Assembly (NCBI GenBank): GCA_028819845.1
Contig: JAPPKS010000012.1
Location: forward strand, 124,001-188,000
Length of the DNA: 64,000 bases
Direction of reading: 5' to 3'
Origin: Candidatus Poribacteria bacterium
GTDB lineage: Bacteria > Poribacteria > WGA-4E > PCPOR2b
Part shown: piece by piece, positions 1-64,000 of the stretch
Layout: each line of letters opens with the position of its first letter
Position numbering within the stretch: position 1 is the stretch's first letter
Program-made: the position numbers and the translations under genes
Notes under the pieces: generated by a model
The model's input: only the letters and a program-made list of their open reading frames with translations
Databases searched by the model: none
Told to the model about the DNA's origin: nothing

Positions 1-992
1 GCAAAGCCCGCAACGTAGAACTATACGCTATCTGTGATGTTGCCGAGGACTTACTAAAAAAAATGTCGGCAGTCCATGAACCGCGAGTCGTCTATCGAAA
101 TTATGATGACATGCTCGATGACCAGCAGGTAGAGGCAATCATCATTGCGGCGGCAGACCAATTTCACGTAACTCTTTGCCGTCAGGCGGTCGATGCGGGA
201 AAACATGTATTCATCGAAAAACCCCTCGGTGTAACTGTTGAGGAATGTGAAGATTTGCTTCGTCGGATTCAAAACACCGGGCTAACGCTTCAAGTAGGTA
301 ACAACAGGCGTTTCGATCCTGCAATAGACCACGCACACTCATTCATCAAAGAGGAAATAGGACAAATCATCGCGATTAAGTCGTGGTATTACGATTCGAC
401 CGACCGTTATACCATGACCGACAACTTACAGCCTATCCCTGTGACTAGCGTAAGCGTGAAACGTCCCGAAGGTAATCCAAAGGCGGACAAATACCAATAT
501 TTCATACTCGGACACGGCAGCCATTTAGTGGACACCGCGCGTTTTCTGGGCGGAGAGATTTTGAGTGTTCATGCCCGGTTTCTTGAACGGTTTGGGAGCT
601 ACTGTTGGTTTGTGAGCGTTGACTTTACAAACGGCAGCTTAGGACACTTCGACTTAATCATTGCCATACGCGGGGATTTTGAGGAGGGGTTTCAGGTTTT
701 CGGCGAATATGGCAGCGTCCGGGGAAGAATTTACCTGCCGTGGTACCACAAGTCTGGCCACGTTGAATGCTTCTCGGTTAAGGATGGATTGTTTCGCCGC
801 CCACTGGGGGCGGACGCCTACACCTACAAACTACAAATCGAAGGTTTCGCAGACACAATCCTTAATGGGGCTCCTATGCACGGTGCAAGTGTTGAGGATG
901 GCGTCGCTGCTATGCGGGCGATGGTTGCTATTGCCCGTTCAGCAAAAACCGGCGAAAAGGTACGGCTATCGGATGTCACGGGGGGTGTCTAA
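1..992 (+). CDS. Gfo/Idh/MocA family oxidoreductase (5' end outside window)
   Basis: NAD(P)-dependent sugar or cyclitol dehydrogenase family. The reading frame is open from position 3, and codons 3-62 already encode typical Rossmann-fold sequence (NVELYAICDV), so the first ATG at 63 is internal and the true start lies left of the window. Visible family marks are the second Rossmann half with an AGKHVFIEKPLG segment, which carries the usual EKP catalytic lysine motif, and a C-terminal alpha/beta domain ending near an ARSAKTGEKVRL tail typical of the family. The substrate cannot be read from the sequence. A second family member lies at 25935-26993. The family call is firm; the specificity is unknown. 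Confidence 0.88.
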   Translation, partial: KARNVELYAICDVAEDLLKKMSAVHEPRVVYRNYDDMLDDQQVEAIIIAAADQFHVTLCRQAVDAGKHVFIEKPLGVTVEECEDLLRRIQNTGLTLQVGNNRRFDPAIDHAHSFIKEEIGQIIAIKSWYYDSTDRYTMTDNLQPIPVTSVSVKRPEGNPKADKYQYFILGHGSHLVDTARFLGGEILSVHARFLERFGSYCWFVSVDFTNGSLGHFDLIIAIRGDFEEGFQVFGEYGSVRGRIYLPWYHKSGHVECFSVKDGLFRRPLGADAYTYKLQIEGFADTILNGAPMHGASVEDGVAAMRAMVAIARSAKTGEKVRLSDVTGGV

Positions 993-1226
993 TGCAAATC
1001 TCCGTATCGGGTTCACGTTAAACTAGCTTGAAGACATTAACAAGAATCAAACAATCACGACAGTCGGCAAATATGATTGTTATTCGACGTCATTACATGG
1101 TCTCACCGAACGCTTGAAATGGTGAATCTGGAGAGTTGATAGCTGCCGTATTACATTGAATTCAGCGGAGACATCGGGAAATCGTCCGATAAGATTTTAA
1201 CCACATATACTAATTGGTGTCCTCTA

Positions 1227-2828
1227 ATGTGCTTCCAACGACCGGCTAGAAATTGTGCGCGTATTGAAGAGCGGAGTCGCCTGAGCTTGTATCCAACACT
1301 GGGGTACGTCCTTTCGGTAATTTTGATTGGGGTGGTGCTCACTACGAATTTAGCTTTTGCGGGCACAGCCGGGACGGAGCATTTAGTGAAACGACACTTC
1401 GAGCAGGGGGTGCATTTTGTTGAAATTGGCGTATACGACCAAGCCCTCGCTGAGATTCAAAAAGTGTTAGAACTCCAGCCGAATAATAGCGAGGCGTATT
1501 GCTTTCTTGGCGACGTGTATCAATACCAGGAGATGTATAATGAGGCGGCGGACGCCTATCAACGAGCGCTTACACTCAATGGATCAATTCAAACACGTGG
1601 GATAGCGAACTGGTGTCTGGGCATCATCTACAATAAACAAGGTAAATTCTTAGAGGCGGAGAAATACGGAAAGGAAGCCGTTTCATTGCTTCCAGACGCG
1701 GCTTGGACTCACTATAGATTGGGCAACATCTACACACAACGCGGGAAATTAGACGAAGCAACTGGCGCGTATCAAAAAGCGATTCAATTGAATCCGGAAC
1801 TAGCCGAAGCATATCGTGGACTTGGGCGTACTGCGCTCATGCAAGATGATCCAGAGACCGCAATTCAATATTACCACAGCGCAGTTCAGCGAAACCCTTA
1901 TGAGGAAAGTGCATACTACAATCTCGCCAAAGCGTACCGGCGTGCAAATCAATTTGAACAGGCAAAATCCCAGATGGAGTTATTCAGGGAGGTTAAAGCG
2001 TACCAAGATGCAGTCCAGGACTATCGAAAGAAGCTGAAGAATAACCCTTCTAACGTCAGTTTGTACGCGGAATTGGCGAAGGTTCATCTCGAAATCAATA
2101 ACATTGACGCAGCCATCCAAGAGTTTAATATCGTGACATCTTTGTCCCCTGCGCTTGCACTCGGACATTACAATCTTGGGGCGCTCTACATGCAAAAAGG
2201 CGAGGTACAGCCAGCAATTGAGGCATTTCAAAAAGCAATTGAATTGGACGAAAACGACACCGAACCGTACATTCGTCTCGGATGGATTTTTGCCAGCCAG
2301 AAAAAGTTTGATCTCGCAAAGTTCTACCTTCAAGGTGCACTTGAACGCGATTCAAGGTTGTGGGAAGCTTATCAGGGTTTGGGTGAAATTTATGCTCAAG
2401 AAGGCGCCCTGAACGACGCGATCGCGGCATTCAAGGCGTTGACAGAAATACAACCCAAGTCCGCCGCGGGCTGGCTGCGGCTAGGTACGATACAGGTTAA
2501 AGCCAAACAGTTCGACGAAGCTGTACATGCATTCCAAACGGCTATCCAAACGGATCCCGACCTGCCCGATTCCTATAATAATCTGGCATGGCTTTACGCC
2601 GACCGGAACATGAATCTAGCCCAAGCTGTGACATTAGCAGAGAAGGCGGTTGCATTGAATCCGTCAGGTTCAAATCTTGACACACTTTCCTATGCCCACT
2701 ACAAAAACAGAAATTATCCAGAGGCAGAGCATATGATTCAGCGCGCCCTTGAAATCGAACCCAACAGGGATCAATACCTCAAACTCTTGAAAGAAATCCA
2801 AAACGCACGGAAGATTAACGGTAAATGA
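1227..2828 (+). CDS. Secreted tetratricopeptide-repeat protein
   Basis: A 533-residue protein with an N-terminal hydrophobic segment (about residues 24-45) and a likely signal-peptidase site after AFA, so it is probably exported. The rest is roughly a dozen TPR units. Typical submotifs such as LGNIYTQRGKLDEA and YNLGALYMQKGEVQPAIEAF recur about every 34 residues. TPR arrays are protein-binding scaffolds, and no catalytic domain is visible. The next gene, 41 bp downstream on the same strand, is an ASPIC/UnbV protein. The two are probably co-transcribed, a pairing I know from planctomycete-like and acidobacterial genomes. The ATG at 1227 is used because no later Met precedes the signal sequence. 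Its partner and exact role are unknown. Confidence 0.85.
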   Translation: MCFQRPARNCARIEERSRLSLYPTLGYVLSVILIGVVLTTNLAFAGTAGTEHLVKRHFEQGVHFVEIGVYDQALAEIQKVLELQPNNSEAYCFLGDVYQYQEMYNEAADAYQRALTLNGSIQTRGIANWCLGIIYNKQGKFLEAEKYGKEAVSLLPDAAWTHYRLGNIYTQRGKLDEATGAYQKAIQLNPELAEAYRGLGRTALMQDDPETAIQYYHSAVQRNPYEESAYYNLAKAYRRANQFEQAKSQMELFREVKAYQDAVQDYRKKLKNNPSNVSLYAELAKVHLEINNIDAAIQEFNIVTSLSPALALGHYNLGALYMQKGEVQPAIEAFQKAIELDENDTEPYIRLGWIFASQKKFDLAKFYLQGALERDSRLWEAYQGLGEIYAQEGALNDAIAAFKALTEIQPKSAAGWLRLGTIQVKAKQFDEAVHAFQTAIQTDPDLPDSYNNLAWLYADRNMNLAQAVTLAEKAVALNPSGSNLDTLSYAHYKNRNYPEAEHMIQRALEIEPNRDQYLKLLKEIQNARKINGK

Positions 2829-2869
2829 AACACCCATTATTATAACGCCGGGAGGTTGGGGATTGAACG

Positions 2870-4690
2870 TTGCAAACGCAGAAGGTTTGGGGACCGCTCC
2901 AGTCGAGTAAATTGGATTCAACAGCCAATTCTAAATGGCATTTGCCGTTCCAGGCGATGGTTTCAATAAGTTCTGCTACATTGCTCAAGCCACCGAAACA
3001 AACCTCCAATTCACTGCATGCGTTTACCTTCATACTCGTATGTACGCTCTTTTGTCCTTCCTCTGCAAACACCCTCCAATCGAACGCTGGCTTCATCAAT
3101 ATAGCGGCCGACGCTGGGATTGATTTTGAACACACCGACGGCAAGAGTGAATTGCGTCTCTTCAATGAATACCTCGGTGCGGGCGGCGGTTTTTTCGACT
3201 ATAACAATGACGGACATCTAGACATCTATCTCGTAAACGGCGCGCTTCAAACCGATCAGCGCAAACACATCCAATCGTCCATTCCGACAAACGCCCTGTA
3301 TCGAAATAACGGAGATGGTACGTTTTCTAATGTTACAAGTTCAACTGGTGCAGGCGACACCGGCTACGGCGTTGGCGCCGCAGTCGGCGATTATGACAAC
3401 GACGGAGATTTGGATTTATATGTGACAAATTTTGGTGCCAATGCCTTCTATCGCAATAATGGAGACGCGACCTTCGAAGAGGTGTCATTAAACGCCGGCG
3501 TTGCAAATTTACAATGGGGGACTAGCTGTGCGTTTGCCGATGTGAACAATGACGGCTACCTCGACCTGTACGTTTCGAACTATGCGGATTACGCCATTGA
3601 ACGGGACAAACGGTGCGTTATCAGAGGAATATGGCAATACTGCGGTCCAGGTACGTATCCGCCTGATACAGATGTCCTTTATCATAACAACGGTGACGGC
3701 ACATTCTCTGATGTGTCGAACACAAGCGGGGTTTTGAACGTGCCAGCCTATCACGGCTTAGGCGTGGTTTTCGGCGATTACGACAACGACGGTGATCAAG
3801 ATGTCTATGTCGCAAATGATCAGGATGCAAATTTCTTATTTCGGAATCGCGGAGATGGGGCATTTGACGAGGTGGCGTTAGCGACAGGCGTTGGGTATAG
3901 CGACATGGGTAAGGAGGAGGCGGGGATGGGAACCGCTTTTGGCGATTACGACAATGACGGCATGCTGGATTTGACGGTGAGCAATTTTCAAAATGAAACC
4001 AATACGTTGTATCACAACCGAAGCGGAGAATATTTTACCGATGAGACGATAACATCCGGAATTGGCGAGGTGACGTATAGCTACCTAGGGTGGGGAATTT
4101 CTTTTTTCGACTATGACAACGACGGCTACAAGGACGTATTTGTCGCAAATGGGCACGTTTTGGATAACATCGCTGAAATCGATCGTTCCACAACGTACCC
4201 CCAGCAGAATTTGCTGTTTAGGAACCTTGGGGACGGCACATTTGCCGATGTTACAAATCAGGCGGGGTCAGGGTTGGAGCTCCGCAAGGTCAGCCGCGGC
4301 GCCGCCTTTGGAGATTACGATAACGACGGCGACATTGATATCTTGATTACAAATTGGAATCAAACAGCCGATCTGTTACGAAATGACGGAGGAAATCAGA
4401 ATAACTGGGTGCAGTTCAGAGCGGTTGGCGTAAATAGCAATCGATCGGCAATTGGGGCGCGAATCAAAGTTACTTCGGGAATATTGTCGCAATACGCCGA
4501 GGTCCAGTGCGGCGGCAGTTACCTGTCGTTCAACGACCTGCGCGTCCATTTCGGACTTGGTAAGTCAGAAAAAGTAGATTTCATTGAAATTCGATGGCCA
4601 AGCGGGAAAATTGATAGCGCAGATAATCTGCCCGTAAATCAACTGTATGTCGTAACCGAAGGGCATGGACTATCGCAATATCAAGACTGA
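2870..4690 (+). CDS. CRTAC1-like VCBS/FG-GAP repeat protein with C-terminal ASPIC/UnbV domain
   Basis: A 606-residue secreted protein. After a signal-like stretch (about residues 48-66) come many VCBS/FG-GAP repeats with the calcium-loop motif DYDNDGDLDLYV (near residues 105, 175, 220, 305, 365, 415 and 485), as in integrin-type beta-propellers. The last 90 residues (IGARIKV ... VHFGLG ... IEIRWPSG) match the ASPIC/UnbV domain. It probably acts outside the cytoplasm, binding calcium and partner proteins or glycans. The listed start is TTG with a GGAGG 14 bases upstream. An ATG at 2957 would leave a more normal signal peptide and may be the true start. It follows the TPR gene closely. Confidence 0.86.
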   Translation: MQTQKVWGPLQSSKLDSTANSKWHLPFQAMVSISSATLLKPPKQTSNSLHAFTFILVCTLFCPSSANTLQSNAGFINIAADAGIDFEHTDGKSELRLFNEYLGAGGGFFDYNNDGHLDIYLVNGALQTDQRKHIQSSIPTNALYRNNGDGTFSNVTSSTGAGDTGYGVGAAVGDYDNDGDLDLYVTNFGANAFYRNNGDATFEEVSLNAGVANLQWGTSCAFADVNNDGYLDLYVSNYADYAIERDKRCVIRGIWQYCGPGTYPPDTDVLYHNNGDGTFSDVSNTSGVLNVPAYHGLGVVFGDYDNDGDQDVYVANDQDANFLFRNRGDGAFDEVALATGVGYSDMGKEEAGMGTAFGDYDNDGMLDLTVSNFQNETNTLYHNRSGEYFTDETITSGIGEVTYSYLGWGISFFDYDNDGYKDVFVANGHVLDNIAEIDRSTTYPQQNLLFRNLGDGTFADVTNQAGSGLELRKVSRGAAFGDYDNDGDIDILITNWNQTADLLRNDGGNQNNWVQFRAVGVNSNRSAIGARIKVTSGILSQYAEVQCGGSYLSFNDLRVHFGLGKSEKVDFIEIRWPSGKIDSADNLPVNQLYVVTEGHGLSQYQD

Positions 4691-4736
4691 ACTCTGTATA
4701 TTTATTGTAGCCGGGAAATTCACCGTTCCGATTCGG

Positions 4737-5612
4737 TTATCGCGGCCAACGGTAAGGTTGAGCCCCCTGTGAAAACTTGAGTGCAAACTCCCACCTTTGG
4801 CACCACGTCGTGTAATCGGTCTGTAGCGAATCCGGTCGTGACTGGCTTCGCATCAAGAATGCAGGATAATAGGGGCGCCCCGTCGGTTGATAAGCGTCGT
4901 GGTAGCGTAAGTCAAAACTCCATCGCACCGTGTCTGTTTTATTCAATAGCGAGTGGTGCATCGTGTAGTTGTGGAATAGGAGTATACCGCCAGCCCGCAC
5001 CGGAAGCGGCATTGGTTCTATTTGAGGGCGTTCTCCAAGCGGTATATCCAGTCCATGGGGCGAAAAAACGTGCTTCCGAAGCCCTTGTTTATGGCTACCG
5101 GGTACCACTTCAAGACAACCATTATCCAAGGTCACATCTACGATGGGTATCCAAATTGTGAGGATAAAAAACGGGTCGGTTTCAGGCCAACAAACACCGG
5201 CGTCCTGATGCCACGGGGTCGGCCCCTTAGCGATTTTGCCGTGCGGTAGTGTAGCTCGGATGTGTTGTATGGGGTTGCACAGAATCTCCGACCCAACGAA
5301 GGATTCCGCCAGATCCAAAATTTTGGGGTTTTTTAAGAAGTTGAAGGACGCCTCGCCGCGTGCTTGCATGATGTCCAAATTGTCAGCAATCTCTGGAGCT
5401 TCTTCAGCTAAGCAAACGAGTCGGCGCGTAAACGGTTCATTTTCGTGCAGCGAGCTAACTCGTCCTTCGGCATAATACCGCCGCGCACGTTCGTCAATGA
5501 TCGCGGAATACTCTTCAATGACCGGCTGCAGGTCTTCCTCATCCAGCCAATCCTCTAACAATAGATATCCGTTTTTATAAAAAGACGAGACTTGCGATTC
5601 CGTTAAATGCAT
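4737..5612 (-). CDS. Phytanoyl-CoA dioxygenase (PhyH) family protein
   Basis: A 291-residue Fe(II)/2-oxoglutarate oxygenase. The facial-triad HxD is visible in TPWHQDAGVCWP (about residues 136-147), and the distal His and 2-oxoglutarate-binding Arg lie in MHHSLLNKTDTVRWSFDLRY (about 218-238). The length matches the family. Members hydroxylate very different substrates such as phytanoyl-CoA, ectoine and secondary metabolites, so the substrate is open. It converges on the ASPIC/UnbV gene, with 46 bp between stop codons. No operon partner is evident. Start ATG at 5612. Confidence 0.9.
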   Translation of the reverse strand: MHLTESQVSSFYKNGYLLLEDWLDEEDLQPVIEEYSAIIDERARRYYAEGRVSSLHENEPFTRRLVCLAEEAPEIADNLDIMQARGEASFNFLKNPKILDLAESFVGSEILCNPIQHIRATLPHGKIAKGPTPWHQDAGVCWPETDPFFILTIWIPIVDVTLDNGCLEVVPGSHKQGLRKHVFSPHGLDIPLGERPQIEPMPLPVRAGGILLFHNYTMHHSLLNKTDTVRWSFDLRYHDAYQPTGRPYYPAFLMRSQSRPDSLQTDYTTWCQRWEFALKFSQGAQPYRWPR

Positions 5613-5672
5613 GATAATCGTGTCCTAACGTATCAACCTAAATTCCGCGCGTCTTAAATTCAGCAGTCAACA

Positions 5673-5800
5673 TCAACTGATTGCGCGCGAATTGCCGGAA
5701 ATACCGTGCAAGATAATCTCAACCTCGGGCATCGCCGCAATGAAAGTAACCGCGGAACGCGGTTCGCCGGTTTTGCTCGATTGAAAGAATCAATATCAGA
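5673..5800 (-). pseudogene. Possible remnant of a coding sequence
   Basis: In the 214 bp between the PhyH gene and the lipoprotein gene, one minus-strand frame reads without stops for about 40 codons (SKTGEPRSAVTFIAAMPEVE ...) and ends at a TGA at 5673-5675. It has no start codon or RBS. The composition looks protein-like, and the SKTGEP stretch recalls the C-terminal tail of Gfo/Idh/MocA proteins. It may be the tail of a decayed gene, or chance. Confidence 0.2.
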
Positions 5801-5826
5801 TTACCGCTGAAATATCGGGTTCTACA

Positions 5827-6624
5827 CTAATCCCATTGAATTACACCTTGATTCCCCTTCAATGTGACGGTCGGCGTCATCAATACCTCGCCTTCCTTTA
5901 TATCAGGCATCCCAATCGGATCTAAAGCATGTGCGATTCTGCGGGAGAGGTGTTTACCCAAATCTGCCTCCATCTCACTATCGGTCTTAAATGTAACCTG
6001 CCGCCGCTGCTCTGTTTGATAGGCATACCAATACTTGATATAGCCTCTGATTGAATCATTGAATATCAGTTGTCCGGAATTCGTATCAATCACCTTTATC
6101 CAAGCGCGCATGTATGCACTCAGCCGTGTGCGAACAAACGTTGCGGATCCTGATATCCCTGCTTGCCTCCCTAACCGCTGGAGCAGCGTATTATAATCTT
6201 TTCTAGCAAAGGTCGGCTCATCCAGTTTTCCAACCACAATCAGATTTGCGTTTAACTCTCTCCCTACTTTTGCGGCTAATGCAGAATCCTCAAACATGTG
6301 ACTCAGAGTTACGCCCATCTCTTCGAGCTTCGATGCAACCGGGTTTACACTCTTCGACTGATCATAAACGAACTGTATTTCTTTGTCTGCATTCTTGAAC
6401 TTCAAATCGAAGTTTTCTGCCACCCGAATCGGAACCCATCTGCCAAGTTTTTCAGCCATCTCCGCGATAAACGGAGCAATCGCAACTCCTTGCGCCTGTT
6501 CAATAGGAGGAGGAGTGGTGATTTTTTCACCTTCGATCGCTTTAGTGCAGCCAGCAACTATAACAAGACCCGCCAAAATCAGAAAAACTTGAAACGGAAC
6601 AGAAACCATCAACGCTCTCTTCAT
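5827..6624 (-). CDS. Lipoprotein, possibly of the CsgG/LpoB-like fold
   Basis: A 265-residue protein with a clear type II signal peptide. The hydrophobic stretch ends in a VIVAGC lipobox, placing the lipidated Cys near residue 26. The middle region has the pattern of CsgG/LpoB/TolB-N-like periplasmic domains: an AIAPF strand, a conserved helix, and the strand ANLIVVGKL. This pattern match is weak and from memory. The mature protein would sit on the inner leaflet of the outer membrane or on the inner membrane. No neighbour on the same strand suggests a pathway. The lipoprotein call is firm; the function is not assigned. Confidence 0.7.
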   Translation of the reverse strand: MKRALMVSVPFQVFLILAGLVIVAGCTKAIEGEKITTPPPIEQAQGVAIAPFIAEMAEKLGRWVPIRVAENFDLKFKNADKEIQFVYDQSKSVNPVASKLEEMGVTLSHMFEDSALAAKVGRELNANLIVVGKLDEPTFARKDYNTLLQRLGRQAGISGSATFVRTRLSAYMRAWIKVIDTNSGQLIFNDSIRGYIKYWYAYQTEQRRQVTFKTDSEMEADLGKHLSRRIAHALDPIGMPDIKEGEVLMTPTVTLKGNQGVIQWD

Positions 6625-7750
6625 GATTCAGTTTCACTCCTTACCTTAAATGAATAAAATGCGAACTCGCTTTTTTGGAAACGCACAGATTATAGCACAG
6701 TTAGATTCCTATGTCAATCATCTCCATGAAAACTTAACAAAAATGTAGGGCAGGTACTGAACCCGATCCTAATCATGTGGAGTACCAGACAGAATTCTAC
6801 AACAAAAGATATTTGAGCATTAGTCTCAATCCTTTCACCAATAGGGGTGACACAATTTTTGTCATCTGTACAGATTTGTTTACTACGCCTTCACGCCTGA
6901 TTTGGTGCGGGTTTTCGCAACCTTCGCGCACAATTCGCCGGAATTCTGTAAATAAAATGTTACACCTATTTCCATACTCGGTCAGAACGTTATCCCCTAG
7001 ACCAAATAATTTCAAACTGCCCGGATGCCATGGCACATGCGGATTTACGACTCCAAACCGAGTCTAAATTGAAGCGGATTGTTGGATTTGGCATATATTT
7101 TGCTAGGTAAAACCTATATTTTAAGTAATGGATTAAGCGCACTAGTATTGTTCTGTATACTGATACTGAAGCGGTTGAAACAGTATCATCTTGGCTTGGC
7201 GAATTATTTAACGTTCGATACTACATGGGCTTCACTAAAAAAGGGTTGACTCAACGGGGGTGACGACTTGAGCGCTAAACGAAAGACACAAAGATATTTT
7301 CGCAAAATAATCAAGCGGTATCTAAAGCGGCAAAATCCTAGGATGCAGGTAATATACCGTAAGACAACCGCAAACTACTAATCGCCGCGAGAGATTTCAA
7401 GTAAAGATTTAAAATGGCGTATGCGGATAGCTAGAGCATCTTCAGATGGTTATAAAGGCTGACTTCAACTGTTCTAATTTGCCGCACTTCTTTCTTTCAG
7501 CAAGCATAAACTCCAAATCAACCTACAAGATAAAACGCAACGGACTCAATACTGAAATGAGTGGCGAAGATGGAGCTATAAAGGTTCGCAGTAGCGCAAT
7601 ATGTTGTACGTTTTTGCGCCAATTATCATACTAGGCGTCGTACAAGCAGGTTAAGAATGAATTGACGTGCAATCGATTGCGTTAATACAAAATGAACTGC
7701 GTAACCGCATGCATGCGTCAACCGCGAAAACATGTCGCATCAATCACATT
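6625..7750. other. Gene-poor stretch of 1.1 kb
   Basis: No ORF here looks like a real protein by composition or family, and I found no tRNA, strong hairpin array or insertion-sequence end. The sequence is AT-richer than its surroundings. A short basic ORF (TTG 7268 to TAA 7381, 37 codons, many Lys and Arg) follows a GGGGGTGA stretch. It is the only candidate small gene, and I do not trust it enough to list separately. Confidence 0.4.
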
Positions 7751-8542
7751 TTACTTACGGCTAAAGCCCATAATTCCTATGATACCGAGCAATGCTAGAT
7801 TCGGGAATAGCAGCGGCGCAAGTATCGGTGCGCCGTGGAGAAAGCTCTCTCTTACGCTTTCAGCGGGCGCTGCGAGATTCGCCAGCAGGTGCAAATAGAA
7901 GCCGACAACGCCCGCCAAACCGTTCAGCGCCAAGATTAACACGCAGAGCGCAAGAAACGGTGCATTGCGCGGCTGCACGATTGCCGTCATCAAGAAACTG
8001 ACAGCCATGGCGCTTGCATACACAGGAATCCACTCGCGCCAATCGAAAAATCCGTTTTGAGCATGGTCACAGAGCGACAGAACGAAATTGCCAAGAAATC
8101 CGACACACGCCATAACCAGCACCCATCTACCCCATTCTAGTGACTCTTCGTGGACCGTATGGTGCATGATTAACAGCAAACCAATGCCGGCAAAAGAGAG
8201 CGGCGCAATGAACGGCGCAGTGTACACCAGACTCCGAATGGTGAAATCGACGAAGAACTGGCTATCAAGATGATACAGCATACCTCCCACGCCGACAAAA
8301 ATGGACACCCAACCAACGCCAACGCCTGTTAGCCGGTTCACCTGTGTGCTTCCCATGAAGCGTGCAACCAACAGCAGCGGTACGGCGGCAATCGAAACAA
8401 TGAACGGTATCCATTCCGCTCTGTGTGCGAAGGCATTTATAGAGTGTGCGATGTAAACGTCGATAGCCAAAAAAGCTAGGTTAATGGCGATAAAACACTC
8501 CAATAACACTGGACACTTATCCAGCAGCCTACGGTTTTGCAT
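7751..8542 (-). CDS. Polytopic membrane protein coupled to the octaheme cytochrome
   Basis: About 263 residues from the ATG at 8542, with roughly eight hydrophobic membrane segments and short loops. I do not recognise the family. There are no CxxCH motifs and no paired membrane histidines clearly arranged for heme b. The gene begins inside the end of the cytochrome gene (stop at 8529-8531), an overlap of about 14 bases, with GAGAA just upstream, so translation is probably coupled. An in-frame ATG at 8566 is possible but less likely. By position it may anchor the multiheme cytochrome or take electrons to or from the quinone pool, the role NapC/NrfH-type or HaoB-type partners play elsewhere. 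That is inference only. Confidence 0.7.
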   Translation of the reverse strand: MQNRRLLDKCPVLLECFIAINLAFLAIDVYIAHSINAFAHRAEWIPFIVSIAAVPLLLVARFMGSTQVNRLTGVGVGWVSIFVGVGGMLYHLDSQFFVDFTIRSLVYTAPFIAPLSFAGIGLLLIMHHTVHEESLEWGRWVLVMACVGFLGNFVLSLCDHAQNGFFDWREWIPVYASAMAVSFLMTAIVQPRNAPFLALCVLILALNGLAGVVGFYLHLLANLAAPAESVRESFLHGAPILAPLLFPNLALLGIIGIMGFSRK

Positions 8543-9764
8543 GGCGTTCTCGGAGTTCCGCCGCAATGTGCTTCATCTCAGTGGCCTTCAGCAGCAGCTC
8601 ATAATTCCCATGCCACTGCACGAAATCTGCGCCGCCCATAAATGCGCCGTGTTTGGCGGTCCGTCCATAATAATGCCACAGGTCGAAATAGATAAATTCT
8701 ATCGGCTCATCGAAAGGATCGGGCGTAAGCAAACCCTCCTGCCGAAGTTCAGTCATTAACGCTTTCGCTTCGGATATCTTCGCGTTCGTCGCTTCAACAA
8801 CCCCTTCAGCTTCTTGATAAATTTTCTCCACATGCGTTTGGGCGTGACATTTCAGGCAGGTCTCTTTCATCGCGCTCTGTGCCTGATGATAGGATGGCCG
8901 CTGCTTTGACACCGGCGCGAATAACCAGTACGATAACCGCTCTGACGTGTCGTGCGTAACCTTCAAGCCTTCCAATCCGCTAAGGTGGCAGGTCGAACAT
9001 GTGGGTACGGACATATCAGCGGTGGATAGATGTTTCGGATCAGCGCCGAGATTCATCTCGCGTTTCTGTGCGTTGTAAAGTACGCCGTGTTTTGACTCAT
9101 GGAAAATCTCGATTTGCGAGTGATCCGGACCCATGTGGCATTGTCCGCAGGTCTCGGGTTCACGTGCGAGCGCGACTGATGTAGTGTGCCGCGCGTGGCA
9201 ATGCGTGCATGTACCGATTGATCCATCCGAGTTCGGCTTGCCGATGTCGTGACAGCCTAAACATCCAACATCAATAGCGCTTTGCCCTTCTCTCTGCGCG
9301 AGTTGATTGGCAGCACGATTGACCGCTCCTTCATGGTAAGTTTCCGCAAATTCAATCTGTTCAACCGTGAAATCCTGCTTACCTCGGACGGCTGCCCAAG
9401 CCGGCGCGCCGTGGCGGCTCTTGATAAACTGCTGGTACTCAGTCGTGTGGCACTGGCTACAGTTTTTCGCCGTAAGTTCCCCGGCGATGGTGAATCCGTT
9501 ATGCGGCTGCTGTGCTTGCCCTTCTAGCGCTTGGTGACAATCGAGGCAGGTCACGCCGCTATTCGCATGACGGCTTCTTTCAAATTGATGTACGACCGCT
9601 GAGGTCTCTCTTCGATGGCATGTTGCACACTTGCCAGTCGCTCGCACAAACTCGGCTTTCGGTTGCTCCGTCTCGTGAGCCGGGCGTCTTGCATTGAAAA
9701 ACACCGCGCCCACAATGAAGGCAGCGCCCACAACCACACTGATGAAAATTGCTCTGAACGTCAT
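8529..9764 (-). CDS. Octaheme c-type cytochrome, hydroxylamine oxidoreductase-like
   Basis: A 411-residue protein with an N-terminal membrane or signal segment (residues 4-24) and eight CxxCH heme sites, at residues 46, 73, 102, 168, 186, 206, 256 and 303. After the last site comes a helical tail with AFMGGADFVQWHGNYE (374-389), a signature I associate with HAO-family proteins. Members oxidise hydroxylamine or hydrazine, or reduce nitrite or hydroxylamine. The direction depends on a Tyr that crosslinks to the catalytic heme in oxidising enzymes. Tyr388 is in the right region, but whether it corresponds cannot be settled without an alignment. It probably acts in the periplasm, with the overlapping membrane protein downstream as electron partner. 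Confidence 0.85.
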   Translation of the reverse strand: MTFRAIFISVVVGAAFIVGAVFFNARRPAHETEQPKAEFVRATGKCATCHRRETSAVVHQFERSRHANSGVTCLDCHQALEGQAQQPHNGFTIAGELTAKNCSQCHTTEYQQFIKSRHGAPAWAAVRGKQDFTVEQIEFAETYHEGAVNRAANQLAQREGQSAIDVGCLGCHDIGKPNSDGSIGTCTHCHARHTTSVALAREPETCGQCHMGPDHSQIEIFHESKHGVLYNAQKREMNLGADPKHLSTADMSVPTCSTCHLSGLEGLKVTHDTSERLSYWLFAPVSKQRPSYHQAQSAMKETCLKCHAQTHVEKIYQEAEGVVEATNAKISEAKALMTELRQEGLLTPDPFDEPIEFIYFDLWHYYGRTAKHGAFMGGADFVQWHGNYELLLKATEMKHIAAELRERHAKP

Positions 9765-10157
9765 TTGTGCCCTCTGATTATTTTCTGCCTACGCCCCGGA
9801 TTTCCCATATGTGAATGGTACATGTACATGCTATCGAAGCCGATATTGACCAACTCAACATCGGAATCTGAAGCAAACTGCGTTTCCACCTAGTGGAGTG
9901 ATAAGGTGAGATTTAGAAACGACTTCATGGTGCTGCAAGTAATTTACGCAAATTATACGACAAGAAGTCACCCAAGATCAAGTTAGCTTCCACGAGTTTT
10001 GATTGCGCAACGCATTTGATCGCATTATAATACCCTATCTGTAATTTTCACTGAACGATAAATTCTATAAGTGCCTATCCGCCAAAAACACCGCCTACAC
10101 TATACGAAAATCGCAGTTAATCCGTCAATCCCGTGAATTACCAGTAAATAGGAGATT
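9765..10157. other. Intergenic region between divergent genes
   Basis: This 393 bp stretch separates the cytochrome gene (minus) from the 3-hydroxybutyrate dehydrogenase gene (plus) and should hold both promoters. I saw no clear operator, terminator or small gene. Confidence 0.5.
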
Positions 10158-10937
10158 ATGGTTAGCGAAGAGGTTACAGGCGGCTCGCGTGTCGCCATCG
10201 TTACAGGGGCAGCTAGTGGAATTGGACGCGCTATTGCCGAAGCGTTCGCGCTTGGCGGCATCCAAGTAATCGTAGCCGATTTTAACAGAGAACAGGGACA
10301 GGCTGTCGCTGACGCGGCGGACGGCGACTTGGTAGTTGTGGATCTCGCTTTAAAAGATGACTGCCGCCGTTTGGTGCACGAAACACTGGCACTCCATGGC
10401 AGAATTGACATTTTGGTCAATAACGCAGGGATGCAGCATGTTGATCCTATTGAGATGTTTCCTGAGGAGATTTGGGATAGGATGCTGGCGGTGATGCTCA
10501 CCGCTCCGTTTTTACTCACCAAATATGTTTGGCGAACGATGACAGCGTCCGGTTGGGGGCGCATTGTGAATGTCGGTTCGATTCACAGCCGAGTCGCATC
10601 GCCCTTTAAGAGCGCCTACGTGACAGCCAAGCACGGTCTCATCGGTCTCACGCGCACTGCCGCACTGGAAGGCGGCGCGCACGGCATTACCGTCAACGCA
10701 ATTTGCCCCGCCTATGTGGATTCCGCCCTTACGGAAGACCAAATCGCCGATCAGGCACGTACGCGTGCACTCTCGCCCCAAGAAGTAATTGCGCAAGTTA
10801 TGTTGGAACCTGCTGCAATCAAACGGCTCATTGCACCTGAAGAGGTGGCGTCGCTAGTCGCCTACTTGTGTTCGGACGCCGCTAACGCCGTCACTGGGGC
10901 GGACTGGACGATTGATTTAGGCTGGACGGCGCGCTAA
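10158..10937 (+). CDS. bdhA: 3-hydroxybutyrate dehydrogenase (short-chain dehydrogenase/reductase)
   Basis: A 259-residue classical SDR. Features are the [11 protein letters not shown] nucleotide-binding loop (about 17-27), NNAG (about 92-95), the catalytic Ser in VGSIHS, and the YVTAKHG Tyr-Lys pair (about 155-161). The C-terminal block with [25 protein letters not shown] and the terminal DLGWTAR closely follows bacterial D-3-hydroxybutyrate dehydrogenases, which interconvert 3-hydroxybutyrate and acetoacetate with NAD. This suits an organism with the fatty-acid genes at 13-24 kb. An AGGAG stands a few bases ahead of the ATG. The product name is likely, but other SDR substrates cannot be excluded. 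Confidence 0.82.
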
Positions 10938-11054
10938 CCGAGAAAAACCGTAAACCTGATGAATGAACACAAGCTGAAGAAGCGGATTTAGAGCTTGGGT
11001 GTTCATCACTATGCACCATGCACAAACGCACTTTCCGCGCGTGGAGGACGTACT

Positions 11055-12185
11055 TTGCCTGAGGACATTTACGATGCGATTATCATCGGCGCCGGAGGTA
11101 TGGGGAGTGCAACAGCATATCACCTTGCCAGCTCTGGCGCCAAAACGCTGGTATTGGAACAATTTTCCCGCGGACATGCACTCGGCAGTTCGCACGGAGA
11201 TAGCCGGATTATTCGTCTTGCCTACGAGAAAACGTTCTATGTGGAGTTGATGAAATCTGCATACGCAGAATGGCGTAAGCTGGAGGCGGCGTCAGGGAAG
11301 AAACTGCTGTACGACACCGGTGGTATTACAATTGCTCCTAAAGAGCACGATTATATCATTGGTTTGCGTAACAGCTTAGAGGCGGCGGGCGTTGAATCGG
11401 AATGGTGGGACAGAAGGCAGGTTTCCCAGCGTTTCCCTCAATTTGAGATTGATGACAACGTGTGCGTGCTGTGGCAAGCAGATACCGGTTTCCTCTACGC
11501 CTCCGAGTGTGTTTCAACGCATTTGCAGCTGGCTGAAAGTCACGGCGCTGAGATTCGAGAAAACACCTGTGTCAGCAATATCGACTGGCAGCGCAGTGTT
11601 GCTCAGGTAATCGCTAATGGCGAATCCTTCAAAGGAATAAACGTGATTGTAACCGCCGGACCTTGGACAGCTTCCATTCTCAGCACACTTGAACTCCCCT
11701 TGACAGTAACCCGTCAGCAGGTCGTTTATTTCCGTCCCACAGACGTAAACCTATTTCAACCGGGAAGATTCCCCGTCTTCATCGAAATATCACAAGGCGA
11801 GTTCATCTACGGGATACCAATCTTCAAATTTGGCGGCGTAAAGGCTGCCCGGCACGGGTTGGGGGAAACAGTATCACCGGACAAATGCGACCGCAACCCT
11901 AGCGCAGACTATATAGAGCATTTGCACGCTTATCTGAAGGCACGCATTCCCGATGCCGCCGGCGAGTTGCTTCACGCTCAAGTTTGCCTGTACACGGAGA
12001 CTCCCGATGGCGACTTTATAATCGACACCCATCCTGACTGTCCGCAACTCATCATTGCGGCGGGGTTTTCCGGTCATGGGTTTAAGTTCTGTAGTCTTGT
12101 GGGGCGCATTCTTGCGGAATTAACTTCTTCCGGTAAAACGAACTTCGACGTTCGGCCATTCAGTGTGGCGCGATTCGCGCCGTGA
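11055..12185 (+). CDS. N-methyl amino acid oxidase (monomeric sarcosine oxidase / SolA family)
   Basis: An FAD-dependent amine oxidase of about 376 residues. DAIIIGAGGMGSATAYHLA at the N-terminus is the FAD-binding loop. GSSHGDSRIIRLAYE is characteristic of the MSOX/SolA family. Near the C-terminus, VCLYTETPDGDFIID carries the Cys that binds FAD covalently in this family, followed by GFSGHGFKF. I place the start at TTG 11055 because GGAGG ends seven bases before it. A longer in-frame TTG start at 10995 has no such site and adds an unconserved tail. The protein likely demethylates sarcosine or a related N-methyl amino acid, giving formaldehyde and hydrogen peroxide. It may share a transcript with bdhA. 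Confidence 0.87.
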   Translation: MPEDIYDAIIIGAGGMGSATAYHLASSGAKTLVLEQFSRGHALGSSHGDSRIIRLAYEKTFYVELMKSAYAEWRKLEAASGKKLLYDTGGITIAPKEHDYIIGLRNSLEAAGVESEWWDRRQVSQRFPQFEIDDNVCVLWQADTGFLYASECVSTHLQLAESHGAEIRENTCVSNIDWQRSVAQVIANGESFKGINVIVTAGPWTASILSTLELPLTVTRQQVVYFRPTDVNLFQPGRFPVFIEISQGEFIYGIPIFKFGGVKAARHGLGETVSPDKCDRNPSADYIEHLHAYLKARIPDAAGELLHAQVCLYTETPDGDFIIDTHPDCPQLIIAAGFSGHGFKFCSLVGRILAELTSSGKTNFDVRPFSVARFAP

Positions 12186-12281
12186 GGGCAAACACCAAAA
12201 TAGACTCAGTGAAACTTCTCAGAGCATACGTCCGCTCCTAAATAATCTCGTCAGAGTTGGGTGCCAACCACATCAGAACCC

Positions 12282-12851
12282 ATGAACACGCAATCACATG
12301 TGATTATCAATGCCGCACTGCTGAGTCGGAAGGATAAGCCGCATCTGCAGCGCTACTTGCTTTTGGGTGCATTGATACCAGACCTGCCGATGTTTGTCTT
12401 TTTCGTTGTCGAAGCGTTCATGTTTGGACATCCTCAACAACAGATTTGGTCAGAACGCTATTTTCTCCCGCAATGGCAAAACTTCATTGACATTTTCAAC
12501 GCCGTGCCGCTCATACTGATTGTTCTCGGAATTGGTTACCGCCTCAAGTCCGAGGCGGTTAAATTCTGCTGCTTGAGCATGCTGTTACACTGCGCCGCGG
12601 ATTTTTTCCTGCATCACGACGACGCCCATCGGCATTTTTTCCCATTACTACAATTCAGATTCAGCAGCCCAATCTCATACTGGGATGCAGCCCGTTACGG
12701 GCGCATTGTTTCGCTCATTGAAATCGTGATAACAATCTTGGCTTCCATCTACCTTTTTCCTCGACTAAATTCCCGCATCGCGCGAGGCGTTTTAATTGCC
12801 GTGAATTGCCTCTCCGTGCTCCTCTACATCGGCTTTGCAACACTGAATTAA
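12282..12851 (+). CDS. Small membrane protein, YdjM/DUF457-like
   Basis: About 189 residues from the ATG at 12282; an in-frame TTG at 12261 is also possible. It has four or five hydrophobic segments. An N-terminal His (TQSHVIIN), a GALIPDLP turn and a His/Asp-rich patch HCAADFFLHHDDAHRH recall the YdjM/DUF457 membrane proteins, often labelled metal-dependent hydrolases. The resemblance is by pattern only, and no biochemical role can be assigned. It converges on the sugar isomerase gene, 36 bp away. Confidence 0.6.
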   Translation: MNTQSHVIINAALLSRKDKPHLQRYLLLGALIPDLPMFVFFVVEAFMFGHPQQQIWSERYFLPQWQNFIDIFNAVPLILIVLGIGYRLKSEAVKFCCLSMLLHCAADFFLHHDDAHRHFFPLLQFRFSSPISYWDAARYGRIVSLIEIVITILASIYLFPRLNSRIARGVLIAVNCLSVLLYIGFATLN

Positions 12852-12887
12852 CCGACCGCTTATACCCTTGATGCAGTGAGCCGCTGG

Positions 12888-13769
12888 TTACACATGCAGT
12901 CGATCAATCAAGGCACGCAGGTTTCGCATGCAGTGCCGCGACGCTTCTTCTCCACCTTGGGAAAACGCGGTGCCACCCGGGCGATTAAGCTGGTCGTCGT
13001 CGATTCTCAGACTTGGGCGCCAATGCGTTTCCAAACAGAGGTGTCCACGATACCCATCATCAACAAAAGCCTGAAGTTGCCCGAGCCAATCAATCGTACC
13101 TTCACCGACAGCGACGCATTCGATTTTACCGGTCACAGGGTTTTTTAGCGCGTCCTTCAAGTGAGCATGAAACATTAGTGTTTTGAGGCGGTGATAGGCG
13201 TTAGGGTAAGGTATTTCTCCATCCTTATCCGCATGGGCTTCATTTGCTGGGTCCCAGATGGCGCGGACGTTTGGCGATTTGATTTCGCGCACAAATCGTT
13301 CCGTCAGTTTGGCAGTCGCGAGCGAAGTAGAATGTTCGTTTTCCATACCCAAGATTACCCCTTCATGCTCAGCAATCCGCACCGGTTCAAAATAGGCGGC
13401 GACAATTTCAGGCCAACGCTCCTCCGTGTTATCCGTCTTCCAGAATGCGAAGGTGCGAACCAGATTGGTGTCAAGCGCCTTCGCTAGATTGATACACCGC
13501 TTCAGTATATTCAGATGCTCCCTGCGTTCATTTTTATTGTCAATGTCACATTTCAAGAACGGCGAAGCGATTCCGGCAATCTTGAGGTTTGTCCCTTTCA
13601 AAATCCGTTTCATTTCACCGATGTCGGTCTCGGACAAATCCTGCGGCGGCTTTCCCCACACGGTCCTAATCTCAATGGAATCGAGTTTGAACGACGTTGC
13701 AAAATCTACAACCGTTTGAAAGTCCTGTGACACCTCGTCACTGACAACACCAATTTTGAACATCTGCAT
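12888..13769 (-). CDS. Sugar phosphate isomerase/epimerase (AP endonuclease 2-like TIM barrel)
   Basis: A 293-residue protein of the xylose-isomerase-like TIM barrel family. Visible pieces are an ENEHS strand with the metal-binding Glu (about residue 146), WDPANEAHAD (about 177-186), MFHAHLKD (about 202-209) with the metal His, and LETHWRP near the C-terminus. Such proteins isomerise or epimerise sugars or inositol derivatives with divalent metal. Two Met codons six bases apart lie behind GGAG, so the start is 13769 or 13763. It is the last gene of a long minus-strand run, 16 bp after the acyl-CoA synthetase gene, though its chemistry does not tie to it. The substrate is unknown. Confidence 0.86.
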   Translation of the reverse strand: MQMFKIGVVSDEVSQDFQTVVDFATSFKLDSIEIRTVWGKPPQDLSETDIGEMKRILKGTNLKIAGIASPFLKCDIDNKNERREHLNILKRCINLAKALDTNLVRTFAFWKTDNTEERWPEIVAAYFEPVRIAEHEGVILGMENEHSTSLATAKLTERFVREIKSPNVRAIWDPANEAHADKDGEIPYPNAYHRLKTLMFHAHLKDALKNPVTGKIECVAVGEGTIDWLGQLQAFVDDGYRGHLCLETHWRPSLRIDDDQLNRPGGTAFSQGGEEASRHCMRNLRALIDRLHV

Positions 13770-13785
13770 CTACTCCAAGCGTAAG

Positions 13786-15411
13786 TTAACGCCAAGGGTC
13801 GCCCGTATAACGATGGCGGAGCGACTTCTTGTCAAGTTTGCCCACACTGGTCTTCGGAATTTCATCTACGAATGAAATTTTGTCGGGCAACCAAAATTTT
13901 GGGAACTTTGAATCGAGGTGCAAAACTAGTTCTTCTTCCGTTACGGCGCCTGCGTCCGAATCCAAAACAACAACTGCAAGCGGCCGCTCAATCCACCGTT
14001 CATCGGGTATTGCAATGACTGCGGCTTCCCTTACCTTGGGGTGATCCAAAAGTGCGTTTTCGATTTCGAGGCTTGAAATCCATTCACCGCCGCTTTTTAC
14101 TAGGTCTTTCGCACGGTCGACTATCTGCATGCACCCATCGGTGCTAATCACCGCCACGTCGCCGGTACGAAACCATCCATCCGTAGTGAAGTGCTCTGGA
14201 CTGGGCTTAACCTTGTAATAGCTATTGGCAACCCACGGCCCGCGGACTTGCAGTTCGCCCATCGCAACACCGTCCCAAGGTAATAATTCGCCTGTTTCAT
14301 CCACAATGCGCATCTCGACACCCGCAAGGGGGTAACCCTGCTTTGCTTTGATATCCCATTGGGCGTGTTCTAAGATTGCGCTATGATGGCTCTGCAGATT
14401 CAACAGCGTTCCAACCGGTGATGTCTCTGTCATACCCCATCCTTGCATCACATTGACATGCAACTCTGTCTCGTAGGCTTGAATAAGAGGACGGGGCATA
14501 GCGGCGCCTCCTACCGCCAATGTGCGGATATGTGATGTATCCCTTGGTTTTGTCTTTAGCTCTTCATACAAACCTGACCAGAGCGTCGGCACCCCTGCGG
14601 GTACCGTAACCTTTTGGTCCGCGATCATTTGTGCCAGATCGGAAGGTTTTAGATATTGTCCAGGCAAAACCATATCCGCTCCGGCAAATGCGCAGGCGTA
14701 TGGCAACCCCCACGCCATAGCATGGTACATCGGTACAGCCGGCATGACCACGTCTTGTTCGCTTAAGGCGAATGCGTTTGCGTGGCTAATTCCCATCGTG
14801 TGCAGATACACGGATCGGTGGCTGTAAAGCACACCCTTTGGATTTCCCGTGGTGCCGCTCGTGTAACACAAGCCCATTGCCGCTTTTTCGTCCATGCCGC
14901 TCCATTCATAATCCTCGAACGCTTGCGCCATCAAATCTTCGTAAAAACTGACGTTAGGCAGTTTCGTTTGCACCCCGGAATCGACGTTGAACAAGACATA
15001 GTGCTCCACGCAGCCAATCTGATCGGCGGCCTGCTCGAATACCGGCAACACGGCCGCGTCAATAAACACAGCCTTATCCTCCGCATGATTTACGACATAA
15101 GCGAGTAGTTCAGGAGATAGGCGGATGTTCAACGTGTGACACACTGCGGCGGTGCACGGCACTGCGAAATACAATTCGAGGTGTTGAAAACTGTTCCATG
15201 CAAAGGTGCCCACCCGGTCGCCCGATTCGATGCCTAGAGCGCCCAACACGTTTGCCAGCCGTTTAACGCGATGATAAAGATCGGCGTATGAATACCGGTG
15301 CATAGTGCCGCCGGGAAGCTTTGTGGTAACCTGCTTGTGTGGATGCATGCGGTAAGCGTGTTCCAAAATACGGTCTATTGTGAGTTGGTAATCCATCATT
15401 AGACCTTCCAT
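13786..15411 (-). CDS. Fatty-acid (medium/long-chain) acyl-CoA synthetase
   Basis: A 541-residue AMP-forming ligase that activates fatty acids to acyl-CoA through an acyl-adenylate. It has the P-loop-like [18 protein letters not shown] (about 185-202), [11 protein letters not shown] (A5 region), [11 protein letters not shown] (A7), and a C-terminal hinge with a conserved Lys in [13 protein letters not shown] (A10). The length and the [15 protein letters not shown] segment fit AlkK/FadD-like enzymes. GAGGAG lies eight bases before ATG 15411. Together with the hydratase/dehydrogenase and thiolase genes upstream on the same strand, it supplies substrate for beta-oxidation. Chain length preference is not readable. 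Confidence 0.9.
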
Positions 15412-15529
15412 TGATATTGCTCCTCAAACGAGTTAACCTGGTTAGCCGTAATTCAACAATCAATCCTCGGATTCACCGTTCCGTGCACAGCGCCTTGAAC
15501 GTGACACCCCGTCTTCATCGTAATGGACG

Positions 15530-18500
15530 CTAAGACAGTTCATTCAGCAGAGCCTTTGCCAGCTTGAGATCTGCAGTATCAAATCCCTCCGTGAACCAGC
15601 CGTAAACCTGACTAAGCATGGTTCGAGCTTCCTCTTGTCTACCTTGCGTCTGCCACAGGCGGCTCAAACTTACTGCTGCCCGCAACTCTAAAGATTTTGC
15701 ATTCTGCCGCCGCGCGATTTCGAAAGCTCGGCGCAAACACACCTCGGCATCTGATACGGCATCGCCTTCCAATAACAACAGTTCTCCTTTGATTCGATAC
15801 AATTCGGCTTCAAATAAACGTTCGTCACTATCGGAAACTGCCGCTAACGCATCATTCAGTACGGAATGTCCTTCCTTCGGCTTTCCCGCTTTCAAAAACG
15901 ATTCTGCCAACAGGGCTTGAAAATATGGGCGCAATATTTCCGCGCCGGTTGCACGCCAGTCCGCCAGCCCCTGTTGCATTTGTGCAATTCCCGCGGTTTC
16001 CATGCCCTGCTCGGATTGCGCCCAACCCTCACCAAAGGTTCCTGCAGATGCCCAGAGCGTAAATCCTTGTTCAGTTGAAATCTTTTTCACCGCTTCCGCC
16101 TGCGCTTCGGCAGTTTCCACTTCGCGCCGGCACTGATGAACCATTCCAGCGAAATACAACGCAACCGCCATGCTGAATGGGTGGTCTATCGATTTAGCAA
16201 GGCCTAACACCTCATGAATCCTTTTCATGGCTTGGTCCGGGTAGCCAAGAACCCACAGTACGGCACCTGAATAGGATAGACATGTGAGACGGGCGTCCGC
16301 CAAATAATGGAAGAAAGTGCGGGAACGGTGTTCCTGCGAGTCATAAAGTTTAATGCCGTGCTCTAAGTGTTCTTCAGAAGCAACCAAGTCTCCAAGATAA
16401 CACAAAGTTGCCCCTAACGCCCGATATGCTTCCAAAAGCAAAGCACGGTCTTCTGTCTGCTCAGCCAGTTTGAGCAGTTGCTCTCCCAGCTCGCGCGCCG
16501 CCTGTAACTCCGCCCTTACTAAATGCGCCAACCACAGCCCGAACAGCACGGGGAATAGTTGAGGACTTTCGCCCAACTCCTGGCAGAGTTCGCGTGCGCG
16601 AGTGTAGGCGTCTACTACTTCTGAAGCTGCATATCCTCTAGTGGCTATTAACGCCGGACCAAGGGTGGTTTGCAATTTGAGTTCATGCTGGGATTTTGCG
16701 GGACTATCCGGAAGGGCATTTAACAACTCTAATCCTCTGGATACGTGACGAATTGCTTCTACGTTGGCTGACCGTTCAATGGCTCGCTGGCCTGCCCGCT
16801 GCCAATAGACTAACGCGTCATTGTCGAGGCTTGCTTCAGCGTAATGGTGGGCTAATACGCCAGGCTGAGTTTCGGCAACCTCCGGAAATTTCTCCGCCAG
16901 AACCTGTGCAATTTGCCGATGGTACTGCCCCCTTGCACTTTTGAGCAGTGAGTGATAAGCAGCCTCTCGAATAAGGGGGTGCTTGAAAAAATAAAATCCC
17001 GATTGGTTGTGTTGCTGGTAACCGAGAAGCCCAGCGTCAACTAACCGAGATAATTCTTTGTGCAGCGTCTTATCGTCAAGCGGCGAGACCGCGCCGAGTA
17101 CCTCATCGGAAAACTGGCTTCCCATAACAGCGCCTAGTTGTGCTAACTCTTTGGCTGTGCCGAGCTGATCTAACCGGGCGGTCAGCGAATCTTGCAGTGT
17201 CGTAGGAATTGCCAGCGACAAAAGCGGCTGCGTTAATTCATAACCCCCGTCGCGTTCCTGGAGGAGACCCGATTCTAAAACCATCTTGGTCAATTCTTCC
17301 ACAAACAGAGGCACGCCATCCGTCTTCGAAACAATCTGTTTCATCACTTCGGACGGCAGCAATTTGCTCTTTGTGACGTGTTCAACCATAATTGCTACCT
17401 GTTTCCGAGTTAAGCGGTTTAGCGTAATTGGTGTAACATACGGGCATGAAAGCCACGGCGGGCTAAAATCCGGGCGAAACGTCAGTAAGGTAAGCAGATT
17501 GGGAGTCGAACCTCGATCGACAATGAGGTCGAGCAGTTCTAGCGTGGATGGATCAGCCCAGTGCAGGTCCTCTACAACGAGCAAAACAGGCTGCCGATTT
17601 GCCCGTCCTAGAAAAATCTCAAGCAGGGCTTCAAGTGTTTTTTGCCGCTGTTGCTGGGGGGTAAGAAATTGAGGCGGGTACCGGCCATCATCATACGGTA
17701 TAGAAAGGAAGGAAGCAAATAGAGGTAAGTTTTCTTCAACGGAGAGTTTTGAAAATGCAAGGAAATCTGTTAATTTTGACAACTTTTTCTGCGGCGAATC
17801 CCCGCGTTCAAACCCCAACACCGCGCGCTGGAACATGTCAATAATTGGGTAAAGGGCGCTGTTCTGATGGTATGGCGAACAGCGGCACTCAATTATCGGT
17901 GAATTCTCCCACCATGCATCCGATATGTCGTTTGGACGTTTCTCAGAGGATGTTCTACTTTTAACGTGCTCTTTCAGCATCTGCACCATGCGCGATTTGC
18001 CTATTCCGGGTTCGCCGTTAAGCAGCACGACCTGTCCCGCGCCTTCTACACTTTGCTCCCAACGCTCCAGCAATAAGCCTACGACCTGCTCACGGCCTAC
18101 CAGCGGCGTAAGTCCAGTAGTCGCCGCCACATCAATGCGATTGCGAGCTTCACTCGCAATAACTTGATACACGCGAATCGGGTAGGATATTCCTTTGAGC
18201 GTTCGAGCACCCAACGCTTGACATTCGAAGAATCCCGCAATGAGTCTATAAGTTGCTGCGCTAACCAACACGGTATTCGGCTCGGCAAGTTCCTGTAAAC
18301 GGCCGGCGATGTTTGGGGTTTCACCTACGATTGCCATCAATTCCAACTCGCCGCCTTTGCCCATGTCTCCCGCTACTACCAACCCTGTGTGAATTCCAAT
18401 GCGAACTTCCAACCGTAGTTCATTTTCCTGTTGAAGGCGTGCATTCAAATTCTCCATTCCCTCAATGATCGCCAATCCCGCACGAACCGCACGCTGGGCG

Positions 18501-18859
18501 TTGTCCTCGTGGGCATGGGGGTAACCGAAGTAGACTAGCAGCCCGTCACCGAAATATCGGGCGATATGCCCCTCAAAGCGCCTGATGGCTTTAGCACAAA
18601 CCGCTTGGTAGTCGCCGAGGACATCGCGTAACTCTTCAGGGTCGAGTCTCTCGGAGAGTGAGGTTGAGCCAGCCAGATCGCAAAACATCACTGTCAACTG
18701 GCGGCGGTCCGCTTCAGGAATTTCACGAGGGTTAGAGGCGGGTTTGGAAGGCGTTACGGCGGGCGGCGTCGCGCGAGAATTGAGTTTCGCGCCGCAATTC
18801 ATGCAGAATTGGGCTTCTTCCGGATTGGTATGTTCACAAATACGACAACGCATTTGCAC
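15530..18859 (-). CDS. Adenylate/guanylate cyclase - AAA ATPase - TPR regulator
   Basis: An 1109-residue multidomain protein. A zinc ribbon (Cys 5, 8, 19, 22) is followed by a class III nucleotide cyclase domain (about 50-235) with metal-binding VMFCDLAGSTS and YFGDGLLVYFG. Next is an orphan AAA/NB-ARC-like ATPase module (about 255-560) with Walker A GEPGIGKSRM and Walker B LLVVEDLHWAD, then a long helical TPR region to the C-terminus. The domain order is that of the widespread cyclase-ATPase-TPR sensors, thought to be signal-gated; their ligands and targets are mostly unknown. It sits 51 bp after the DASS symporter gene and ahead of the acyl-CoA synthetase gene, so it may belong to the same fatty-acid transcript, but no regulatory link is shown. 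Confidence 0.88.
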   Translation of the reverse strand: MQMRCRICEHTNPEEAQFCMNCGAKLNSRATPPAVTPSKPASNPREIPEADRRQLTVMFCDLAGSTSLSERLDPEELRDVLGDYQAVCAKAIRRFEGHIARYFGDGLLVYFGYPHAHEDNAQRAVRAGLAIIEGMENLNARLQQENELRLEVRIGIHTGLVVAGDMGKGGELELMAIVGETPNIAGRLQELAEPNTVLVSAATYRLIAGFFECQALGARTLKGISYPIRVYQVIASEARNRIDVAATTGLTPLVGREQVVGLLLERWEQSVEGAGQVVLLNGEPGIGKSRMVQMLKEHVKSRTSSEKRPNDISDAWWENSPIIECRCSPYHQNSALYPIIDMFQRAVLGFERGDSPQKKLSKLTDFLAFSKLSVEENLPLFASFLSIPYDDGRYPPQFLTPQQQRQKTLEALLEIFLGRANRQPVLLVVEDLHWADPSTLELLDLIVDRGSTPNLLTLLTFRPDFSPPWLSCPYVTPITLNRLTRKQVAIMVEHVTKSKLLPSEVMKQIVSKTDGVPLFVEELTKMVLESGLLQERDGGYELTQPLLSLAIPTTLQDSLTARLDQLGTAKELAQLGAVMGSQFSDEVLGAVSPLDDKTLHKELSRLVDAGLLGYQQHNQSGFYFFKHPLIREAAYHSLLKSARGQYHRQIAQVLAEKFPEVAETQPGVLAHHYAEASLDNDALVYWQRAGQRAIERSANVEAIRHVSRGLELLNALPDSPAKSQHELKLQTTLGPALIATRGYAASEVVDAYTRARELCQELGESPQLFPVLFGLWLAHLVRAELQAARELGEQLLKLAEQTEDRALLLEAYRALGATLCYLGDLVASEEHLEHGIKLYDSQEHRSRTFFHYLADARLTCLSYSGAVLWVLGYPDQAMKRIHEVLGLAKSIDHPFSMAVALYFAGMVHQCRREVETAEAQAEAVKKISTEQGFTLWASAGTFGEGWAQSEQGMETAGIAQMQQGLADWRATGAEILRPYFQALLAESFLKAGKPKEGHSVLNDALAAVSDSDERLFEAELYRIKGELLLLEGDAVSDAEVCLRRAFEIARRQNAKSLELRAAVSLSRLWQTQGRQEEARTMLSQVYGWFTEGFDTADLKLAKALLNELS

Positions 18860-18910
18860 AACTCCAAATTGGGCATGATGCTCAACTCTAATACAAAATG
18901 AATTGTGCGT

Positions 18911-20347
18911 TTACCACCACCCGAGAAACTTCCACCACATCATGCCGACGCTCAACCAGATTGCTAAATGAAAGAGAGACACCAAGAATCCGATGCCGAA
19001 CCACTTCGGCTGGGGTACATACCCAAGTCCAAAATAGATAATTAAGGGTCCGGTGGAATAATTTGTGACGCATCCGCACAAGTTAGAAAAGTAAGCCAGT
19101 ATCGCAACGGTTAGCATCGCAGGCGCACCAACTCCTAACGCTACCGCGAAAAAAGCGGCAACCATTGCAGCGATATGCGCGGTCAACATGGAAAAAAAGT
19201 ACATTGAATAAAAGTAAATCAATGCGAGGCTGATAATGATGGCTATACCGCTTAGGTCTTCAACCAAAAACTTCATGTTGCTTGCAAACCAATCGATGAA
19301 TTCATAGGTCTTGAGACTGTTCGCCATAGTTAATAAGCCGCCCAGCCAGATTAGCGTATCCCATGCCTTGTCATTCCCCGTGATATCCTCCCAACTCTCG
19401 GTACGCGCTAAAAGCAATAGACTGACGCCTATCCAAGCCACAAGCGTCGTGCTCATGCCGTGCAGGGCTTTTGTCGTCCACATGCCCAAGAGTATGATGA
19501 AGACCGCGCACATCACCTTTTCGCCAGATGACCACGGCCCCATCCTACGGAGTTCGTCTTGCGCCGTTTCTTGGGCGGCGTGCGTGTCCTTTAGTGTCGG
19601 TTTTGCGAGAAAATAGATTACAATTGGGAGTAAACTTAAACCTACGAGTCCCGGAACGATCGCGCCGAGCGCCCATGTACCCCAACCGAAGTCAATTGCA
19701 AACACATCGCTTGCGGCCTTTTTGACGAGAGGATTCGCAGCCATTCCCGTCAGAAACATTGCCGCTGCGATAAGATTGGCATGGGCGCCGACCAGTGTCA
19801 AATACTCCCCAGCACGTTTGGGTTCTCTTTCCGGGCGCGAATCGAGCGCTTCCGCTAACGAACGCATAATCGGCGCCAATACTCCGCCGCCGCGAGCCGT
19901 GTTCGAGGGCACGAACGGCCCAAGCAGCAGCTCTGCGCCGCACAAAGAATATCCTAACCCAATAATTGACTTCCCTAGCCAACTTACCAGCGTCAAAGCC
20001 AATCGCCGGCCGAAACCGGTGCGCACAACGCCGCCGGCAATCAGGAATGCGGCGACGACTAACCAAACTGTGCTGTCCGCATATCCTGCAAGTGCTTCGG
20101 ATACCGTTAGCGTCTTGGTCGCCATCAGCACGACCAGTCCAAATAAGACCATCGGCCCATTCGGAAAAGGGCGCAAAATGAAACCGACAATCACCGTGAT
20201 AAACACGGCAAAGATTTTCCAACCTTTCGAGTATAGTTCACTTGGGTCTATCTCACGCGGCGCCGGAACCACCCACCACAGTGTGAGCAGCAAGAGAACA
20301 CAGCCGCCAAGTCTCAGAATTTTATGCTTTTGTAAGTTTCCTGTCAT
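18911..20347 (-). CDS. DASS (SLC13) family sodium/anion symporter
   Basis: About 478 residues with some twelve membrane segments. The family's paired Ser-Asn-Thr type motifs are visible as VPSNTARGGG (first half) and TNYSTGP (second half), which bind sodium and the carboxylate. Members import dicarboxylates, citrate or sulfate. I choose ATG 20347 because GAGGAAC stands eight bases before it. An in-frame ATG at 20386 would overlap the end of the thiolase gene. It lies 29 bp downstream of fadA, so it is probably co-expressed and may bring in C4-dicarboxylates for the same catabolic program. Substrate is inferred only at family level. Confidence 0.86.
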   Translation of the reverse strand: MTGNLQKHKILRLGGCVLLLLTLWWVVPAPREIDPSELYSKGWKIFAVFITVIVGFILRPFPNGPMVLFGLVVLMATKTLTVSEALAGYADSTVWLVVAAFLIAGGVVRTGFGRRLALTLVSWLGKSIIGLGYSLCGAELLLGPFVPSNTARGGGVLAPIMRSLAEALDSRPEREPKRAGEYLTLVGAHANLIAAAMFLTGMAANPLVKKAASDVFAIDFGWGTWALGAIVPGLVGLSLLPIVIYFLAKPTLKDTHAAQETAQDELRRMGPWSSGEKVMCAVFIILLGMWTTKALHGMSTTLVAWIGVSLLLLARTESWEDITGNDKAWDTLIWLGGLLTMANSLKTYEFIDWFASNMKFLVEDLSGIAIIISLALIYFYSMYFFSMLTAHIAAMVAAFFAVALGVGAPAMLTVAILAYFSNLCGCVTNYSTGPLIIYFGLGYVPQPKWFGIGFLVSLFHLAIWLSVGMMWWKFLGWW

Positions 20348-20376
20348 AGTCCAGTTCCTCAGCGAAAAAACCCGCT

Positions 20377-21552
20377 TTACATACATTCAAAAATTCCTGC
20401 CGCGCCCATTCCGCCGCCGATGCACATCGTGACCATGCCGTAGCGTGCATTCCGCCGGCGCATCTCGTTAATCAGCGTGACTGATAGCTTTGTACCAGTG
20501 CATCCAAGCGGGTGTCCCAGCGCAATGGCGTTGCCATTGACGTTGACTTTATCGATTGGAAGATTGAGTTCGTCAATTACCGCAAGCGCCTGTACCGCAA
20601 ACGCTTCGTTCAGTTCAATCAGATCGATGTCGTCGAGAGAAAGGCCCGCGAGTTTCAACGCTTTTGGAACAGCCGCAACTGGTCCAATCCCCATGATTTC
20701 TGGCGGGACACCCGCAGTGGCATAACCAACAAACCGCGCCATCGGTTCGCATCCGAGTTCCGCGGCTTTCTCCGCAGACATAAGCACGACCGCCGCCGCA
20801 CCGTCGCTCATCTGGGATGAGTTTCCGGCGGTGACGCTGCCGTCCTCGCGAAATACAGGTTTAAGTTTTGCCAATGCCAGAATGGATGTATCCCGGCGAA
20901 CACCTTCGTCAACGGTGAATTCAAAGGTCCGCGTTTCTTGCACGCCGTTATCATTCGCATGCGTCTCAGTCACAGAGATAGGTAAAATTTCAGCCTTGAA
21001 CTTGCCTGTATCAATCGCATCAGCCGCTTTCTGATGGCTAGACATCGCGTACGCGTCCTGAATTTCACGCGAGATACGGTATTTGCTTACTAGATTCTCG
21101 GCGGTCAAGCCCATACTGAGATAAACATCGGGATAGTGCTCAACAAGGTGTGGGTTCGGTGCCGACGTGATGTCGTAAGGAACGAAACTCATGCTTTCCG
21201 TTCCTCCAGCTACCACTACGTCAGCGAACCCGCACATAATTCGTTCCGCCCCCATAGCAATCGTCTGCAAGCCTGAAGCACAAAAACGGTTCACGGTCAT
21301 TGCAGGAACAGAAACCGGTATACCCGCACGTACGCAGGCAATTCGCGCGACATTCACCCCCTGCGGGCCTTCGGGCATGGCGCAGCCAATAATTACGTCG
21401 TCGATTTCTTCGGCATCAAGGTTCGGCACCCGATTGATAGCTTCTTTAATGACAAATGCAGCGAGATCGTCTGGGCGCGTATCTTTTAGCGAGCCGCGGT
21501 TTGCTTTTCCAACAGCTGTCCGTACCCCCGCTGCAATAACTGCTGAATTCAT
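20377..21552 (-). CDS. fadA: Acetyl-CoA C-acyltransferase (3-ketoacyl-CoA thiolase)
   Basis: A 391-residue thiolase for the last step of the beta-oxidation cycle. The nucleophilic Cys is in NRFCASGLQ (about residue 91). The His of [11 protein letters not shown] (about 348) and the second Cys of [14 protein letters not shown] (about 378) complete the active site. Length and motif spacing are normal. It lies 180 bp downstream of the FadN-type gene on the same strand, the usual pairing. Whether it prefers long chains (FadA) or acetoacetyl-CoA (AtoB) cannot be told with certainty, but context favours FadA. Confidence 0.92.
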
Positions 21553-21732
21553 TCATTCACTCCTAAACGTCGTTTTGGAAACGGAAAAGATATTTGAATC
21601 GCTCGGAAAACAACAATGTTTTAAACCTCTGAATCTTCATCTTTCCATCTGCACATGATACTAATTTGGTTTGCTATTCATCACCAACAACCAGTTTCCC
21701 GCACTATGCAGAACTCTCGTGTTTCTTTCGTC

Positions 21733-24150
21733 TCAATTGCGAAGCGGCTTTCCAGTCTTTAGCGTAAACTCAATCCGATTCTGTGTCTTCTCCTCCCCGC
21801 ACAGGCTAATAAACGCCTCTCGCTCAAGGTCGAGTATGTACGACTCGGAGACGCGCTGCGGCGACGTAAGTTCACCGCCGCACAAAACGTAGGCGAGTTT
21901 ATTCAGGACAGCGGCGTCATGCTCGCTGATATAATTAGCGCTACGCATCTGATGAATTTCCAGCTTATGTTGCGCGAGTCCGTTTCTTCCCGGCACCAAC
22001 GTCTCTCGCGGCTGCGGTTGCTGGTAGCCCCTCGCGGCGATTGAACGTACCATCTCTTTTGCATCGTAGAGATGGCGCCTACTGTTTATTGAAATGAAAT
22101 CTGTGTTGCGAAGATACCCTAGCTGCCTCGCGTGTTCGCCGCTCTCGGACACGCTTGAGCGTGCAATAGTCTCAAAAGCACGCTTCACATTCTGAATTGC
22201 GTCCGCGCTGCTGTCAATCGGCAGATTTTCTTGGCAACGGAGAATCATCTCCTTTGTGCCGCCCGCACCCGGGATGAGTCCGACACGCACCTCGACCAAA
22301 CCCATATAAGTTTCTGCGGCGGCGCAGACCGCATCCGAATTGAGAACAACCTCACACCCGCCGCCGTACGTCATTCCCGATGGGGCGGATACGACGGTTT
22401 TCGGCGAACTACGCAGCGACATATTTGCCGTCTGGAAATTCAGGAGGATTTCGTCAATCGCGTCCCAATCTTTGTTCCTCGCCTTTTCAAGAACCAAGAC
22501 AAGGTTTAACCCCACCGAAAAGTTGTCACTGTGGTTGCCGATGATGAGTCCGACAAAGTTCCGCTCGACCTCGTCGAGGGCGTTTAGCATCATCTCAAGC
22601 GTGGAAGTATTGATGATATTCATCTTGCTGTGGAACTCAAGGCAAGCTACACCATCCCCAATATCAATTAGGCTGGCATCAGCATTGGATTGCACCGTCT
22701 TACCGTCTGATCGGAGGTCCGAGAGAACGATGTCCTCTGAAGGAGTTTCGGTCTCTTGGTAACTATTTGACCCGAGATCGAAATAAGCGCTCTTGGCATG
22801 CGAATCTTCCGGATTGACCGCCCTGTAAAAGGACGTGTGCCCCGAATCCAACAGATTGGCGGCGAGCGGCGGAATTGCACCGCCTTCGGACTGCATTCGT
22901 TCAACGGATTCCAGCACGCCGATTGCGTCCCAAATCTCAAACACGCCAAGCTCCCAATTGAAACCCCATTTCATGGCTTTGTCGACGCTCGCCAAATCAT
23001 CCGAGATTTCGGGGATACACGACGCAGCATAGCGCAACAAGTTACTCAGACTTTTCCACACTAACCGCCCTTCCCGGCTGTCGTTGTCCGTAAGTGCCTT
23101 GATCCGCGCACCGGCATCCCTAATTCGCTTTACTGAGTCGAGCGTACGAGATTGCACACTTTCACGAGGTACATATTCAAGTGTATTGTAGTTCAACGTC
23201 AAGATTTCACTGCCTTTTTCACCGGGACGTTTATGATAAAATCCTCGTCCTGTTTTGTCACCAAGCCAATTCCTCTCGATCATGTGCAAAATGAACTCCG
23301 GCACACGGAAAACAGCACGCCGTTCATCGTCAGGCAACGCTGTGTTAAGATTCTTTGCCATATCCACAAGTATATCTACCCCGATAAGATCGCCCAGCCG
23401 GAAGGTGGCGCTTCGCGGCCGTCCAATCAGAGGCCCTGTAATCACATCGACCTCATCAATGGTATAATCCTCTTCAAGCATCAGATGGATAGTGTGCATC
23501 ATCGCAAAGGTGCCGATCCGGTTGGCGATGAAATTGGGCGTATCCTTGCAGCGCACAATCCCTTTTCCGAGTATCCGCTCTCCAAAATCGGCAGCAAAAT
23601 CGACCAGATTCGTTCGAGTCTCCGCTGTTGGAATAATTTCAAGCAGGTGCATGTACCGCGGCGGGTTAAAGAAATGCGTTCCTAAAAAGCACTCCCGAAA
23701 GTTTGCAGAGCGCCCTTTGGAAAGTGCATTGATGGAGATTCCAGATGTGTTAGAACTTACGAGCGTGCCGTGTCTGCGGTGCCGGTCGATTAATTCGTGA
23801 ACCTGTTTTTTTACCTGTAAATTTTCGGTGACTGCTTCAACGATCCAGTCCGCCTCAGCCAACCGGTCGGCGTGGTCGCTAAGGTTTCCCGCCCGAATCA
23901 ACCGCGCTGCTTCGCGAACATAGAACGGTGAACGGGTTTTCGCGATTTTCATCCGATCCAGTGCAGACGCCGCGATTCGATTCCGCTCAACAGAGCGGCC
24001 GCAATTTTCATCCTTCATGCCAGCGGGTAAAACGTCCAACAAGTCACAAGGGATACCGACGTTGGCGAAATGGGCGGCAATCTGCGAACCCATTGTACCG
24101 GCGCCCAAGACTGCAACTCGTTTTATTTTGCGATATAATTCTACTTGCAA
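21733..24150 (-). CDS. fadN: FadN-type bifunctional 3-hydroxyacyl-CoA dehydrogenase / enoyl-CoA hydratase
   Basis: An 805-residue enzyme for the two middle steps of beta-oxidation. The dehydrogenase half comes first: a Rossmann motif AVLGAGTMGSQIAAHFANVGI (about 13-33) and GTHFFNPPRYMHLLEI near 145. The hydratase/isomerase half is C-terminal, with GMTYGGGCEVVLNSDAV and GLIPGAGGTKE (about 580-630). This order is that of Bacillus FadN rather than Escherichia FadB. The gene starts 11 bp after the dacB stop and is followed by fadA. Confidence 0.92.
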   Translation of the reverse strand: MQVELYRKIKRVAVLGAGTMGSQIAAHFANVGIPCDLLDVLPAGMKDENCGRSVERNRIAASALDRMKIAKTRSPFYVREAARLIRAGNLSDHADRLAEADWIVEAVTENLQVKKQVHELIDRHRRHGTLVSSNTSGISINALSKGRSANFRECFLGTHFFNPPRYMHLLEIIPTAETRTNLVDFAADFGERILGKGIVRCKDTPNFIANRIGTFAMMHTIHLMLEEDYTIDEVDVITGPLIGRPRSATFRLGDLIGVDILVDMAKNLNTALPDDERRAVFRVPEFILHMIERNWLGDKTGRGFYHKRPGEKGSEILTLNYNTLEYVPRESVQSRTLDSVKRIRDAGARIKALTDNDSREGRLVWKSLSNLLRYAASCIPEISDDLASVDKAMKWGFNWELGVFEIWDAIGVLESVERMQSEGGAIPPLAANLLDSGHTSFYRAVNPEDSHAKSAYFDLGSNSYQETETPSEDIVLSDLRSDGKTVQSNADASLIDIGDGVACLEFHSKMNIINTSTLEMMLNALDEVERNFVGLIIGNHSDNFSVGLNLVLVLEKARNKDWDAIDEILLNFQTANMSLRSSPKTVVSAPSGMTYGGGCEVVLNSDAVCAAAETYMGLVEVRVGLIPGAGGTKEMILRCQENLPIDSSADAIQNVKRAFETIARSSVSESGEHARQLGYLRNTDFISINSRRHLYDAKEMVRSIAARGYQQPQPRETLVPGRNGLAQHKLEIHQMRSANYISEHDAAVLNKLAYVLCGGELTSPQRVSESYILDLEREAFISLCGEEKTQNRIEFTLKTGKPLRN

Positions 24151-24161
24151 TTTATTCGCCT

Positions 24162-25694
24162 CTACCTTGTTTCCTCATTACTATCTCTACTGAATCGGGT
24201 GAGTGCATCGCCGATTTTATCTTGCAAGGATCGGCGTAAATTTGCAGAGCCTTTGAAATTACTCATCAAGACCGCGAAAGCCAAAATTTCGCCTTCCGCC
24301 GTCATGGTATAACCGGCAAGCGTCGAAACACCTCTCATCGTACCCGTTTTTGCCCGTAAAATGCCGCCCGCTCTCATGTCATTCATCCGCCTTTTCAACG
24401 TCCCATCAACGCCCGCAATGGGCAAAGATACAAGATATTCGGGCATCATCGCAAAATTGTTGAACATATAAGTTAGAAGACTCGTTAAGGCCGAAGCCGT
24501 GACAAGATTGTATCGGGAAACGCCCGAACCGTCCGCTAAGGTGTACCGTGAATTGTCCAGCCCAATTTCTTTCAAAAACTCGCCGATAGCGGCAATCCCT
24601 TTTTGCGCTGTACCGGGTGCGCCCTTTAACTCCGCGCCAATCGTTTTTAGGATGAGTTCTGCTGTTAAATTATCGCTGGATTTGTTCATCCCCCAGAGAA
24701 TGCGAGATAGCGGCACTGATACATGATTGGCAATTTTCAACGCCCTTTCGGGAACAACACCGTGACGTATACTCCCCCGAAACATGATTCCATTCTGCGC
24801 AAGCTTCTCCTTCAGTAGCGTCCCACAATAAAGCGCGGGATCGACGACATCCACCTGTCGATTGACGTCAGCTTGACCAATCTCCATCGAACCGCGGATG
24901 GTCAATACGTTTGCCTCCACCGGCTTCCACTGTCGTTTAATGCTCAATCTTGTGGCGTCTGAAGCGGTGACGGTCGCCGCCTCATTGACAACTTTCATGT
25001 ACCGCGTGGGGGGTTCAAGATGCACGTCAACGGGATCGTCTATATTGCGGCCCGGCGACACGCGGACGCGAACGCCGTTGTGATTGATGGTCAGCGCGCT
25101 CAAATGCGAGTAATATCCGCCTAAGGGGCCGTCGTCCCACATCCACCCTTTCCCCCGCCGGATATCGTCGAAATAAGACTCATCCACAACAATATCGCCG
25201 TCTATAGATTTAACACCCATCGCGGACAGCTTTTCAGTAAATTTTTCCAAATCGCCGCTATCGAACTTTGGGTCGCCCCGACCTTGGAGGTAAAGATTCC
25301 CTATGACGTTATCATCTTCGACACCATCCGCAAACAGGGTGGTGTGGAAACGATAGTTTGGACCCAGTTTGACGAGCGCCGCCGCAGCGGTAATCAATTT
25401 CATCGTCGAAGCCGGATGATACAGTTTATCGGCATCATTTTCATAAATTACTCTGCCGTTCGACAACGATACGACTTTAACCCCGACATTTGAAGCGGCG
25501 AGCAGCGGATCGCCCAAAATCGTTTCAATTTCACTCGATAATACGTGGGTCGGTTCAATCGGTGTCGGTGAGGAAACCGTGGCGCAACCGATGAGAACAA
25601 CCAATAAACACAACAAAAACAGCGGCATATAGGTGGTGCCGGTGCCCGTTCGTTTCTTAAAGGTGACTCCCTTTTTCCGGATAATTTTAAACAT
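24162..25694 (-). CDS. dacB: D-alanyl-D-alanine carboxypeptidase/endopeptidase (PBP4, DacB family), lipoprotein
   Basis: A 510-residue peptidase S13 enzyme that trims peptidoglycan stem peptides in the periplasm. The three penicillin-binding motifs are visible: SxxK as STMK at Ser96, SxN as SSDN, and KTG within RAKTGTMRG. The long insert between the first and second motif is typical of class C PBPs. The N-terminus is a lipoprotein signal (VLIGC, Cys37), so the enzyme is probably lipid-anchored, which is less common for the family. It is the first gene of the minus-strand run, 11 bp ahead of fadN; the two functions are unrelated. Confidence 0.9.
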   Translation of the reverse strand: MFKIIRKKGVTFKKRTGTGTTYMPLFLLCLLVVLIGCATVSSPTPIEPTHVLSSEIETILGDPLLAASNVGVKVVSLSNGRVIYENDADKLYHPASTMKLITAAAALVKLGPNYRFHTTLFADGVEDDNVIGNLYLQGRGDPKFDSGDLEKFTEKLSAMGVKSIDGDIVVDESYFDDIRRGKGWMWDDGPLGGYYSHLSALTINHNGVRVRVSPGRNIDDPVDVHLEPPTRYMKVVNEAATVTASDATRLSIKRQWKPVEANVLTIRGSMEIGQADVNRQVDVVDPALYCGTLLKEKLAQNGIMFRGSIRHGVVPERALKIANHVSVPLSRILWGMNKSSDNLTAELILKTIGAELKGAPGTAQKGIAAIGEFLKEIGLDNSRYTLADGSGVSRYNLVTASALTSLLTYMFNNFAMMPEYLVSLPIAGVDGTLKRRMNDMRAGGILRAKTGTMRGVSTLAGYTMTAEGEILAFAVLMSNFKGSANLRRSLQDKIGDALTRFSRDSNEETR

Positions 25695-25934
25695 GTTAAC
25701 CGCTCGTAATTGAAGGTGGATTCGCCGAGGGATTTTCTCACATTAGGGTTATGAAGTCAAGATCTTTTTCGGCAGCGGCAATCCGTTACTGTACCCATGC
25801 ACGGTGATATGCTACAATAGAATGCACGTTGTATGAGGTTGTCGATACAACTCCGATTTCGAATTGGATTCAGGCATTGATTCACAAATTGGCATGGAAG
25901 GCAAAATATATATTGTGCAAGGAGAAAACCAAAT

Positions 25935-26993
25935 ATGGCAAACCCATTAAAAGTTGGCATCATCGGCGTTGGCGGCATCGCCCGCACCCACGTACCGGGT
26001 TGGAACGCCTCGCCGCACGCCGAGTTGGTGGCTGGCTGTGATATCAGAGACGATGTCGTCAAACACTGGGGCGAAGCAAACCAAATAAAAACACTGGCGA
26101 CCAATCCGGAAGAACTCTTCAGCGATGCGGATATCGATATCATTGATGTGTGCACACCGAACATGTATCACGCGCCGCTGGCAGTTGCAGCGCTTGAATC
26201 GGGTAAACATGTCATCTGCGAAAAGCCATTGGCGCCGACGCCGCAAGACATCTACAAAATGATCGAAGCCCGCAATCAGTCCGGAAAATTGCTCATGACG
26301 GCACAGCATTTCCGGTTTGAACCTAAATCGAAAGCCATGAAAGCCGAAATAGACAGGGGTGTGCTCGGCGACGTATACCATGCGCGCAGTTGGATGCTGC
26401 GCCGTAACGGGTTTTCGCCAGGGCCGGGATTCGTCCTCAAGAAAAACAGCGGAGGGGGACCGTGCATCGACATCGGCGTTCATATTTTGGATTTAACCCT
26501 CTGGTTCATGGGCAATCCGCAGCCAGCCGCTGTGACGGGGGTAGCACGGGCTGAGCTCGCACATCGAAAGGGCGCTTTCTGCGCATGGGGCGGCGAGATT
26601 CCGGAAGCGTTCGATGTCGAAGATTTCGCGGCGGCGTTCGTACGATTTGAGACCGGCGCCACCCTAATCCTAGAGGTGAGTTGGCTGCTCCACCACGATA
26701 TACGCGGCGAGGACATGCAGATGTGGCTTTACGGGACGGATGCCGGCGCGCACTGGCCAAAATGCGAGTTTCTTGAGAGCAATGCTGCCACGAAGCAGCA
26801 TTTCAATCGATCCTTACAACTTTTCCCGAATCTTTTGGAAGCGCATGCACAGGAGTGCGTCGAGTTTGCGCAGGCAATTGTTGACGGCGCGCCCTCACCC
26901 GTACCTGCCGAACAGTCGCTGCAGGTGATTTCCATTCTGGACGGCATCTACAGGAGCCAAGAACAGGGCGGAGAAGTGCGAGTCAATGCGTAG
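25935..26993 (+). CDS. Gfo/Idh/MocA family oxidoreductase
   Basis: A 352-residue NAD(P)-dependent dehydrogenase. The N-terminal Rossmann motif is GIIGVGGIARTHVPGW. The EKP motif with its catalytic Lys is in GKHVICEKPLAP (about residues 92-103), and GGGPCIDIGVHILDLTLWFMG (split near 173-193) carries the family's catalytic-region His. AAGGAG lies shortly before the ATG. It stands alone, with a repeat array beginning right at its stop codon. Substrate unknown, most likely a sugar or inositol. Confidence 0.9.
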   Translation: MANPLKVGIIGVGGIARTHVPGWNASPHAELVAGCDIRDDVVKHWGEANQIKTLATNPEELFSDADIDIIDVCTPNMYHAPLAVAALESGKHVICEKPLAPTPQDIYKMIEARNQSGKLLMTAQHFRFEPKSKAMKAEIDRGVLGDVYHARSWMLRRNGFSPGPGFVLKKNSGGGPCIDIGVHILDLTLWFMGNPQPAAVTGVARAELAHRKGAFCAWGGEIPEAFDVEDFAAAFVRFETGATLILEVSWLLHHDIRGEDMQMWLYGTDAGAHWPKCEFLESNAATKQHFNRSLQLFPNLLEAHAQECVEFAQAIVDGAPSPVPAEQSLQVISILDGIYRSQEQGGEVRVNA

Positions 26994-26994
26994 T

Positions 26995-27300
26995 CTAGCA
27001 GGCATTCTCCGCATGCCGCGCTTTTAAAGTAATAGGCACACTCCGTATGCCGTAGCCTTTAAAGTAGTAGCCGCACCCCGTATGCCGTGCTTTTAAAGTA
27101 GTAGGCATACTCCGTATGCCGTTGCCTTTAAAGTAGTAGCCGCATCCCGTATGCCATGCTTTTAAAGTAGTAGGCACACTCCGTGTGCCGTGCTTTTAAA
27201 GTAGTAGCCACACTCCGTATGCCATGCTTTTAAAGTAGTAGGCATACTCCGTATGCCGTCATTTTAAAGTAGTAGGCACGCGGAGTGTGCCTGCTACTTT
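26995..27300. repeat. Tandem array of a 34-35 bp hairpin repeat (eight units) ending in a palindrome
   Basis: Eight successive degenerate units of about 34-35 bp lie back to back with no unique spacers. The core resembles GGCACACTCCGTGTGCC, itself a palindrome in the best units. Units alternate between a GTAGTAGGC form and a GTAGTAGCC form, giving a superperiod near 69 bp. The array closes with an inverted copy that forms a hairpin at 27267-27300. It fills the space between two convergent genes and may act in transcript ends for both strands, though that is inference. The same family recurs at 29831-30042 and 31119-31218. Confidence 0.85.
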
Positions 27301-27308
27301 TGGCGCGT

Positions 27309-28499
27309 TCAAACGACCTCATCCCTGCACAACTCCGTTATCGCATCGTCATCTAAGCCGAGTTTTTCCTTGAGAACTTCAGCCGTGTGCTGGCCCAGCG
27401 TGGGCGGTGCCAGACGCATCTCGGCAGGGGTCATCGACAGTTTGAACGGAGTTCCAGCGAGTTTAACGCTGCCCGCAGATGGGTGGGGCATCTCGACAGT
27501 CATTTCCCGTGCGGCTGCCTGCGGGTCGGCGAACACGCTGTCAAGCGTGTTAACTGGTCCCGCAGGTACGTCCGCATCGGCGCAGAGTTGCAGCCATTCG
27601 GCAACAGTCCTCCGGCGGAACAGGTCATCCAACATCGGAATCAAAACATTCCTCTGCGCGACGCGCTGCGGGTTGGACGCAAAACGTGCATCCTTACCCA
27701 ACGCACTCACGTCCGCCGCTTCACAGAACCGCTGCCATTGTCCGTCGTTGCCGATGGCTAAAGTGAAAAAATCGTCCGCCGCTTGAAACGCCTGGTACGG
27801 AACGATGCTGGCGTGTGCGTTCCCCCACCGCAGCGGCACCTCGCCCGAACACAGATAACTGCTGCCGACGTTTGCCAACAGCGCAATCTGCGAATCGAAC
27901 AAGGAAATATCAAGATGCTGTCCCTCGCCGCTGCGTTCACGAGCGTACAGTGCGGCAAGTATCGCATTGCATGCGAACAGCGCAGCCGCAACATCAACAA
28001 TGGCAACGCCTACCTTCATGGGCGCCCCGCCGCGCTCGCCGGTGATGGACATAAACCCGCCGCGTCCTTGAATCAGAGAATCGTATCCCGCTAACTCACG
28101 GTCAGGACCGGTGTGCCCAAAACCGCTAATGGAGCAGTAAATTAATCGAGGATTAATATCCTTGAGTTCGGTGTACCCTAAACCGAGTTGGTCGGCGCCT
28201 CCGATTCGAAAGTTCTCGATTAACACATCGCTGTTGCGCGCTAAATCCTGCACAATGGCGGCGGCTCGCCTGTCCTTGAGGTTGAGGGTGATGCTTTTCT
28301 TGTTGCGGTTGCAGCATAAGAAATATGCCGATTCGCCGCCGACAAACGGTGGGCCCCATTGCCGTGTTTCGTCGCCGGCATCCGGATGCTCGACTTTGAT
28401 AACTTCCGCGCCCAGATCGCCCAACATCATCGCGCAATAGGGACCGGCTAAATGCCGCGACAATTCCAGCACACGTACGCCATCGAGCGCACCTGCCAT
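27309..28499 (-). CDS. CaiB/BaiF family CoA-transferase
   Basis: A 396-residue class III CoA-transferase. The N-terminal VRVLELSRHLAGPYCAMMLGDLGAEVIKVE is the family signature, and the catalytic Asp lies in LAGYDSLIQGRGGFM (about residue 164). These enzymes move CoA between carboxylic acids. Its ATG overlaps the stop of the acyl-CoA dehydrogenase gene (shared bases TAATG), so the two are translated together. A CaiB-type transferase beside an acyl-CoA dehydrogenase is the arrangement of, for example, glutarate activation followed by glutaryl-CoA dehydrogenation. Substrates here are not determined. Confidence 0.9.
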   Translation of the reverse strand: MAGALDGVRVLELSRHLAGPYCAMMLGDLGAEVIKVEHPDAGDETRQWGPPFVGGESAYFLCCNRNKKSITLNLKDRRAAAIVQDLARNSDVLIENFRIGGADQLGLGYTELKDINPRLIYCSISGFGHTGPDRELAGYDSLIQGRGGFMSITGERGGAPMKVGVAIVDVAAALFACNAILAALYARERSGEGQHLDISLFDSQIALLANVGSSYLCSGEVPLRWGNAHASIVPYQAFQAADDFFTLAIGNDGQWQRFCEAADVSALGKDARFASNPQRVAQRNVLIPMLDDLFRRRTVAEWLQLCADADVPAGPVNTLDSVFADPQAAAREMTVEMPHPSAGSVKLAGTPFKLSMTPAEMRLAPPTLGQHTAEVLKEKLGLDDDAITELCRDEVV

Positions 28500-29698
28500 T
28501 ACGCATCCTCCTCGAACGGATACGGCGGCAGTGATTGCGTCAAACGCTTGTCGTTTCGGTATCCGAGCGCATATTCTGCCTGCATCAATTGGTGAATTTC
28601 CTGCGTGCCCTCGTAGATTAACGCCCCGCGTGAGTTGCGTAAGTAGCGTTCAACCGGGTACTCGTCGCTATAGCCGTTGGCGCCATGGACTTGCACAGCG
28701 TCATCGGCTGCTCTAAAGGCGCTCTGGCAATTCACCCACTTCGCTAGGCTCGCCTCGCGCGTACAGCGCGCCCCACGATTCATCATCCAGCCAATCTGAT
28801 AGTAAAGCAGCCGCCCGGTGTCGCGCCCGGCGACCATGCGGGCAATTTTTTGCTGAACGAGTTGGTGTTTCCCAATCGGACGCCCGAACGTCTCGCGCGC
28901 CTTGACGTACGATGTACTCGCCTCAAGGCACGCCTCTATCAAACCGACCGCCCCGGCGGCGACGGTGTAACGCCCGCTGTCCAATGCACTCATGGCGATC
29001 TTAAATCCTTCGCCCTCTTCACCGACACGGTTCGCTGCCGGTACACGCACATCTCGCAGTGCGATCCCTCCAGTAGCGCCGATACGTCCACCCAGTTTGT
29101 GTCTAATGCTAGAGGTGCTGACACCCTCGAAGCCGCGCTCCACGATAAATGCCGAAATGCCGCGGTATTTGGCGTTAGGATCGGTGTAGGCGAAAACCAG
29201 ATACTGGTCGGCGATGTCGGCGAAACCGATCCACGTCTTTTCGCCGTCGAGAATATAACTGCCGCCGTCCCGCCGGGCGGTGGTGCGAATACTCGAGACA
29301 TCGCTTCCCGCATGCGGTTCAGTCAGCGCAAACGCCGCCAACTTCTCGCCGCGCGCCTGCGGCGCGAGATACTTGACTTTTTGCGCGCCGCTTCCCCACC
29401 GAAACAACGTCAACGAGTTGAGGCCTAGATGCACGGAAACCAACACGCGAAAAGCGCTGTCCGCGCGCTCCAACTCTTCACAGACGATGCCGAGGCTCAG
29501 GTAGTCGCGCCCCAATCCGCCGTGGCATCTTGGAATACAAACGCCGAACAGTCCCTCTTCCGCCATCTTAGGTAAAATTTCCCGCGGAAATTTCTGTGCG
29601 CGGTCCCATTCTCGGACATACGGCAAAATCTCGCGCGCACAGAACTCGCGCGCCGCATTGCGGATGGCGTCGTGCTCCGATGTCAATGTGAAGTCCAA
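28499..29698 (-). CDS. Acyl-CoA dehydrogenase
   Basis: A 399-residue flavoenzyme that oxidises acyl-CoA to enoyl-CoA and passes electrons to ETF. Typical segments are [14 protein letters not shown] (FAD and substrate loop, about 126-139), [35 protein letters not shown] and [12 protein letters not shown], whose Glu is the usual catalytic base (about residue 366). It is first in a two-gene operon with the CaiB/BaiF transferase. A dispersed repeat with a long inverted repeat lies in its upstream region. Chain or branch specificity is unclear; glutaryl-CoA dehydrogenase is one option. Confidence 0.9.
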
Positions 29699-29830
29699 AA
29701 TTTAGATCTCCATGCGTGGGAAGGGGTTGTCGGTATTGATTACAGTATATCAAATTCGAATTTTCTGATAAACAGAAAAAACCGACAATCACTCTTGACA
29801 AAATCTGCGATTTTCGTATAATGGCACAAT

Positions 29831-30042
29831 AAGTAGCAGGTATATTCCGTATGCCGTAGCCTCTTAAAGTAGCAGGCACACTCCATATGCCGTAGCCTTT
29901 TAAAGTAGCAGGCACGCTCCATATGCCGTAGCCTCTTAAAGTAGTAGGCACACTCCGTGTGCCGTAATCCTGGTCCCAATGCTCTGCCATCGGTGTTCAA
30001 TGCAATAGGTGGAATTTACGGCACACGGAGTGTGCCTACTAC
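29831..30042. repeat. Hairpin repeat locus with a perfect 27 bp inverted repeat
   Basis: Three degenerate units of the same repeat as at 26995-27300 are followed by a fourth complete unit (29941-29967). Its exact reverse complement is at 30016-30042, with 48 bp between. All 27 positions pair. The locus lies between two divergent genes, upstream of the acyl-CoA dehydrogenase and the epimerase (start 30097), so it occupies likely promoter space. Confidence 0.88.
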
Positions 30043-30096
30043 TATAAAAAATCGTTGACAGCATCTACCTGCACACAGAGAAAAGGGAACAAATCA

Positions 30097-30996
30097 ATGC
30101 GAGTTTTTGTTACAGGCGCCACCGGATATATTGGCAGCGCTGTTGTATTGGAACTTGTCAAGGGGTCTCACCACGTAACCGGACTCGCCAGATCGGCGGA
30201 AAAGGGGACCGAACTGGTGAATCTCGGAGCAACACCCGTGCGAGGCGATTTGAGGGAAGTTTCCGGCTTCAGGGACCTCGCAGCGGAACACGATGCCATC
30301 ATCCATATCGGCTTTGAACGCAGCCCGGAAGGCTACGCCGCCGACCGCGCAGTCATGGAAGCGCTCCTCGCCGCTGCAAGCGCCGCTTCCGGCGCCCGCC
30401 ATGTAATCTATACCTCCGGGCTGTGGGTACTCGGCGCCGTCAGCCAAGACCCCGTGGATGAAGATGCATCGACCGATCATCCGGTTCCACTCGTCGCCTG
30501 GCGTCCGCCGCACGAAAGGCTGGTGTTGGACGCCGATTCGGAATCAATGACTACATCAATTATCCGCCCCGGAATGGTGTATGGCGGGGACGGTGGAATC
30601 TTGGAGTCGTACTTCATATCGGCGGATAAGGGTGAACCGGTTGTTCATGTTGGCGGCGGGGTTAACCGCTTCTGCTTTGTGCACCGCGAAGACCTCGCTG
30701 AGCTATACCGGCTTGTCGTAGAGAAACGGGCATCCGGAATCTTCCACGGGATTGATGATGCATTTATCACAATTGCCGATGCGGCGCGCGCCGTCAGCCA
30801 AGCCGCAGGCAAGGGCAGCCCGGTTCAAAGCCAGCCGCTTGAGGACGCGCGGGATGAGATGGGTCTGTTCGCCGATGCGCTCTGCACCGATCAGGCGGTC
30901 GTTGCCCGCCGCTCCCGCGAACTCGGTTGGCAGCCGCGGCACCCCCCATTTCCCGAAAGCGCCCGCGCAGCCTTTCGTGAGTGGAAAGAAAGTTAA
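30097..30996 (+). CDS. NAD-dependent epimerase/dehydratase (extended SDR)
   Basis: A 299-residue protein starting at ATG 30097, preceded by AAAGGGAA. An upstream in-frame TTG at 30055 has no RBS. The Rossmann motif is VTGATGYIGSAVV at the N-terminus. YTSGLWVLGA with ISGASG-type spacing marks an atypical extended SDR, since the usual YxxxK is not evident. HREDLAELYRLVVE near residue 198 is common in the family. Likely substrates are NDP-sugars or small aldehydes or ketones; none can be fixed. Confidence 0.83.
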   Translation: MRVFVTGATGYIGSAVVLELVKGSHHVTGLARSAEKGTELVNLGATPVRGDLREVSGFRDLAAEHDAIIHIGFERSPEGYAADRAVMEALLAAASAASGARHVIYTSGLWVLGAVSQDPVDEDASTDHPVPLVAWRPPHERLVLDADSESMTTSIIRPGMVYGGDGGILESYFISADKGEPVVHVGGGVNRFCFVHREDLAELYRLVVEKRASGIFHGIDDAFITIADAARAVSQAAGKGSPVQSQPLEDARDEMGLFADALCTDQAVVARRSRELGWQPRHPPFPESARAAFREWKES

Positions 30997-31118
30997 ACTA
31001 TTTGAGAGTTACGGGCTTCAATAGTGAACAACGATCGGTGTTCACTACGAAATGGAGAAAATACTGGGGTCTTTACCCTTGAAATTGTCGCGCCTTGTGA
31101 CGATGAATCGCCTGTAAA

Positions 31119-31218
31119 GTAGTAGGCACACTCCGTGTGCCGTAAGTTACATATACTGCTTTGCCGCCGGATGGCGGCATCGGGACGAGGTTTGCGGCAC
31201 ACAGAGTGTGCCTACTAC
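31119..31218. repeat. Hairpin repeat locus, imperfect 27 bp inverted repeat
   Basis: The repeat unit occurs at 31119-31145 and in reverse complement at 31192-31218, with two mismatches. In the loop there is a further GCCGCC/GGCGGC hairpin. It follows the epimerase gene on the plus strand by about 120 bp. It belongs to the same family as the loci at 26995 and 29831. Confidence 0.85.
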
Positions 31219-31287
31219 TATGCCTTGCGCGTTCAACTGCGTATGTCATAACCATTTTGAATTTTTGGTATGCGCTAATCCCTTGGG

Positions 31288-31477
31288 CTAAGGCGTGTTG
31301 ACATTTTGGTCCGGCTTATGGGTCAAACGACCGTGTGATTTTCCAAAAACCGAAACTGGGTGAGAAGTCCGACCCATGAGTGCAGCCACCAGGGTTGCTT
31401 CAATGTAGGGGCAGGTCTTGTGCCTGCCCAAAAATCTCGAAATCGAGTTGCGTTAAACAAGTGTCAACAGAACCTAA
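31288..31477. mobile_element. MITE-like element with CTAA target duplication
   Basis: The left end CTAA-GGCGTGTTGACATTTTG and the right end GTGTCAACAGAAC-CTAA form imperfect terminal inverted repeats sharing the TGTTGACA core. They are flanked by a 4 bp direct repeat that fits the YTAR target of IS5-type elements. The interior (about 180 bp) has no ORF but holds a GGGCAGG/CCTGCCC hairpin near 31407-31428. A second element with the same ends and a different core is at 46421-46627. The transposase source is not in the window. Confidence 0.65.
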
Positions 31478-31509
31478 TACAGCCCAATAAAACACTAAAG
31501 GAGTGATTT

Positions 31510-32403
31510 ATGAGATTTGTATCTTTCGCAGCCGACGGCGGCTCACATTATGGTATTTTAAAAGATGACCGCGTCCTCGACCTGAACGTGGCGGGCGGCG
31601 CGGACTTCCCCAGCGACATGCTCGGTTTAATCGACCTTGGGAGTTCCGGAATTGAACGTGCGCAGCAAGTGGCGGACCAGTCGCCGGACTCTACGTGGCA
31701 GCCGCTCGATCCCGCCACATTGCTCGCACCCATCCCGGTACCCCGCCGCAACGTGTTCTGCATAGGCATGAACTACGCCGCCCACGCAGCCGAAGGCGCT
31801 TTGGCGAGAGGCGTAGAGCCTTCGCTTCCCACGGTACCAGTATTTTTTACCAAAACCACCACCGCGGTCACCGGTCCCTATTCGGATATCCCGTTCGACG
31901 CCGCCGTATCCGACCAGATTGACTGGGAAGTCGAATTGGCGGTCATCATCGGCGGGCGCGGGAAGAACATCTCGCCGGAATCGGCGATGGACTACGTCTT
32001 CGGGTATACCGTCGTCAACGACCTGTCGGCTCGAGATTTACAATTCAGCCATAACCAGTTCTTTAAGGGCAAAAGCCTTGACGGCGCGTGCCCGATGGGA
32101 CCGTGCATCGTCACCGCCGACGAGATTTCAGACCCCCATGCGCTCAACGTACGCTGCACCGTCAACGGCGTCCTCAAGCAGGAGTCGAATACATCCGATC
32201 TCATCTTCGACATTCCCGCGACAATCGACTGGCTGTCGCGCGGGTTAACGATTCAACCGGGCGATGTCATCTCCACGGGCACACCGAGCGGCGTCGGATT
32301 CGCACGCACACCACCCGAATTCCTCTTCCCCGGCGATGTCGTCGAGTGCGAAGTCGAGGAAATCGGAATCATCCGAAATCGGATGGTTGATGTTGGTGGT
32401 TGA
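31510..32403 (+). CDS. Fumarylacetoacetate hydrolase (FAH) family protein
   Basis: A 297-residue protein with the FAH C-terminal fold: a CIGMNYAAHAAEG entry strand (about 77-90), metal-binding Glu residues in DWEVELAVIIG (about 138-148), VFGYTVVNDLSARDLQ (about 157-172) and TGTPSGVGFAR near the C-terminus. Such enzymes hydrolyse or isomerise acyl-pyruvates or decarboxylate oxaloacetate, with Mg or Mn. AAAGGAG stands in front of the ATG. It is a single gene between a MITE and the protease-barrel gene. Substrate unknown. Confidence 0.88.
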   Translation: MRFVSFAADGGSHYGILKDDRVLDLNVAGGADFPSDMLGLIDLGSSGIERAQQVADQSPDSTWQPLDPATLLAPIPVPRRNVFCIGMNYAAHAAEGALARGVEPSLPTVPVFFTKTTTAVTGPYSDIPFDAAVSDQIDWEVELAVIIGGRGKNISPESAMDYVFGYTVVNDLSARDLQFSHNQFFKGKSLDGACPMGPCIVTADEISDPHALNVRCTVNGVLKQESNTSDLIFDIPATIDWLSRGLTIQPGDVISTGTPSGVGFARTPPEFLFPGDVVECEVEEIGIIRNRMVDVGG

Positions 32404-32537
32404 TTTTGTCAATTACTAGAAAAACCTAAATCTCATTCCAGCGTCGTACCTCTCACAAAGATGTTGACGGAGCGTTCTGTAATCCTTGTTGATTCCTAAT
32501 TTCAAACGAACGCTAGTTAGTTGTTGTAGAACAAAAG

Positions 32538-35500
32538 ATGAGATATTTGCTAATCCTAATTTCTGTGATGCTCCTTCTCACGTTTAGGCCCCCTAAGGCA
32601 GTCAGCCTGACTCCCCAGGAGATTTTCAAAAAAACGGCTGACGCAACCGTGCACCTAGCCAGATACAATTCCGAAGGAAAATTACTTCCCATTGGGAGCG
32701 GATTCTTCGTGCGACGGAATTATATCGCGACCAATTTCCACGTAATTGAAGGTGCCGCAGCCGTTGAATTAAGAGCGAAACTTGTCGATAAGAAAGGATG
32801 GTACGCAGTAGCGCGTATTCGAGCAGTTGATGAAAAACACGATTTGGCAATTTTACAAGTGTCGGTTCCAGGGGTCAATCCTGTTCCTTTAGTCGATAGT
32901 GATGCAGTGGAGATTGGCGATGCGGTCTTTGTCGTGGGTAATCCACAAGGTCTAGAGGGTACGTTTTCAATGGGAAACATTAGTCAGGTACGTGTAGTGG
33001 GTGACACAAAGCGACTTCAGTTCAATGCCCCAGTTGCTAAAGGCAACAGTGGGGGGCCTGTGCTAAACAAAGACGGCAATGTAATAGGTGTTGTTTCATT
33101 CAGATGGGGCGACTTCGAAATCCTCGACTTCTCAGCGAATCTCAACTTTGCCATTCCTTCAAACTACCTCAAGAATCTCTTGATACGAAAATTGGGGCCT
33201 GTGAAAACACCCACACGAAAAGCCACACCTCGCATAACAAAATCGCCAAAACCTGCTCAACCGAAACCGTCCACTCCGAAAACCACTCCCAAAAAACCCA
33301 AGCCCTCAAAATCCGTTCCGCCAAAACCGACCACACCAAAACCCACTCCGCAACAGATTGCAAAAAAAGCGTTAGCAGCTACGGTGCACATACGCATAGT
33401 AGATGCAAACGGTCACGCTTCAACCGGAAGTGGATTTTTTGTTCGACCGAACTATATCGCGACCAATTTCCACGTGATTGATGGCGCCGAGGGCGGAGTG
33501 GCAAAACGCGTTGGTCAGAAAACAGTGTACACCATTGAGGGTTTTACCTCAAAAGACAAAGCGCATGACCTGGCAATTTTGCGGGTGTCCGCACCGGGTG
33601 TCCAACCGCTTCCTCTGGGCGATAGTGACGCTGTTGAGATAGGCGATACCGTTTATGCTGCAGGCAATCCAGGACGGTTGGAAGGCACGTTTTCAGATGG
33701 TTTAATTAGTGCAATCCGACCAGAGGGTAACGAACTGATACACGGTAAATTGCTTCAGATGACAGCCCCTATTTCGGCAGGGAGTAGCGGCGGACCCGTC
33801 CTAAACGACAGTAGCGAAGTAATAGGAATATCTGTCGGATTTAGGGAGGGAGGACAGAATCTCAATTACGCTATTCCGGTGAATTATCTCAAGGCTATCA
33901 TAAATGGCCAATTGGACCCAACGACACCGACCACACCAAAAGTCACGCCCAAAAAACGTGACGCGCCAAAAGCTGTGCAACAAAAACCGTCCACACCAAT
34001 AGTCACGCCACAGAAACCTGAACCCTCAAAACCCGTAAACCCAAAACCGTCCACGCCAAATCCCACCCCGCAGAAACCCACGTCGCCAGAACTTGTAAAA
34101 CCAAAACCGATTACGCCAAGAGTCACTCCGAAACCCGCTCCCTCAATGCCAAAACCTTCGCGCCCGCTTTCACCAATGGAACTCCTTCAAAAAGGCATTA
34201 AACAGTATGAAGAGACACAATTCACCGAGGCGATAAAGTCCTTACAGTTGTCCTTAAGTGGGCTAGGGAATCCAGAACAGAGAGCTAAAGCTCATCTTTA
34301 CTTAGGGTGTTCGATATGGGGTTTAGGAGAAGATGTCAATCATGTGCACCGAGAATTTCAGGAGGCGCTCCGCCACAATCCAAATCAAACCTTACCGCCA
34401 AGGGTTGGGGATGATCACCCAGTCTTTCAGCCGCTACTAAAAAAGGTGCGTTCGAAATCAGTTGGCGAGCTGACGATTTCCTGTTCATTACCCCAGTCCG
34501 AAATTTGGATTCACGGAAACCTAATTGAAAGGAAAATGATAGGTACTGGAACAACCAACATTCGCCTATTCATGGGTGACTACATCGTAGAGGGAATTTA
34601 CGAAGACGTAACCCTAAAACAGACCGTTATCATAGAACCTAATGAGCATGAAATAGTCGTCCTCGAACTGCCAGCTATAATCAAGCATGACACCCCCGCA
34701 ACAGTATCAATTGGTGAAACGATTGCACTAACGTTGGATTTAATCTCCGCGGTCCGACCTACACTGGTTGAAGTTCGCTACAAATCCTACAACATGAAAG
34801 GGGACGAATTAGAACAAGGGGTCAAAGAAATGCGTTTGTGGAAGGAGCACGATGCCTCGTCGACACGCACTTACCAGGTGGAATTGTCATTACAAAAGGA
34901 CTTTGGAAAGCTTGACTATTTTTTCGCGGCTGATGAGACAAGGTCTCCAAAAACTGGTCATCATAGCGTCATGATTGAGGAGGACGAGGAAGATCGGAAG
35001 GAATTCGAAGGTGAACTCAAGGAAGTTGAAGACGGTTGGAAGCGGATTCACGACACCAATTCAGCGGCGCAGCTTAAGATAAAAGGTTTGTTGGATACAA
35101 CGGACGCAGCAATTATATCGGCCGAAAGTACCGCAAACATCCACAAATTTAACCGTCACGAGAACTCGGCATCTGAGCAAATACATGAATCGAGAGAATC
35201 GGTAGACGCATTAGTGGCAAGTGCACCAAACGACGAACTGGAACTCGACAACTTGTTAAATTCCTTATCCCATACGCAAGCTGATGCCAAGGCAAACAGA
35301 CGGCTCTCGGATTCCTTCATTGAAACATCGACGACTTCATTGAGAGAAAAAATAAAAGGTACAAAAGACTCGCTGAATGAGTTGGGTGACATGCAACTAC
35401 GCTTGGATAAACAGGAGAGCCAGTTGGCAAAGGTAGTAAAAGAGTTTAACCCGTTGCATCAGGGAATTTGGGCGGGTTTATGGTCAAATATGGTTTCGAA

Positions 35501-36029
35501 AGATGAACCTTCCACTTCTAATCTGGGTGGCGGTGATATGTTCAGCCTCATCTACCTGCGAGAGGGAATAACCCATCGAGCGCGCGGCGTACGACTCGAC
35601 TATTCCTACCAGAATCCAGTTAACACAAGCGTGATAGGTCTGTGGGAGCCAGATTTAGATTTAAGTAAATTAAGAGAAAATGCTATGGGGCTTACGCTCC
35701 TCGGCGGAATAGCAAGATACGGTATCAACTCCACGCAATCTGAAACGATTCAATCCACATCTGAAGAAGCAACACACACTACGCCCATAATCGGTGTTGG
35801 ACTGCAACTCTATCCAGAGCATAGGGTTACAGTGGATCTAAATGGTACAATCAAACTTCAGTCAGCAAATCACGGCGATCGTTTTATCAACAAACATCTT
35901 TATCACTACGAAGTAGGCGTTCGTCTTTACATTGCCCCGGCACTAAATTTGAGAGTAGGATATGGTCAATGGCACTTAGGTAATCGGGATGTTTCCGGTC
36001 TGCAGATTGGCCTAGGCGCTCTATTCTGA
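32538..36029 (+). CDS. Double trypsin-like protease - TPR - PEGA - helical - outer-membrane barrel protein
   Basis: An 1163-residue protein with a signal peptide (1-22). Two S1C (HtrA-like) protease domains follow. The first (about 25-218) has His68, Asp102 and Ser171 in ATNFHVI, KHDLAIL and GNSGGPV. The second (about 272-457) has His312, Asp344 and Ser417. There are no PDZ domains. Pro/Lys/Thr-rich linkers fill 222-272 and 459-545. Then come a TPR-like stretch (548-615), a PEGA-like beta domain (643-713), an Ig-like domain (718-812), a long helical, probably coiled-coil region (815-968), and a beta-rich end (971-1163) finishing in GALF, as outer-membrane barrels do. A likely topology is barrel in the outer membrane with the rest in the periplasm or at the surface. 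Its closest relative is the gene at 36923. Confidence 0.85.
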   Translation: MRYLLILISVMLLLTFRPPKAVSLTPQEIFKKTADATVHLARYNSEGKLLPIGSGFFVRRNYIATNFHVIEGAAAVELRAKLVDKKGWYAVARIRAVDEKHDLAILQVSVPGVNPVPLVDSDAVEIGDAVFVVGNPQGLEGTFSMGNISQVRVVGDTKRLQFNAPVAKGNSGGPVLNKDGNVIGVVSFRWGDFEILDFSANLNFAIPSNYLKNLLIRKLGPVKTPTRKATPRITKSPKPAQPKPSTPKTTPKKPKPSKSVPPKPTTPKPTPQQIAKKALAATVHIRIVDANGHASTGSGFFVRPNYIATNFHVIDGAEGGVAKRVGQKTVYTIEGFTSKDKAHDLAILRVSAPGVQPLPLGDSDAVEIGDTVYAAGNPGRLEGTFSDGLISAIRPEGNELIHGKLLQMTAPISAGSSGGPVLNDSSEVIGISVGFREGGQNLNYAIPVNYLKAIINGQLDPTTPTTPKVTPKKRDAPKAVQQKPSTPIVTPQKPEPSKPVNPKPSTPNPTPQKPTSPELVKPKPITPRVTPKPAPSMPKPSRPLSPMELLQKGIKQYEETQFTEAIKSLQLSLSGLGNPEQRAKAHLYLGCSIWGLGEDVNHVHREFQEALRHNPNQTLPPRVGDDHPVFQPLLKKVRSKSVGELTISCSLPQSEIWIHGNLIERKMIGTGTTNIRLFMGDYIVEGIYEDVTLKQTVIIEPNEHEIVVLELPAIIKHDTPATVSIGETIALTLDLISAVRPTLVEVRYKSYNMKGDELEQGVKEMRLWKEHDASSTRTYQVELSLQKDFGKLDYFFAADETRSPKTGHHSVMIEEDEEDRKEFEGELKEVEDGWKRIHDTNSAAQLKIKGLLDTTDAAIISAESTANIHKFNRHENSASEQIHESRESVDALVASAPNDELELDNLLNSLSHTQADAKANRRLSDSFIETSTTSLREKIKGTKDSLNELGDMQLRLDKQESQLAKVVKEFNPLHQGIWAGLWSNMVSKDEPSTSNLGGGDMFSLIYLREGITHRARGVRLDYSYQNPVNTSVIGLWEPDLDLSKLRENAMGLTLLGGIARYGINSTQSETIQSTSEEATHTTPIIGVGLQLYPEHRVTVDLNGTIKLQSANHGDRFINKHLYHYEVGVRLYIAPALNLRVGYGQWHLGNRDVSGLQIGLGALF

Positions 36030-36467
36030 ACAACGTGCAATTGAAACACCCGACTTTAACTAGATTAGAACCATAAATGTCACCGTATAGGGTGGTTGAA
36101 TGGTAAAATTGAATATCAATCAAGGTTAACCTGACTGCTGTTCGTGACCGTCACTGTTGCATAAAATTTATTGCTAACAGAACTCCAAACTTTGCCAATG
36201 ACAGTAAATTGCTAGGTTTCAGGAAATAGAAAATTTCAAGTATCATCGCACTCTGCAATTGAATCATAATGCTCGAAACTTTCATGTGCGCTTTTTAAAC
36301 CAATTAGAATCAAATTAGCGCCTAATCGGTTTAGCTCCTTATCCTCGTTAATTGTAGTCACCAACTGCTGTCGTTCATCAACGTCCATTTTCTTGCATAT
36401 TCCCGATGCAAGTCGCAACCCTACATCAAAATAAAACCAACTCTAATTTCGCAAGGGAGATTACGAT
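36030..36467. other. Intergenic stretch between the two barrel-protease loci
   Basis: These 438 bp hold no recognisable RNA or repeat. A minus-strand ORF (36418-36236, 60 codons, TTG start, acidic helical product with DVDERQQLVTTINEDKEL) has protein-like composition but no known relatives I can name and a poor RBS. It is a weak small-gene candidate. Confidence 0.3.
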
Positions 36468-36926
36468 TTGACTAGGCGTGATTGGGCACTTCTTGCTGTT
36501 GGGATTTTCGTTATTGTCGTAATTATAATCTCTATAGTTGCTGTTAAATCTTGTGGGCGAACCCCTCCCGAGACTCCGCCACCCAAAACCGACGCGGCTA
36601 CGATCACACCAAAGCCCGCATCTGCGAAACCACCTGTGGTATCACCTGCGACTTTGAACGTATCAGTTTCAATCAACGCTGTCCCGTGGGCAGAGGTTTT
36701 CATAAAAACCCCTGGAACAAACAGATTCGTAAAACCGGAAACGAAATTCTTCAAAATCAGACCTGAACCCAATGGAACTGATTCCAACATCACGCCAATA
36801 CGGGGTGAATTAAACGTACCTGCCGGTACGGAAATCAAATTGATTTATGAAGGTAAAGAGGAAACCTTCCCTTACGAGTCTTGGAAGGAAACGAAGTCGA
36901 TATCGCATGATTTTCTGGAGCGATGA
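36468..36926 (+). CDS. Membrane-anchored PEGA-like domain protein
   Basis: A 152-residue protein with one N-terminal membrane helix (about residues 6-29), a Pro-rich spacer (32-60) and a beta-rich domain with VSINAVPWAEVFIKTPG and a GELNVPAGTEIKLIYEG strand pair, like PEGA domains. The start is TTG at 36468 with AGGGAGA seven bases before it. Its TGA overlaps the ATG of the following protease-barrel gene (ATGA at 36923-36926), so the two are translationally coupled and probably work together. A periplasmic domain held at the inner membrane could contact a PEGA-bearing partner; that is inference. Confidence 0.75.
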   Translation: MTRRDWALLAVGIFVIVVIIISIVAVKSCGRTPPETPPPKTDAATITPKPASAKPPVVSPATLNVSVSINAVPWAEVFIKTPGTNRFVKPETKFFKIRPEPNGTDSNITPIRGELNVPAGTEIKLIYEGKEETFPYESWKETKSISHDFLER

Positions 36927-39394
36927 CGTATAGTTCAAAGGACGCCGTTAGTAAATTTCTTGTGACACCCAAGATGAGATTATCCGTCGATTTCAGGATT
37001 TTGATGCTTTTAGTGGTCTGTAGAATCGCCGTTGCAGATACGCCAACTCCCGAACAGATTGCTAAAAGCGCACTAGACGCTACCGTGCTAATTACTATGA
37101 TAGACTCCAGTGGCAAGGTGGCGTCGCGAGGCAGCGGATTCTTCGTGCAACGGAATCTGATTGCAACAAATTTCCATCTGATTAACGGACTGACAAGAGG
37201 TGGTGCACGAAATGTCGGTCAGGAAACGACTTACCCCGTAGTTAAAATTAGCGTAAAGGATGAAAAACACGATCTAGCAATTTTACAGGTGTCGGCACCC
37301 GGAATTGAACCTCTTCCGATTGGCGACAGTGAGTTAGTCGTGGTGGGAGATCGCATTTATGTAGTTGGCAATCCACTAGGTGTACTTGAAGGCACTTTCT
37401 CTGATGGGATTATCAGTGCGATTCGAGAGGTGGATGGCGTAAAGCTATTTCAAGTTTCTGCCCCAATTTTAGAGGGTAACAGCGGCGGTCCAGTGCTAAA
37501 CGCCCAAGGCGAAGTTATAGGCGTTTCACAGGGAATCATCCCAGCCGGAGAAAACCTCAATTTTGCAATTCATTCAATCAATCTTAAAGCGCTCGTCAAT
37601 CAATTGGGACAAAAGACGCTTCAAAGCGGTATTGAACTATATGAAGCCTCTCAATTTGAGGAGGCAATGAAATCTCTGGAGTCCGCATTGAACGTACTTT
37701 CCGACCCGCTAAAGCGCGCCATAGCCCATCTGTACCTTGGGTGTTCTAAACGAGGGTTTGGCGAATCCGATCGCAGCGTGCGTGCGGAGTTTCGAGAAGC
37801 GCTTCGCCACAATCCAAATCAAGCATTGCCACCGCGGATAGGAGCAGATCACCCGGTTTTTAAACTGCTGCTTGAAAAAGTTCGCTCTGAGTCAACGGGG
37901 GAGTTGACAGTTACCTGTTCACTTCTCCAAACCGAAATCTGGATTGACGGGAACGATATTGACAGGAAATTGATAGGCACCGGAACTTCTACCGTCCGAC
38001 TATTTGTGGGCGGCTACATCGCGGAGGGGGTTTTGCAAGGAGTTTCCCAAAAGGAATCTTTCACTATAATTCCTGGTGGGCACAAGATAATCTATTTGGA
38101 ACTGCCGCCAATTTTAAGACATAAACCCCCTGGTAGAACGCTCGTCGGTGAGATTATCCCTCTTTCTTTGGATATAATCAGCCGCGATAAGCCAAATCAT
38201 GTTCAGATTCACTTCATCATCTACGACAGAAACGGGCAAGAAATAAACCGGGGATATCAGGATATGCTTCTGCAGAACGAGCAACCCACGGAGTCCACAT
38301 GGATTTACCGATCGGATTTGCCACCGCAATACACTGTTGGTAAAATGTCATATTTCATCGTGGCTGATGAAGCTAGGTCCCCGAAAGAGCAATACCATGA
38401 AATTGCAATTGTAGACAAAAATTTCCCAGCAATCGAACTGCTAGAACCGCTTGAAGCCGCCGAATTCATGGCCGACCAACCCATTTCGGTTCGAGCAAGA
38501 GTAACTGATAACACCGCTGTAAATGAGGTTCGTATTCATTATGCTTTCTCGCGTTCAGGCGGTTCAAAACCCTCTGAGGTGACACCATCACAGCCCCTGG
38601 AGAGAGAAACTTCTGACGACATATATGTTGGACAAATTCCGGCTCAACAGAGCGGCGCTGGGGCCATCTGGTATTATTTGACCGCGACCGATGAAGAAAA
38701 AAACGAGAGTAAGTCCGATGAAAGAAGGATAGAAATTGTAGTTACAGGCGGAAAACTCCCCTCTCCTAAACCGAAAGATTCGAAAGATTACCATACCAAA
38801 TTTCCATTTCGCCAAGGGATATGGGTGAGTCATGGATGGTCAGATAACATTCCTGATGATGGCGAGTATGATTCCCAATGGGATAGAGGTGATATACTCA
38901 GTTTCAGTTACTTGAGTGAAGGCAGAGGCTATCGGACGCTTGGGGTACAACTGGATTATTCATACCACATTCCTGCCAATACTAGCGCGGCGGTGCAGTG
39001 GTGGCCGGCGATGACACAAGATTCTGTCGGGTTTGCGTTATTGGGGGGAGTGGCGCGATACAGCGATGACGACTCTGGTAGCACTCGGTCAAGTTGGGCC
39101 GGCGGAGATGCCTCAGATGAGTCGCATCATATTACACCGTTTCTCGGTGCAAGTTTGAAATTCTACCCTCTGCATACAGTCGCAGTTGACGGCGCAATTT
39201 CGGCTAAACTTAAGCCGATGGACACATCTTCTAGCGAGGAATCCGATTCTTTCGCGAGATATCTACACCACTACGAATTTGGTACTCGGATTTACATTAC
39301 CCCCGCGTTGAATCTGAAACTCAGCTACGGAAAATGGTTTTTAGGAGATCGTGGAAACGCAACTGTACAGATCGGGCTAGGGGTTACCTTCTAA
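36923..39394 (+). CDS. Trypsin-like protease - TPR - PEGA - Ig-like - outer-membrane barrel protein
   Basis: An 823-residue paralogue of the protein at 32538 with a single protease domain (about 40-228: His84, Asp117, Ser187 in ATNFHLI, KHDLAIL, GNSGGPV). It continues with a TPR-like part (232-300), a PEGA-like domain (325-395) nearly collinear with the paralogue, Ig-like domains (405-495 and 503-608), and a beta-rich C-terminal region (628-823) ending in GVTF. Signal sequence: the ATG at 36923 gives a 17-residue pre-extension, and an ATG at 36974 (MRLSVDF) gives a standard signal peptide. The long helical region of the paralogue is replaced here by a second Ig-like domain. The coupled upstream gene is the PEGA membrane protein. 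Confidence 0.85.
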   Translation: MTYSSKDAVSKFLVTPKMRLSVDFRILMLLVVCRIAVADTPTPEQIAKSALDATVLITMIDSSGKVASRGSGFFVQRNLIATNFHLINGLTRGGARNVGQETTYPVVKISVKDEKHDLAILQVSAPGIEPLPIGDSELVVVGDRIYVVGNPLGVLEGTFSDGIISAIREVDGVKLFQVSAPILEGNSGGPVLNAQGEVIGVSQGIIPAGENLNFAIHSINLKALVNQLGQKTLQSGIELYEASQFEEAMKSLESALNVLSDPLKRAIAHLYLGCSKRGFGESDRSVRAEFREALRHNPNQALPPRIGADHPVFKLLLEKVRSESTGELTVTCSLLQTEIWIDGNDIDRKLIGTGTSTVRLFVGGYIAEGVLQGVSQKESFTIIPGGHKIIYLELPPILRHKPPGRTLVGEIIPLSLDIISRDKPNHVQIHFIIYDRNGQEINRGYQDMLLQNEQPTESTWIYRSDLPPQYTVGKMSYFIVADEARSPKEQYHEIAIVDKNFPAIELLEPLEAAEFMADQPISVRARVTDNTAVNEVRIHYAFSRSGGSKPSEVTPSQPLERETSDDIYVGQIPAQQSGAGAIWYYLTATDEEKNESKSDERRIEIVVTGGKLPSPKPKDSKDYHTKFPFRQGIWVSHGWSDNIPDDGEYDSQWDRGDILSFSYLSEGRGYRTLGVQLDYSYHIPANTSAAVQWWPAMTQDSVGFALLGGVARYSDDDSGSTRSSWAGGDASDESHHITPFLGASLKFYPLHTVAVDGAISAKLKPMDTSSSEESDSFARYLHHYEFGTRIYITPALNLKLSYGKWFLGDRGNATVQIGLGVTF

Positions 39395-39493
39395 GCCATA
39401 GCAACTGGGAAATATTGATACTTTTCTGCCTGAGACACTTATTTAGAATGGATATCGCATCGGATTCCGATCGCCGATAGTAAATTACTTGGT

Positions 39494-40240
39494 TTAGCGG
39501 AAGGTTAAGCCAATTCCAAAGGTAGTATCCGAATGGTCGAACGAGAATGAAAACGCGCCGTGGGCGATAACAGTGGAAGATAAGTGAAGTTCCATTCCAA
39601 TTTGGGCGCCTGTACTGCCTTCATCTTCGCTATCGTCAAAATTGTGTCGTTTATCAGTAACCGTTGTCCATATATGGGTGTACGAAATCCCAAAATACGG
39701 CGTCAACCTCATCCCGGATTCGGTTACTATGCGCTTTAAAAGCCCGCCCATACCGGTCAGCCCCAGAGCGCGTGCGCTCTCACGTGTCTCTGATCCAACA
39801 ACCTCGTTGGCGAAACTAGCGCCGCCTTCAATTGTGAGAAAGGTATCAAAACCCGTTTGTTGCAACGGGTCCATATACTGGATGCTTAGTCAAATTGAAG
39901 GTAATGGAGGTATTTCGACCCCAGGTCTAAAATCCACAGTGTCGTCGTCAACAAATCGCATACCGCCAGCACCTTGGACTTTTGCCCCAAAATCAATTCC
40001 GAATTCGAGTGCGTCGCTGACTATCGGAGTATTCTCCATAAATTGGAGGCCGAACCCGTAAGCACTCTCATCTTTCCCCAACTTCAGGAAACTGAGTTGG
40101 CTATGGGCGGCAACCGGATACACTAAACCAATAAGGAATGTAGCGGTAAGCAATAGACAGAAAACGGTGTACTCGTATCCTTTGACAGGGAATTGTTTTC
40201 GCGCCGGGCGTCGGCATTTCTTACTATCCTTGTCTTTCAT
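39494..40240 (-). pseudogene. Predicted outer-membrane beta-barrel protein interrupted by an in-frame TGA
   Basis: One frame from ATG 40240 to the stop at 39494 encodes 248 positions, with a signal peptide (hydrophobic about 28-43, ending VAAHS), alternating beta strands, and a C-terminus in GIGLTFR. Codon 117, at 39890-39892, is TGA, and coding quality is equal on both sides with no frame change. It may be a fresh nonsense mutation, a sequencing error (TGG or CGA to TGA), or recoding. A 7 bp perfect hairpin with a 6-base loop follows 19 bases after the TGA (39851-39870). It belongs to the local group of barrel genes. Confidence 0.65.
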
Positions 40241-40417
40241 AGCTCCTCCTCAATATAGTGATGGCTTATGATACCACTTGAAACCTTTCTAAGCAACACG
40301 AAAAACTGCTACACCGATCGACGGAAACTTCTCCCATCATGTATAATTGCAGCTATCCACGAGACCTGGTGTAGGTAGGGCTGAACGGTTTAGCAAAGTA
40401 TCAAAACTAGGTGTAGC

Positions 40418-40915
40418 GTGAATTTAAATATGATTAAACTTGTTGGAGTGCTTCTAGCGGTTGTGGCTATAGCCGTTGTCATGCTTATTTTCACCGTCAC
40501 CCTTATACACAGCGACTCCTTTGTACGTCCCACTTCATCTGAGTTCGAAAGTGTTGAACTTGATACGACAGAACAATCGCCAAATAATCTAGGTTTGTCT
40601 ACCGAAGTTGACTTTTTGTTTGAGAGACCTAGATGGTTGCCGGGTGGGGTGACTCAAATTATACCAACTGTCGGGGTGAATTTTGGGTTCATGCGACCGA
40701 TCGCATCTGGGTATGCGTTTGGAAGGTCATTCAAGGTCGGTACGAGTGCAACACTTTCCGATGAAGAGTTAGGTTCTACCTCAAAACATCGCATTTCCTT
40801 TGAATCAGGCATGCGCGTTTACCTATCCCCTACGCAGTATGTGTTGATTACTTGCGGAAGACGGTATGACAAAGATAGCGTCACGACAAACTTTAAGACG
40901 GCGTTGCGGCTTTAA
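40418..40915 (+). CDS. Small envelope protein with N-terminal helix and beta-rich domain
   Basis: A 165-residue protein starting at GTG 40418 behind AGGTG; an ATG four codons later is an alternative. One membrane helix (about residues 7-28) precedes a beta-rich part with IIPTVGVNFGFMRPI and RISFESGMRVYLSP, which read like barrel strands similar in style to the neighbouring barrel genes. A domain of about 130 residues could supply only a small barrel or part of one. No family recognised. It is divergent from the interrupted barrel gene, 177 bp apart. Confidence 0.55.
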   Translation: MNLNMIKLVGVLLAVVAIAVVMLIFTVTLIHSDSFVRPTSSEFESVELDTTEQSPNNLGLSTEVDFLFERPRWLPGGVTQIIPTVGVNFGFMRPIASGYAFGRSFKVGTSATLSDEELGSTSKHRISFESGMRVYLSPTQYVLITCGRRYDKDSVTTNFKTALRL

Positions 40916-40964
40916 TGTTGGCGCGCACCCAGTTAGATGACAACGGTGCAATCACGATGCGTTA

Positions 40965-42203
40965 TTGGAAAGCAAACCGATAATTGTGCGAGGTTCCAGC
41001 GCAAATATAACCAAGTTCTATGTCAGCTCGGCGCTCGGCGGCTTTACGTTATTTCACGGCGTGTTGGGCTTTTACATGCGGCAGATTGGATTTTCGTACA
41101 CCCAAATCTTCTTTTTAGCCGCGCTGTACGAAATATTGGTATTTCTATTGGAAATACCGACTGGCGTATTTGCAGACCGTTTCGGGCTTAAAAAGTGTGC
41201 AGTCCTAGGACACTTCATCTCCGCCGCCAGTTGTTTTCCGATTGCACTGTTTCCGACATCTTACAGCGTGTTCCTTCTCTGGAGCTTGTTGTCAGCGATA
41301 AGCACGACACTGAATTCCGGATCGGTAGAGGCGCTCCAATTCGAGTCGCTGCGGGATATATCGCGCGAAGCAGAATACACAAAGTTGCGCGGCAGATTGG
41401 CCGCTATCGGCGGCTTGTCAATGCCGGTTGGGGCTTTTATCGGCGGTATTCTCTGTGAAAACATCGGTTTTGGAAGAGTAGCCGCGCTCGGCGGCTTGAC
41501 CGGACTATTTATTGCGGCAGTTTATGTCAGTATGAACGAACCGATCGAGGTTCAGCTAGCGCGCGAAAGTTTGACAGCTCAAAGCATATTTAAGCGGATA
41601 GCCGAAAACTTTCGGTTTATTAAAAAGGATAGGGAATTAACCGGAGTCATCATCGCCGGAGCGGTAGTTTATGCAGCGTATCTTCTGATTAATAACTACT
41701 CGCAGCCGTGTTTGGAAGAGGCGGGAATACAGTCGTATCGAATTGTAGGCTTGGTTAGCGGCACCTTTATGCTCGCGTTCGCCGCTGTATCGTGGTGGGC
41801 GGGATATTTGACGCAACGCATCGGGGCGAAAGGCATATTCCTATGGCTGTCGGGCGTGCCGATTTTGAGTTTAGTAGGGTTGGGAAAACTTAAAGGCACC
41901 ACGCTATTAGCGCCGCTTTATCTCTCCAGATTGGGCGAAGGCGTTGCCGAGCCTGTCATCTCGAACCGGTTGCTGCAGAAAAGCCCAGTGGGAAAAAGCG
42001 CAACGCTCCTTTCCACGCATAGCCTGCTTACATCGCTGGTGTTTTCCATATGGAGTATGGCGAGCGGTTATGGTCTGGACAATGTTGGTCGATTCTTAAC
42101 GTTTTCTGCAGGTGCAGCCATTGCGCTTATGATTATGATCTGGAACGGGCGCTGGGTAGTACGAACAAACGACTTAAATTCGCCAAACCAAGCGGGTTAT
42201 TGA
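40965..42203 (+). CDS. Major facilitator superfamily transporter
   Basis: A 412-residue protein with about twelve membrane segments. The MFS motif A is visible as GVFADRFGLKK after the second helix (about residues 68-78), and a central cytoplasmic loop lies near 185-210. The start is taken as TTG 40965, since no ATG lies in frame before the first helix; this start is uncertain. The substrate is not readable. It is followed closely by the GH127-like genes, so uptake of a sugar or a breakdown product is possible. Confidence 0.82.
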   Translation: MESKPIIVRGSSANITKFYVSSALGGFTLFHGVLGFYMRQIGFSYTQIFFLAALYEILVFLLEIPTGVFADRFGLKKCAVLGHFISAASCFPIALFPTSYSVFLLWSLLSAISTTLNSGSVEALQFESLRDISREAEYTKLRGRLAAIGGLSMPVGAFIGGILCENIGFGRVAALGGLTGLFIAAVYVSMNEPIEVQLARESLTAQSIFKRIAENFRFIKKDRELTGVIIAGAVVYAAYLLINNYSQPCLEEAGIQSYRIVGLVSGTFMLAFAAVSWWAGYLTQRIGAKGIFLWLSGVPILSLVGLGKLKGTTLLAPLYLSRLGEGVAEPVISNRLLQKSPVGKSATLLSTHSLLTSLVFSIWSMASGYGLDNVGRFLTFSAGAAIALMIMIWNGRWVVRTNDLNSPNQAGY

Positions 42204-42414
42204 GATTTTGTGTGGAGATTTATTTTTGCTGCGTATTACGGAAACACATAACGGCGCTGCCTTAAGATTTTTATCACGGCATGGACCATTCTTCAATTTC
42301 AGGCAGCGCAAAGGTTGGAATCCGTTGCTTCCAATTCTTCTCACAGTTCAACTGATCGGTCTGATGGATATGCTTTTCGCGGTGGAGGGAAACGGTAAGC
42401 GTAAGGAGGAATCA

Positions 42415-44058
42415 ATGATGCAAAGTGAACAACAAATGGAAACACCCAACACACTCGATTTGGTAGATCGGGCGCGGTTTGCCATCAACGCGATGACACG
42501 AAGTACCAATCCGGAAGCGGAGCACGCGGTCTACTTCACCGGGGTGCTCCACCGCAATCCGCCGACGCTACTGAGGGAGATCCCGCTGTACGGAAAATTC
42601 ATGGAAGGGATGGCGTTAATGCGTATCATGACGAGCGGCGAATTCGACACGCGCCCACCTACGCAACCCGTGGATTTTAACCGGCACGTGGACCGTGTCT
42701 GGCGGGAAGCCTTTCTGCGCAAGCTAGAGAATCAGGAACTTTCATTAGTCGGCGCCGAAGGCGGACGGCAGCTCGCATGGTTGGCGATTCAATATAAGCA
42801 GACCCAAGACTCAATGTGGAAAGAACTCGGCGAAACGGTGATTCAGCGGGCGCTAAAAACGACGGTCCATCAAAACGGCTACTGCTATTTCCCGACTGAC
42901 GCGGAAGGCACAATGCCGACGGCATGGGGGGCTACCTACCAAGGGTGGACGCTCCAGGGCGTGACCCAGTTTTATATGGCGACCGGCTCTGAAGCGGCAC
43001 TGGAACTGGCGGGTAAACTCGCCCGCTACTTGAAAGATCACTCCGGCATGTTTGATGCCGACGGGCGTTTTCTCGCACGCCACGACGTTGATGTTCCGCT
43101 CAACCCGCCGGCAACACGTGGACCTGCGCTGCATTTCCATCACAACGGCAACACGATGGAAGCGCTCTCGGAGTATGCGTGGGCGAGCGGCGAATCGGAA
43201 TTTGGCGAATTCGCCAAGAGATGCTATGAATACGCCCGTTCACGCCCCGACTCATCTCCGCTCATCGGCTTTTTTCAAGAGTACATTGACGATTGGCCCG
43301 ATAACCGCGGCGTCATAGACTGCGAAACCTGTTGCGTCGTTGACATGCTGCTGACGGCGCTCTGGATGACGAAGGCGGGCGTAGGGGATTATTGGGACGA
43401 TATCGACCGATATTTGCGAAACCAGTTCGCCGAGATGCAGATGACCTCCGGCGATTGGTTAACCCGGATGACAGAAGAGCTGCCGTATCGGCCGCCGGGC
43501 GAGGGCGAGATTGCCATGGGTTCGCCTCAGCGCTGGGTCGGCACATTCGCCGGTTGGGCGACTGCCAACGACTTCTTCGCCATCGGCGCGGGTCCCGGCA
43601 TAATGCACTGCTGCACCGGCAACGGGTCACGGGCACTTTACTACCTATGGGAAAATATGCTGGAGTTCAGCGGCGGGGAGTTACAGCTCCATCTACTGCT
43701 CAACCGAAAATCTCCGTGGGTCGAGGTCAGCAGCCGCATCCCGTATGAAGGCAAAGTCGAATTGAAGGTAAAGGAGGCTTGTGACAATATTTCGGTTCGG
43801 GCACCCGAATGGGTCGGAAGTTCAAACGGCGCACTGTCGTGCCGCGTTAACGGCACCCCTCGCAAACTCCGTTGGAAGGGCCGCTATGTTCACATCGGCA
43901 AAGCCGCGCCCGGTGATAAAGTTGAAATTGCATTTCCGATATCGGAACGAACGGTTAAAGAAACAGTGGGCGGTGTGCCGTACACGCTTGTAATCAGGGG
44001 CAATAACGTAATTTCCATCTCACCGCCGGGGAAGAATTATCCTTTTTATAACCGATAA
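42415..44058 (+). CDS. GH127 (DUF1680)-like glycoside hydrolase, copy 1
   Basis: About 547 residues with the (alpha/alpha)6 barrel features of beta-L-arabinofuranosidase relatives. The zinc/nucleophile pieces of GH127 are visible as CETCCVVDM (residues about 372-380 of the long frame) and HCCTGNGSRALYYLWE (about 470-485), which correspond to the Glu-x-Cys and Cys-Cys sites in known enzymes. AAGGAGGA ends four bases before ATG 42415 and seven before ATG 42418, which fixes this start. The frame stays open to 42208 and encodes a signal-like helix similar to that of copy 2. Its expected ATG at 42281 is out of frame by one base, so export may be lost. The next gene is a close paralogue. Confidence 0.8.
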   Translation: MMQSEQQMETPNTLDLVDRARFAINAMTRSTNPEAEHAVYFTGVLHRNPPTLLREIPLYGKFMEGMALMRIMTSGEFDTRPPTQPVDFNRHVDRVWREAFLRKLENQELSLVGAEGGRQLAWLAIQYKQTQDSMWKELGETVIQRALKTTVHQNGYCYFPTDAEGTMPTAWGATYQGWTLQGVTQFYMATGSEAALELAGKLARYLKDHSGMFDADGRFLARHDVDVPLNPPATRGPALHFHHNGNTMEALSEYAWASGESEFGEFAKRCYEYARSRPDSSPLIGFFQEYIDDWPDNRGVIDCETCCVVDMLLTALWMTKAGVGDYWDDIDRYLRNQFAEMQMTSGDWLTRMTEELPYRPPGEGEIAMGSPQRWVGTFAGWATANDFFAIGAGPGIMHCCTGNGSRALYYLWENMLEFSGGELQLHLLLNRKSPWVEVSSRIPYEGKVELKVKEACDNISVRAPEWVGSSNGALSCRVNGTPRKLRWKGRYVHIGKAAPGDKVEIAFPISERTVKETVGGVPYTLVIRGNNVISISPPGKNYPFYNR

Positions 44059-44229
44059 TGGATTTGCGCCTGTCTTAAGCTAACTAATCTGAACAAACGC
44101 GACCTCAATTTGATTCATGGTAGTTTATTATGCGCCGCACAATTCAACCTGCCTACTGAAGTCAATGACGATGATATGACATATTCCAACGATTCACTAA
44201 TCAGTCTTATAGAAAAAGACCCATCAACA

Positions 44230-46011
44230 ATGAGACGGTTATTCAATTTCAATCCCTCGAAATGTTGGAAACTGAGACTCCCATTTATCCGCGCGATTCT
44301 GCCGCTCGGGTTGATTGCCGCCGTTTTCGTTTCGGGGGGCTACGGAAAGCTCAAGGAGGAACCAACGATGCAAAATGAACAATTAGCAGAGGCGCCCAAC
44401 ACGCTAGATTTGGTAGAGCGGGCTGGGTATGCGATTAACGCGATGACGCGAAGTACAAATCCGGAAGCGGAATACGCGGTCTACTTCACCGGCGTGCTCC
44501 ACCGCAACCCGCCGACCCTGTCAGGGCAAATTCCGCTTTACGGAAAATTCATGGAAGGGACAGCGTTGATGCGCATCATGACGAGCGGCGAATTCAACAT
44601 GCGCCCAGCTACCCAACCCAAGGATTTCAATCGACACGTGGACCGCGTCTGGCATGATGCCTTTCTGCGGTTACTTACCGAACATAAGCCGGTGCTTACG
44701 GGACCCGAAGGCGGACGGCAACTCGCATGGTTAGCCATTCAGTATCGCCAGACGAATGACGCAATGTGGAAAGAACTCGGTGAATCGGCGATTCAGCGCG
44801 CGCTTGATGCGGCAGTCCATCAAGATGGCTTCTGTTATTTCCCGCACGGGGCAGAAGTGACGATGCCGACGGGTTGGGGGGCGACCTATCAAGGGTGGAC
44901 GCTTCAAGGGTTGAGCCAGTTTTATATTGCGACCGGTTCGGACGTTGCACTGGAACTGGCGGGCAAACTTGCCCGCTATTTGAAGGATCACGCCGGTGTT
45001 TTTGATGCAGACGGACGGTTTCTATCGCGCCACGGCGATTCCATTCCGCACAGCCCGCCAGCCACACGTGGACCTGCACTGCATTTCCACCACAACGGCA
45101 ATGCGATGGAAGGGCTGATGGAGTACGCGTTGGCGAGCGGCGATGCGGAATATGCTGAATTCGCGAAAAAATGCTATGAATACGCCCGTTCGCTCCCCGA
45201 CTCATCGCCGCTTATCGGCTTTTTTCAGGAGTACATTGACGATTGGCCCGATAACCGCGGCGTCATTGACTGCGAAACCTGCTGTGTTGTTGACATGATG
45301 CTGACGGCGCTCTGGATGACGAAGGCGGGTGTTGGCGATTATTGGGACGACATTGACCGGTACATGCGGAACCAGTTCGCCGAGATGCAGATGACCACCG
45401 GAGATTGGCTGGAAAAAATGAATGAAGGGCTATCATATCAACCGCCGGGCGATGATGAGATTGCGATGGGTTCACCTCAGCGTTGGATCGGCACCTTCGC
45501 CGGTTGGGCGACTGCCAATGACTTCTTCGCCATCGGTGCAGGTCCAGGTATTATGCACTGCTGCACCGGCAACGGGTCACGGGCGCTTTACTATCTCTGG
45601 GAAAATACGCTAGAATACAACGACGGAGAGTTACGGCTCAATCTGCTTCTCAACCGGCAATCTCCATGGGTGCAAGTCAGCAGCCATATCCCGTATGAAG
45701 GCAAGGTTGAGTTGAAGGTCAAGGCGGGGTGTGAAAATATTGCCGTTCGTGCGCCCGAATGGGTGGAAGGGTCAAGCGGCGTACTGTCGTGCCGCGTCAA
45801 CGGCGCCGTCCGCAAACTCAGTTGGAAGGACCGCTATGTGCACATCGGCGAAGCGGCGCCCGGAGATACGGTTGAACTCGCGTTTCCGATATCGGAACGG
45901 ACGGTCGAGGAAACAGTTGGCGGCGTACGTTACACGCTTGTAATCAGGGGCAATAACGTGGTTTCCATCTCACCAAGGGGAAAGAATTACCCGTTCTACC
46001 ACCGCAATTAA
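44230..46011 (+). CDS. GH127 (DUF1680)-like glycoside hydrolase, copy 2
   Basis: About 593 residues from ATG 44230, very similar to copy 1 along the whole catalytic region, with the same CETCCVVDM and HCCTGNGSRALYYLWE sites. The upstream ATG gives a hydrophobic N-terminal segment (LPFIRAILPLGLIAAVFV), so this copy can be exported. A strong AAGGAGGA before ATG 44368 offers an internal start without it. The two genes are a recent tandem duplication. The true glycoside is unknown; arabinofuranosides are the family precedent. Loose assignment to GH127 rests on the Cys/Glu motifs. Confidence 0.8.
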   Translation: MRRLFNFNPSKCWKLRLPFIRAILPLGLIAAVFVSGGYGKLKEEPTMQNEQLAEAPNTLDLVERAGYAINAMTRSTNPEAEYAVYFTGVLHRNPPTLSGQIPLYGKFMEGTALMRIMTSGEFNMRPATQPKDFNRHVDRVWHDAFLRLLTEHKPVLTGPEGGRQLAWLAIQYRQTNDAMWKELGESAIQRALDAAVHQDGFCYFPHGAEVTMPTGWGATYQGWTLQGLSQFYIATGSDVALELAGKLARYLKDHAGVFDADGRFLSRHGDSIPHSPPATRGPALHFHHNGNAMEGLMEYALASGDAEYAEFAKKCYEYARSLPDSSPLIGFFQEYIDDWPDNRGVIDCETCCVVDMMLTALWMTKAGVGDYWDDIDRYMRNQFAEMQMTTGDWLEKMNEGLSYQPPGDDEIAMGSPQRWIGTFAGWATANDFFAIGAGPGIMHCCTGNGSRALYYLWENTLEYNDGELRLNLLLNRQSPWVQVSSHIPYEGKVELKVKAGCENIAVRAPEWVEGSSGVLSCRVNGAVRKLSWKDRYVHIGEAAPGDTVELAFPISERTVEETVGGVRYTLVIRGNNVVSISPRGKNYPFYHRN

Positions 46012-46063
46012 ATCGGCACGGAGAACCCCATGCACTCACCCAAATAACGGAAAAAACGTTCAA

Positions 46064-46369
46064 TCAGCACTTGACTTGGATTTCGCCGTCTTCAACGAGG
46101 ATGTCATAAGATTTCACTTGTAACCGCACATCGGTGCGGCACACGCCGGTTTCGACATCGTATGCGTAGCCGTGAACCGGACAGATTGCCAAGCCGTTTT
46201 TGATGCGTCCTCTGCCGAGTGACCCCAAGGCGTGGGCGCATGTATTATTAAGCGCGTAGAATTTTTCGCCATCGTTGAAAACCGCAACACGTTTTCCGTT
46301 TACGGTGAAGGCTTTCCCCCGCCCGACGGGTATATCCGACGTCTTTGCCACGGGCGTATAAGATGACAT
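46064..46369 (-). CDS. Rieske [2Fe-2S] ferredoxin, NirD-like
   Basis: A 101-residue small Rieske protein. The cluster ligands are seen as CAHALGSLGRG (Cys-x-His) and CPVHGYAYD (Cys-x2-His), spaced as in NirD and dioxygenase ferredoxins. The hairpin Cys pair of cytochrome bc-type Rieske proteins is missing. GAGGAG lies just before the ATG. It stands alone, so it may feed electrons to an oxygenase encoded elsewhere; a nitrite reductase large subunit is not adjacent. Confidence 0.88.
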   Translation of the reverse strand: MSSYTPVAKTSDIPVGRGKAFTVNGKRVAVFNDGEKFYALNNTCAHALGSLGRGRIKNGLAICPVHGYAYDVETGVCRTDVRLQVKSYDILVEDGEIQVKC

Positions 46370-46420
46370 CGCGTTTCTCCTCTTGAGTTAAACTTTCTTC
46401 AGTATAAAAAACGACACAGA

Positions 46421-46627
46421 CTAGGGCGTGTTGACATTTGGCATCCCGTAGGTTGAATTGAACGGTTAAACGGCAGTCCCTATCAAGTACAAAGGAATCT
46501 TTTGTAACACAATCTGTTAGATTGTGATCCGAGCCCGCAAACTAACAGTTTGCGCTACTTATATCAGATTATCCAATGGTGACAACGTTTGCCGAATCAG
46601 TAGCCTCAAAATGTCAACAGAACCTAG
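46421..46627. mobile_element. MITE-like element with CTAG target duplication, plus a solo left end
   Basis: The ends match those of the element at 31288-31477: GGCGTGTTGACATTT at the left, AAAATGTCAACAGAAC at the right, flanked by CTAG on both sides. The interior has two hairpins: CACAATCT/AGATTGTG near 46509-46530 and GCAAACT/AGTTTGC near 46535-46555. Directly after the right CTAG, a further left end (GGCGTGTTGACA) begins at 46628 without a visible partner. Confidence 0.65.
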
Positions 46628-46756
46628 GGCGTGTTGACAAATTAGTCATGACAGCACAGCCTAGTAGGAACGACAATTAAACGCATTGGCAAGTCCATTG
46701 TTTGCTGTTCCCATTTTACATTGATTCACGGCGGATTGTAAAGCGGCAAGGGTGTT

Positions 46757-48862
46757 CTACGCATTTTGAGCATCATCATCTTCCATCTTCTTAACCAACC
46801 GGTCAATCCTTTGAAACTGCCACGTCCAGCGGATATTGTAGAGAAATTGCCTGAGGTCAAATCGATTGTCATCAGGCGAATAGGATTCCGCATGATATGA
46901 AGGCGTCAACGTAGTCATCTTATGGCGGTTGAGTGAATAGTGGTAGAAAAAATACTTGACCTTTGCAGCTACTTCTTGGCGCGAAAGATGATGCCACTCA
47001 TGAACCAGTTTCTCAAACATGTTTACGGGACCGCAACGGTCTATTTTGCGGAGTCTTCCGAACCGGCTAAGTTCTTGGTAGGTCAACCCCATGTCCGCTT
47101 CGTCTTCCTGTGTATATGACTCGGTGATGGGTTCTAGCTCCGCTGTCGGCGGCGCGTCCAAAACATCGTTAAGAATAGTATACCCCAGATTTTCCGCCGC
47201 CCACCGCAAAAACCGGCGGAGATCCGTCTTGCTTATTCCCCCAATCGGATTTATGTCTGCACTGCTGCAGTCGTACTTTGTTACGTAGCCGCGCAGGCTT
47301 TCGTCCACATTCGCCGTTCCCAGCACCAGCAATACCCCGCGTTTGCCGCGCACCCACGGCAACAGTTGCGCCAACAGATAAGAAAACACCATGCGCAGGC
47401 GCGCTTGGATGTTCTGCAAAGCGGTGTTTTCGGACGCCGTGCCGCCGTCCACCTTGAACCGCGGGGTTTTTTGGGTCAGCTTCATAAAGAGAGAGAGCAT
47501 CGCGGCGACGACGGAATCAATGTTGACATTCAGGTGGTACGCACCAATTTGATCCGCCAGCTTTTTAGCGCGCGTACGGGTCACGTTTGAGCTGTTCACA
47601 GTCGCCAGATAGCATGTGTGGAGAATTCGGTTGGCGAATTCACGCGCATCGGTCGGCAGATAGCCGCCCGCCTCGTCTTCTCCGGCGATGCGGCGAGCGT
47701 CTCGGATGACCGCACGATTCCCCGCCTTTGCTTCTTTGGCTACCATTTGACACATCGATCCGACCAAGGTAGCGACCGTGGAACTATCCGCACCGCCCGA
47801 GATTGGCAGAAAATACCCCGCTGCACCGGAGCGCCTCAGATAATCCCATAGCCAGCACGCCGGGCCGTAAGCAATTTCTCCTTCCGGTGTGTGATAGCGA
47901 AGCTCAATCGGCGGGGACGGCGCAAGTCCATAATCTTCGGCGGTAAGGTCGAAATCCACAGCAACTCTGGGAACTAACTCCGATTGGCTCGCCTGCACGC
48001 CGCGGCTAGTTTTCGCCCCGCGATACGAGCGGACATCTTCCAAATCGAGCGTGGCGGTTAACACTTCGATGTCGTTTAGCGAAAACTGTGTTCCTTGCGC
48101 CACAATCTCGCCGTTAACGGCTATCATGGCACAGCCGTCGAAGTAAAGACGTCCCCCATCGCAGCCTTGCTGGTTTGCATAGAGGTAGATCCCGCCGGCT
48201 TTTGACGTGGCGTTGCGGATGAGATTTACGCGCTGGTCGAGTTTACGAAGTTCGTGATGCGATCCCGATGCGTTGGTGATAATCTCAACCCCGTTCAAGC
48301 TGAGGTAGATATGCGGGCTATTCGGTGCAAAAAGCCCCTCACAAGTTTCCGCCGCAAGCACAGTGTCGCGCGTCGCGACGGCGGCATCGCCGAACGGGAC
48401 GGTATCCTGACCCGTGATTTCCCGAATCATGCGCGGCAGATAGAAGTCTTCTAGCGTCTTGGAATGCTGCCACGCTGCGAACCACCGCATTTCACGGTAA
48501 TTTCCGTCCGCCGCGAGAATCGGCTTCGGTATAATCAGGACAATTTTTCGATCCAGCACGAGAATGCGGCAGTTGTACCGCACATTTTTGTGCATCACCG
48601 GCATCCCGATATCGCAAAGCATGCTTGTTGTCAAATCCCCACTGAGTATCTCGGCGAGGCATTCCCACGAATGAAGAAAAGTATCCTGCTCCAAAAAATG
48701 ATCTTCGCATCCGTAACCGGAAATCTCTAATTCGGGACCTACGCGATACCGTGCTCCTTTTTCTTTTGCAATCTGAATCGAGGCGACAATTCGCTCAAGA
48801 TTTCCTTCGAAGTCCATCGCCCATTGATTGAGGTTACAGGTCGCGAGGGTTACTAATTTCAT
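46757..48862 (-). CDS. nadE: Glutamine-dependent NAD+ synthetase, eukaryote-like long form
   Basis: A 701-residue enzyme converting NaAD to NAD+ with glutamine as nitrogen donor. The N-terminal nitrilase-type glutaminase has Glu in [10 protein letters not shown], Lys in [16 protein letters not shown] and Cys in [11 protein letters not shown]. The synthetase domain has the PP-loop [14 protein letters not shown] (about 357-370) and [13 protein letters not shown]. The opening [16 protein letters not shown] and the whole N-domain follow animal and yeast Qns1/NADSYN1 closely, far more than typical bacterial NadE. Single gene, weak RBS. Confidence 0.93.
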
Positions 48863-49460
48863 AGTTTTTCCGTTTCGTGCCAGAGTTACAGTTCCGGTCA
48901 GAAGCCAAATGCCCTACCGCCGATATTCCTTATTCACTCGTACCTTTATTGCATCGTGCAAGATACGGCAGTCTAGTGTTTTACGCGAGGTTGGCGATGA
49001 AAAACGCCGAACATTTTATCATAACATCGGTGTGCATGCGAAAGATAACGGTTCGCCGCAGCGTTACTGAGGTGCTGGAAGCCCGGCAAAACAGCGGCCC
49101 GCACCGTGAATTTGGAGACAAAATTTCACAGTTTTCACAGTAAACTGAAAAAACGGGAAACGAAATATGCCCACAAACATAGGTGAGGAGCGGGTTCAGT
49201 CGACTGTTAAGAAAATGTTACTGTGAAATTTTCATAGTTTTGGCTGTTACACAGTTGAACGTCCAAAGGCTCGTATTAGGGCAATTCATTGCCCGTTTTT
49301 ACACATGAAATCTGTCAGACCGAGAAAGTGAATGGCCTGCCGGACGCGCAATTGATTGCGCGACTACGAACCTCTACCATGGTGCGCTCAAACCGTCAAG
49401 CGATTTCCACCCGAGTTCCGCGAGTAGGAGGACGGAGGATTGTGGTATAAGTTGGTCTGA
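48863..49460. repeat. Intergenic region with inverted repeats
   Basis: No gene is visible in these 598 bp. A 12 bp inverted repeat AAAATTTCACAG / CTGTGAAATTTT (49120-49131 and 49221-49232) has a second half-site TTTCACAGTAA/TTACTGTGAAA beside it. Two short hairpins follow: GGGCAAT/ATTGCCC at 49279-49294 and CGCGCAAT/ATTGCGCG at 49345-49362. The latter pair look like dispersed palindromic repeats rather than terminators of the flanking minus-strand genes. Confidence 0.6.
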
Positions 49461-49964
49461 TTACGTTACGGATTCATTGAAAATGGGATCGGTTGTTCGG
49501 AATCTGAGGTTGTCTTTTGCTTTGATATCATCGATAATGATTCTAACGTCGGATTGCGTCAAAATTCCAAATTCCCAAAGCACCCGTAAAGTCTCGGCTA
49601 AGTTGACGCAATCTATTTGGATTCTCAGACAGTGATGTTTGACTCGCCGTTCGTTGCTAACAAAGACGGCGCCTAATCGTTTGCAAATTGCCATTGTCTC
49701 GCGTTCCCCTAAACCGAGTGTCCAAGGCAGAGTTTTCATGAACTGTTGGTCTGCATCTGTCGGTTGATACGTCACGATTCGTCCTTGCGCATGCAATGCC
49801 ATGACATGTTCTACAAAATTGAATCCCTTGTCGGCACCTGTATGTAGTTCGCGCTCCACAGCGGAAGAAATGTTGAGTAAATCCGCATTGAAGACGGTAA
49901 ACAACAGGGGCAAACGTTGAACTTTAGCAAAAATCGAAAGCACGTCCGTGTCAATGAAAACCAC
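49461..49964 (-). CDS. PIN-domain protein, probable toxin of a toxin-antitoxin pair
   Basis: A 167-residue protein with an N-terminal FIDTDVLS (acidic Asp5/Asp7) and a second acidic site in LGLGERETMAIC, followed by VFVSNERRVK. PIN domains are Mg-dependent ribonucleases with three or four acidic residues. The usual Asp of the third motif appears as Asn here, so activity is uncertain. It starts two bases after the stop of the UPF0175 gene, which makes the pair a type II toxin-antitoxin-like module. Confidence 0.75.
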   Translation of the reverse strand: MVFIDTDVLSIFAKVQRLPLLFTVFNADLLNISSAVERELHTGADKGFNFVEHVMALHAQGRIVTYQPTDADQQFMKTLPWTLGLGERETMAICKRLGAVFVSNERRVKHHCLRIQIDCVNLAETLRVLWEFGILTQSDVRIIIDDIKAKDNLRFRTTDPIFNESVT

Positions 49965-49966
49965 GG

Positions 49967-50317
49967 TTAAGCCTCATCGGAATTGTCGTTTGGCTTGTGA
50001 ACTTTCTTGACGACCGAAATACCCTCTTGCAATGCGTCCACCGATTCGACTTCAATTGTCTTTGAGATGCCCTTCGTGCTCAAAGCCACGTCAAACTCAA
50101 AACGGTGGATTCCAGCCAATTCGGCACCCCTTGCAAGCGTAATTTCACCGTGTTGATATAGCAAAATGGCGGCATCAAGACGAGACTCTTTTTTCGTAGT
50201 GACTAATTTTTCAAGTGCATCGGTCATCAACGCATGCGAATCGGCATAAAGTCCCACATCAATCAGGGCGTTCACCTCTTCTTCGAGGGCAGGTGAGTGA
50301 ATTTCAATCTGGAGCAT
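49967..50317 (-). CDS. UPF0175 family antitoxin-like protein
   Basis: A 116-residue protein with the UPF0175 pattern AAILLYQHGEITLARGAELAGIHRFEF in the middle (about 48-76), a helix-turn-helix-like segment used as antitoxin DNA-binding part in such pairs. The N-terminal part (about 1-45) may be a ribbon-helix-helix. GGAAAG lies before the ATG. It is directly followed by the PIN gene and probably autoregulates the operon, as VapB-type antitoxins do. Confidence 0.75.
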   Translation of the reverse strand: MLQIEIHSPALEEEVNALIDVGLYADSHALMTDALEKLVTTKKESRLDAAILLYQHGEITLARGAELAGIHRFEFDVALSTKGISKTIEVESVDALQEGISVVKKVHKPNDNSDEA

Positions 50318-50600
50318 GGCTTTCTTTCCTTTCGATATCGAAGTTAATTACGAAAAGTCAACCTCATCGGCGTCGAGCTTGCGGAGAAAAAGATCTTGAG
50401 ATTGGTGGAGGATTCGAATTTTCAAAATCATTTTCCCAATGCGAAAAGATTGGTTCGATAAATTTAGGTACGCAAGGATTATGGACAGGGTTATACCGGT
50501 ACCGCAGCGGGCGAACCATCCACTCCCATGGCGTCAACTGCTTCATCTAGCGAAATGGTTAGGTTTGCATAATGAGGCATAATCTGAATCTCATTCACGT

Positions 50601-51554
50601 TTAATTTTGCAATTCATGCAGCAAATCTACCCAACTCAGGCGTTCTCGTGCGGGGTCTACCAGCGGTTTAAGCCGTTCGCACCACGCCTTGACAGTATTG
50701 TAAAACGCCGGGTCTGTCTCAATTCGCTCTAGGAGTTTCGCCAATGCGTACGTATCGCCTACCGGAAAGTAGCCCGGATAATCCTCGCCGAGTAGACCGA
50801 TTGATCCGGATATTTGCGACGAAATGACGGGCACCGAACAGGCGATTGCCTCGCCAACCACATTCGCGCCACCCTCCATCTGTGAAGTCAACACGAGCGC
50901 GCGGCATCGGGCTAAACGGCGAAGTGCCTTCCAGCGAGGAATTTCCCCTACCCAACGATAGCGCGGATTGGACGCTTCCTCTGCTCTTGCGGTTATTTCC
51001 ATCTCTTCGCTTAAGGCGCCGCCGATATGCACCACCTGGACTCGCGAGTGGGCGCGCAGGGAGCGGGAAGCTATCGCCGTCCGGAATGGGTCCTTCACGG
51101 GACGCAAATGTCCAATCACTCACACCTCAAAGACATCTTTTTTCGGAGAAAAGGCGCCCGGCGGTTTCTTTACGGATTGGTAAATGACGCTTGCCTTGCC
51201 TCGCAAGTGTACCGGAAGTTCATCAATTCCCATCGCTTGCAGCACGATGAACTTCGACGCTATCTCCAGCGATTCTTGAGCGGACGAATCGGTATGGATA
51301 TCGCTGTACAGATCTGTTCCGGTCAGCGCCAGGATAAGCGGTAGGTCGGCGTATTTATCCCGATAACTTTTAATGGAAACATAACTGCGGCGTGCGTGAA
51401 GCGCGACCATCAAATCGCACCGCTCGCCGCCATACGCTTGCTGAACCAGGACACGGTGACCGAGGTCGCGCAATATGCCAGCCCAGCGCAGCGCGGTTAC
51501 ACGGTTTCCTTTGCGGGAGCGCGGCGGCGCCGGGGTAATCATACAAATTTTCAT
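50601..51554 (-). CDS. senB: Selenosugar synthase SenB, reading frame split by one in-frame TGA
   Basis: A glycosyltransferase-like protein of 317 positions. The N-part (codons 1-144) has TPAPPRSRKGNRVTALRWA, LVQQAYGGERCD and ALTGTDLYSDI. The C-part has VIGHLRPVKDPFRT, SQMEGGANVVGEAI and GLLGEDYPGYFPVGDTYALA. These match the SenB family (TIGR04348), which joins selenophosphate to a UDP-sugar in selenoneine synthesis. Codon 145, at 51120-51122, is TGA in the same frame on both sides. I recall Cys before VIGHLRPVKDP in close relatives, so selenocysteine is possible. A 4 bp hairpin with a CG-starting loop follows (51090-51103). Otherwise the gene is disrupted by a point change. It lies 85 bp after senA. 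Confidence 0.78.
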
Positions 51555-51639
51555 GGTGTTCTCTTCAAGAGTTCGGAGTGAAAACTGCCGAAATTTCTTT
51601 TTTATATGCGCGTATCATGGCGTTAACGGTGTCTGCGCA

Positions 51640-52953
51640 TCAGTCGCGCGCACAGGTGCGAAAGCCAGCCAGCACATCCCGCCGATCCGGCGTGTAGAAA
51701 TTGCGCCAGGTGTTGCGCAGCATCCGGGAACGCGTTGTCCAGCACCCGCCGCGCAACACTTTTCGAGATGCGAACCAGGGGGCGGAATAATCCTTGTACA
51801 GGTCAACCTCAAAACCTGGATAAGGGTGAAAACTGCTGCTCGTCCATTCCCATACGTTACCAATCATCTGCCGGCAGCCAAAGGCGCTGTCGCCCTCCGG
51901 TAATGCGTTAACATTGACACAACCCATCTGATTCCAATCCAAGTTAGCCCGCTCAGGCGTATGCGGTTCGCCGCCCCAAGGGAAGCGCCGCTTCGTCGAC
52001 GAAAGCCCCTCACCGCCAAGGCGCGGTTCTGCGGCGGCGGCAACCTCCCACTCAACCTCTGTTGGGAGCCGGCGCTTCGCCCAACGGCAGTACGCTTCAA
52101 CCTCATACCAGTTGACATGGATTACGGGAAGGCGGGGTTCGAGCGGCACCCATTCGCCAAAATGCCGCCGCAACCATTCGCCATCCGTGTCGCAACGCCA
52201 GTAGACGGGATGTTGCGCCGCCTCCGAGTTACGCCAATCCCATCCGTCCGAACTCCAGAGGTCTCTTCGGCGGTAACCATCATTGTCCACAAATGCAGCG
52301 AATTCGGATTGGGTGACGGCGGTAGGCGCAATCGCAAATGGTTTGACCTCGACAGGATGCGCCCATTTTTCGTTGTCAAACACGAATTCTTCATCTTGCT
52401 CGGCGCCCAACAGGAAGGTCCCGCCGGGAATTTCAACATCGCCGGGAAGCGTGTTGTCCATCCAATCTTCATTGAAAGGGTTCACACTTTCAGAGAATTG
52501 CGGCGGACGATATCCCAACGTCTGCCGTGTATAGGTGAACGCCTCGGTGTGCATGTCTTCGTGAAAAACGGTGTAGCGGACGAGATAGATTTGATCATGA
52601 TTCAATTCGCCGCTTTCAATAGTTTCGATAACCGCATCCCGCACGTTGCGCATGTACGCCAGCGTCTCTTCCCGAGATGGAATCGACAGCGCCCAGCGAG
52701 TATCATGTTCAATCGCGATCGAATCCCAGAGTGTATCAGCGTCGTCCCGAATCGGCTTCTGTTTGAAAGCGTGCCGCAGCACCCATTTTTCTTGAAACCA
52801 CGCCACATGCCCGATTTCCCACAACGGCGGATTGACGATTGGCAAGTACGGACCTATTAGCTGCTCGTCATCCAGATCGGCCGCCAAATCGAAGGTTCGC
52901 TGGCGTGCATCGTAAACCCACTCAACGAGCTGTGCCGTTATATCGCATTTCAT
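51640..52953 (-). CDS. senA: Selenoneine synthase SenA (EgtB-like, DinB/FGE fold)
   Basis: A 437-residue non-heme iron enzyme that couples hercynine (trimethylhistidine) with a selenosugar. The N-terminal DinB-like domain has the iron ligands His49 (WEIGHVAWFQEKW) and His132/His136 in FHEDMHTEAF. The C-terminal FGE-sulfatase-like domain has IPGGTFLLG, LPTEVEWEVA, GNVWEWTSSSF and VLRGGCW. The LPIVNPPLWEIGHVAWF block resembles SenA more than EgtB. senB follows on the same strand. No SenC/SelD-like selenophosphate synthase gene and no hercynine methyltransferase gene (EgtD type) is in the window, so both must come from elsewhere. The SenA rather than EgtB call rests on motif memory and the senB neighbour. 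Confidence 0.85.
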   Translation of the reverse strand: MKCDITAQLVEWVYDARQRTFDLAADLDDEQLIGPYLPIVNPPLWEIGHVAWFQEKWVLRHAFKQKPIRDDADTLWDSIAIEHDTRWALSIPSREETLAYMRNVRDAVIETIESGELNHDQIYLVRYTVFHEDMHTEAFTYTRQTLGYRPPQFSESVNPFNEDWMDNTLPGDVEIPGGTFLLGAEQDEEFVFDNEKWAHPVEVKPFAIAPTAVTQSEFAAFVDNDGYRRRDLWSSDGWDWRNSEAAQHPVYWRCDTDGEWLRRHFGEWVPLEPRLPVIHVNWYEVEAYCRWAKRRLPTEVEWEVAAAAEPRLGGEGLSSTKRRFPWGGEPHTPERANLDWNQMGCVNVNALPEGDSAFGCRQMIGNVWEWTSSSFHPYPGFEVDLYKDYSAPWFASRKVLRGGCWTTRSRMLRNTWRNFYTPDRRDVLAGFRTCARD

Positions 52954-53164
52954 GCCTTAACCTTTTGGCTCATGTCAAAGATTTTAAACGCAAAAAGTCT
53001 AGCACAACAGAAATTGGGATGCAACTGAATTTAGTCCGCACGGGATGTAACAACCCAACGGTAGATTCGGCATAGTGACGTGGGAAAACGGTTGCGTTTC
53101 AACTTGAAACTGGGTAAAATATCGGTAAGACGTGATTTGAAATGTTAGGCTAAAATTTTCGCAC

Positions 53165-55261
53165 ATGAATGAAGGAAAACACGAACTCAGGTTAGTTGTA
53201 ATGGGCGATCTTTCACATTCGCCAAAGACATCGCCCGAATTGGATGAAGCTGTCGACGACCTTAACCGGTTGCACCCAGACATCATCATGGTCACCGGCG
53301 ATTTGGACGACACCCGCCAGGGTTTCGATGCTGTCAGCAAAACGCTGCGCGCTTTCGATGGGATTGTGTTGCCCGCAATGGGTAATCATGACCTTGACTT
53401 GGAGGGTTGCGAAACAGACGAGGCAAATATTAAGTTGTTTGTTGACTCATTCGGGTTGGAAAACCACTACTATGCCTATGAACATTCAGGGTTACGGTTC
53501 ATTACGCTCAGCGCGGAACGGCATCGAAGCCTTCCCCGGCAGCCGCATGAAGTTTTTTTGAGCGGCGAACAACTCGACTGGTTTCGCCGAACGTTGGAAG
53601 CGTACCCTACGACACCAACAATCGTACAGTGCCATGCGCCGGTATTCGGCACGCATATTCCTGTCCTCCCAACGGTTCACGTCCGTTCAACGAACGCCTA
53701 CATCAATCATAACCATCACCCCGAGCGGATTCTTGAACTCATCGGTCGATACCCACAGATAATCCTGTGGTTTTCCGGACACTCTCATCTCGGTCAAGGC
53801 TATCCCAATTCAATCTGTTCCCATCACGGCGTCTATTTTGTTCACGCCGGCGTCCACGGCAGCCGAGCGACACGCGATGGACGCCGACACTCTCGCGTTG
53901 TGGAAATTGAAACTGACCATATCTTGATTCGGACTTTCGATCATGCGGGTCGAGCGATTGTTCCGCTTTACGACTATGTGCTGGATGAAAGCCCTATCGG
54001 ATTGATGTCGTGTTGGCAGGCTTCTACACGGGCAAGCTTTTTGTCGGGGGAATTAAAGGGATTTCACCTAGGCAATGACGGTCTATCTCTAAAGCCAATG
54101 CCGACGAGCCACTATCTGGCGTATCTTGATGCACCCGCATCGCCCGGCATCCATGCAATTTGCCCCACCGAAAGCAAAATTTTTGTTGCGACGGAAGGCG
54201 GTTATGTGTGGGAATATGACCGCACCTCGGGGTTGCCGCTCGGGGCTATCTACCTGGATAAATCTCCAACGAACATCCTTGCGACCGATACACATGTGTG
54301 GATTGGCGGCGGCGACGGGTATCTGCGACGAATTGCCATTGATCGGCCTGAACGATTTTTGCGGAAAAATAGCACTGATGTCCATGACGGCGAAATCCCT
54401 ATCAAGGGAATTATCCGCTCAATGCGACTAATAGATGGAGATCGGCTGCTTGTGGGCGCGGATCGGCGGCTCTATGAGGTTAACTGTCAAACCGCGGAAC
54501 TAAGGCCGAAGGCGATATTCAAAGAGAACATCCACGCGCTGATGTCTGATCGAGAGCGTCTCTATGTGCTAACGGCGAACGGCGCACTTGAGGTATTCTC
54601 CATTTCCGATCTTCAACTGCAGCAAACTCTTCAAATTCCGCCCCAACTGCGGAAGTCGGACTTCCCGTTTGGGGTTGATTTCATCCATGTTGCGGAAAGA
54701 GCTTGCTTTCTTGTTTCTAAACTTCATCGTACTATTCTTCAATGTAACTTGCACAATATGAAGATCGTCGATCAGTTCCGTATACCGGGAAAAATTCGAA
54801 CCGCTCTGTTTCATGACCGGGAGATATACTTGTTAACCGAGTCTGGACGCCTTACCTGCTTAGACGTGAAGGGAATGACCATCAAGATGCAACGAGACCT
54901 CGAGATGGAAGCCGCTTCTACCATGGCGATAGACAGCGAATTCATTTACGTTGCAACGTCTAACCCCAATAGCCCGCGGCAGGAAGTTCAAATCATTGAA
55001 CGACATGCGAACATGATCGGAAAGCTCGTTTATTGTGCGCGCAGTGTCGAAAATATTTGCCCCGAATTGGAGTTGGACATGGAGCTGACGGAGGGCAATT
55101 TTTTCCACACCGACCTCCGTGCAAAAGCCGATGAAAAGTGGGTGAAAGTGACAGACGAGGAATTGTTGAGCCGAGAGTTTGAAATACGTTTGACACTCGG
55201 GCGCGGCCAAGCAGAGGCACTGCCGTACATCTCACGCATGAAGTTGACGGGAAAGGGATAA
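53165..55261 (+). CDS. Calcineurin-like metallophosphoesterase fused to a beta-propeller-like region
   Basis: A 698-residue protein without a signal peptide. The N-half (about 1-280) has the phosphoesterase motifs GDLDD (about 44), GNHD (about 75), a QCHAP His (about 157) and GHSH (about 201). The first motif, normally DxH, reads GDLSHSP, so one metal-ligand His appears displaced. The C-half (about 310-640) has repeats such as VWEYDRTSGLPLG, HVWIGGGDGYLRRI and LYVLTANGALEVFS, like a PQQ/WD-type propeller. It is possibly a cytoplasmic nucleotide or phosphodiester hydrolase with a protein-binding propeller. Upstream, about 210 bp away, is the divergent senA gene. Confidence 0.82.
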   Translation: MNEGKHELRLVVMGDLSHSPKTSPELDEAVDDLNRLHPDIIMVTGDLDDTRQGFDAVSKTLRAFDGIVLPAMGNHDLDLEGCETDEANIKLFVDSFGLENHYYAYEHSGLRFITLSAERHRSLPRQPHEVFLSGEQLDWFRRTLEAYPTTPTIVQCHAPVFGTHIPVLPTVHVRSTNAYINHNHHPERILELIGRYPQIILWFSGHSHLGQGYPNSICSHHGVYFVHAGVHGSRATRDGRRHSRVVEIETDHILIRTFDHAGRAIVPLYDYVLDESPIGLMSCWQASTRASFLSGELKGFHLGNDGLSLKPMPTSHYLAYLDAPASPGIHAICPTESKIFVATEGGYVWEYDRTSGLPLGAIYLDKSPTNILATDTHVWIGGGDGYLRRIAIDRPERFLRKNSTDVHDGEIPIKGIIRSMRLIDGDRLLVGADRRLYEVNCQTAELRPKAIFKENIHALMSDRERLYVLTANGALEVFSISDLQLQQTLQIPPQLRKSDFPFGVDFIHVAERACFLVSKLHRTILQCNLHNMKIVDQFRIPGKIRTALFHDREIYLLTESGRLTCLDVKGMTIKMQRDLEMEAASTMAIDSEFIYVATSNPNSPRQEVQIIERHANMIGKLVYCARSVENICPELELDMELTEGNFFHTDLRAKADEKWVKVTDEELLSREFEIRLTLGRGQAEALPYISRMKLTGKG

Positions 55262-55283
55262 TTCAGCAATTAAGCTGCAAGGG

Positions 55284-55847
55284 TTATTTGGATTTTAAAT
55301 ACATTATGTCAATTAACACGTCGAGTCCTGATGAAATTAGGTCCAAATATTCCCCTAGTTTCTCAAGGTTTAAACCTCCGTCTTTTGAGGGTTTAACTGA
55401 CGAGGTCTGCGTAACCGTCGTATGAGTTGTTTGTACTAAAAACTTTTCGAGTTCGCCGGTTTCAGGATTTGGTGCGTACTCCCATACTTCCTCAATTGTC
55501 TCCGAGGGGGTTTCTGTAACTATCGTATGCGTTCTGTATACAAGTAATTTTTCGAGTTCGCCGGTTTCAGGATTTGGTACGTATTCCCATTCTTCCTCAA
55601 TCGTCTCAGACGGAGTTTGTTTAACTATCGTATGCGATTTGGGTATTGTCAGTTTTTCGAGTTCGCCGGTTTCAGGATTAAGCACGTGCTTGGATTCTTC
55701 CTTAAACGTCTCCGATGTTAACCTAGGTAAATGGCCGGTTGATTCCATTTTGGCAGCTCCCGAACATCCTTGAAGAAGTATTAACGCAAAAACAACACAT
55801 GTGCAGCAGCATGTTGCTAAGACGTTACCGAATCTACCCTTTGTCAT
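55284..55847 (-). CDS. Lipoprotein with three 35-residue tandem repeats
   Basis: About 187 residues from ATG 55847, chosen because GGAGAAC lies in front. An in-frame upstream ATG at 55934 only adds an unlikely tail before the signal. The signal ends in LLQGC, so the Cys near residue 25 is lipidated. Three copies of a 35-residue unit, 105 bp apart in DNA (from about 55446, 55551 and 55656), contain NPETGELEKL and HTIVTETPSETIEE. The unit ends with EEWEYVP. Rich in Glu and Thr. No known domain recognised. It converges on the phosphoesterase gene, 22 bp apart. Confidence 0.8.
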   Translation of the reverse strand: MTKGRFGNVLATCCCTCVVFALILLQGCSGAAKMESTGHLPRLTSETFKEESKHVLNPETGELEKLTIPKSHTIVKQTPSETIEEEWEYVPNPETGELEKLLVYRTHTIVTETPSETIEEVWEYAPNPETGELEKFLVQTTHTTVTQTSSVKPSKDGGLNLEKLGEYLDLISSGLDVLIDIMYLKSK

Positions 55848-56101
55848 AACAGTTCTCCATTCGTCATCAGTCGTTCTAGCGCACGGCCGAGGTATTTCGA
55901 ACAGCTTAGGCACAGTGGATGCCATCATACTCAAAAAGGCAATTTCAGGTCAAGGGAAAAGAACATAACGCTTCATTTCCGATTCTCAAGCGTTGCGTAT
56001 GTTGAGTTTTCAGTTGCGTTTTGCCTGTCGGCGTGCTATGCTTTTTCAGTATTCCCGATTAGCCAAAGCCGTTTCGGAAGCGTTGACCTAAAAAATTGCC
56101 G

Positions 56102-56938
56102 ATGACTGGGCGAATGCCGACCGTTACCTCCGAAAGACCCAAGAAATTCGACCTAGTAACAAAGATTCTCGCCAACGAACAGGCCGCCCAAGACCACTAT
56201 TTGCTGCGCTGCGAATGCCCGGAGATTGCGGAGGGCGCGCTTCCAGGTCAATTCATCCATGTGTTGATTTCAGATGCGTCTGCGCTGCTGCTACGCCGCC
56301 CATTCACAATCTACTCCGTTGAAGGCGATCAGATTACTATACTCTACCAGCGTGTCGGAGCAGGCACGGACACACTGTCACACCTCGGCCGCGGCGATTC
56401 GCTCCATGTGATGGGACCGCTTGGCAACAATTTCAGTATCCCGCCAAATTTGGATTCGGCAATTATCGTTGGAGGCGGAGCCGGGATTGCATCGTTGATG
56501 CTGCACGCTGCTGCTCTGCGAAAGTTAGGTACACGCACTTTAGGACTAGTCGGATCCATCAACGCTGCTCGGCTGCTGTCCGTTGCTGACTTAGAAGCAA
56601 TCGAGGTTGAAACGCACATTTCAACAGACGATGGCAGTATCGGGCATCACGGGTTCGTTACGGAAATTCTCACGCAGATTTTAGAACAGCCGCAAGTATA
56701 TGAATTGCACAACCCTGTCACATACGCATGCGGTCCGTACGGTATGCTTCGTGCTGTGGCCAAGATTTCTCGTAAATTTCGCGTCCCAATGCAATTAGCG
56801 ATGGAGAACCGTATGGGGTGTGCGATGGGGGTATGCCTCGGCTGCGTGTGCAAAGTTCGCACGCCGGATGGCGGGTTTGAATATCAACGGGTGTGCACTG
56901 AAGGTCCGGTGTTTGACGCGGAGGACATCGTCTGGTAA
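56102..56938 (+). CDS. pyrK: Dihydroorotate dehydrogenase electron-transfer subunit
   Basis: A protein of about 278 residues carrying FAD and a 2Fe-2S cluster. The FAD motif is LLRRPFTIYSV (about 61-71) and the NAD-binding GGGAGIASLML is near 122. The cluster cysteines are in GCAMGVCLGCVCKV with a fourth Cys in QRVCTEGPVF at the end. It passes electrons from dihydroorotate to NAD in class 1B enzymes. Starts at 56096 (TTG), 56102 and 56114 are all possible. The pyrD gene begins 36 bp later. Confidence 0.9.
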   Translation: MTGRMPTVTSERPKKFDLVTKILANEQAAQDHYLLRCECPEIAEGALPGQFIHVLISDASALLLRRPFTIYSVEGDQITILYQRVGAGTDTLSHLGRGDSLHVMGPLGNNFSIPPNLDSAIIVGGGAGIASLMLHAAALRKLGTRTLGLVGSINAARLLSVADLEAIEVETHISTDDGSIGHHGFVTEILTQILEQPQVYELHNPVTYACGPYGMLRAVAKISRKFRVPMQLAMENRMGCAMGVCLGCVCKVRTPDGGFEYQRVCTEGPVFDAEDIVW

Positions 56939-56974
56939 ATGCTGCAACTCATCTCCAACCATAGATGAAAAACA

Positions 56975-57898
56975 ATGGAAAACGGCTCGGCTTCACTTGA
57001 AACAAATGTTGCGGGCATCCAAATGAAAAACCCGGTCATGACGGCTTCGGGGACATTTGGTTACGGCAACGAATACAGCGACTTCATCGATCTGAATCAA
57101 CTCGGCGCAACGGTTGTCAAAGGCATTACGAGCGTGCCTTGGCCTGGCAACCCGATGGAACGAATTGCCGAAACGCCATCGGGGATGCTCAATGCAATCG
57201 GTTTACAGAACGTCGGTGTAGACGGATTCATAGAAAAAAAACTACCCTATCTCCGCGACTTCGATGTCCCCGTTATCGTGAACATTTGCGGCGAGCGGCG
57301 GGAAGAGTACGAGGAGGTCACGGAAAAACTGAACCTCACTAATGGGGTTGCTGCGGTAGAACTCAACATATCCTGCCCTAACCTTCATTGCGGCGGAATG
57401 AGCTTTGGAGTTGACCCCAAATTGACGTATCAACTTGTCAAAGCGGTGCGAGAAAAAACCGCACTGCCGCTGCTCGTGAAGCTTTCACCCAACGTCACGG
57501 ACATAACCGTCATTGCTACTGCCGCAGCAGACGCCGGTGCGGACGGGCTTTCCGTAATTAACACGGTACTGGGTATGGCGATTGACGTTAATACGCGGCA
57601 GCCAATGCTTCAGAATGTCACTGGCGGGCTGTCTGGTCCGGCGATTAAGCCGATCGCGTTACGCATGGTCTGGCAGGTCTATAATGCCGTTAAGATACCC
57701 ATCGTCGGCATGGGCGGAATTATGACTTCTGAAGACGCGCTCGAGTTTTTCATTGCGGGCGCTTCCGCGGTTGCAGTTGGCACAGCGAACTTCGTTAATC
57801 CACGAGCCCCATTGGACATCATCCACGGCATCCGTACATATTTGGATCAGAACGGGGTTAGGTCGATTGCGGACCTGGTGGGAAGTTTGCAAACGTGA
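56975..57898 (+). CDS. pyrD: Dihydroorotate dehydrogenase, class 1B catalytic subunit
   Basis: A 307-residue FMN enzyme that oxidises dihydroorotate to orotate in pyrimidine synthesis. The catalytic Cys lies in LNISCPNLHCGGMSFG (about residues 130-145), FMN-binding parts are MTASGTFGYGNEY (about 21-33) and VGMGGIMTSEDALEFFIAGA (about 248-267). The Cys base, rather than Ser, and the neighbouring pyrK mark class 1B. It sits between pyrK and pyrB. Confidence 0.93.
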   Translation: MENGSASLETNVAGIQMKNPVMTASGTFGYGNEYSDFIDLNQLGATVVKGITSVPWPGNPMERIAETPSGMLNAIGLQNVGVDGFIEKKLPYLRDFDVPVIVNICGERREEYEEVTEKLNLTNGVAAVELNISCPNLHCGGMSFGVDPKLTYQLVKAVREKTALPLLVKLSPNVTDITVIATAAADAGADGLSVINTVLGMAIDVNTRQPMLQNVTGGLSGPAIKPIALRMVWQVYNAVKIPIVGMGGIMTSEDALEFFIAGASAVAVGTANFVNPRAPLDIIHGIRTYLDQNGVRSIADLVGSLQT

Positions 57899-57947
57899 AT
57901 CCCGCCGCACATGAAATCATGCATGTGCAATAATTGAGGTTGAAGCA

Positions 57948-59036
57948 ATGCGTCATTTTATTACGCTCGATGATTTGTCTAATTTCGAGATTGAACAGAT
58001 CTTTCGACTTGCCGATCAGATGCGGACACAGATAGCAACTTGGTCGGGGTTTTGCAAAGGCAAATTGTTGGCAACGCTTTTCTATGAGCCGAGCACTCGG
58101 ACTAGGCTGTCATTTGAAAGCGCGGTGGAACGCCTCGACGGACGGGCAATCGGCTTCGCTGATCCGCATGCCGCATCCGTCGCCAAGGGCGAAACCATCG
58201 CCGATACAGTGCGCATGGTCGCCAACTATTCGGATATCATCGTTGTTCGCCACAACTGGGCGGGTTCCGCACGAGTCATGGCGTGTTATTCTACCGTACC
58301 GGTCATCAACGGCGGGGATGGCAGCCATCGCCACCCCACGCAGGCGCTCACGGATTTGTATACCATACTACAGCGGAAAGGCGGCATAGAAGGCATTAAG
58401 GTAGGCATCTGCGGTGATTTGCGCTACGGCAGGTCTGCCCACTCGCTTGCACTTGCGGTGGCGCGATTCGGCGGGCGTCTCGTCCACATTGCCCCCCATG
58501 GCTTTCAGATGCCTGAGTGGGTTCTTAGCCGGGTGAAACATCTTTACGGCCAGGAACCGCTTGAGCGGGGTCATCTCAGCGATGTAATTGGTGAGCTTGA
58601 TGTCATCTATGTCAATCGGCTTCAGCAGGAACGCCTGCCTCCGGAAATTGATCGGGAGGCGGCAAGTAAAAGCTATCTCGTGAACTCTGCGGTGATGAGC
58701 GGCGCAAAATCCGATGCCATCATCATGCATCCACTGCCGCGAGTTAATGAATTAGCTTATGAATTAGACGCCGACGGACGCGCCGCTTATTTTGAACAGT
58801 CAGCGAACGGAGTTCCCATTCGGATGGCACTGATTGCGAGCCTGTTAGGACTAGAACAGTTAATTTTGACCCAACCGCCAGAGAGAAAAATCGCATCTGA
58901 TAATCGTTCTTGTGATAATCTCAACTGCGTCACTGCCCACGAGCACTATCTGGAACCCGAAACTGAGATGATTACAGACGATTTGACGACTGCTGTATGT
59001 GCGTATTGCGGCGCTATCAAACCTGTGACGATGTGA
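57948..59036 (+). CDS. pyrB: Aspartate carbamoyltransferase with a fused C-terminal PyrI-like zinc domain
   Basis: A 362-residue protein. Residues 1 to about 305 form the catalytic chain: FYEPSTRTRLSFESA with the carbamoyl-phosphate STRTR at 49-53, HPTQALTDLYTI, and HPLPRVNEL. After a short linker, the last 45 residues have four Cys at 322, 327, 351 and 354, that is C-x4-C-x23-C-x2-C. This is exactly the spacing of the zinc domain of the regulatory chain PyrI, and even the surrounding CDNLNC and CAYC resemble it. The allosteric nucleotide-binding domain of PyrI is absent. AGGTTGA lies before the ATG. Last gene of the pyrK-pyrD-pyrB group. Confidence 0.9.
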   Translation: MRHFITLDDLSNFEIEQIFRLADQMRTQIATWSGFCKGKLLATLFYEPSTRTRLSFESAVERLDGRAIGFADPHAASVAKGETIADTVRMVANYSDIIVVRHNWAGSARVMACYSTVPVINGGDGSHRHPTQALTDLYTILQRKGGIEGIKVGICGDLRYGRSAHSLALAVARFGGRLVHIAPHGFQMPEWVLSRVKHLYGQEPLERGHLSDVIGELDVIYVNRLQQERLPPEIDREAASKSYLVNSAVMSGAKSDAIIMHPLPRVNELAYELDADGRAAYFEQSANGVPIRMALIASLLGLEQLILTQPPERKIASDNRSCDNLNCVTAHEHYLEPETEMITDDLTTAVCAYCGAIKPVTM

Positions 59037-59060
59037 AGGGAATACTGCCGACGCAACTCC

Positions 59061-60512
59061 ATGAACCGTGTTTTTGAAAATACTTCTGCGCTGTTTATCG
59101 CCCAACTCATTGGCCGCATCCTGTCCTTTGGCCTGATGGCTATCCTGATGCCTCGCTACTTCACAGAGGCGGCATTGGGCAGTTACATCACGGCGATGTC
59201 CCTTACCAATTTAATCGCCGTCCTTGCCGAATTGGGTATGCAATCTCCGTTAATCCGTGAGATGACATTGCATCGCAGACAGGCACGCCATTTCTTGGGG
59301 AACGCATTAATTATAAGAATTCTCTCGTCGATTATTGCCTTTGGGTTGATGGTCGGAACCGGCTATGTGATTGGTCATTTGCTTGACTTGCAGCAAAATT
59401 TTTTGCGAATGATTCTACTGCTCGGTTTAGCTGATATCATTAACTCAACCGCTCTACTCTTCCGGTATGTTTTTCGCGCGTTTGAACGGATGGGGTATGA
59501 GGCACTCACGGTAGTAGTGGAGCGTTCATTAGTTGTTTTCGTTGGAGGCGTGTTTATTGGGTTGGGGATGAATCTAGTTAATTTCTGCGCTGTGGTGTTA
59601 GTTGCAAGCATCTTCAACCTCCTCCTCAGTATCGGCATTGTTGCTAGAAGGTTCATTCCGCTGGGATTCCATGCCGATCTGGGGATTTGGAAGTCGCTGA
59701 TGCGCCAGGCTTTGCCCTTTGCGGTCGGCAATATCTGCAACCTAATCTACTTTCGAATTGACAGGGTCCTACTCCCCATATTAAGTCCGCATGGGGTTAC
59801 TGCCAACGCCTGGTACGGTTTAGCGTATTCACTAGTGATTGCTTTCACGATACTGCCGGGAGCATTCATGGGTGCAATGTTCCCGGTGATGGCGCGGACT
59901 TTTGTGGAAAAACGGAGGAAATTTGGCGGCATTTACACCGACGCCCTTCGATGGATGTTTCTGGTAGGCGTCCCCTTCGCTGTCGGGATGGCAACTTTAT
60001 CGGAAAAAATATCTTACGTCCTATTTCCGAATTATGAATGGACCGCCATTGCCCCCGCTTTGCGCCTGTTGAGTTGGTCTGGGGGACTGAGTTTCCTTAC
60101 AACTGTCGCAGTCTCAGTGCTGCGGGTTACTGACAAACGCCGCGCTTTCTCGATTTTTATGGGAACAACAGCTTTTCTCAATATTGCGTTAAATCTGATT
60201 CTCATCCCTCGCTTTAACCACGTCGGCGCAGCCATGGCGATGATCATTAGCGAGGTGTACCTCTTTATCGGGAGTTTTATTTATATAACCCTGCGAATTT
60301 CGAAATTAACCTACATCAGTTTTGCAATCAAAACGGGCATTGTTTCCGCACTGATGGGGGCAGCCTTGATGTTTCTTCGAGACCGCTTTTCAATCTGGCT
60401 ATTGATTCCGTGTGCAATGATATTTTATCTTGCCGCAATGGCCGCCGTTGGAGAACTCCGACGGGGTATAATCCCAAAAGGAATGGAACTCACGGATGAA
60501 TCGTCTTTTTAA
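59061..60512 (+). CDS. Oligosaccharide flippase family membrane protein
   Basis: A 483-residue protein with about fourteen membrane segments, of the MOP exporter superfamily (Wzx/RfbX-like). The N-terminal NTSALFIAQLIGRILSFGL and AALGSYITAMSL, and a central RIDRVLLPIL segment, are typical. Such proteins flip lipid-linked sugars or export polysaccharide. It follows pyrB by 24 bp and may be co-transcribed, without a functional link. No glycosyltransferase cluster is nearby. Confidence 0.83.
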   Translation: MNRVFENTSALFIAQLIGRILSFGLMAILMPRYFTEAALGSYITAMSLTNLIAVLAELGMQSPLIREMTLHRRQARHFLGNALIIRILSSIIAFGLMVGTGYVIGHLLDLQQNFLRMILLLGLADIINSTALLFRYVFRAFERMGYEALTVVVERSLVVFVGGVFIGLGMNLVNFCAVVLVASIFNLLLSIGIVARRFIPLGFHADLGIWKSLMRQALPFAVGNICNLIYFRIDRVLLPILSPHGVTANAWYGLAYSLVIAFTILPGAFMGAMFPVMARTFVEKRRKFGGIYTDALRWMFLVGVPFAVGMATLSEKISYVLFPNYEWTAIAPALRLLSWSGGLSFLTTVAVSVLRVTDKRRAFSIFMGTTAFLNIALNLILIPRFNHVGAAMAMIISEVYLFIGSFIYITLRISKLTYISFAIKTGIVSALMGAALMFLRDRFSIWLLIPCAMIFYLAAMAAVGELRRGIIPKGMELTDESSF

Positions 60513-60540
60513 TCTTCTCTTTTTATAGGGTGCGTTATCC

Positions 60541-61035
60541 TCAGGATTCTCTGTGAATTTCAAAGGTCTGTATCACTTCATTTGCTAGAAGCCGCTGAGA
60601 AATTATTTCCAGCTTTGCTCGATATAAACTGCCTTGTATCCAGTATTTTTCTCCGGTCTGCGCAGCCTGAACGCCCATAATATTCGCATCACGAATTCCT
60701 TTGAGGACGCTATCGCCAACCGCATCTGTCACACCGGACTTAAATCGAATTTCTACCGTCCAGGTGTTTGTAAGTAAAGCTGAACGAACACTTTGCGAAG
60801 GCAAATCATTCTCGATTTCCCTGTAAACGTAACGCTGCGTTACCGGATCCGCAAGGAGATTGTAACAGATACGCTCAACCGCTTGTGAATCGATATTTCC
60901 TTCAATCCAATAAATTTGCGCGGTACGAACCGAGGTAACACCAGCGATGCCCAAGTCGGCAATATCTTCGAGGATGCTTTTCCCAACAACATCTGGTGCA
61001 TCGGACTTGCCGCAAATTTCAATCTTCCATTTCAA
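60541..61035 (-). CDS. Tandem PurS-like protein (two fused PurS-type domains)
   Basis: A 164-residue protein made of two similar halves, about 1-80 and 90-164. The first has EICGKSDAPDVVGKSILEDI and YWIEGNIDS with LLADPVTQRYVY. The second has EIRFKSGVTDAVGDSVLKGI and YWIQGSLYR with LLANEVIQTFEI. The pattern is that of PurS, the small subunit of FGAM synthetase, which works as a dimer or tetramer. A fused pair would be an internal pseudo-dimer. PurL and PurQ are not in the window. Assignment rests on pattern only. Confidence 0.6.
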   Translation of the reverse strand: MKWKIEICGKSDAPDVVGKSILEDIADLGIAGVTSVRTAQIYWIEGNIDSQAVERICYNLLADPVTQRYVYREIENDLPSQSVRSALLTNTWTVEIRFKSGVTDAVGDSVLKGIRDANIMGVQAAQTGEKYWIQGSLYRAKLEIISQRLLANEVIQTFEIHRES

Positions 61036-61130
61036 TCTTTAGGTCTCCTGATTGAACATCCTGATCCGCCGGCTGCTTGGCTGTTGCTAGCCTCGTACAT
61101 TTAATTCATTGAATCATTAAGGAGTAAAGC

Positions 61131-61406
61131 GTGCCGACCGAAAAAGCTAACGCACGAATGCTTATGATTATTGTAAGTGTAATTGGACTAATTTTTGCCA
61201 TTGTTATGGTAATCCTGTTCTTCAACGCGGCTCCCGCGCTTTCTGACTTACCAGAACACCGCACCTACACGGACGCCCCCGCGTGTTTGAAATGCCACTT
61301 AATCGGGGATGCAAAAGAATCGCCTACCATGCCCCACATTAACGTTGGCGCCTGCCATCTCTGTCACAATCTCGCTGAAGAACAACAGGAAGGTGTGCCG
61401 CAATAA
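61131..61406 (+). CDS. Membrane-anchored diheme c-type cytochrome
   Basis: A 91-residue protein with one N-terminal membrane helix (about residues 10-32) and two heme sites, CLKCH at 52 and CHLCH at 75, plus possible distal ligands His43 and His69. It starts at GTG 61131 behind AAGGAG. The style is that of small electron carriers of the NapB/NrfH type, but too short for either. It could serve the octaheme cytochrome at 8.5-9.8 kb; nothing adjacent proves it. Confidence 0.8.
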   Translation: MPTEKANARMLMIIVSVIGLIFAIVMVILFFNAAPALSDLPEHRTYTDAPACLKCHLIGDAKESPTMPHINVGACHLCHNLAEEQQEGVPQ

Positions 61407-61565
61407 CCAATTGCACTTTCCAAATCACATCAACAACCGTACCCGCACTTTAGCATATTTGCCCAAAGAATGCAAGTGTCGGGCCGTTATTGAATTTTCA
61501 AAGAGGAAACCGAAAACCTACCGATTTCACAAAGGCGCGAGACATGTTGTTCATCGCACGACATA

Positions 61566-61644
61566 ATACCCATTCTGAAACTAGACGCCGCGGCGGGGGT
61601 GAGCGCGGCGGATTTTCAGTTGACGCCGACTTGCAAATGGGTAT
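61566..61644. ncRNA. Nested three-stem hairpin upstream of the aldolase gene
   Basis: Three inverted repeats are nested. The outer 9 bp stem ATACCCATT/AATGGGTAT (61566-61574 with 61636-61644) abuts a 6 bp stem CTGAAA/TTTCAG (61575-61580 with 61614-61619). This encloses a 7 bp GC stem CGCCGCG/CGCGGCG (61586-61592 with 61604-61610) with an 11-base purine-rich loop. It ends 73 bases before the ATG at 61718 and no ORF of quality covers it. It could be a leader RNA or a dispersed palindrome. Confidence 0.35.
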
Positions 61645-61717
61645 AATGGACTTGCGCGTTCGACTGTTTCAAATCGTTGAAGAATAAAATAACCATAAAA
61701 CCTGGAGGACACCGTAG

Positions 61718-62575
61718 ATGAATTTTGGAGCCTTGGGTTGGGGCAAAACAAACCGGTTAGCACAGATGTTCAAACCCAATCAGGACGGAGAATATCATAC
61801 CGTCATGTTGGCCGTGGACCACCCGTATTTTTACGGGCCGACCGAAGGATTAATCGATCCGAGAAAAACAATACGTCCAATTGTCCCCTATGCAGATGCT
61901 ATCAGCCCTGCAAAAGGTACGCTCGAATACTGCTTGGACCCTTTCGTAACCACACCCGTAATTTTAAGGGTAACCGGCGGCAATAGTTTGACGAGGCGCG
62001 ACGAATTATCTAATGAACATATTATAACGTCCGTAGATGAGGCGGTAAGGCTGAATGCAATTGGGGTTTCGGTCTCAGTGTACATTGACAGCGATCATCA
62101 AACGCAAACCATCAAAAATCTTGGGACGTTAGCGAACCAAGCCAGTAAATACGGCTTATTAGTATTAGGCATCACCGCTGTGGGAGCAACATTAGAGCAG
62201 CGAATTAAAGGCGAAGGCGCTGGAGATGACACGTTTGATGCCGCCAGATATTTTGCCCATGCGGGAAGAATTATCCAAGAAAACGGCGCGGATATTGTCA
62301 AAACATATTATTGCGACAATTTTGAGCAAGTTAGGGAGGGGATTCAAGTTCCCATTGTCATTGCAGGCGGAAAGAAGATTCCTGAACAAGAAGCGTTGGA
62401 ATTCACCTATAACGCGATCAGTGCAGGTGCCAACGGCGTCGATATGGGGCGGAATATTTTTCAAGCGGAAGCGCCCGCCGAAATGATACAAGCTGTCAAG
62501 TCAATCGTCCATGAAGGAAAAACGCCTGATGAAGCAATGGTAATCTATGATGAACTCAAACAGGGGACGCCGTAA
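61718..62575 (+). CDS. DhnA/LsrF-type class I aldolase family protein
   Basis: A 285-residue TIM-barrel protein close to LsrF and archaeal-type class I aldolases. Marks are MLAVDHPYFYGPTEG near residue 29, an Arg-Val strand VILRVTGGNS, and the Schiff-base Lys region DIVKTYYCDNFEQV (Lys about 195), then VIAGGKK. GGAGGAC stands about nine bases before the ATG. LsrF cleaves an autoinducer-2 derived diketone; others are sugar aldolases. The zinc dehydrogenase gene follows four bases later, so both may act in one sugar route. Confidence 0.85.
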   Translation: MNFGALGWGKTNRLAQMFKPNQDGEYHTVMLAVDHPYFYGPTEGLIDPRKTIRPIVPYADAISPAKGTLEYCLDPFVTTPVILRVTGGNSLTRRDELSNEHIITSVDEAVRLNAIGVSVSVYIDSDHQTQTIKNLGTLANQASKYGLLVLGITAVGATLEQRIKGEGAGDDTFDAARYFAHAGRIIQENGADIVKTYYCDNFEQVREGIQVPIVIAGGKKIPEQEALEFTYNAISAGANGVDMGRNIFQAEAPAEMIQAVKSIVHEGKTPDEAMVIYDELKQGTP

Positions 62576-62579
62576 GAAG

Positions 62580-63617
62580 ATGAAAGTCGGGATGTATTAT
62601 AATAACAACGATGTACGGTTAGAAAATATGGCGGTTCCATCCATCGGCGACAGCGACTTGTTGATGGAGGTGAACGTGAGCGGTATTTGCGGCAGTGACA
62701 TAATGGAATGGTACCGCATCCAGAAAGCGCCGTTGGTGTTAGGCCATGAGGTGACCGGTAATGTTGTCGAACTGGGAAAAAACGTTGCAGAATTCCGGGT
62801 AGGTGACAGAATTTTTGCCACTCACCACGTTCCGTGCGATGATTGCCATTACTGTTTACGCGGCCATCATACCGCGTGCGAAACATTCCATTCCGAAAAC
62901 AACTTTGACCCCGGCGGTTTCGCGCAGTATTTAAGAATTACAGGGAAAAGTGTAACGAAAGGGACATTAAAACTGCCCGATAGTGTCTCTTTTGAACAAG
63001 GAGCCTTTATCGAACCGCTTGGTACGGTGGTCAGGGGGAGCAGGGCTGCAGAGGTACAACCAGGCGATAGTATGCTTATCCTTGGAAGCGGCCTAGTCGG
63101 ACTGCTCCATATAAAATTAGCGCGTGCGGAGGGTGCGGGGCGAATTATCGCAACAGACATGCATGAATCACGTTTACGGTTTGCGGAGGAGATTGGTGCA
63201 GACCATACCATTGACGCTAGTGCGGATGTGCCAAGTTTGGTTCGAGAGGTCAATGAAGGGAATCTTGTTGACAAAGTTATCGTCTGTACGGGCGCATCAT
63301 CAGCCGCAACTCAGGGGCTAAAATCGGTTGATAAGGGAGGAACAGTGTTGTTTTTCGCTGTTCCCAAACCGGGGGTGCCCATTGCAGTTGACATCAACGC
63401 GTTTTGGAGGGATGATATCAGTGTTAAAGTAAGTTACGGTGCGGGGCCGGCAGACAACGAACAAGCACTATCACTTATCAGCGCCGGGAAGGTCACTGTG
63501 ACCGACATGATTACACATCGGTTAAGCCTTGATGCCATCGGAGAGGGTTTTAGACTGGCAAACGAAGGCGCGGATAGCCTCAAGGTCATGATTGAACCAA
63601 ACCGGAGTGGAAGCTAA
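62580..63617 (+). CDS. Zinc-dependent alcohol dehydrogenase (MDR family)
   Basis: A 345-residue medium-chain dehydrogenase. Catalytic zinc ligands are in GICGSD and GHEVTG, structural zinc Cys residues in PCDDCHYCLRGHHTAC (four Cys), and the nucleotide loop is LILGSGLVGLLHIKLA. It resembles sorbitol or threonine dehydrogenases. I use ATG 62580 as start since upstream codons lie in the end of the aldolase gene. The two genes are four bases apart, and sugar or polyol catabolism is likely. Substrate unknown. Confidence 0.88.
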   Translation: MKVGMYYNNNDVRLENMAVPSIGDSDLLMEVNVSGICGSDIMEWYRIQKAPLVLGHEVTGNVVELGKNVAEFRVGDRIFATHHVPCDDCHYCLRGHHTACETFHSENNFDPGGFAQYLRITGKSVTKGTLKLPDSVSFEQGAFIEPLGTVVRGSRAAEVQPGDSMLILGSGLVGLLHIKLARAEGAGRIIATDMHESRLRFAEEIGADHTIDASADVPSLVREVNEGNLVDKVIVCTGASSAATQGLKSVDKGGTVLFFAVPKPGVPIAVDINAFWRDDISVKVSYGAGPADNEQALSLISAGKVTVTDMITHRLSLDAIGEGFRLANEGADSLKVMIEPNRSGS

Positions 63618-63728
63618 ATCACGGCGCCGAACTAAAGGTTGCTACAAGGAGGGCATAACCGAATTCAGCAAGTAACTGAAAGTCGATGGAAAAGATGCCG
63701 CATAACCCGCTTTCGAAGGGTACGGATT

Positions 63729-64000
63729 TCAAAATTTTTCCTGCAGTTTCGGATGGTTATCAAGCACTTTGATGAGCGTTCGTACGAGTTTTTCAGGGTC
63801 GTGGCGGATTACCGTTAGGGGAACTCCATTCTCAACAATAACCGTATCTCGAATAAGATCTGATTCCACAACGTGGATATCACCGAGATTGTCCTGACCG
63901 CGGTCGTAGAAGATTTGCACCTTGGAGGGATCTGCCATCTGCTTGGTCTCATCAGAGAGTTGCGAAATATGTTTGGTGAGATTAAGCAGCGAATCCGTAA
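63729..64000 (-). CDS. Unrecognised protein, 5' end outside window
   Basis: The C-terminal 90 residues or so of a minus-strand gene. The frame is open through the window edge (TDSLLNLTKHISQLSDETKQ precedes the internal Met at 63938), so the start lies to the right. The visible part has a beta-strand pattern with VQIFYDRG, DIHVVESDLIRDTVIVENG and a helical end. No family recognised. Confidence 0.6.
   Translation of the reverse strand, partial: TDSLLNLTKHISQLSDETKQMADPSKVQIFYDRGQDNLGDIHVVESDLIRDTVIVENGVPLTVIRHDPEKLVRTLIKVLDNHPKLQEKF

Follow-up and report, generated by a model that had tools for sequence, protein, structure and literature searches.

The window analysed here is a 64,000-nucleotide stretch of DNA from a Candidatus Poribacteria bacterium. 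Poribacteria are best known from marine sponges; they are mostly uncultured and often sponge-associated, and their envelope biology is barely known. The host genome (G000) is 4.6 Mb in size and carries the locus on contig C26. The list of open reading frames showed three genes in the same direction at this locus, all on the forward strand. The first gene, P1 (32538..36029), encodes a protein of 1163 aa with an N-terminal hydrophobic signal-like stretch, two S1C trypsin domains, a TPR, PEGA-like and Ig module, a helical stretch and a barrel, as assigned by Pfam and alignments. The last gene, P2 (36923..39394), encodes 823 aa, in which Pfam and the reading frame indicated a hydrophobic signal-like stretch, one S1C trypsin domain, TPR, PEGA-like and two Ig domains, and a barrel. 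The small gene between them (36468..36926, 152 aa) encodes a transmembrane helix, a proline-rich linker and a PEGA-like domain, and its stop codon and the ATG of P2 overlap by 4 bases. This third gene was absent from the initial annotation of the same stretch. The domains, triads and barrel, the linkage of the small partner gene and the exchange of heads reported here were all computed.

Pfam matched Trypsin_2 in two stretches of P1 (E=2.3e-58) and in P2 (E=9.3e-29), and alignment placed an intact His-Asp-Ser triad in each of the three S1C domains: H68, D102 and S171 in the first domain of P1 (32694..33092, aa 53-185), H312, D344 and S417 in the second (33417..33899, aa 294-454), and H85, D117 and S187 in that of P2 (37130..37525, aa 70-201). 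Trypsin-like domains with intact triads had been claimed for both proteins by the initial annotation, which also called them HtrA-like and PDZ-free; both descriptions hold, the Pfam scan having given no PDZ match in P1 or P2. The two proteins share Trypsin_2, an export signal, the triad and the GNSGG/GSSGG motif with HtrA/Deg proteases (S1C), but differ from them in lacking PDZ, in being tethered by a barrel and in scoring far under the cut-off of the Do family (TIGR02037; 203.3 bits for P1 and 93.9 bits for P2 against 416.2). DegP-type proteases with apparent PDZ regions (L009-L011) are also kept in the host genome, and therefore P1 and P2 are not its housekeeping copies. Near relatives include S1C proteases of Poribacteria that lack PDZ and in many cases carry TPR or WD40 repeats in the same chain. 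This PDZ-free type is expanded across the Poribacteria lineage, where several of its members (L097, L099, L102, L103, L104) are fused to WD40 or to long TPR arrays. Since Poribacteria have many S1C domains without PDZ, which elsewhere are joined to TPR or WD40 repeats, the head is a mobile part.

Behind its protease domain, P2 carries TPR helices (37613..37897, about aa 231-325), a small beta domain (37895..38098, about aa 325-392) and two Ig-like domains (38111..38740, about aa 397-606), the second of which is Big_7-like. The AlphaFold2 models cover two parts of P2, the barrel and the stalk. The stalk model, for which residues 231-627 were aligned with eight relatives, folded in this order with a mean pLDDT of 84.7; a profile match to TPR structures agreed for the helices, and Pfam for the Ig-like domains. 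Pfam PEGA (PF08308) did not directly match P1, P2 or the partner. However, the stalk profile (A3) matched TPR+PEGA proteins of other Poribacteria families, where Pfam PEGA reaches E=4e-73, and the beta domain is named PEGA-like on that ground. Foldseek matches to the stalk model were for the most part unspecific Ig proteins, such as complement C3/C5, and gave no information beyond the fold. In P1, the TPR, PEGA-like and first Ig domains occupy 34179..34967 (about aa 548-810; alignments A2 and A3, weak TPR-type match), and the place of the second Ig is taken by a helical, probably coiled-coil, linker (34974..35447, about aa 813-970), as suggested by a weak SMC-like match and by its sequence. 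Thus, the earlier claim of TPR, PEGA-like and Ig parts in both proteins stands for the modules as such, but the second Ig is found in P2 only.

The C-terminal region of P2 (38804..39391, aa 628-823), which ends in QIGLGVTF, was modelled by AlphaFold2 as a barrel of ten strands over ~195 residues with mean pLDDT 74.9 and pTM 0.70. The 50 PDB matches listed by Foldseek were outer membrane barrels, apart from a small number of transmembrane barrels that had been engineered or designed, and included OmpA, NanC, Ail, OmpG, OmpT, Pla, EstA and the NalP translocator; no soluble protein was among them. Foldseek probabilities among these matches were 0.96-1.00, but TM-scores were moderate (about 0.4-0.5) with high rmsd, and hence the strand count and the closure of the barrel are provisional. 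When the C-terminal regions of 12 family members were searched for domains, each of them matched PF13505 (OMP_b-brl), with 2.5e-10 as the best E; one of them is P1, whose barrel (35451..36026, aa 972-1163; E=0.0014, family alignment A1) ends in QIGLGALF. The PDB sequence search with the barrel profile gave no match even at E=5. The C-terminal Q-x-G-x-G-x-x-F beta-signal was invariant across the aligned barrel family, and its pattern occurred in P1 and P2 only among the 261 open reading frames of at least 60 aa in the window. Hydrophobic strand alternation as strong as that of the P2 barrel arose in 23 of 5000 shuffles. Five Omp85 genes in the host genome indicate that barrel-assembly proteins are present. 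P1 and P2 thus show the up-and-down barrel and the C-terminal beta-signal of outer membrane beta-barrels, and the predicted C-terminal barrel ending in Phe, which the initial annotation had put forward, was borne out. Were this part instead a soluble beta domain, the protein would be a free periplasmic or secreted protease. The moderate TM-scores of the P2 model agree with that, as does the fact that P1 and P2 taken alone fall under the Pfam cut-off for OMP_b-brl, although a full-length homologue (L044) passes it (36.4 bits against the curated 28.7). We rejected a soluble domain as highly improbable on the strength of the family-wide PF13505 matches, the invariant beta-signal, the strand alternation and the structural matches.

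In the model of the P2 barrel, the loops on the side far from the termini are of 14, 6, 20, 18 and 2 residues and those on the side of the termini of 5, 7, 2 and 4; length variation between relatives falls mostly in three of the long far-side loops. Because the strand number is even and the far-side loops are longer and more variable, both termini most likely face the periplasm. This bears on whether the barrel might export the N-terminal protease to the cell surface, as in an autotransporter. The translocator of type V autotransporters (PF03797) has 12 strands and about 270-300 residues. P1 and P2 resemble such proteins (S6, S8) in the order of signal peptide, protease passenger and C-terminal barrel ending in Phe, and the Foldseek matches to the P2 barrel include EstA and the translocator of NalP. 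Unlike them, P1 and P2 have a shorter barrel of ~195 residues and ten predicted strands, did not match PF03797 in the Pfam scan, and bear a passenger of TPR, PEGA-like and Ig parts and not a beta-helix; the inner-membrane partner, too, suits a periplasmic site better. The surface protease of autotransporter kind was rejected for its mismatch in barrel size, strand number and PF03797, and we regard it as quite improbable. The proteins had earlier been judged not to follow the known autotransporter pattern, which agrees with these results, and to be possibly a periplasmic or a surface system. The periplasmic site is now better supported than the surface, because the strands are even in number, the termini lie on the side of the short turns and ten strands make a barrel too narrow for a folded passenger.

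Of 85 Poribacteria genomes searched with the barrel profile, 10 contained the barrel, in 13 copies altogether, whereas about 60 genomes of other phyla gave no match. In all 13, the barrel was C-terminal to the TPR module. A short-pattern scan of GTDB genome contigs showed at least six loci, all in Poribacteria. The heads on these barrels were of two kinds. Ten copies carried S1C domains, one in P2, G008a, G005, G007 and G004 and two in P1, G008b, G006, G009b and G012. In the other three (G044, G059 and G009a), the head was a cysteine domain of transglutaminase-like type; it contains GDCED as well as a conserved His, and its Pfam match was weak (E 0.006-0.095). One cysteine-type head also weakly matched (E=0.0017) the 'periplasmic protein' structure 4fgo, which we take to be that of LapG. 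Catalytic residues were retained in 13 of the 15 S1C domains, and Cys and His in each of the three transglutaminase-like heads. In G009b and G012, the second S1C domain has RNLA and GSAGG and has lost its catalytic Asp and Ser, so that some of the heads are inactive. A tree of the chassis (TPR, PEGA-like and barrel) required a minimum of two changes of head, given its well-supported branches; a tree of the barrel only preferred the same two changes without forcing them. The exchangeability of the heads suggests that the place of proteolysis, at this envelope site, is what selection keeps. P1 and P2 as a recent tandem duplication was not supported, as P2 clustered on the chassis tree with the G009 and G012 copies (95/92), apart from P1. 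The chassis gene of G059 (L046:3375-6249, forward strand) is split into two reading frames of 621 aa and 277 aa, with the break between Ig-like domains, and this copy may be broken or misassembled.

The partner has a single N-terminal transmembrane helix followed by the proline-rich linker and the PEGA-like domain. At every locus, it was found a short way upstream of the barrel gene or gene pair; P1 is without a partner gene of its own. The partner profile matched the same 10 of 85 Poribacteria genomes as the barrel and no others in the phylum, and gave one weak match outside it, in another phylum. One partner copy, in G009, is joined to DUF805, a family of integral membrane proteins (E=2e-18), and this favours placing the partner in the inner membrane. 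That the partner and the barrel protein work jointly is best supported by their strict linkage; the two probably make contact, as judged from gene order and co-occurrence. In G009b and G012, a ~510-aa protein is encoded on the reverse strand between the partner and the protease gene (L048:7871-9421 and L049:7041-8570); it has several similar SH3/LSM-like repeats as well as hydrophobic stretches.

A stalk held by a barrel has precedents. In OmpM and SlpA, a C-terminal outer membrane barrel holds a periplasmic stalk, and some SlpA-like proteins of Deinococcus have a small 8-strand OmpA-like barrel (PMC10628300, PMC9388160). P1 and P2 share with these an N-terminal region or stalk of further domains, predicted here and presumably periplasmic, ahead of a C-terminal outer membrane barrel with a beta-signal. 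However, OmpM and SlpA carry SLH wall-binding domains and no enzyme, whereas in P1 and P2 the TPR, PEGA-like and Ig parts bear protease heads, and a partner gene goes with them; Pfam found no SLH match in any member scanned. One might then suppose that P1 and P2 are mainly an envelope tether, in which barrel and stalk join the outer membrane to the inner membrane or the cell wall, with a secondary or regulatory role for the protease head. The OmpM/SlpA layout (PMC10628300, PMC9388160), the inner-membrane partner at every locus, the helical linker of P1 and the one dead head domain in two genomes (G009b, G012) would fit. We nevertheless think this unlikely, as occurrence in 10 of 85 Poribacteria genomes is too rare for a general tether, neither SLH nor an OmpA-type wall-binding domain was found by Pfam in the members scanned, and the heads have largely retained their catalytic residues.

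LapG is soluble and has neither a barrel nor TPR. It is reported to be a transglutaminase-like protease of the periplasm, belonging to a system whose regulator sits in the inner membrane (PMC3032545). Some P1/P2-type loci resemble LapG/LapD in combining a transglutaminase-like cysteine head with an inner-membrane partner, but differ in that GGDEF/EAL is absent from the partner and serine-type heads are in the majority. Literature searches on the architecture, on PEGA with proteases and on Trypsin_2 with OMP_b-brl gave nothing relevant, subscription papers and InterPro architecture tables being outside their scope, and no description of a protease on a periplasmic barrel tether was found in the literature searched. 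In the 2014 paper on single-cell genomes of Poribacteria, none of the words trypsin, HtrA, protease, serine and barrel occurs in the main text (PMC3909097). Within that scope, the earlier view of the architecture as new-looking holds. What is new is the fusion of protease heads to a barrel tether, the tether itself having precedents in OmpM and SlpA. The initial annotation was right about the fusion, but overlooked the partner gene that is present throughout, the replacement of serine by cysteine-type heads in relatives, and these precedents.

The P1/P2 loci look like a modular membrane-tethered protease system that is not described in the literature searched. We consider it likely that P1 and P2 are not autotransporters but periplasmic proteases tethered to the outer membrane on its inner face, and that they probably act together with a partner in the inner membrane. 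For such a system, we infer the topology, partner contact, activity and substrates as follows. P1 and P2 would be exported via Sec, and the BAM machinery would insert their small C-terminal barrels, which would serve as anchors and not as secretion pores and so keep the remaining chain in the periplasm. The Ig, PEGA-like and TPR parts would form a stalk with binding surfaces, holding the protease domain or domains off the outer membrane. The partner would be held in the inner membrane with its PEGA-like domain towards the periplasm, where this domain would probably meet the stalk, making an envelope bridge or a gate for the protease. The protease may process proteins of the envelope or the surface locally, or control their quality. 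More tentatively, the loci could represent a two-gene trans-envelope proteolysis module, in which a conserved outer membrane chassis and a dedicated inner-membrane partner carry unrelated heads and a signal at the inner membrane gates the cutting of envelope or surface proteins; we hold this to be possible rather than probable. To our knowledge, envelope proteases are soluble, bound to the inner membrane, lipid-anchored, themselves a barrel (OmpT) or exported by a barrel (autotransporters). If the proposed reading is true, a protease tethered on the periplasmic side of a barrel, with serine and cysteine heads that can be exchanged and an inner-membrane partner that stays the same, would add another means of placing proteolysis in the envelope, and one offered by a small, testable gene pair from Poribacteria.

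Next to P2, on the reverse strand (39494-40240), lies an outer-membrane-barrel-like gene that is separate from P1 and P2. An in-frame stop breaks its reading frame, and weak matches to the Autotransporter beta-domain and OMP_b-brl fall in its second half. Further on, 40418-40915 of the forward strand encodes a protein of 165 aa with an N-terminal transmembrane stretch and a beta-rich, barrel-like remainder, which had no Pfam or NCBIfam match. The neighbours of the module differ between the window and several relatives (L041-L043, L069 flanks), in which it stands beside an adenylosuccinate-lyase-like gene and, in some, also adjoins a subtilase (S8)-like gene.

Follow-up and report, generated by a model that had tools for sequence, protein, structure and literature searches.

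A barrel-tailed protease and its linked small membrane protein as a candidate envelope unit in Poribacteria

We identified three neighboring genes in a Poribacterial genome, A, B, and C, and we lean, with modest confidence, toward the interpretation that they form an envelope-protease unit in which A and C are held in the outer membrane by a C-terminal barrel and B is the inner-membrane partner. The window, i.e. the whole stretch of 64,000 nucleotides that was analyzed, is of Poribacterial origin and was taken from contig 26 (bases 124001-188000) of a genome that measures 4.6 Mb and is 96.6% complete; marine sponges are a known source of Poribacteria. Scans of the window with Rfam and for tRNAs gave no match, and scans for promoters and terminators stayed at chance level. 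The individual domains of A, B, and C are known, and their combination appears to be undescribed, as the literature searched (on Poribacteria envelope proteins and on the PEGA domain) yielded no description of such a unit. A first-pass annotation of this DNA had listed five successive envelope genes and read them together as one undescribed system. All five open reading frames (ORFs) lie where it had placed them:

32538-36029, plus strand: gene A, 1163 aa in the ORF list; signal peptide, S1C trypsin modules at residues 28-214 and 273-456, Pro-rich linkers, TPR/PEGA-like region at 546-718, a long insert, and C-terminal barrel at 975-1163
36468-36926, plus strand: gene B, 152 aa, TTG start, overlapping C by 4 bases (ATGA); predicted N-terminal membrane helix at residues 3-28, disordered linker, and beta-domain at about 63-152
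36923-39394, plus strand: gene C, 823 aa in the ORF list; signal peptide, S1C trypsin module at residues 45-226, TPR at about 231-321, PEGA-like part at about 326-392, Ig-like part at 396-612, and C-terminal barrel at 631-823 with Phe as the last residue
38813-39391, plus strand: barrel domain of C, suggested by its OMP_b-brl match, strand alternation, and terminal Phe
39494-40240, minus strand: interrupted barrel gene with one in-frame TGA (39889-39891)
40418-40915, plus strand: ORF of 165 aa with a GTG start and an N-terminal hydrophobic stretch

The description of A and C as two protease-barrels fits their sequences, with Trypsin_2 modules at the front of the proteins and barrel tails whose OMP_b-brl matches are weak and below the curated cut-off. 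Gene A carries two Trypsin_2 modules (Pfam, E 2.3e-58) and gene C carries one (E 9.3e-29), and the H/D/S catalytic motifs are intact in both modules of A and in the single module of C. Residues 40-231 of C also resemble S1C proteases in fold (VIA Z up to 23.7). No PDZ family was matched in A or C at Pfam E <= 1, and we infer from these sequence features that both are secreted, proteolytically active S1C (HtrA-type) proteases that lack PDZ domains. They share the S1C trypsin fold and the H/D/S motifs with the HtrA/Deg proteins (DegP, DegQ, DegS, and the S1C domain of RsgI9), and they differ from these in having no PDZ domain, in being fused to a tail of TPR, PEGA-like, Ig-like, and barrel parts, and in being paired with B. 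An alternative start of C is possible at an internal ATG at 36974.

When A and C were aligned with six relatives, they formed one family, with 40-46% identity to C and a common layout of a signal peptide, at least one protease module, Pro-rich linkers, TPR, PEGA-like, and one or more Ig-like parts, and the barrel; in A, the long insert partly replaces the Ig-like stretch. The PEGA-like part of C (residues 326-392) lies below Pfam detection (no PEGA match in C at E <= 1) and matched a profile that we built from 30 Poribacterial PEGA domains (PF08308) with an hhalign E of 7.5e-5 over 59 columns, whereas controls (the barrel and other parts of C) gave E values of 0.15-0.3 against the same profile. 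In C, AlphaFold reached fair confidence from the protease module through the TPR and PEGA-like parts to the Ig-like part.

We used two sets of genomes: a family set of nine (G000-G008), searched with C, and a phylum set of 84, searched with a profile of the tail and a profile of B. Full-length relatives of C were found in five of the eight other genomes of the family set (G003, G004, G006, G007, and G008), and in all five a B gene lies directly upstream of the barrel-tailed gene, with a tandem B-C-B-C arrangement in G003; the matches in G001, G002, and G005 cover the protease part only. In the phylum set, full-size matches to the tail profile occurred in 10 of 84 genomes; this count leaves out four genomes with piecemeal matches (G010, G012, G015, and G020), in which only pieces of the tail were matched. 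The B profile had matches in exactly the same 10 genomes, and every listed B match among the 84 genomes lies at a tail-gene locus. In the neighborhood check named by the first-pass annotation, B and the barrel-tailed protease thus recurred together in these 10 genomes, the interrupted barrel gave the scattered outcome that had been named as refuting, and the 40418 ORF was absent from the other genomes of the family set at E <= 0.01. The same B-then-tail order was seen in G021, G022, G032, and G035. Each of the 12 B genes precedes a tail gene on the same strand; 10 of them are directly adjacent to it (gaps of -4 to 40 nt), and in the other two (G021 and G022 contig 56) one gene of about 510 aa stands between B and the tail gene. 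The 12 include the B of G022 contig 43, for which the match covers the beta-domain only, and leave out a fragment with a further B start at the very end of a contig in G004, as well as the second-copy matches that arise in G032 and G035 because their B domains are duplicated. Conversely, 12 of the 13 tail genes have their own B upstream, the sole exception being gene A of the window, which follows its preceding gene at a distance of 134 bases. As a side observation, the first B of G003 is masked in the gene list by a longer antisense ORF. The unit is absent from 74 of the 84 genomes, which counts against the protease-unit model. A first search of genome contigs with C alone as the query returned no relative, and a second search with the tail alignment returned four loci, all from Poribacteria, so that coverage beyond the phylum was slight.

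B stays strictly paired with the tail in duplicates, at different loci, and with either protease type, which argues that the two work together. An alternative explanation is that B and C are mere neighbors: C would be a quality-control protease of HtrA type that lacks PDZ and is tethered to the outer membrane, and the role of B in the envelope would be unrelated. The S1C module is indeed closest to HtrA-family proteases in both sequence and fold, related trypsin-domain proteins without a barrel exist in the same genomes, and contact is not proven by linkage alone: a rare locus that is inherited as a block could give the same linkage with no physical interaction. However, all listed B matches in the 84 genomes fall at tail-gene loci, B is paired anew in each duplicate (twice in G003 and at two loci in G022), and B is kept where the protease type differs. 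We consider independent roles for B and C to be the less likely explanation, though still a realistic one, and we retain joint function of B and the tail as our working interpretation.

The change in protease type became apparent at the N-termini of the 13 tail proteins. Ten of them have S1C trypsin at this end, amounting to 15 modules, and the H/D/S motifs are present in 13 of the 15. The two modules that lack these motifs are the second modules of G021 and of G022 contig 56, which suggests that not all modules cut; the G021 protein showed no PDZ match at Pfam E <= 0.1. The remaining three tail proteins (G022 contig 43, G032, and G035) begin with another, transglutaminase-like domain in which GDCED and HLA motifs are invariant (3/3), so that a Cys and a His are conserved while the third residue of the triad is unplaced. 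This alternative module matches Transglut_core weakly in Pfam, and its best NCBIfam match is LapG in all three proteins, a weak match (best E 0.022) far below the cut-off. Among solved structures, profile comparison ranked 4fgo first (about 46 positions aligned, E 5.7e-5); this entry is titled 'Periplasmic protein', and we take it to be Legionella LapG. Both module types are present in G022. In a tree of the TPR/PEGA region, well-supported branches force at least two changes of module type; the barrel tree also gives a minimum of two, with a single change not strictly excluded by its starred branches, and the B tree demands no more than one. The tail is thus kept while the protease type changes between S1C and LapG-like. 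The LapG-like module resembles LapG by profile and in its conserved Cys and His, but it would sit on an outer-membrane barrel chassis and is accompanied by B, which is no LapD, whereas LapG is reported to be a separate periplasmic protease that is recruited by the c-di-GMP receptor LapD (PMC4359373).

The barrels of all 13 family members match OMP_b-brl (PF13505), a family of small outer-membrane barrels, at E <= 1 (best E 2.5e-10), and all 13 end in Phe. The copies in the window are below the curated cut-off: the C-terminal stretch of A matches with E 0.0014, and C matches with E 0.096 as a whole protein and E 0.0051 as a barrel piece, the latter scoring 17.4 bits against a cut-off of 28.7. 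In contrast to the small barrels of OMP_b-brl, the barrel here would anchor a large protease of several domains by its C-terminal end. The strand-like alternation seen in the barrel was reached by none of 500 shuffled sequences, and both this pattern and the terminal Phe fit an 8-strand transmembrane barrel; AlphaFold with eight sequences left the barrel unfolded (pLDDT < 35). In the barrel alignment, length varies mostly in alternate connections, while the short turns opposite are mostly fixed, except for one after a WGP motif that varies by a few residues. Length variation is expected in the outer loops of barrels, and the observed pattern suggests an even number of strands and a periplasmic N-terminus. 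From these turn and loop lengths we infer 8 or 10 strands, and the sequence features together are consistent with insertion of the A and C barrels in the outer membrane.

The orientation of the barrel bears on a different interpretation, namely that A and C are autotransporter-type surface proteases whose barrel carries the passenger outside, where it acts on the host or on neighboring cells. Autotransporters have a passenger followed by a barrel and a C-terminal Phe, and A and C share this order, with the terminal Phe found in 13 of 13 barrels. Moreover, Ig-like repeats, which are common in surface proteins, occur in the A/C family, and Poribacteria are sponge-associated. Yet the barrel is, at only about 160-190 residues, much smaller than that of Type V autotransporters, and the Autotransporter family (PF03797) was matched in neither A nor C and in none of the 13 barrels at Pfam E <= 1. 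The relatives of both modules, DegP/DegQ and LapG, are periplasmic enzymes, and one would hardly expect an enzyme of the cell surface to have a partner in the inner membrane that is so strictly linked to it. On these grounds we find a surface protease rather unlikely, and less likely than the neighbors-only explanation, and we continue with a protease that faces the periplasm.

Gene B encodes a predicted signal-anchor helix followed by a beta-domain, which is probably located in the periplasm. It had been described as a PEGA membrane protein; the membrane part of this description stands with the single predicted helix at residues 3-28, and the PEGA part does not. PEGA (PF08308) had no match in any of seven B proteins at Pfam E <= 1, and the comparison of B with the 30 Poribacterial PEGA domains gave an hhalign E of only 0.052, so we rejected this assignment. 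Fold comparison of B gave middling results, the best being 9hfj, a SusC N-terminal extension domain (Z 5.4, rmsd 2.7, 65 aligned residues), and a search of PDB sequences with the B profile found no match.

We propose the following arrangement for the protease unit as the most economical one; the computation itself shows the domain composition, the intact catalytic motifs, the strict linkage of B with the tail, and the change in protease type. A and C would be exported, and their C-terminal barrel would be seated in the outer membrane; with an even strand number, as suggested by the turn and loop lengths, everything N-terminal to the barrel, from the protease to the Ig-like part, would hang into the periplasm. 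B would be held in the inner membrane by its one N-terminal helix with the beta-domain facing the periplasm. The conserved tail would then serve as a chassis that keeps the cutting module, an HtrA-type serine protease in most relatives and a LapG-like cysteine protease in some, close to the outer membrane on its periplasmic side. B probably binds this chassis and might localize, bridge, or gate it. In its fullest form, which we put forward as a tentative possibility, this would be a two-membrane device that has not been described before, in which a barrel chassis bears a swappable HtrA- or LapG-type protease in the periplasm and B spans the gap to switch or position cutting. Known proteases of the envelope, for example DegP, DegS, and LapG, either move freely in the periplasm or are attached to the inner membrane. 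If true, a protease that is tied to an outer-membrane barrel, has exchangeable catalytic modules, and is linked to a partner in the inner membrane would represent a further means of positioning proteolysis between the two membranes, and it would give a testable role to two uncharacterized gene families of an uncultured phylum.

The idea of a single undescribed system thus holds for A, B, and C, and does not extend to the interrupted barrel gene and the 40418 ORF. All five genes are contiguous and the two small ones look barrel-like, but neither of them, nor any relative of either, was found alongside the B-tail loci of relatives, and we judge a five-gene system to be highly improbable. Of the two proteins described as small and barrel-like, the interrupted gene does have a weak barrel match in Pfam, whereas the 40418 ORF matched no family in Pfam or NCBIfam. 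The strand repeats that were said to unite them (YFGISYTH and VGVNFGF) do occur, but neither gene gave a significant match to the A/C barrel profile, and we rejected the interrupted barrel as a member of the A/C barrel family on this basis. By eye, the 40418 ORF is suggestive of a cut-down C barrel; we rejected this candidate as well, since its match to the C barrel (E 0.018) is a single, non-significant comparison. Besides itself, the 40418 ORF had no relative in the nine genomes of the family set at E <= 0.01, leaving it an orphan that we do not count in the unit. The interrupted barrel lies on the opposite strand and is broken by an in-frame TGA, and its intact relatives are found at other places in their genomes, which puts it outside the unit. 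With these relatives elsewhere and the 40418 ORF absent, the system shrinks from five genes to three in this genome, and in most relatives it has two. In the five genomes with B and C, the relatives of the interrupted barrel are scattered: in G008, a single-contig genome, the distance is about 240 kb, and in the others they sit on contigs other than that of B and C. Its second half has matches in all eight other genomes of the family set at E <= 1, seven of them at E 0.005 or better; the eighth, in G002, reaches only 0.44 and is itself interrupted by a stop. The seven relatives are intact and align through the stop of the window copy, which is probably a pseudogene.

Around the envelope-protease genes, GC content is 45-49% at window positions 32000-42000, compared with 53-56% in the adjoining stretches at 26-32 kb and 42-46 kb; this drop relative to its flanks suggests that the segment might be a recent arrival. 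The DNA on either side carries tandem paralogues, the first of which weakly matches GH127 beta-L-arabinofuranosidase, and tandem repeats, with related units of 34-36 bases in the two arrays:

26996-27279 and 29831-29966, tandem-repeat arrays on either side of CoA-transferase and acyl-CoA dehydrogenase genes
42208-44058 and 44110-46011, two paralogous genes in tandem
55284-55934, small protein with repeats of about 35 aa (105-base tandem repeat in the DNA)

In other Poribacterial genomes, two kinds of gene neighbour B, which encodes a one-helix membrane protein with a beta-domain:

L042:11305-12720 and L044:5613-7079, DUF4159 protein gene adjoining B in G006 and G007
L129:8041-9570 and L131:9371-10921, gene for a protein of ~510 aa between B and the barrel-tailed protease gene C in G021 and G022

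Of the former, the copies from G006 and G008 match DUF4159 in Pfam, and the one from G007 is 78% identical. The ~510-aa protein has about five repeats with weak matches to LSM/Hfq (SH3-like) families.

Variants of B and of the tail gene were also observed. A membrane region of several helices, which may be DUF805-like, is joined to the B domain on contig 43 of G022 (L130:3243-4319), and in G032 the tail gene is split into two ORFs with internal stops (L132:6375-9249). Separately, G008 carries a tandem array of four S1C trypsin genes (L045:4643-12446, G008:C1) about 40 kb from its B-C pair; none of the four proteins has a barrel, and at least some have TPR-like tails.

Follow-up and report, generated by a model that had tools for sequence, protein, structure and literature searches.

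We identified a single in-frame UGA at codon 145 of senB, the gene for selenosugar synthase, in a Candidatus Poribacteria draft genome, and this codon is very probably decoded as selenocysteine (Sec). The possibility had been raised in an earlier note on this DNA, and the reading is supported by conservation of the UGA in related genomes, exchange of cysteine and Sec at the same alignment column, the presence of the Sec machinery, conservation at the codon level of a downstream hairpin, and purifying selection. SenB belongs to a known enzyme family, which is here newly predicted to include a selenoprotein.

An in-frame UGA in a selenosugar synthase gene

The gene lies within the window, the whole 64,000-nucleotide stretch of DNA that was analyzed, which is part of a 4.6-Mb draft genome. 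The TGA at codon 145 is the sole defect of the senB frame, and the earlier description of a single frame with one TGA and no indel is confirmed on the minus strand, where no frameshift was found (Table 1). When translated through the TGA, the product matches the NCBIfam model TIGR04348 over residues 3–313 with 397.3 bits (cut-off 300 bits). Its AlphaFold2 model has a mean pLDDT of 94.2, and the closest structure in the PDB is the SenB of Variovorax paradoxus (8jjn, TM 0.92), a GT-B fold. Residues K154, E227 and E235 correspond to the published catalytic K158 and donor-binding E231 and E239, and they are present in the window SenB as well as in all nine other TGA-bearing SenBs that we found. 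All three are encoded 3' of codon 145, so termination there would leave no working enzyme. Residue 145 itself precedes the catalytic lysine by nine residues; it lies near the domain boundary, on the strand that opens the C-terminal domain. By family match, fold, catalytic and donor-binding residues, and the neighboring senA, the window gene is a SenB, with the synthesis of selenosugar from selenophosphate and a UDP-sugar as its predicted function. Every genome checked, including that of the window, has one SenB copy.

Table 1. Features of the senB locus, with coordinates in the window
Feature	Coordinates	Strand	Remarks
senA, selenoneine synthase	51640..52953	-	NF041186, 512.7 bits; directly upstream of senB
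senB, selenosugar synthase	50601..51554	-	317 codons plus stop, single in-frame TGA
TGA codon 145, predicted Sec codon of senB	51120..51122	-	TGA in the same column in five genomes
Apical hairpin GUCC-CGUGAA-GGAC, predicted SECIS	51090..51103	-	Loop starts 20 nt after the UGA

Comparisons among the genes that share this TGA gave pN/pS values of 0.12–0.32 after the codon and 0.10–0.32 before it; most gene pairs are close to saturated at synonymous sites. As judged from these ratios, purifying selection is equally strong on either side of the TGA, in keeping with the conserved sequence previously noticed on both sides. A decayed gene would not be expected to give such values past the TGA, which disfavors the reading of senB as a pseudogene.

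Codon 145 among SenB homologs

In an alignment of 84 distinct SenBs, the residue at codon 145 is cysteine in 66, alanine in 8, and valine, serine, threonine or glycine in 5, and the codon is TGA in the remaining 5. Glycine occurs once in this column and tryptophan never. The earlier note had stated that close relatives carry cysteine at this position, and the alignment bears this out. Examination of the same position in related genomes, which the note had proposed, revealed the TGA in four other genomes of the Poribacteria group in addition to that of the window. These genomes were assembled separately, and an error confined to one assembly does not account for the TGA. The five genomes are all related and belong to two families and four genera of one order. 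The comparison set includes two genomes of the same family as the window genome, G003 and G002 (loci L066 and L070). Relatives from the same class have alanine at the site (L150 and L151), and the V. paradoxus SenB, which has been assayed and is active, has valine. When mapped on the tree, the distribution of TGA at codon 145 cannot be explained by fewer than three changes, and there is mild rejection of a topology that unites the TGA genes in one clade (p-AU 0.026). This pattern would fit either an early gain followed by replacement with cysteine or alanine, or several gains.

Selenocysteine machinery

All four genes whose presence the earlier note had suggested checking (selA, selB, selC and selD) were found in the window genome. 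The genes for SelA (594 bits), SelB (374 bits) and tRNA-Sec (77.5 bits, anticodon TCA) are clustered on contig C21, and selD is represented by one strong match (377 bits) on another contig (genome G000, contig C10, locus L047). SelB and tRNA-Sec are also present in all five genomes with TGA at codon 145. The selD gene of the window genome contains an in-frame TGA of its own, within VKCAGUASKL, which we take to be the place where SelD usually has Sec or Cys. Both enzymes acting around selenophosphate therefore look dependent on Sec. Across draft genomes with senB, tRNA-Sec was found in 43 of 50, a high overlap between selenoneine genes and the use of Sec.

A candidate SECIS hairpin

A hairpin with the sequence GUCC-CGUGAA-GGAC, which the earlier note had pointed out, follows the UGA and is a predicted SECIS element. 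Bacterial SECIS elements have been modeled with a stem of 4–16 bp, a loop of 3–9 nt with a G at one of its first two positions, a spacing of 16–37 nt, and a minimum free energy of -7.5 kcal/mol or lower (PMC13188914). The senB hairpin falls within this geometry, with a 4 bp stem, a 6 nt loop that begins with CG, and a spacing of 20 nt. However, the geometry alone is common by chance, and hairpins that are as good occur at 15–30% of the codon positions of these genes. The energy of the hairpin is -2.2 to -3.5 kcal/mol, with folding z-scores of about 0 relative to shuffled sequences. A longer stretch past the TGA reaches -8 to -11 kcal/mol, mostly via other folds, and for most of the five genes with TGA at codon 145 the minimum-energy fold is a different one from the hairpin. 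An Rfam scan of the senB locus returned no match.

Because folding is no better than in shuffled sequences, a SECIS argument from a single sequence would not stand alone, and we used codon conservation instead. The hairpin examined in this way had been named before the comparison was made. The test considered aligned four- to sixfold degenerate codons with a conserved amino acid in the five TGA genes. All five share the same codons +6 to +9 after the TGA (CGT CCC GTG AAG), although their synonymous divergence is close to saturation. Codons +6 to +8 are invariant at 3 of 3 positions, compared with 3 of 113 elsewhere (P = 8e-5), and none of the 8 cysteine-containing relatives has the same four codons. 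The one stem change found among the TGA genes, GGAC to GGAU, keeps the pairing as a G-U pair. By this comparative measure, the predicted SECIS is conserved at the RNA level among the genes with TGA at codon 145.

In-frame UGA codons elsewhere in SenB

In-frame stop codons are present in 10 of the 84 SenBs, and every one is TGA, with no instance of TAA or TAG. By comparison, no in-frame stop is present among the 23,323 residues of 57 SenAs drawn from this set of loci (Fisher P = 0.006). In addition to the five at codon 145, single in-frame TGAs occur at codon 4 in L087 (Acidobacteria) and L106 (Tectomicrobia), at codon 130 in L074 (Latescibacterota), and at codon 171 in L077 (Acidobacteria) and L127 (SAR324), and these frames are otherwise intact. 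Cysteine is the commonest residue in the codon 4 column (26 of 84); columns 130 and 171 are not cysteine columns. Downstream of each of these TGAs there is a hairpin whose loop lies 20–22 nt away and has a G at one of its first two positions. However, such hairpins are common in these genes, and ranking them did not separate TGA sites from the corresponding sites of relatives that have no TGA. The genomes in question encode SelB in all five cases and tRNA-Sec in four.

In L087 there is no in-frame start codon for 32 codons past the TGA, so the TGA must be read through for the enzyme to be made. In L106 a GTG two codons past the TGA is a possible start. The two TGAs at codon 4 are probable Sec codons. 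Those at codons 130 and 171, which fall in non-cysteine columns, could be errors in single draft genomes, and the common single change from CGA to TGA may lie behind the codon 171 cases. None of the four positions (4, 130, 145 and 171) matches a published catalytic or substrate residue of SenB. A search of viral contigs found no SenB, and three proteobacterial copies are carried on plasmids.

A possible selenium gate

Based on these observations we propose that SelB and tRNA-Sec(UCA), together with the SECIS hairpin approximately 20 nt downstream, would decode UGA145 to give a full-length GT-B selenosugar synthase. SelD would provide selenophosphate, part of which would be spent by SelA on Sec-tRNA and part by SenB on the selenosugar that SenA would turn into selenoneine. 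Termination at UGA145 would produce a fragment that has neither the catalytic lysine nor the donor-binding glutamates, so active SenB would form only in the presence of charged Sec-tRNA. Such an arrangement would act as a gate that gives selenoproteins the first call on selenium and allows it to drain into selenoneine only when the supply is plentiful. The gate makes metabolic sense because SelA and SenB compete for selenophosphate and selenoproteins would receive priority.

From these comparisons we infer the presence of Sec in the protein and, much more tentatively, the gate as the reason that the Sec codon has been kept, an idea that is plausible without being probable. We hold with similar reserve that SenB might have gained a Sec codon several times (at codons 4, 130, 145 and 171) as a translational gate that is independent of position, and not for its chemistry. 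The presence of TGA at four different codons, the valine or alanine at site 145 in other SenBs, and the single SenB per genome are consistent with this proposal. As TGA is found at other codons and site 145 is not a known catalytic residue, the role of Sec145 may be regulatory.

The main rival with respect to function is that Sec145 has been kept for its chemistry, where it could aid catalysis, handle selenide or selenol intermediates, or guard against oxidation. The prevalence of cysteine in column 145 is in agreement with such a role, since Sec/Cys exchange is usual for a redox or nucleophilic residue, as is the location of the site nine residues ahead of the catalytic lysine on the first strand of the C-terminal domain. 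However, the active V. paradoxus enzyme has valine here, other SenBs have alanine, valine, serine, threonine or glycine, residue 145 is absent from the published pocket residues, and there are further TGAs at codons 4, 130 and 171. We prefer the gate because the TGA positions vary and match no published catalytic residue, and consider the chemical role possible but somewhat doubtful; the two can coexist.

Several other explanations address whether Sec is inserted at all. If translation stopped at UGA145 and restarted at the next GTG, senB would be a split gene encoding two separate, cooperating domains. The UGA is near the domain boundary and the next codon is GTG in four of the five TGA145 genes. 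However, L010 has GTA at this position and its first start codon is a TTG at codon +5, which makes a split gene unlikely; the valine after site 145 is also conserved in the cysteine-containing relatives, and the cysteine column, the hairpin conservation confined to TGA genes, and the TGAs at other codons would be left unexplained. We therefore regard a split gene as highly improbable. Still less credence can be given to the alternatives raised in the earlier note, an assembly error or a nonsense mutation, the latter implying that the gene is decaying. These are draft genomes and the CGA to TGA change is common (it may account for the codon 171 cases). However, the same codon is TGA in five genomes, the frame is otherwise sound, and no TAA or TAG occurs in the 84 SenBs. 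Equal selection upstream and downstream of the codon and the absence of any in-frame stop from the 57 SenAs of these loci make both alternatives hard to keep. Finally, reassignment of UGA to another amino acid in this organism would also place an in-frame UGA within a gene under selection. However, UGA terminates 10 of the 27 window ORFs of at least 300 codons, senA included, and a change in the genetic code is effectively ruled out by these stops. The presence of tRNA-Sec(UCA), SelA and SelB, and a column with one glycine and no tryptophan, also argue against reassignment. Insertion of Sec at UGA145 is the reading that we retain.

Relationship to known systems

Structures of SenB have been solved for V. 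paradoxus and for RsSenB (PDB 8jjn, 8jjq, 8fbx, 8k5u; PMC10891094, PMC10702425). The window SenB resembles both in its TIGR04348 match, GT-B fold, conserved lysine and two glutamates, and adjacent senA. However, the V. paradoxus protein has valine at the UGA site and is not a selenoprotein, whereas the window gene needs read-through of the UGA for completeness. Another parallel is the selenoprotein SelD, itself an enzyme of selenium metabolism with UGA/Sec at a cysteine site. The Sec residue of SelD sits in a fixed catalytic loop; in contrast, the position of the UGA in SenB varies and does not coincide with a known catalytic residue.

Families of bacterial selenoproteins have been predicted through Sec/Cys pairing combined with bacterial SECIS elements (PMC13188914; deep-Sep, PMC12013277). 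SenB is like these families in having TGA at a cysteine column, the hairpin geometry and the Sec machinery, but unlike them in having the UGA at several unrelated codons. Neither SenB nor any other glycosyltransferase is named in the searched parts of PMC13188914 and PMC12013277. The open literature that we searched, which included reviews and prediction papers on bacterial selenoproteins, does not describe SenB as a selenoprotein.

If UGA145 is indeed a Sec codon, SenB, one of few known enzymes that form carbon-selenium bonds, would join the selenoproteins, and a single gene would connect the use of selenium in proteins with its use in small molecules. Annotation that reads UGA as a stop would split such genes, with the risk that selenoneine loci of uncultured bacteria are overlooked or wrongly interpreted. 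The gene also raises a testable question, whether a Sec codon can serve as a switch responding to selenium status instead of as the source of a catalytic residue. If the gate is correct, UGA/Sec would serve to regulate a biosynthetic enzyme regardless of where in the gene the codon lies.

Other genes in the window

Downstream of senB, at positions 49461-50317 on the minus strand, a gene of the UPF0175 family is followed after 2 bases by an unmatched gene of 167 aa, and this couple could be a toxin-antitoxin pair. At positions 42208-46011 on the plus strand there is a tandem couple of closely similar genes of approximately 620 aa each, an apparent duplication.
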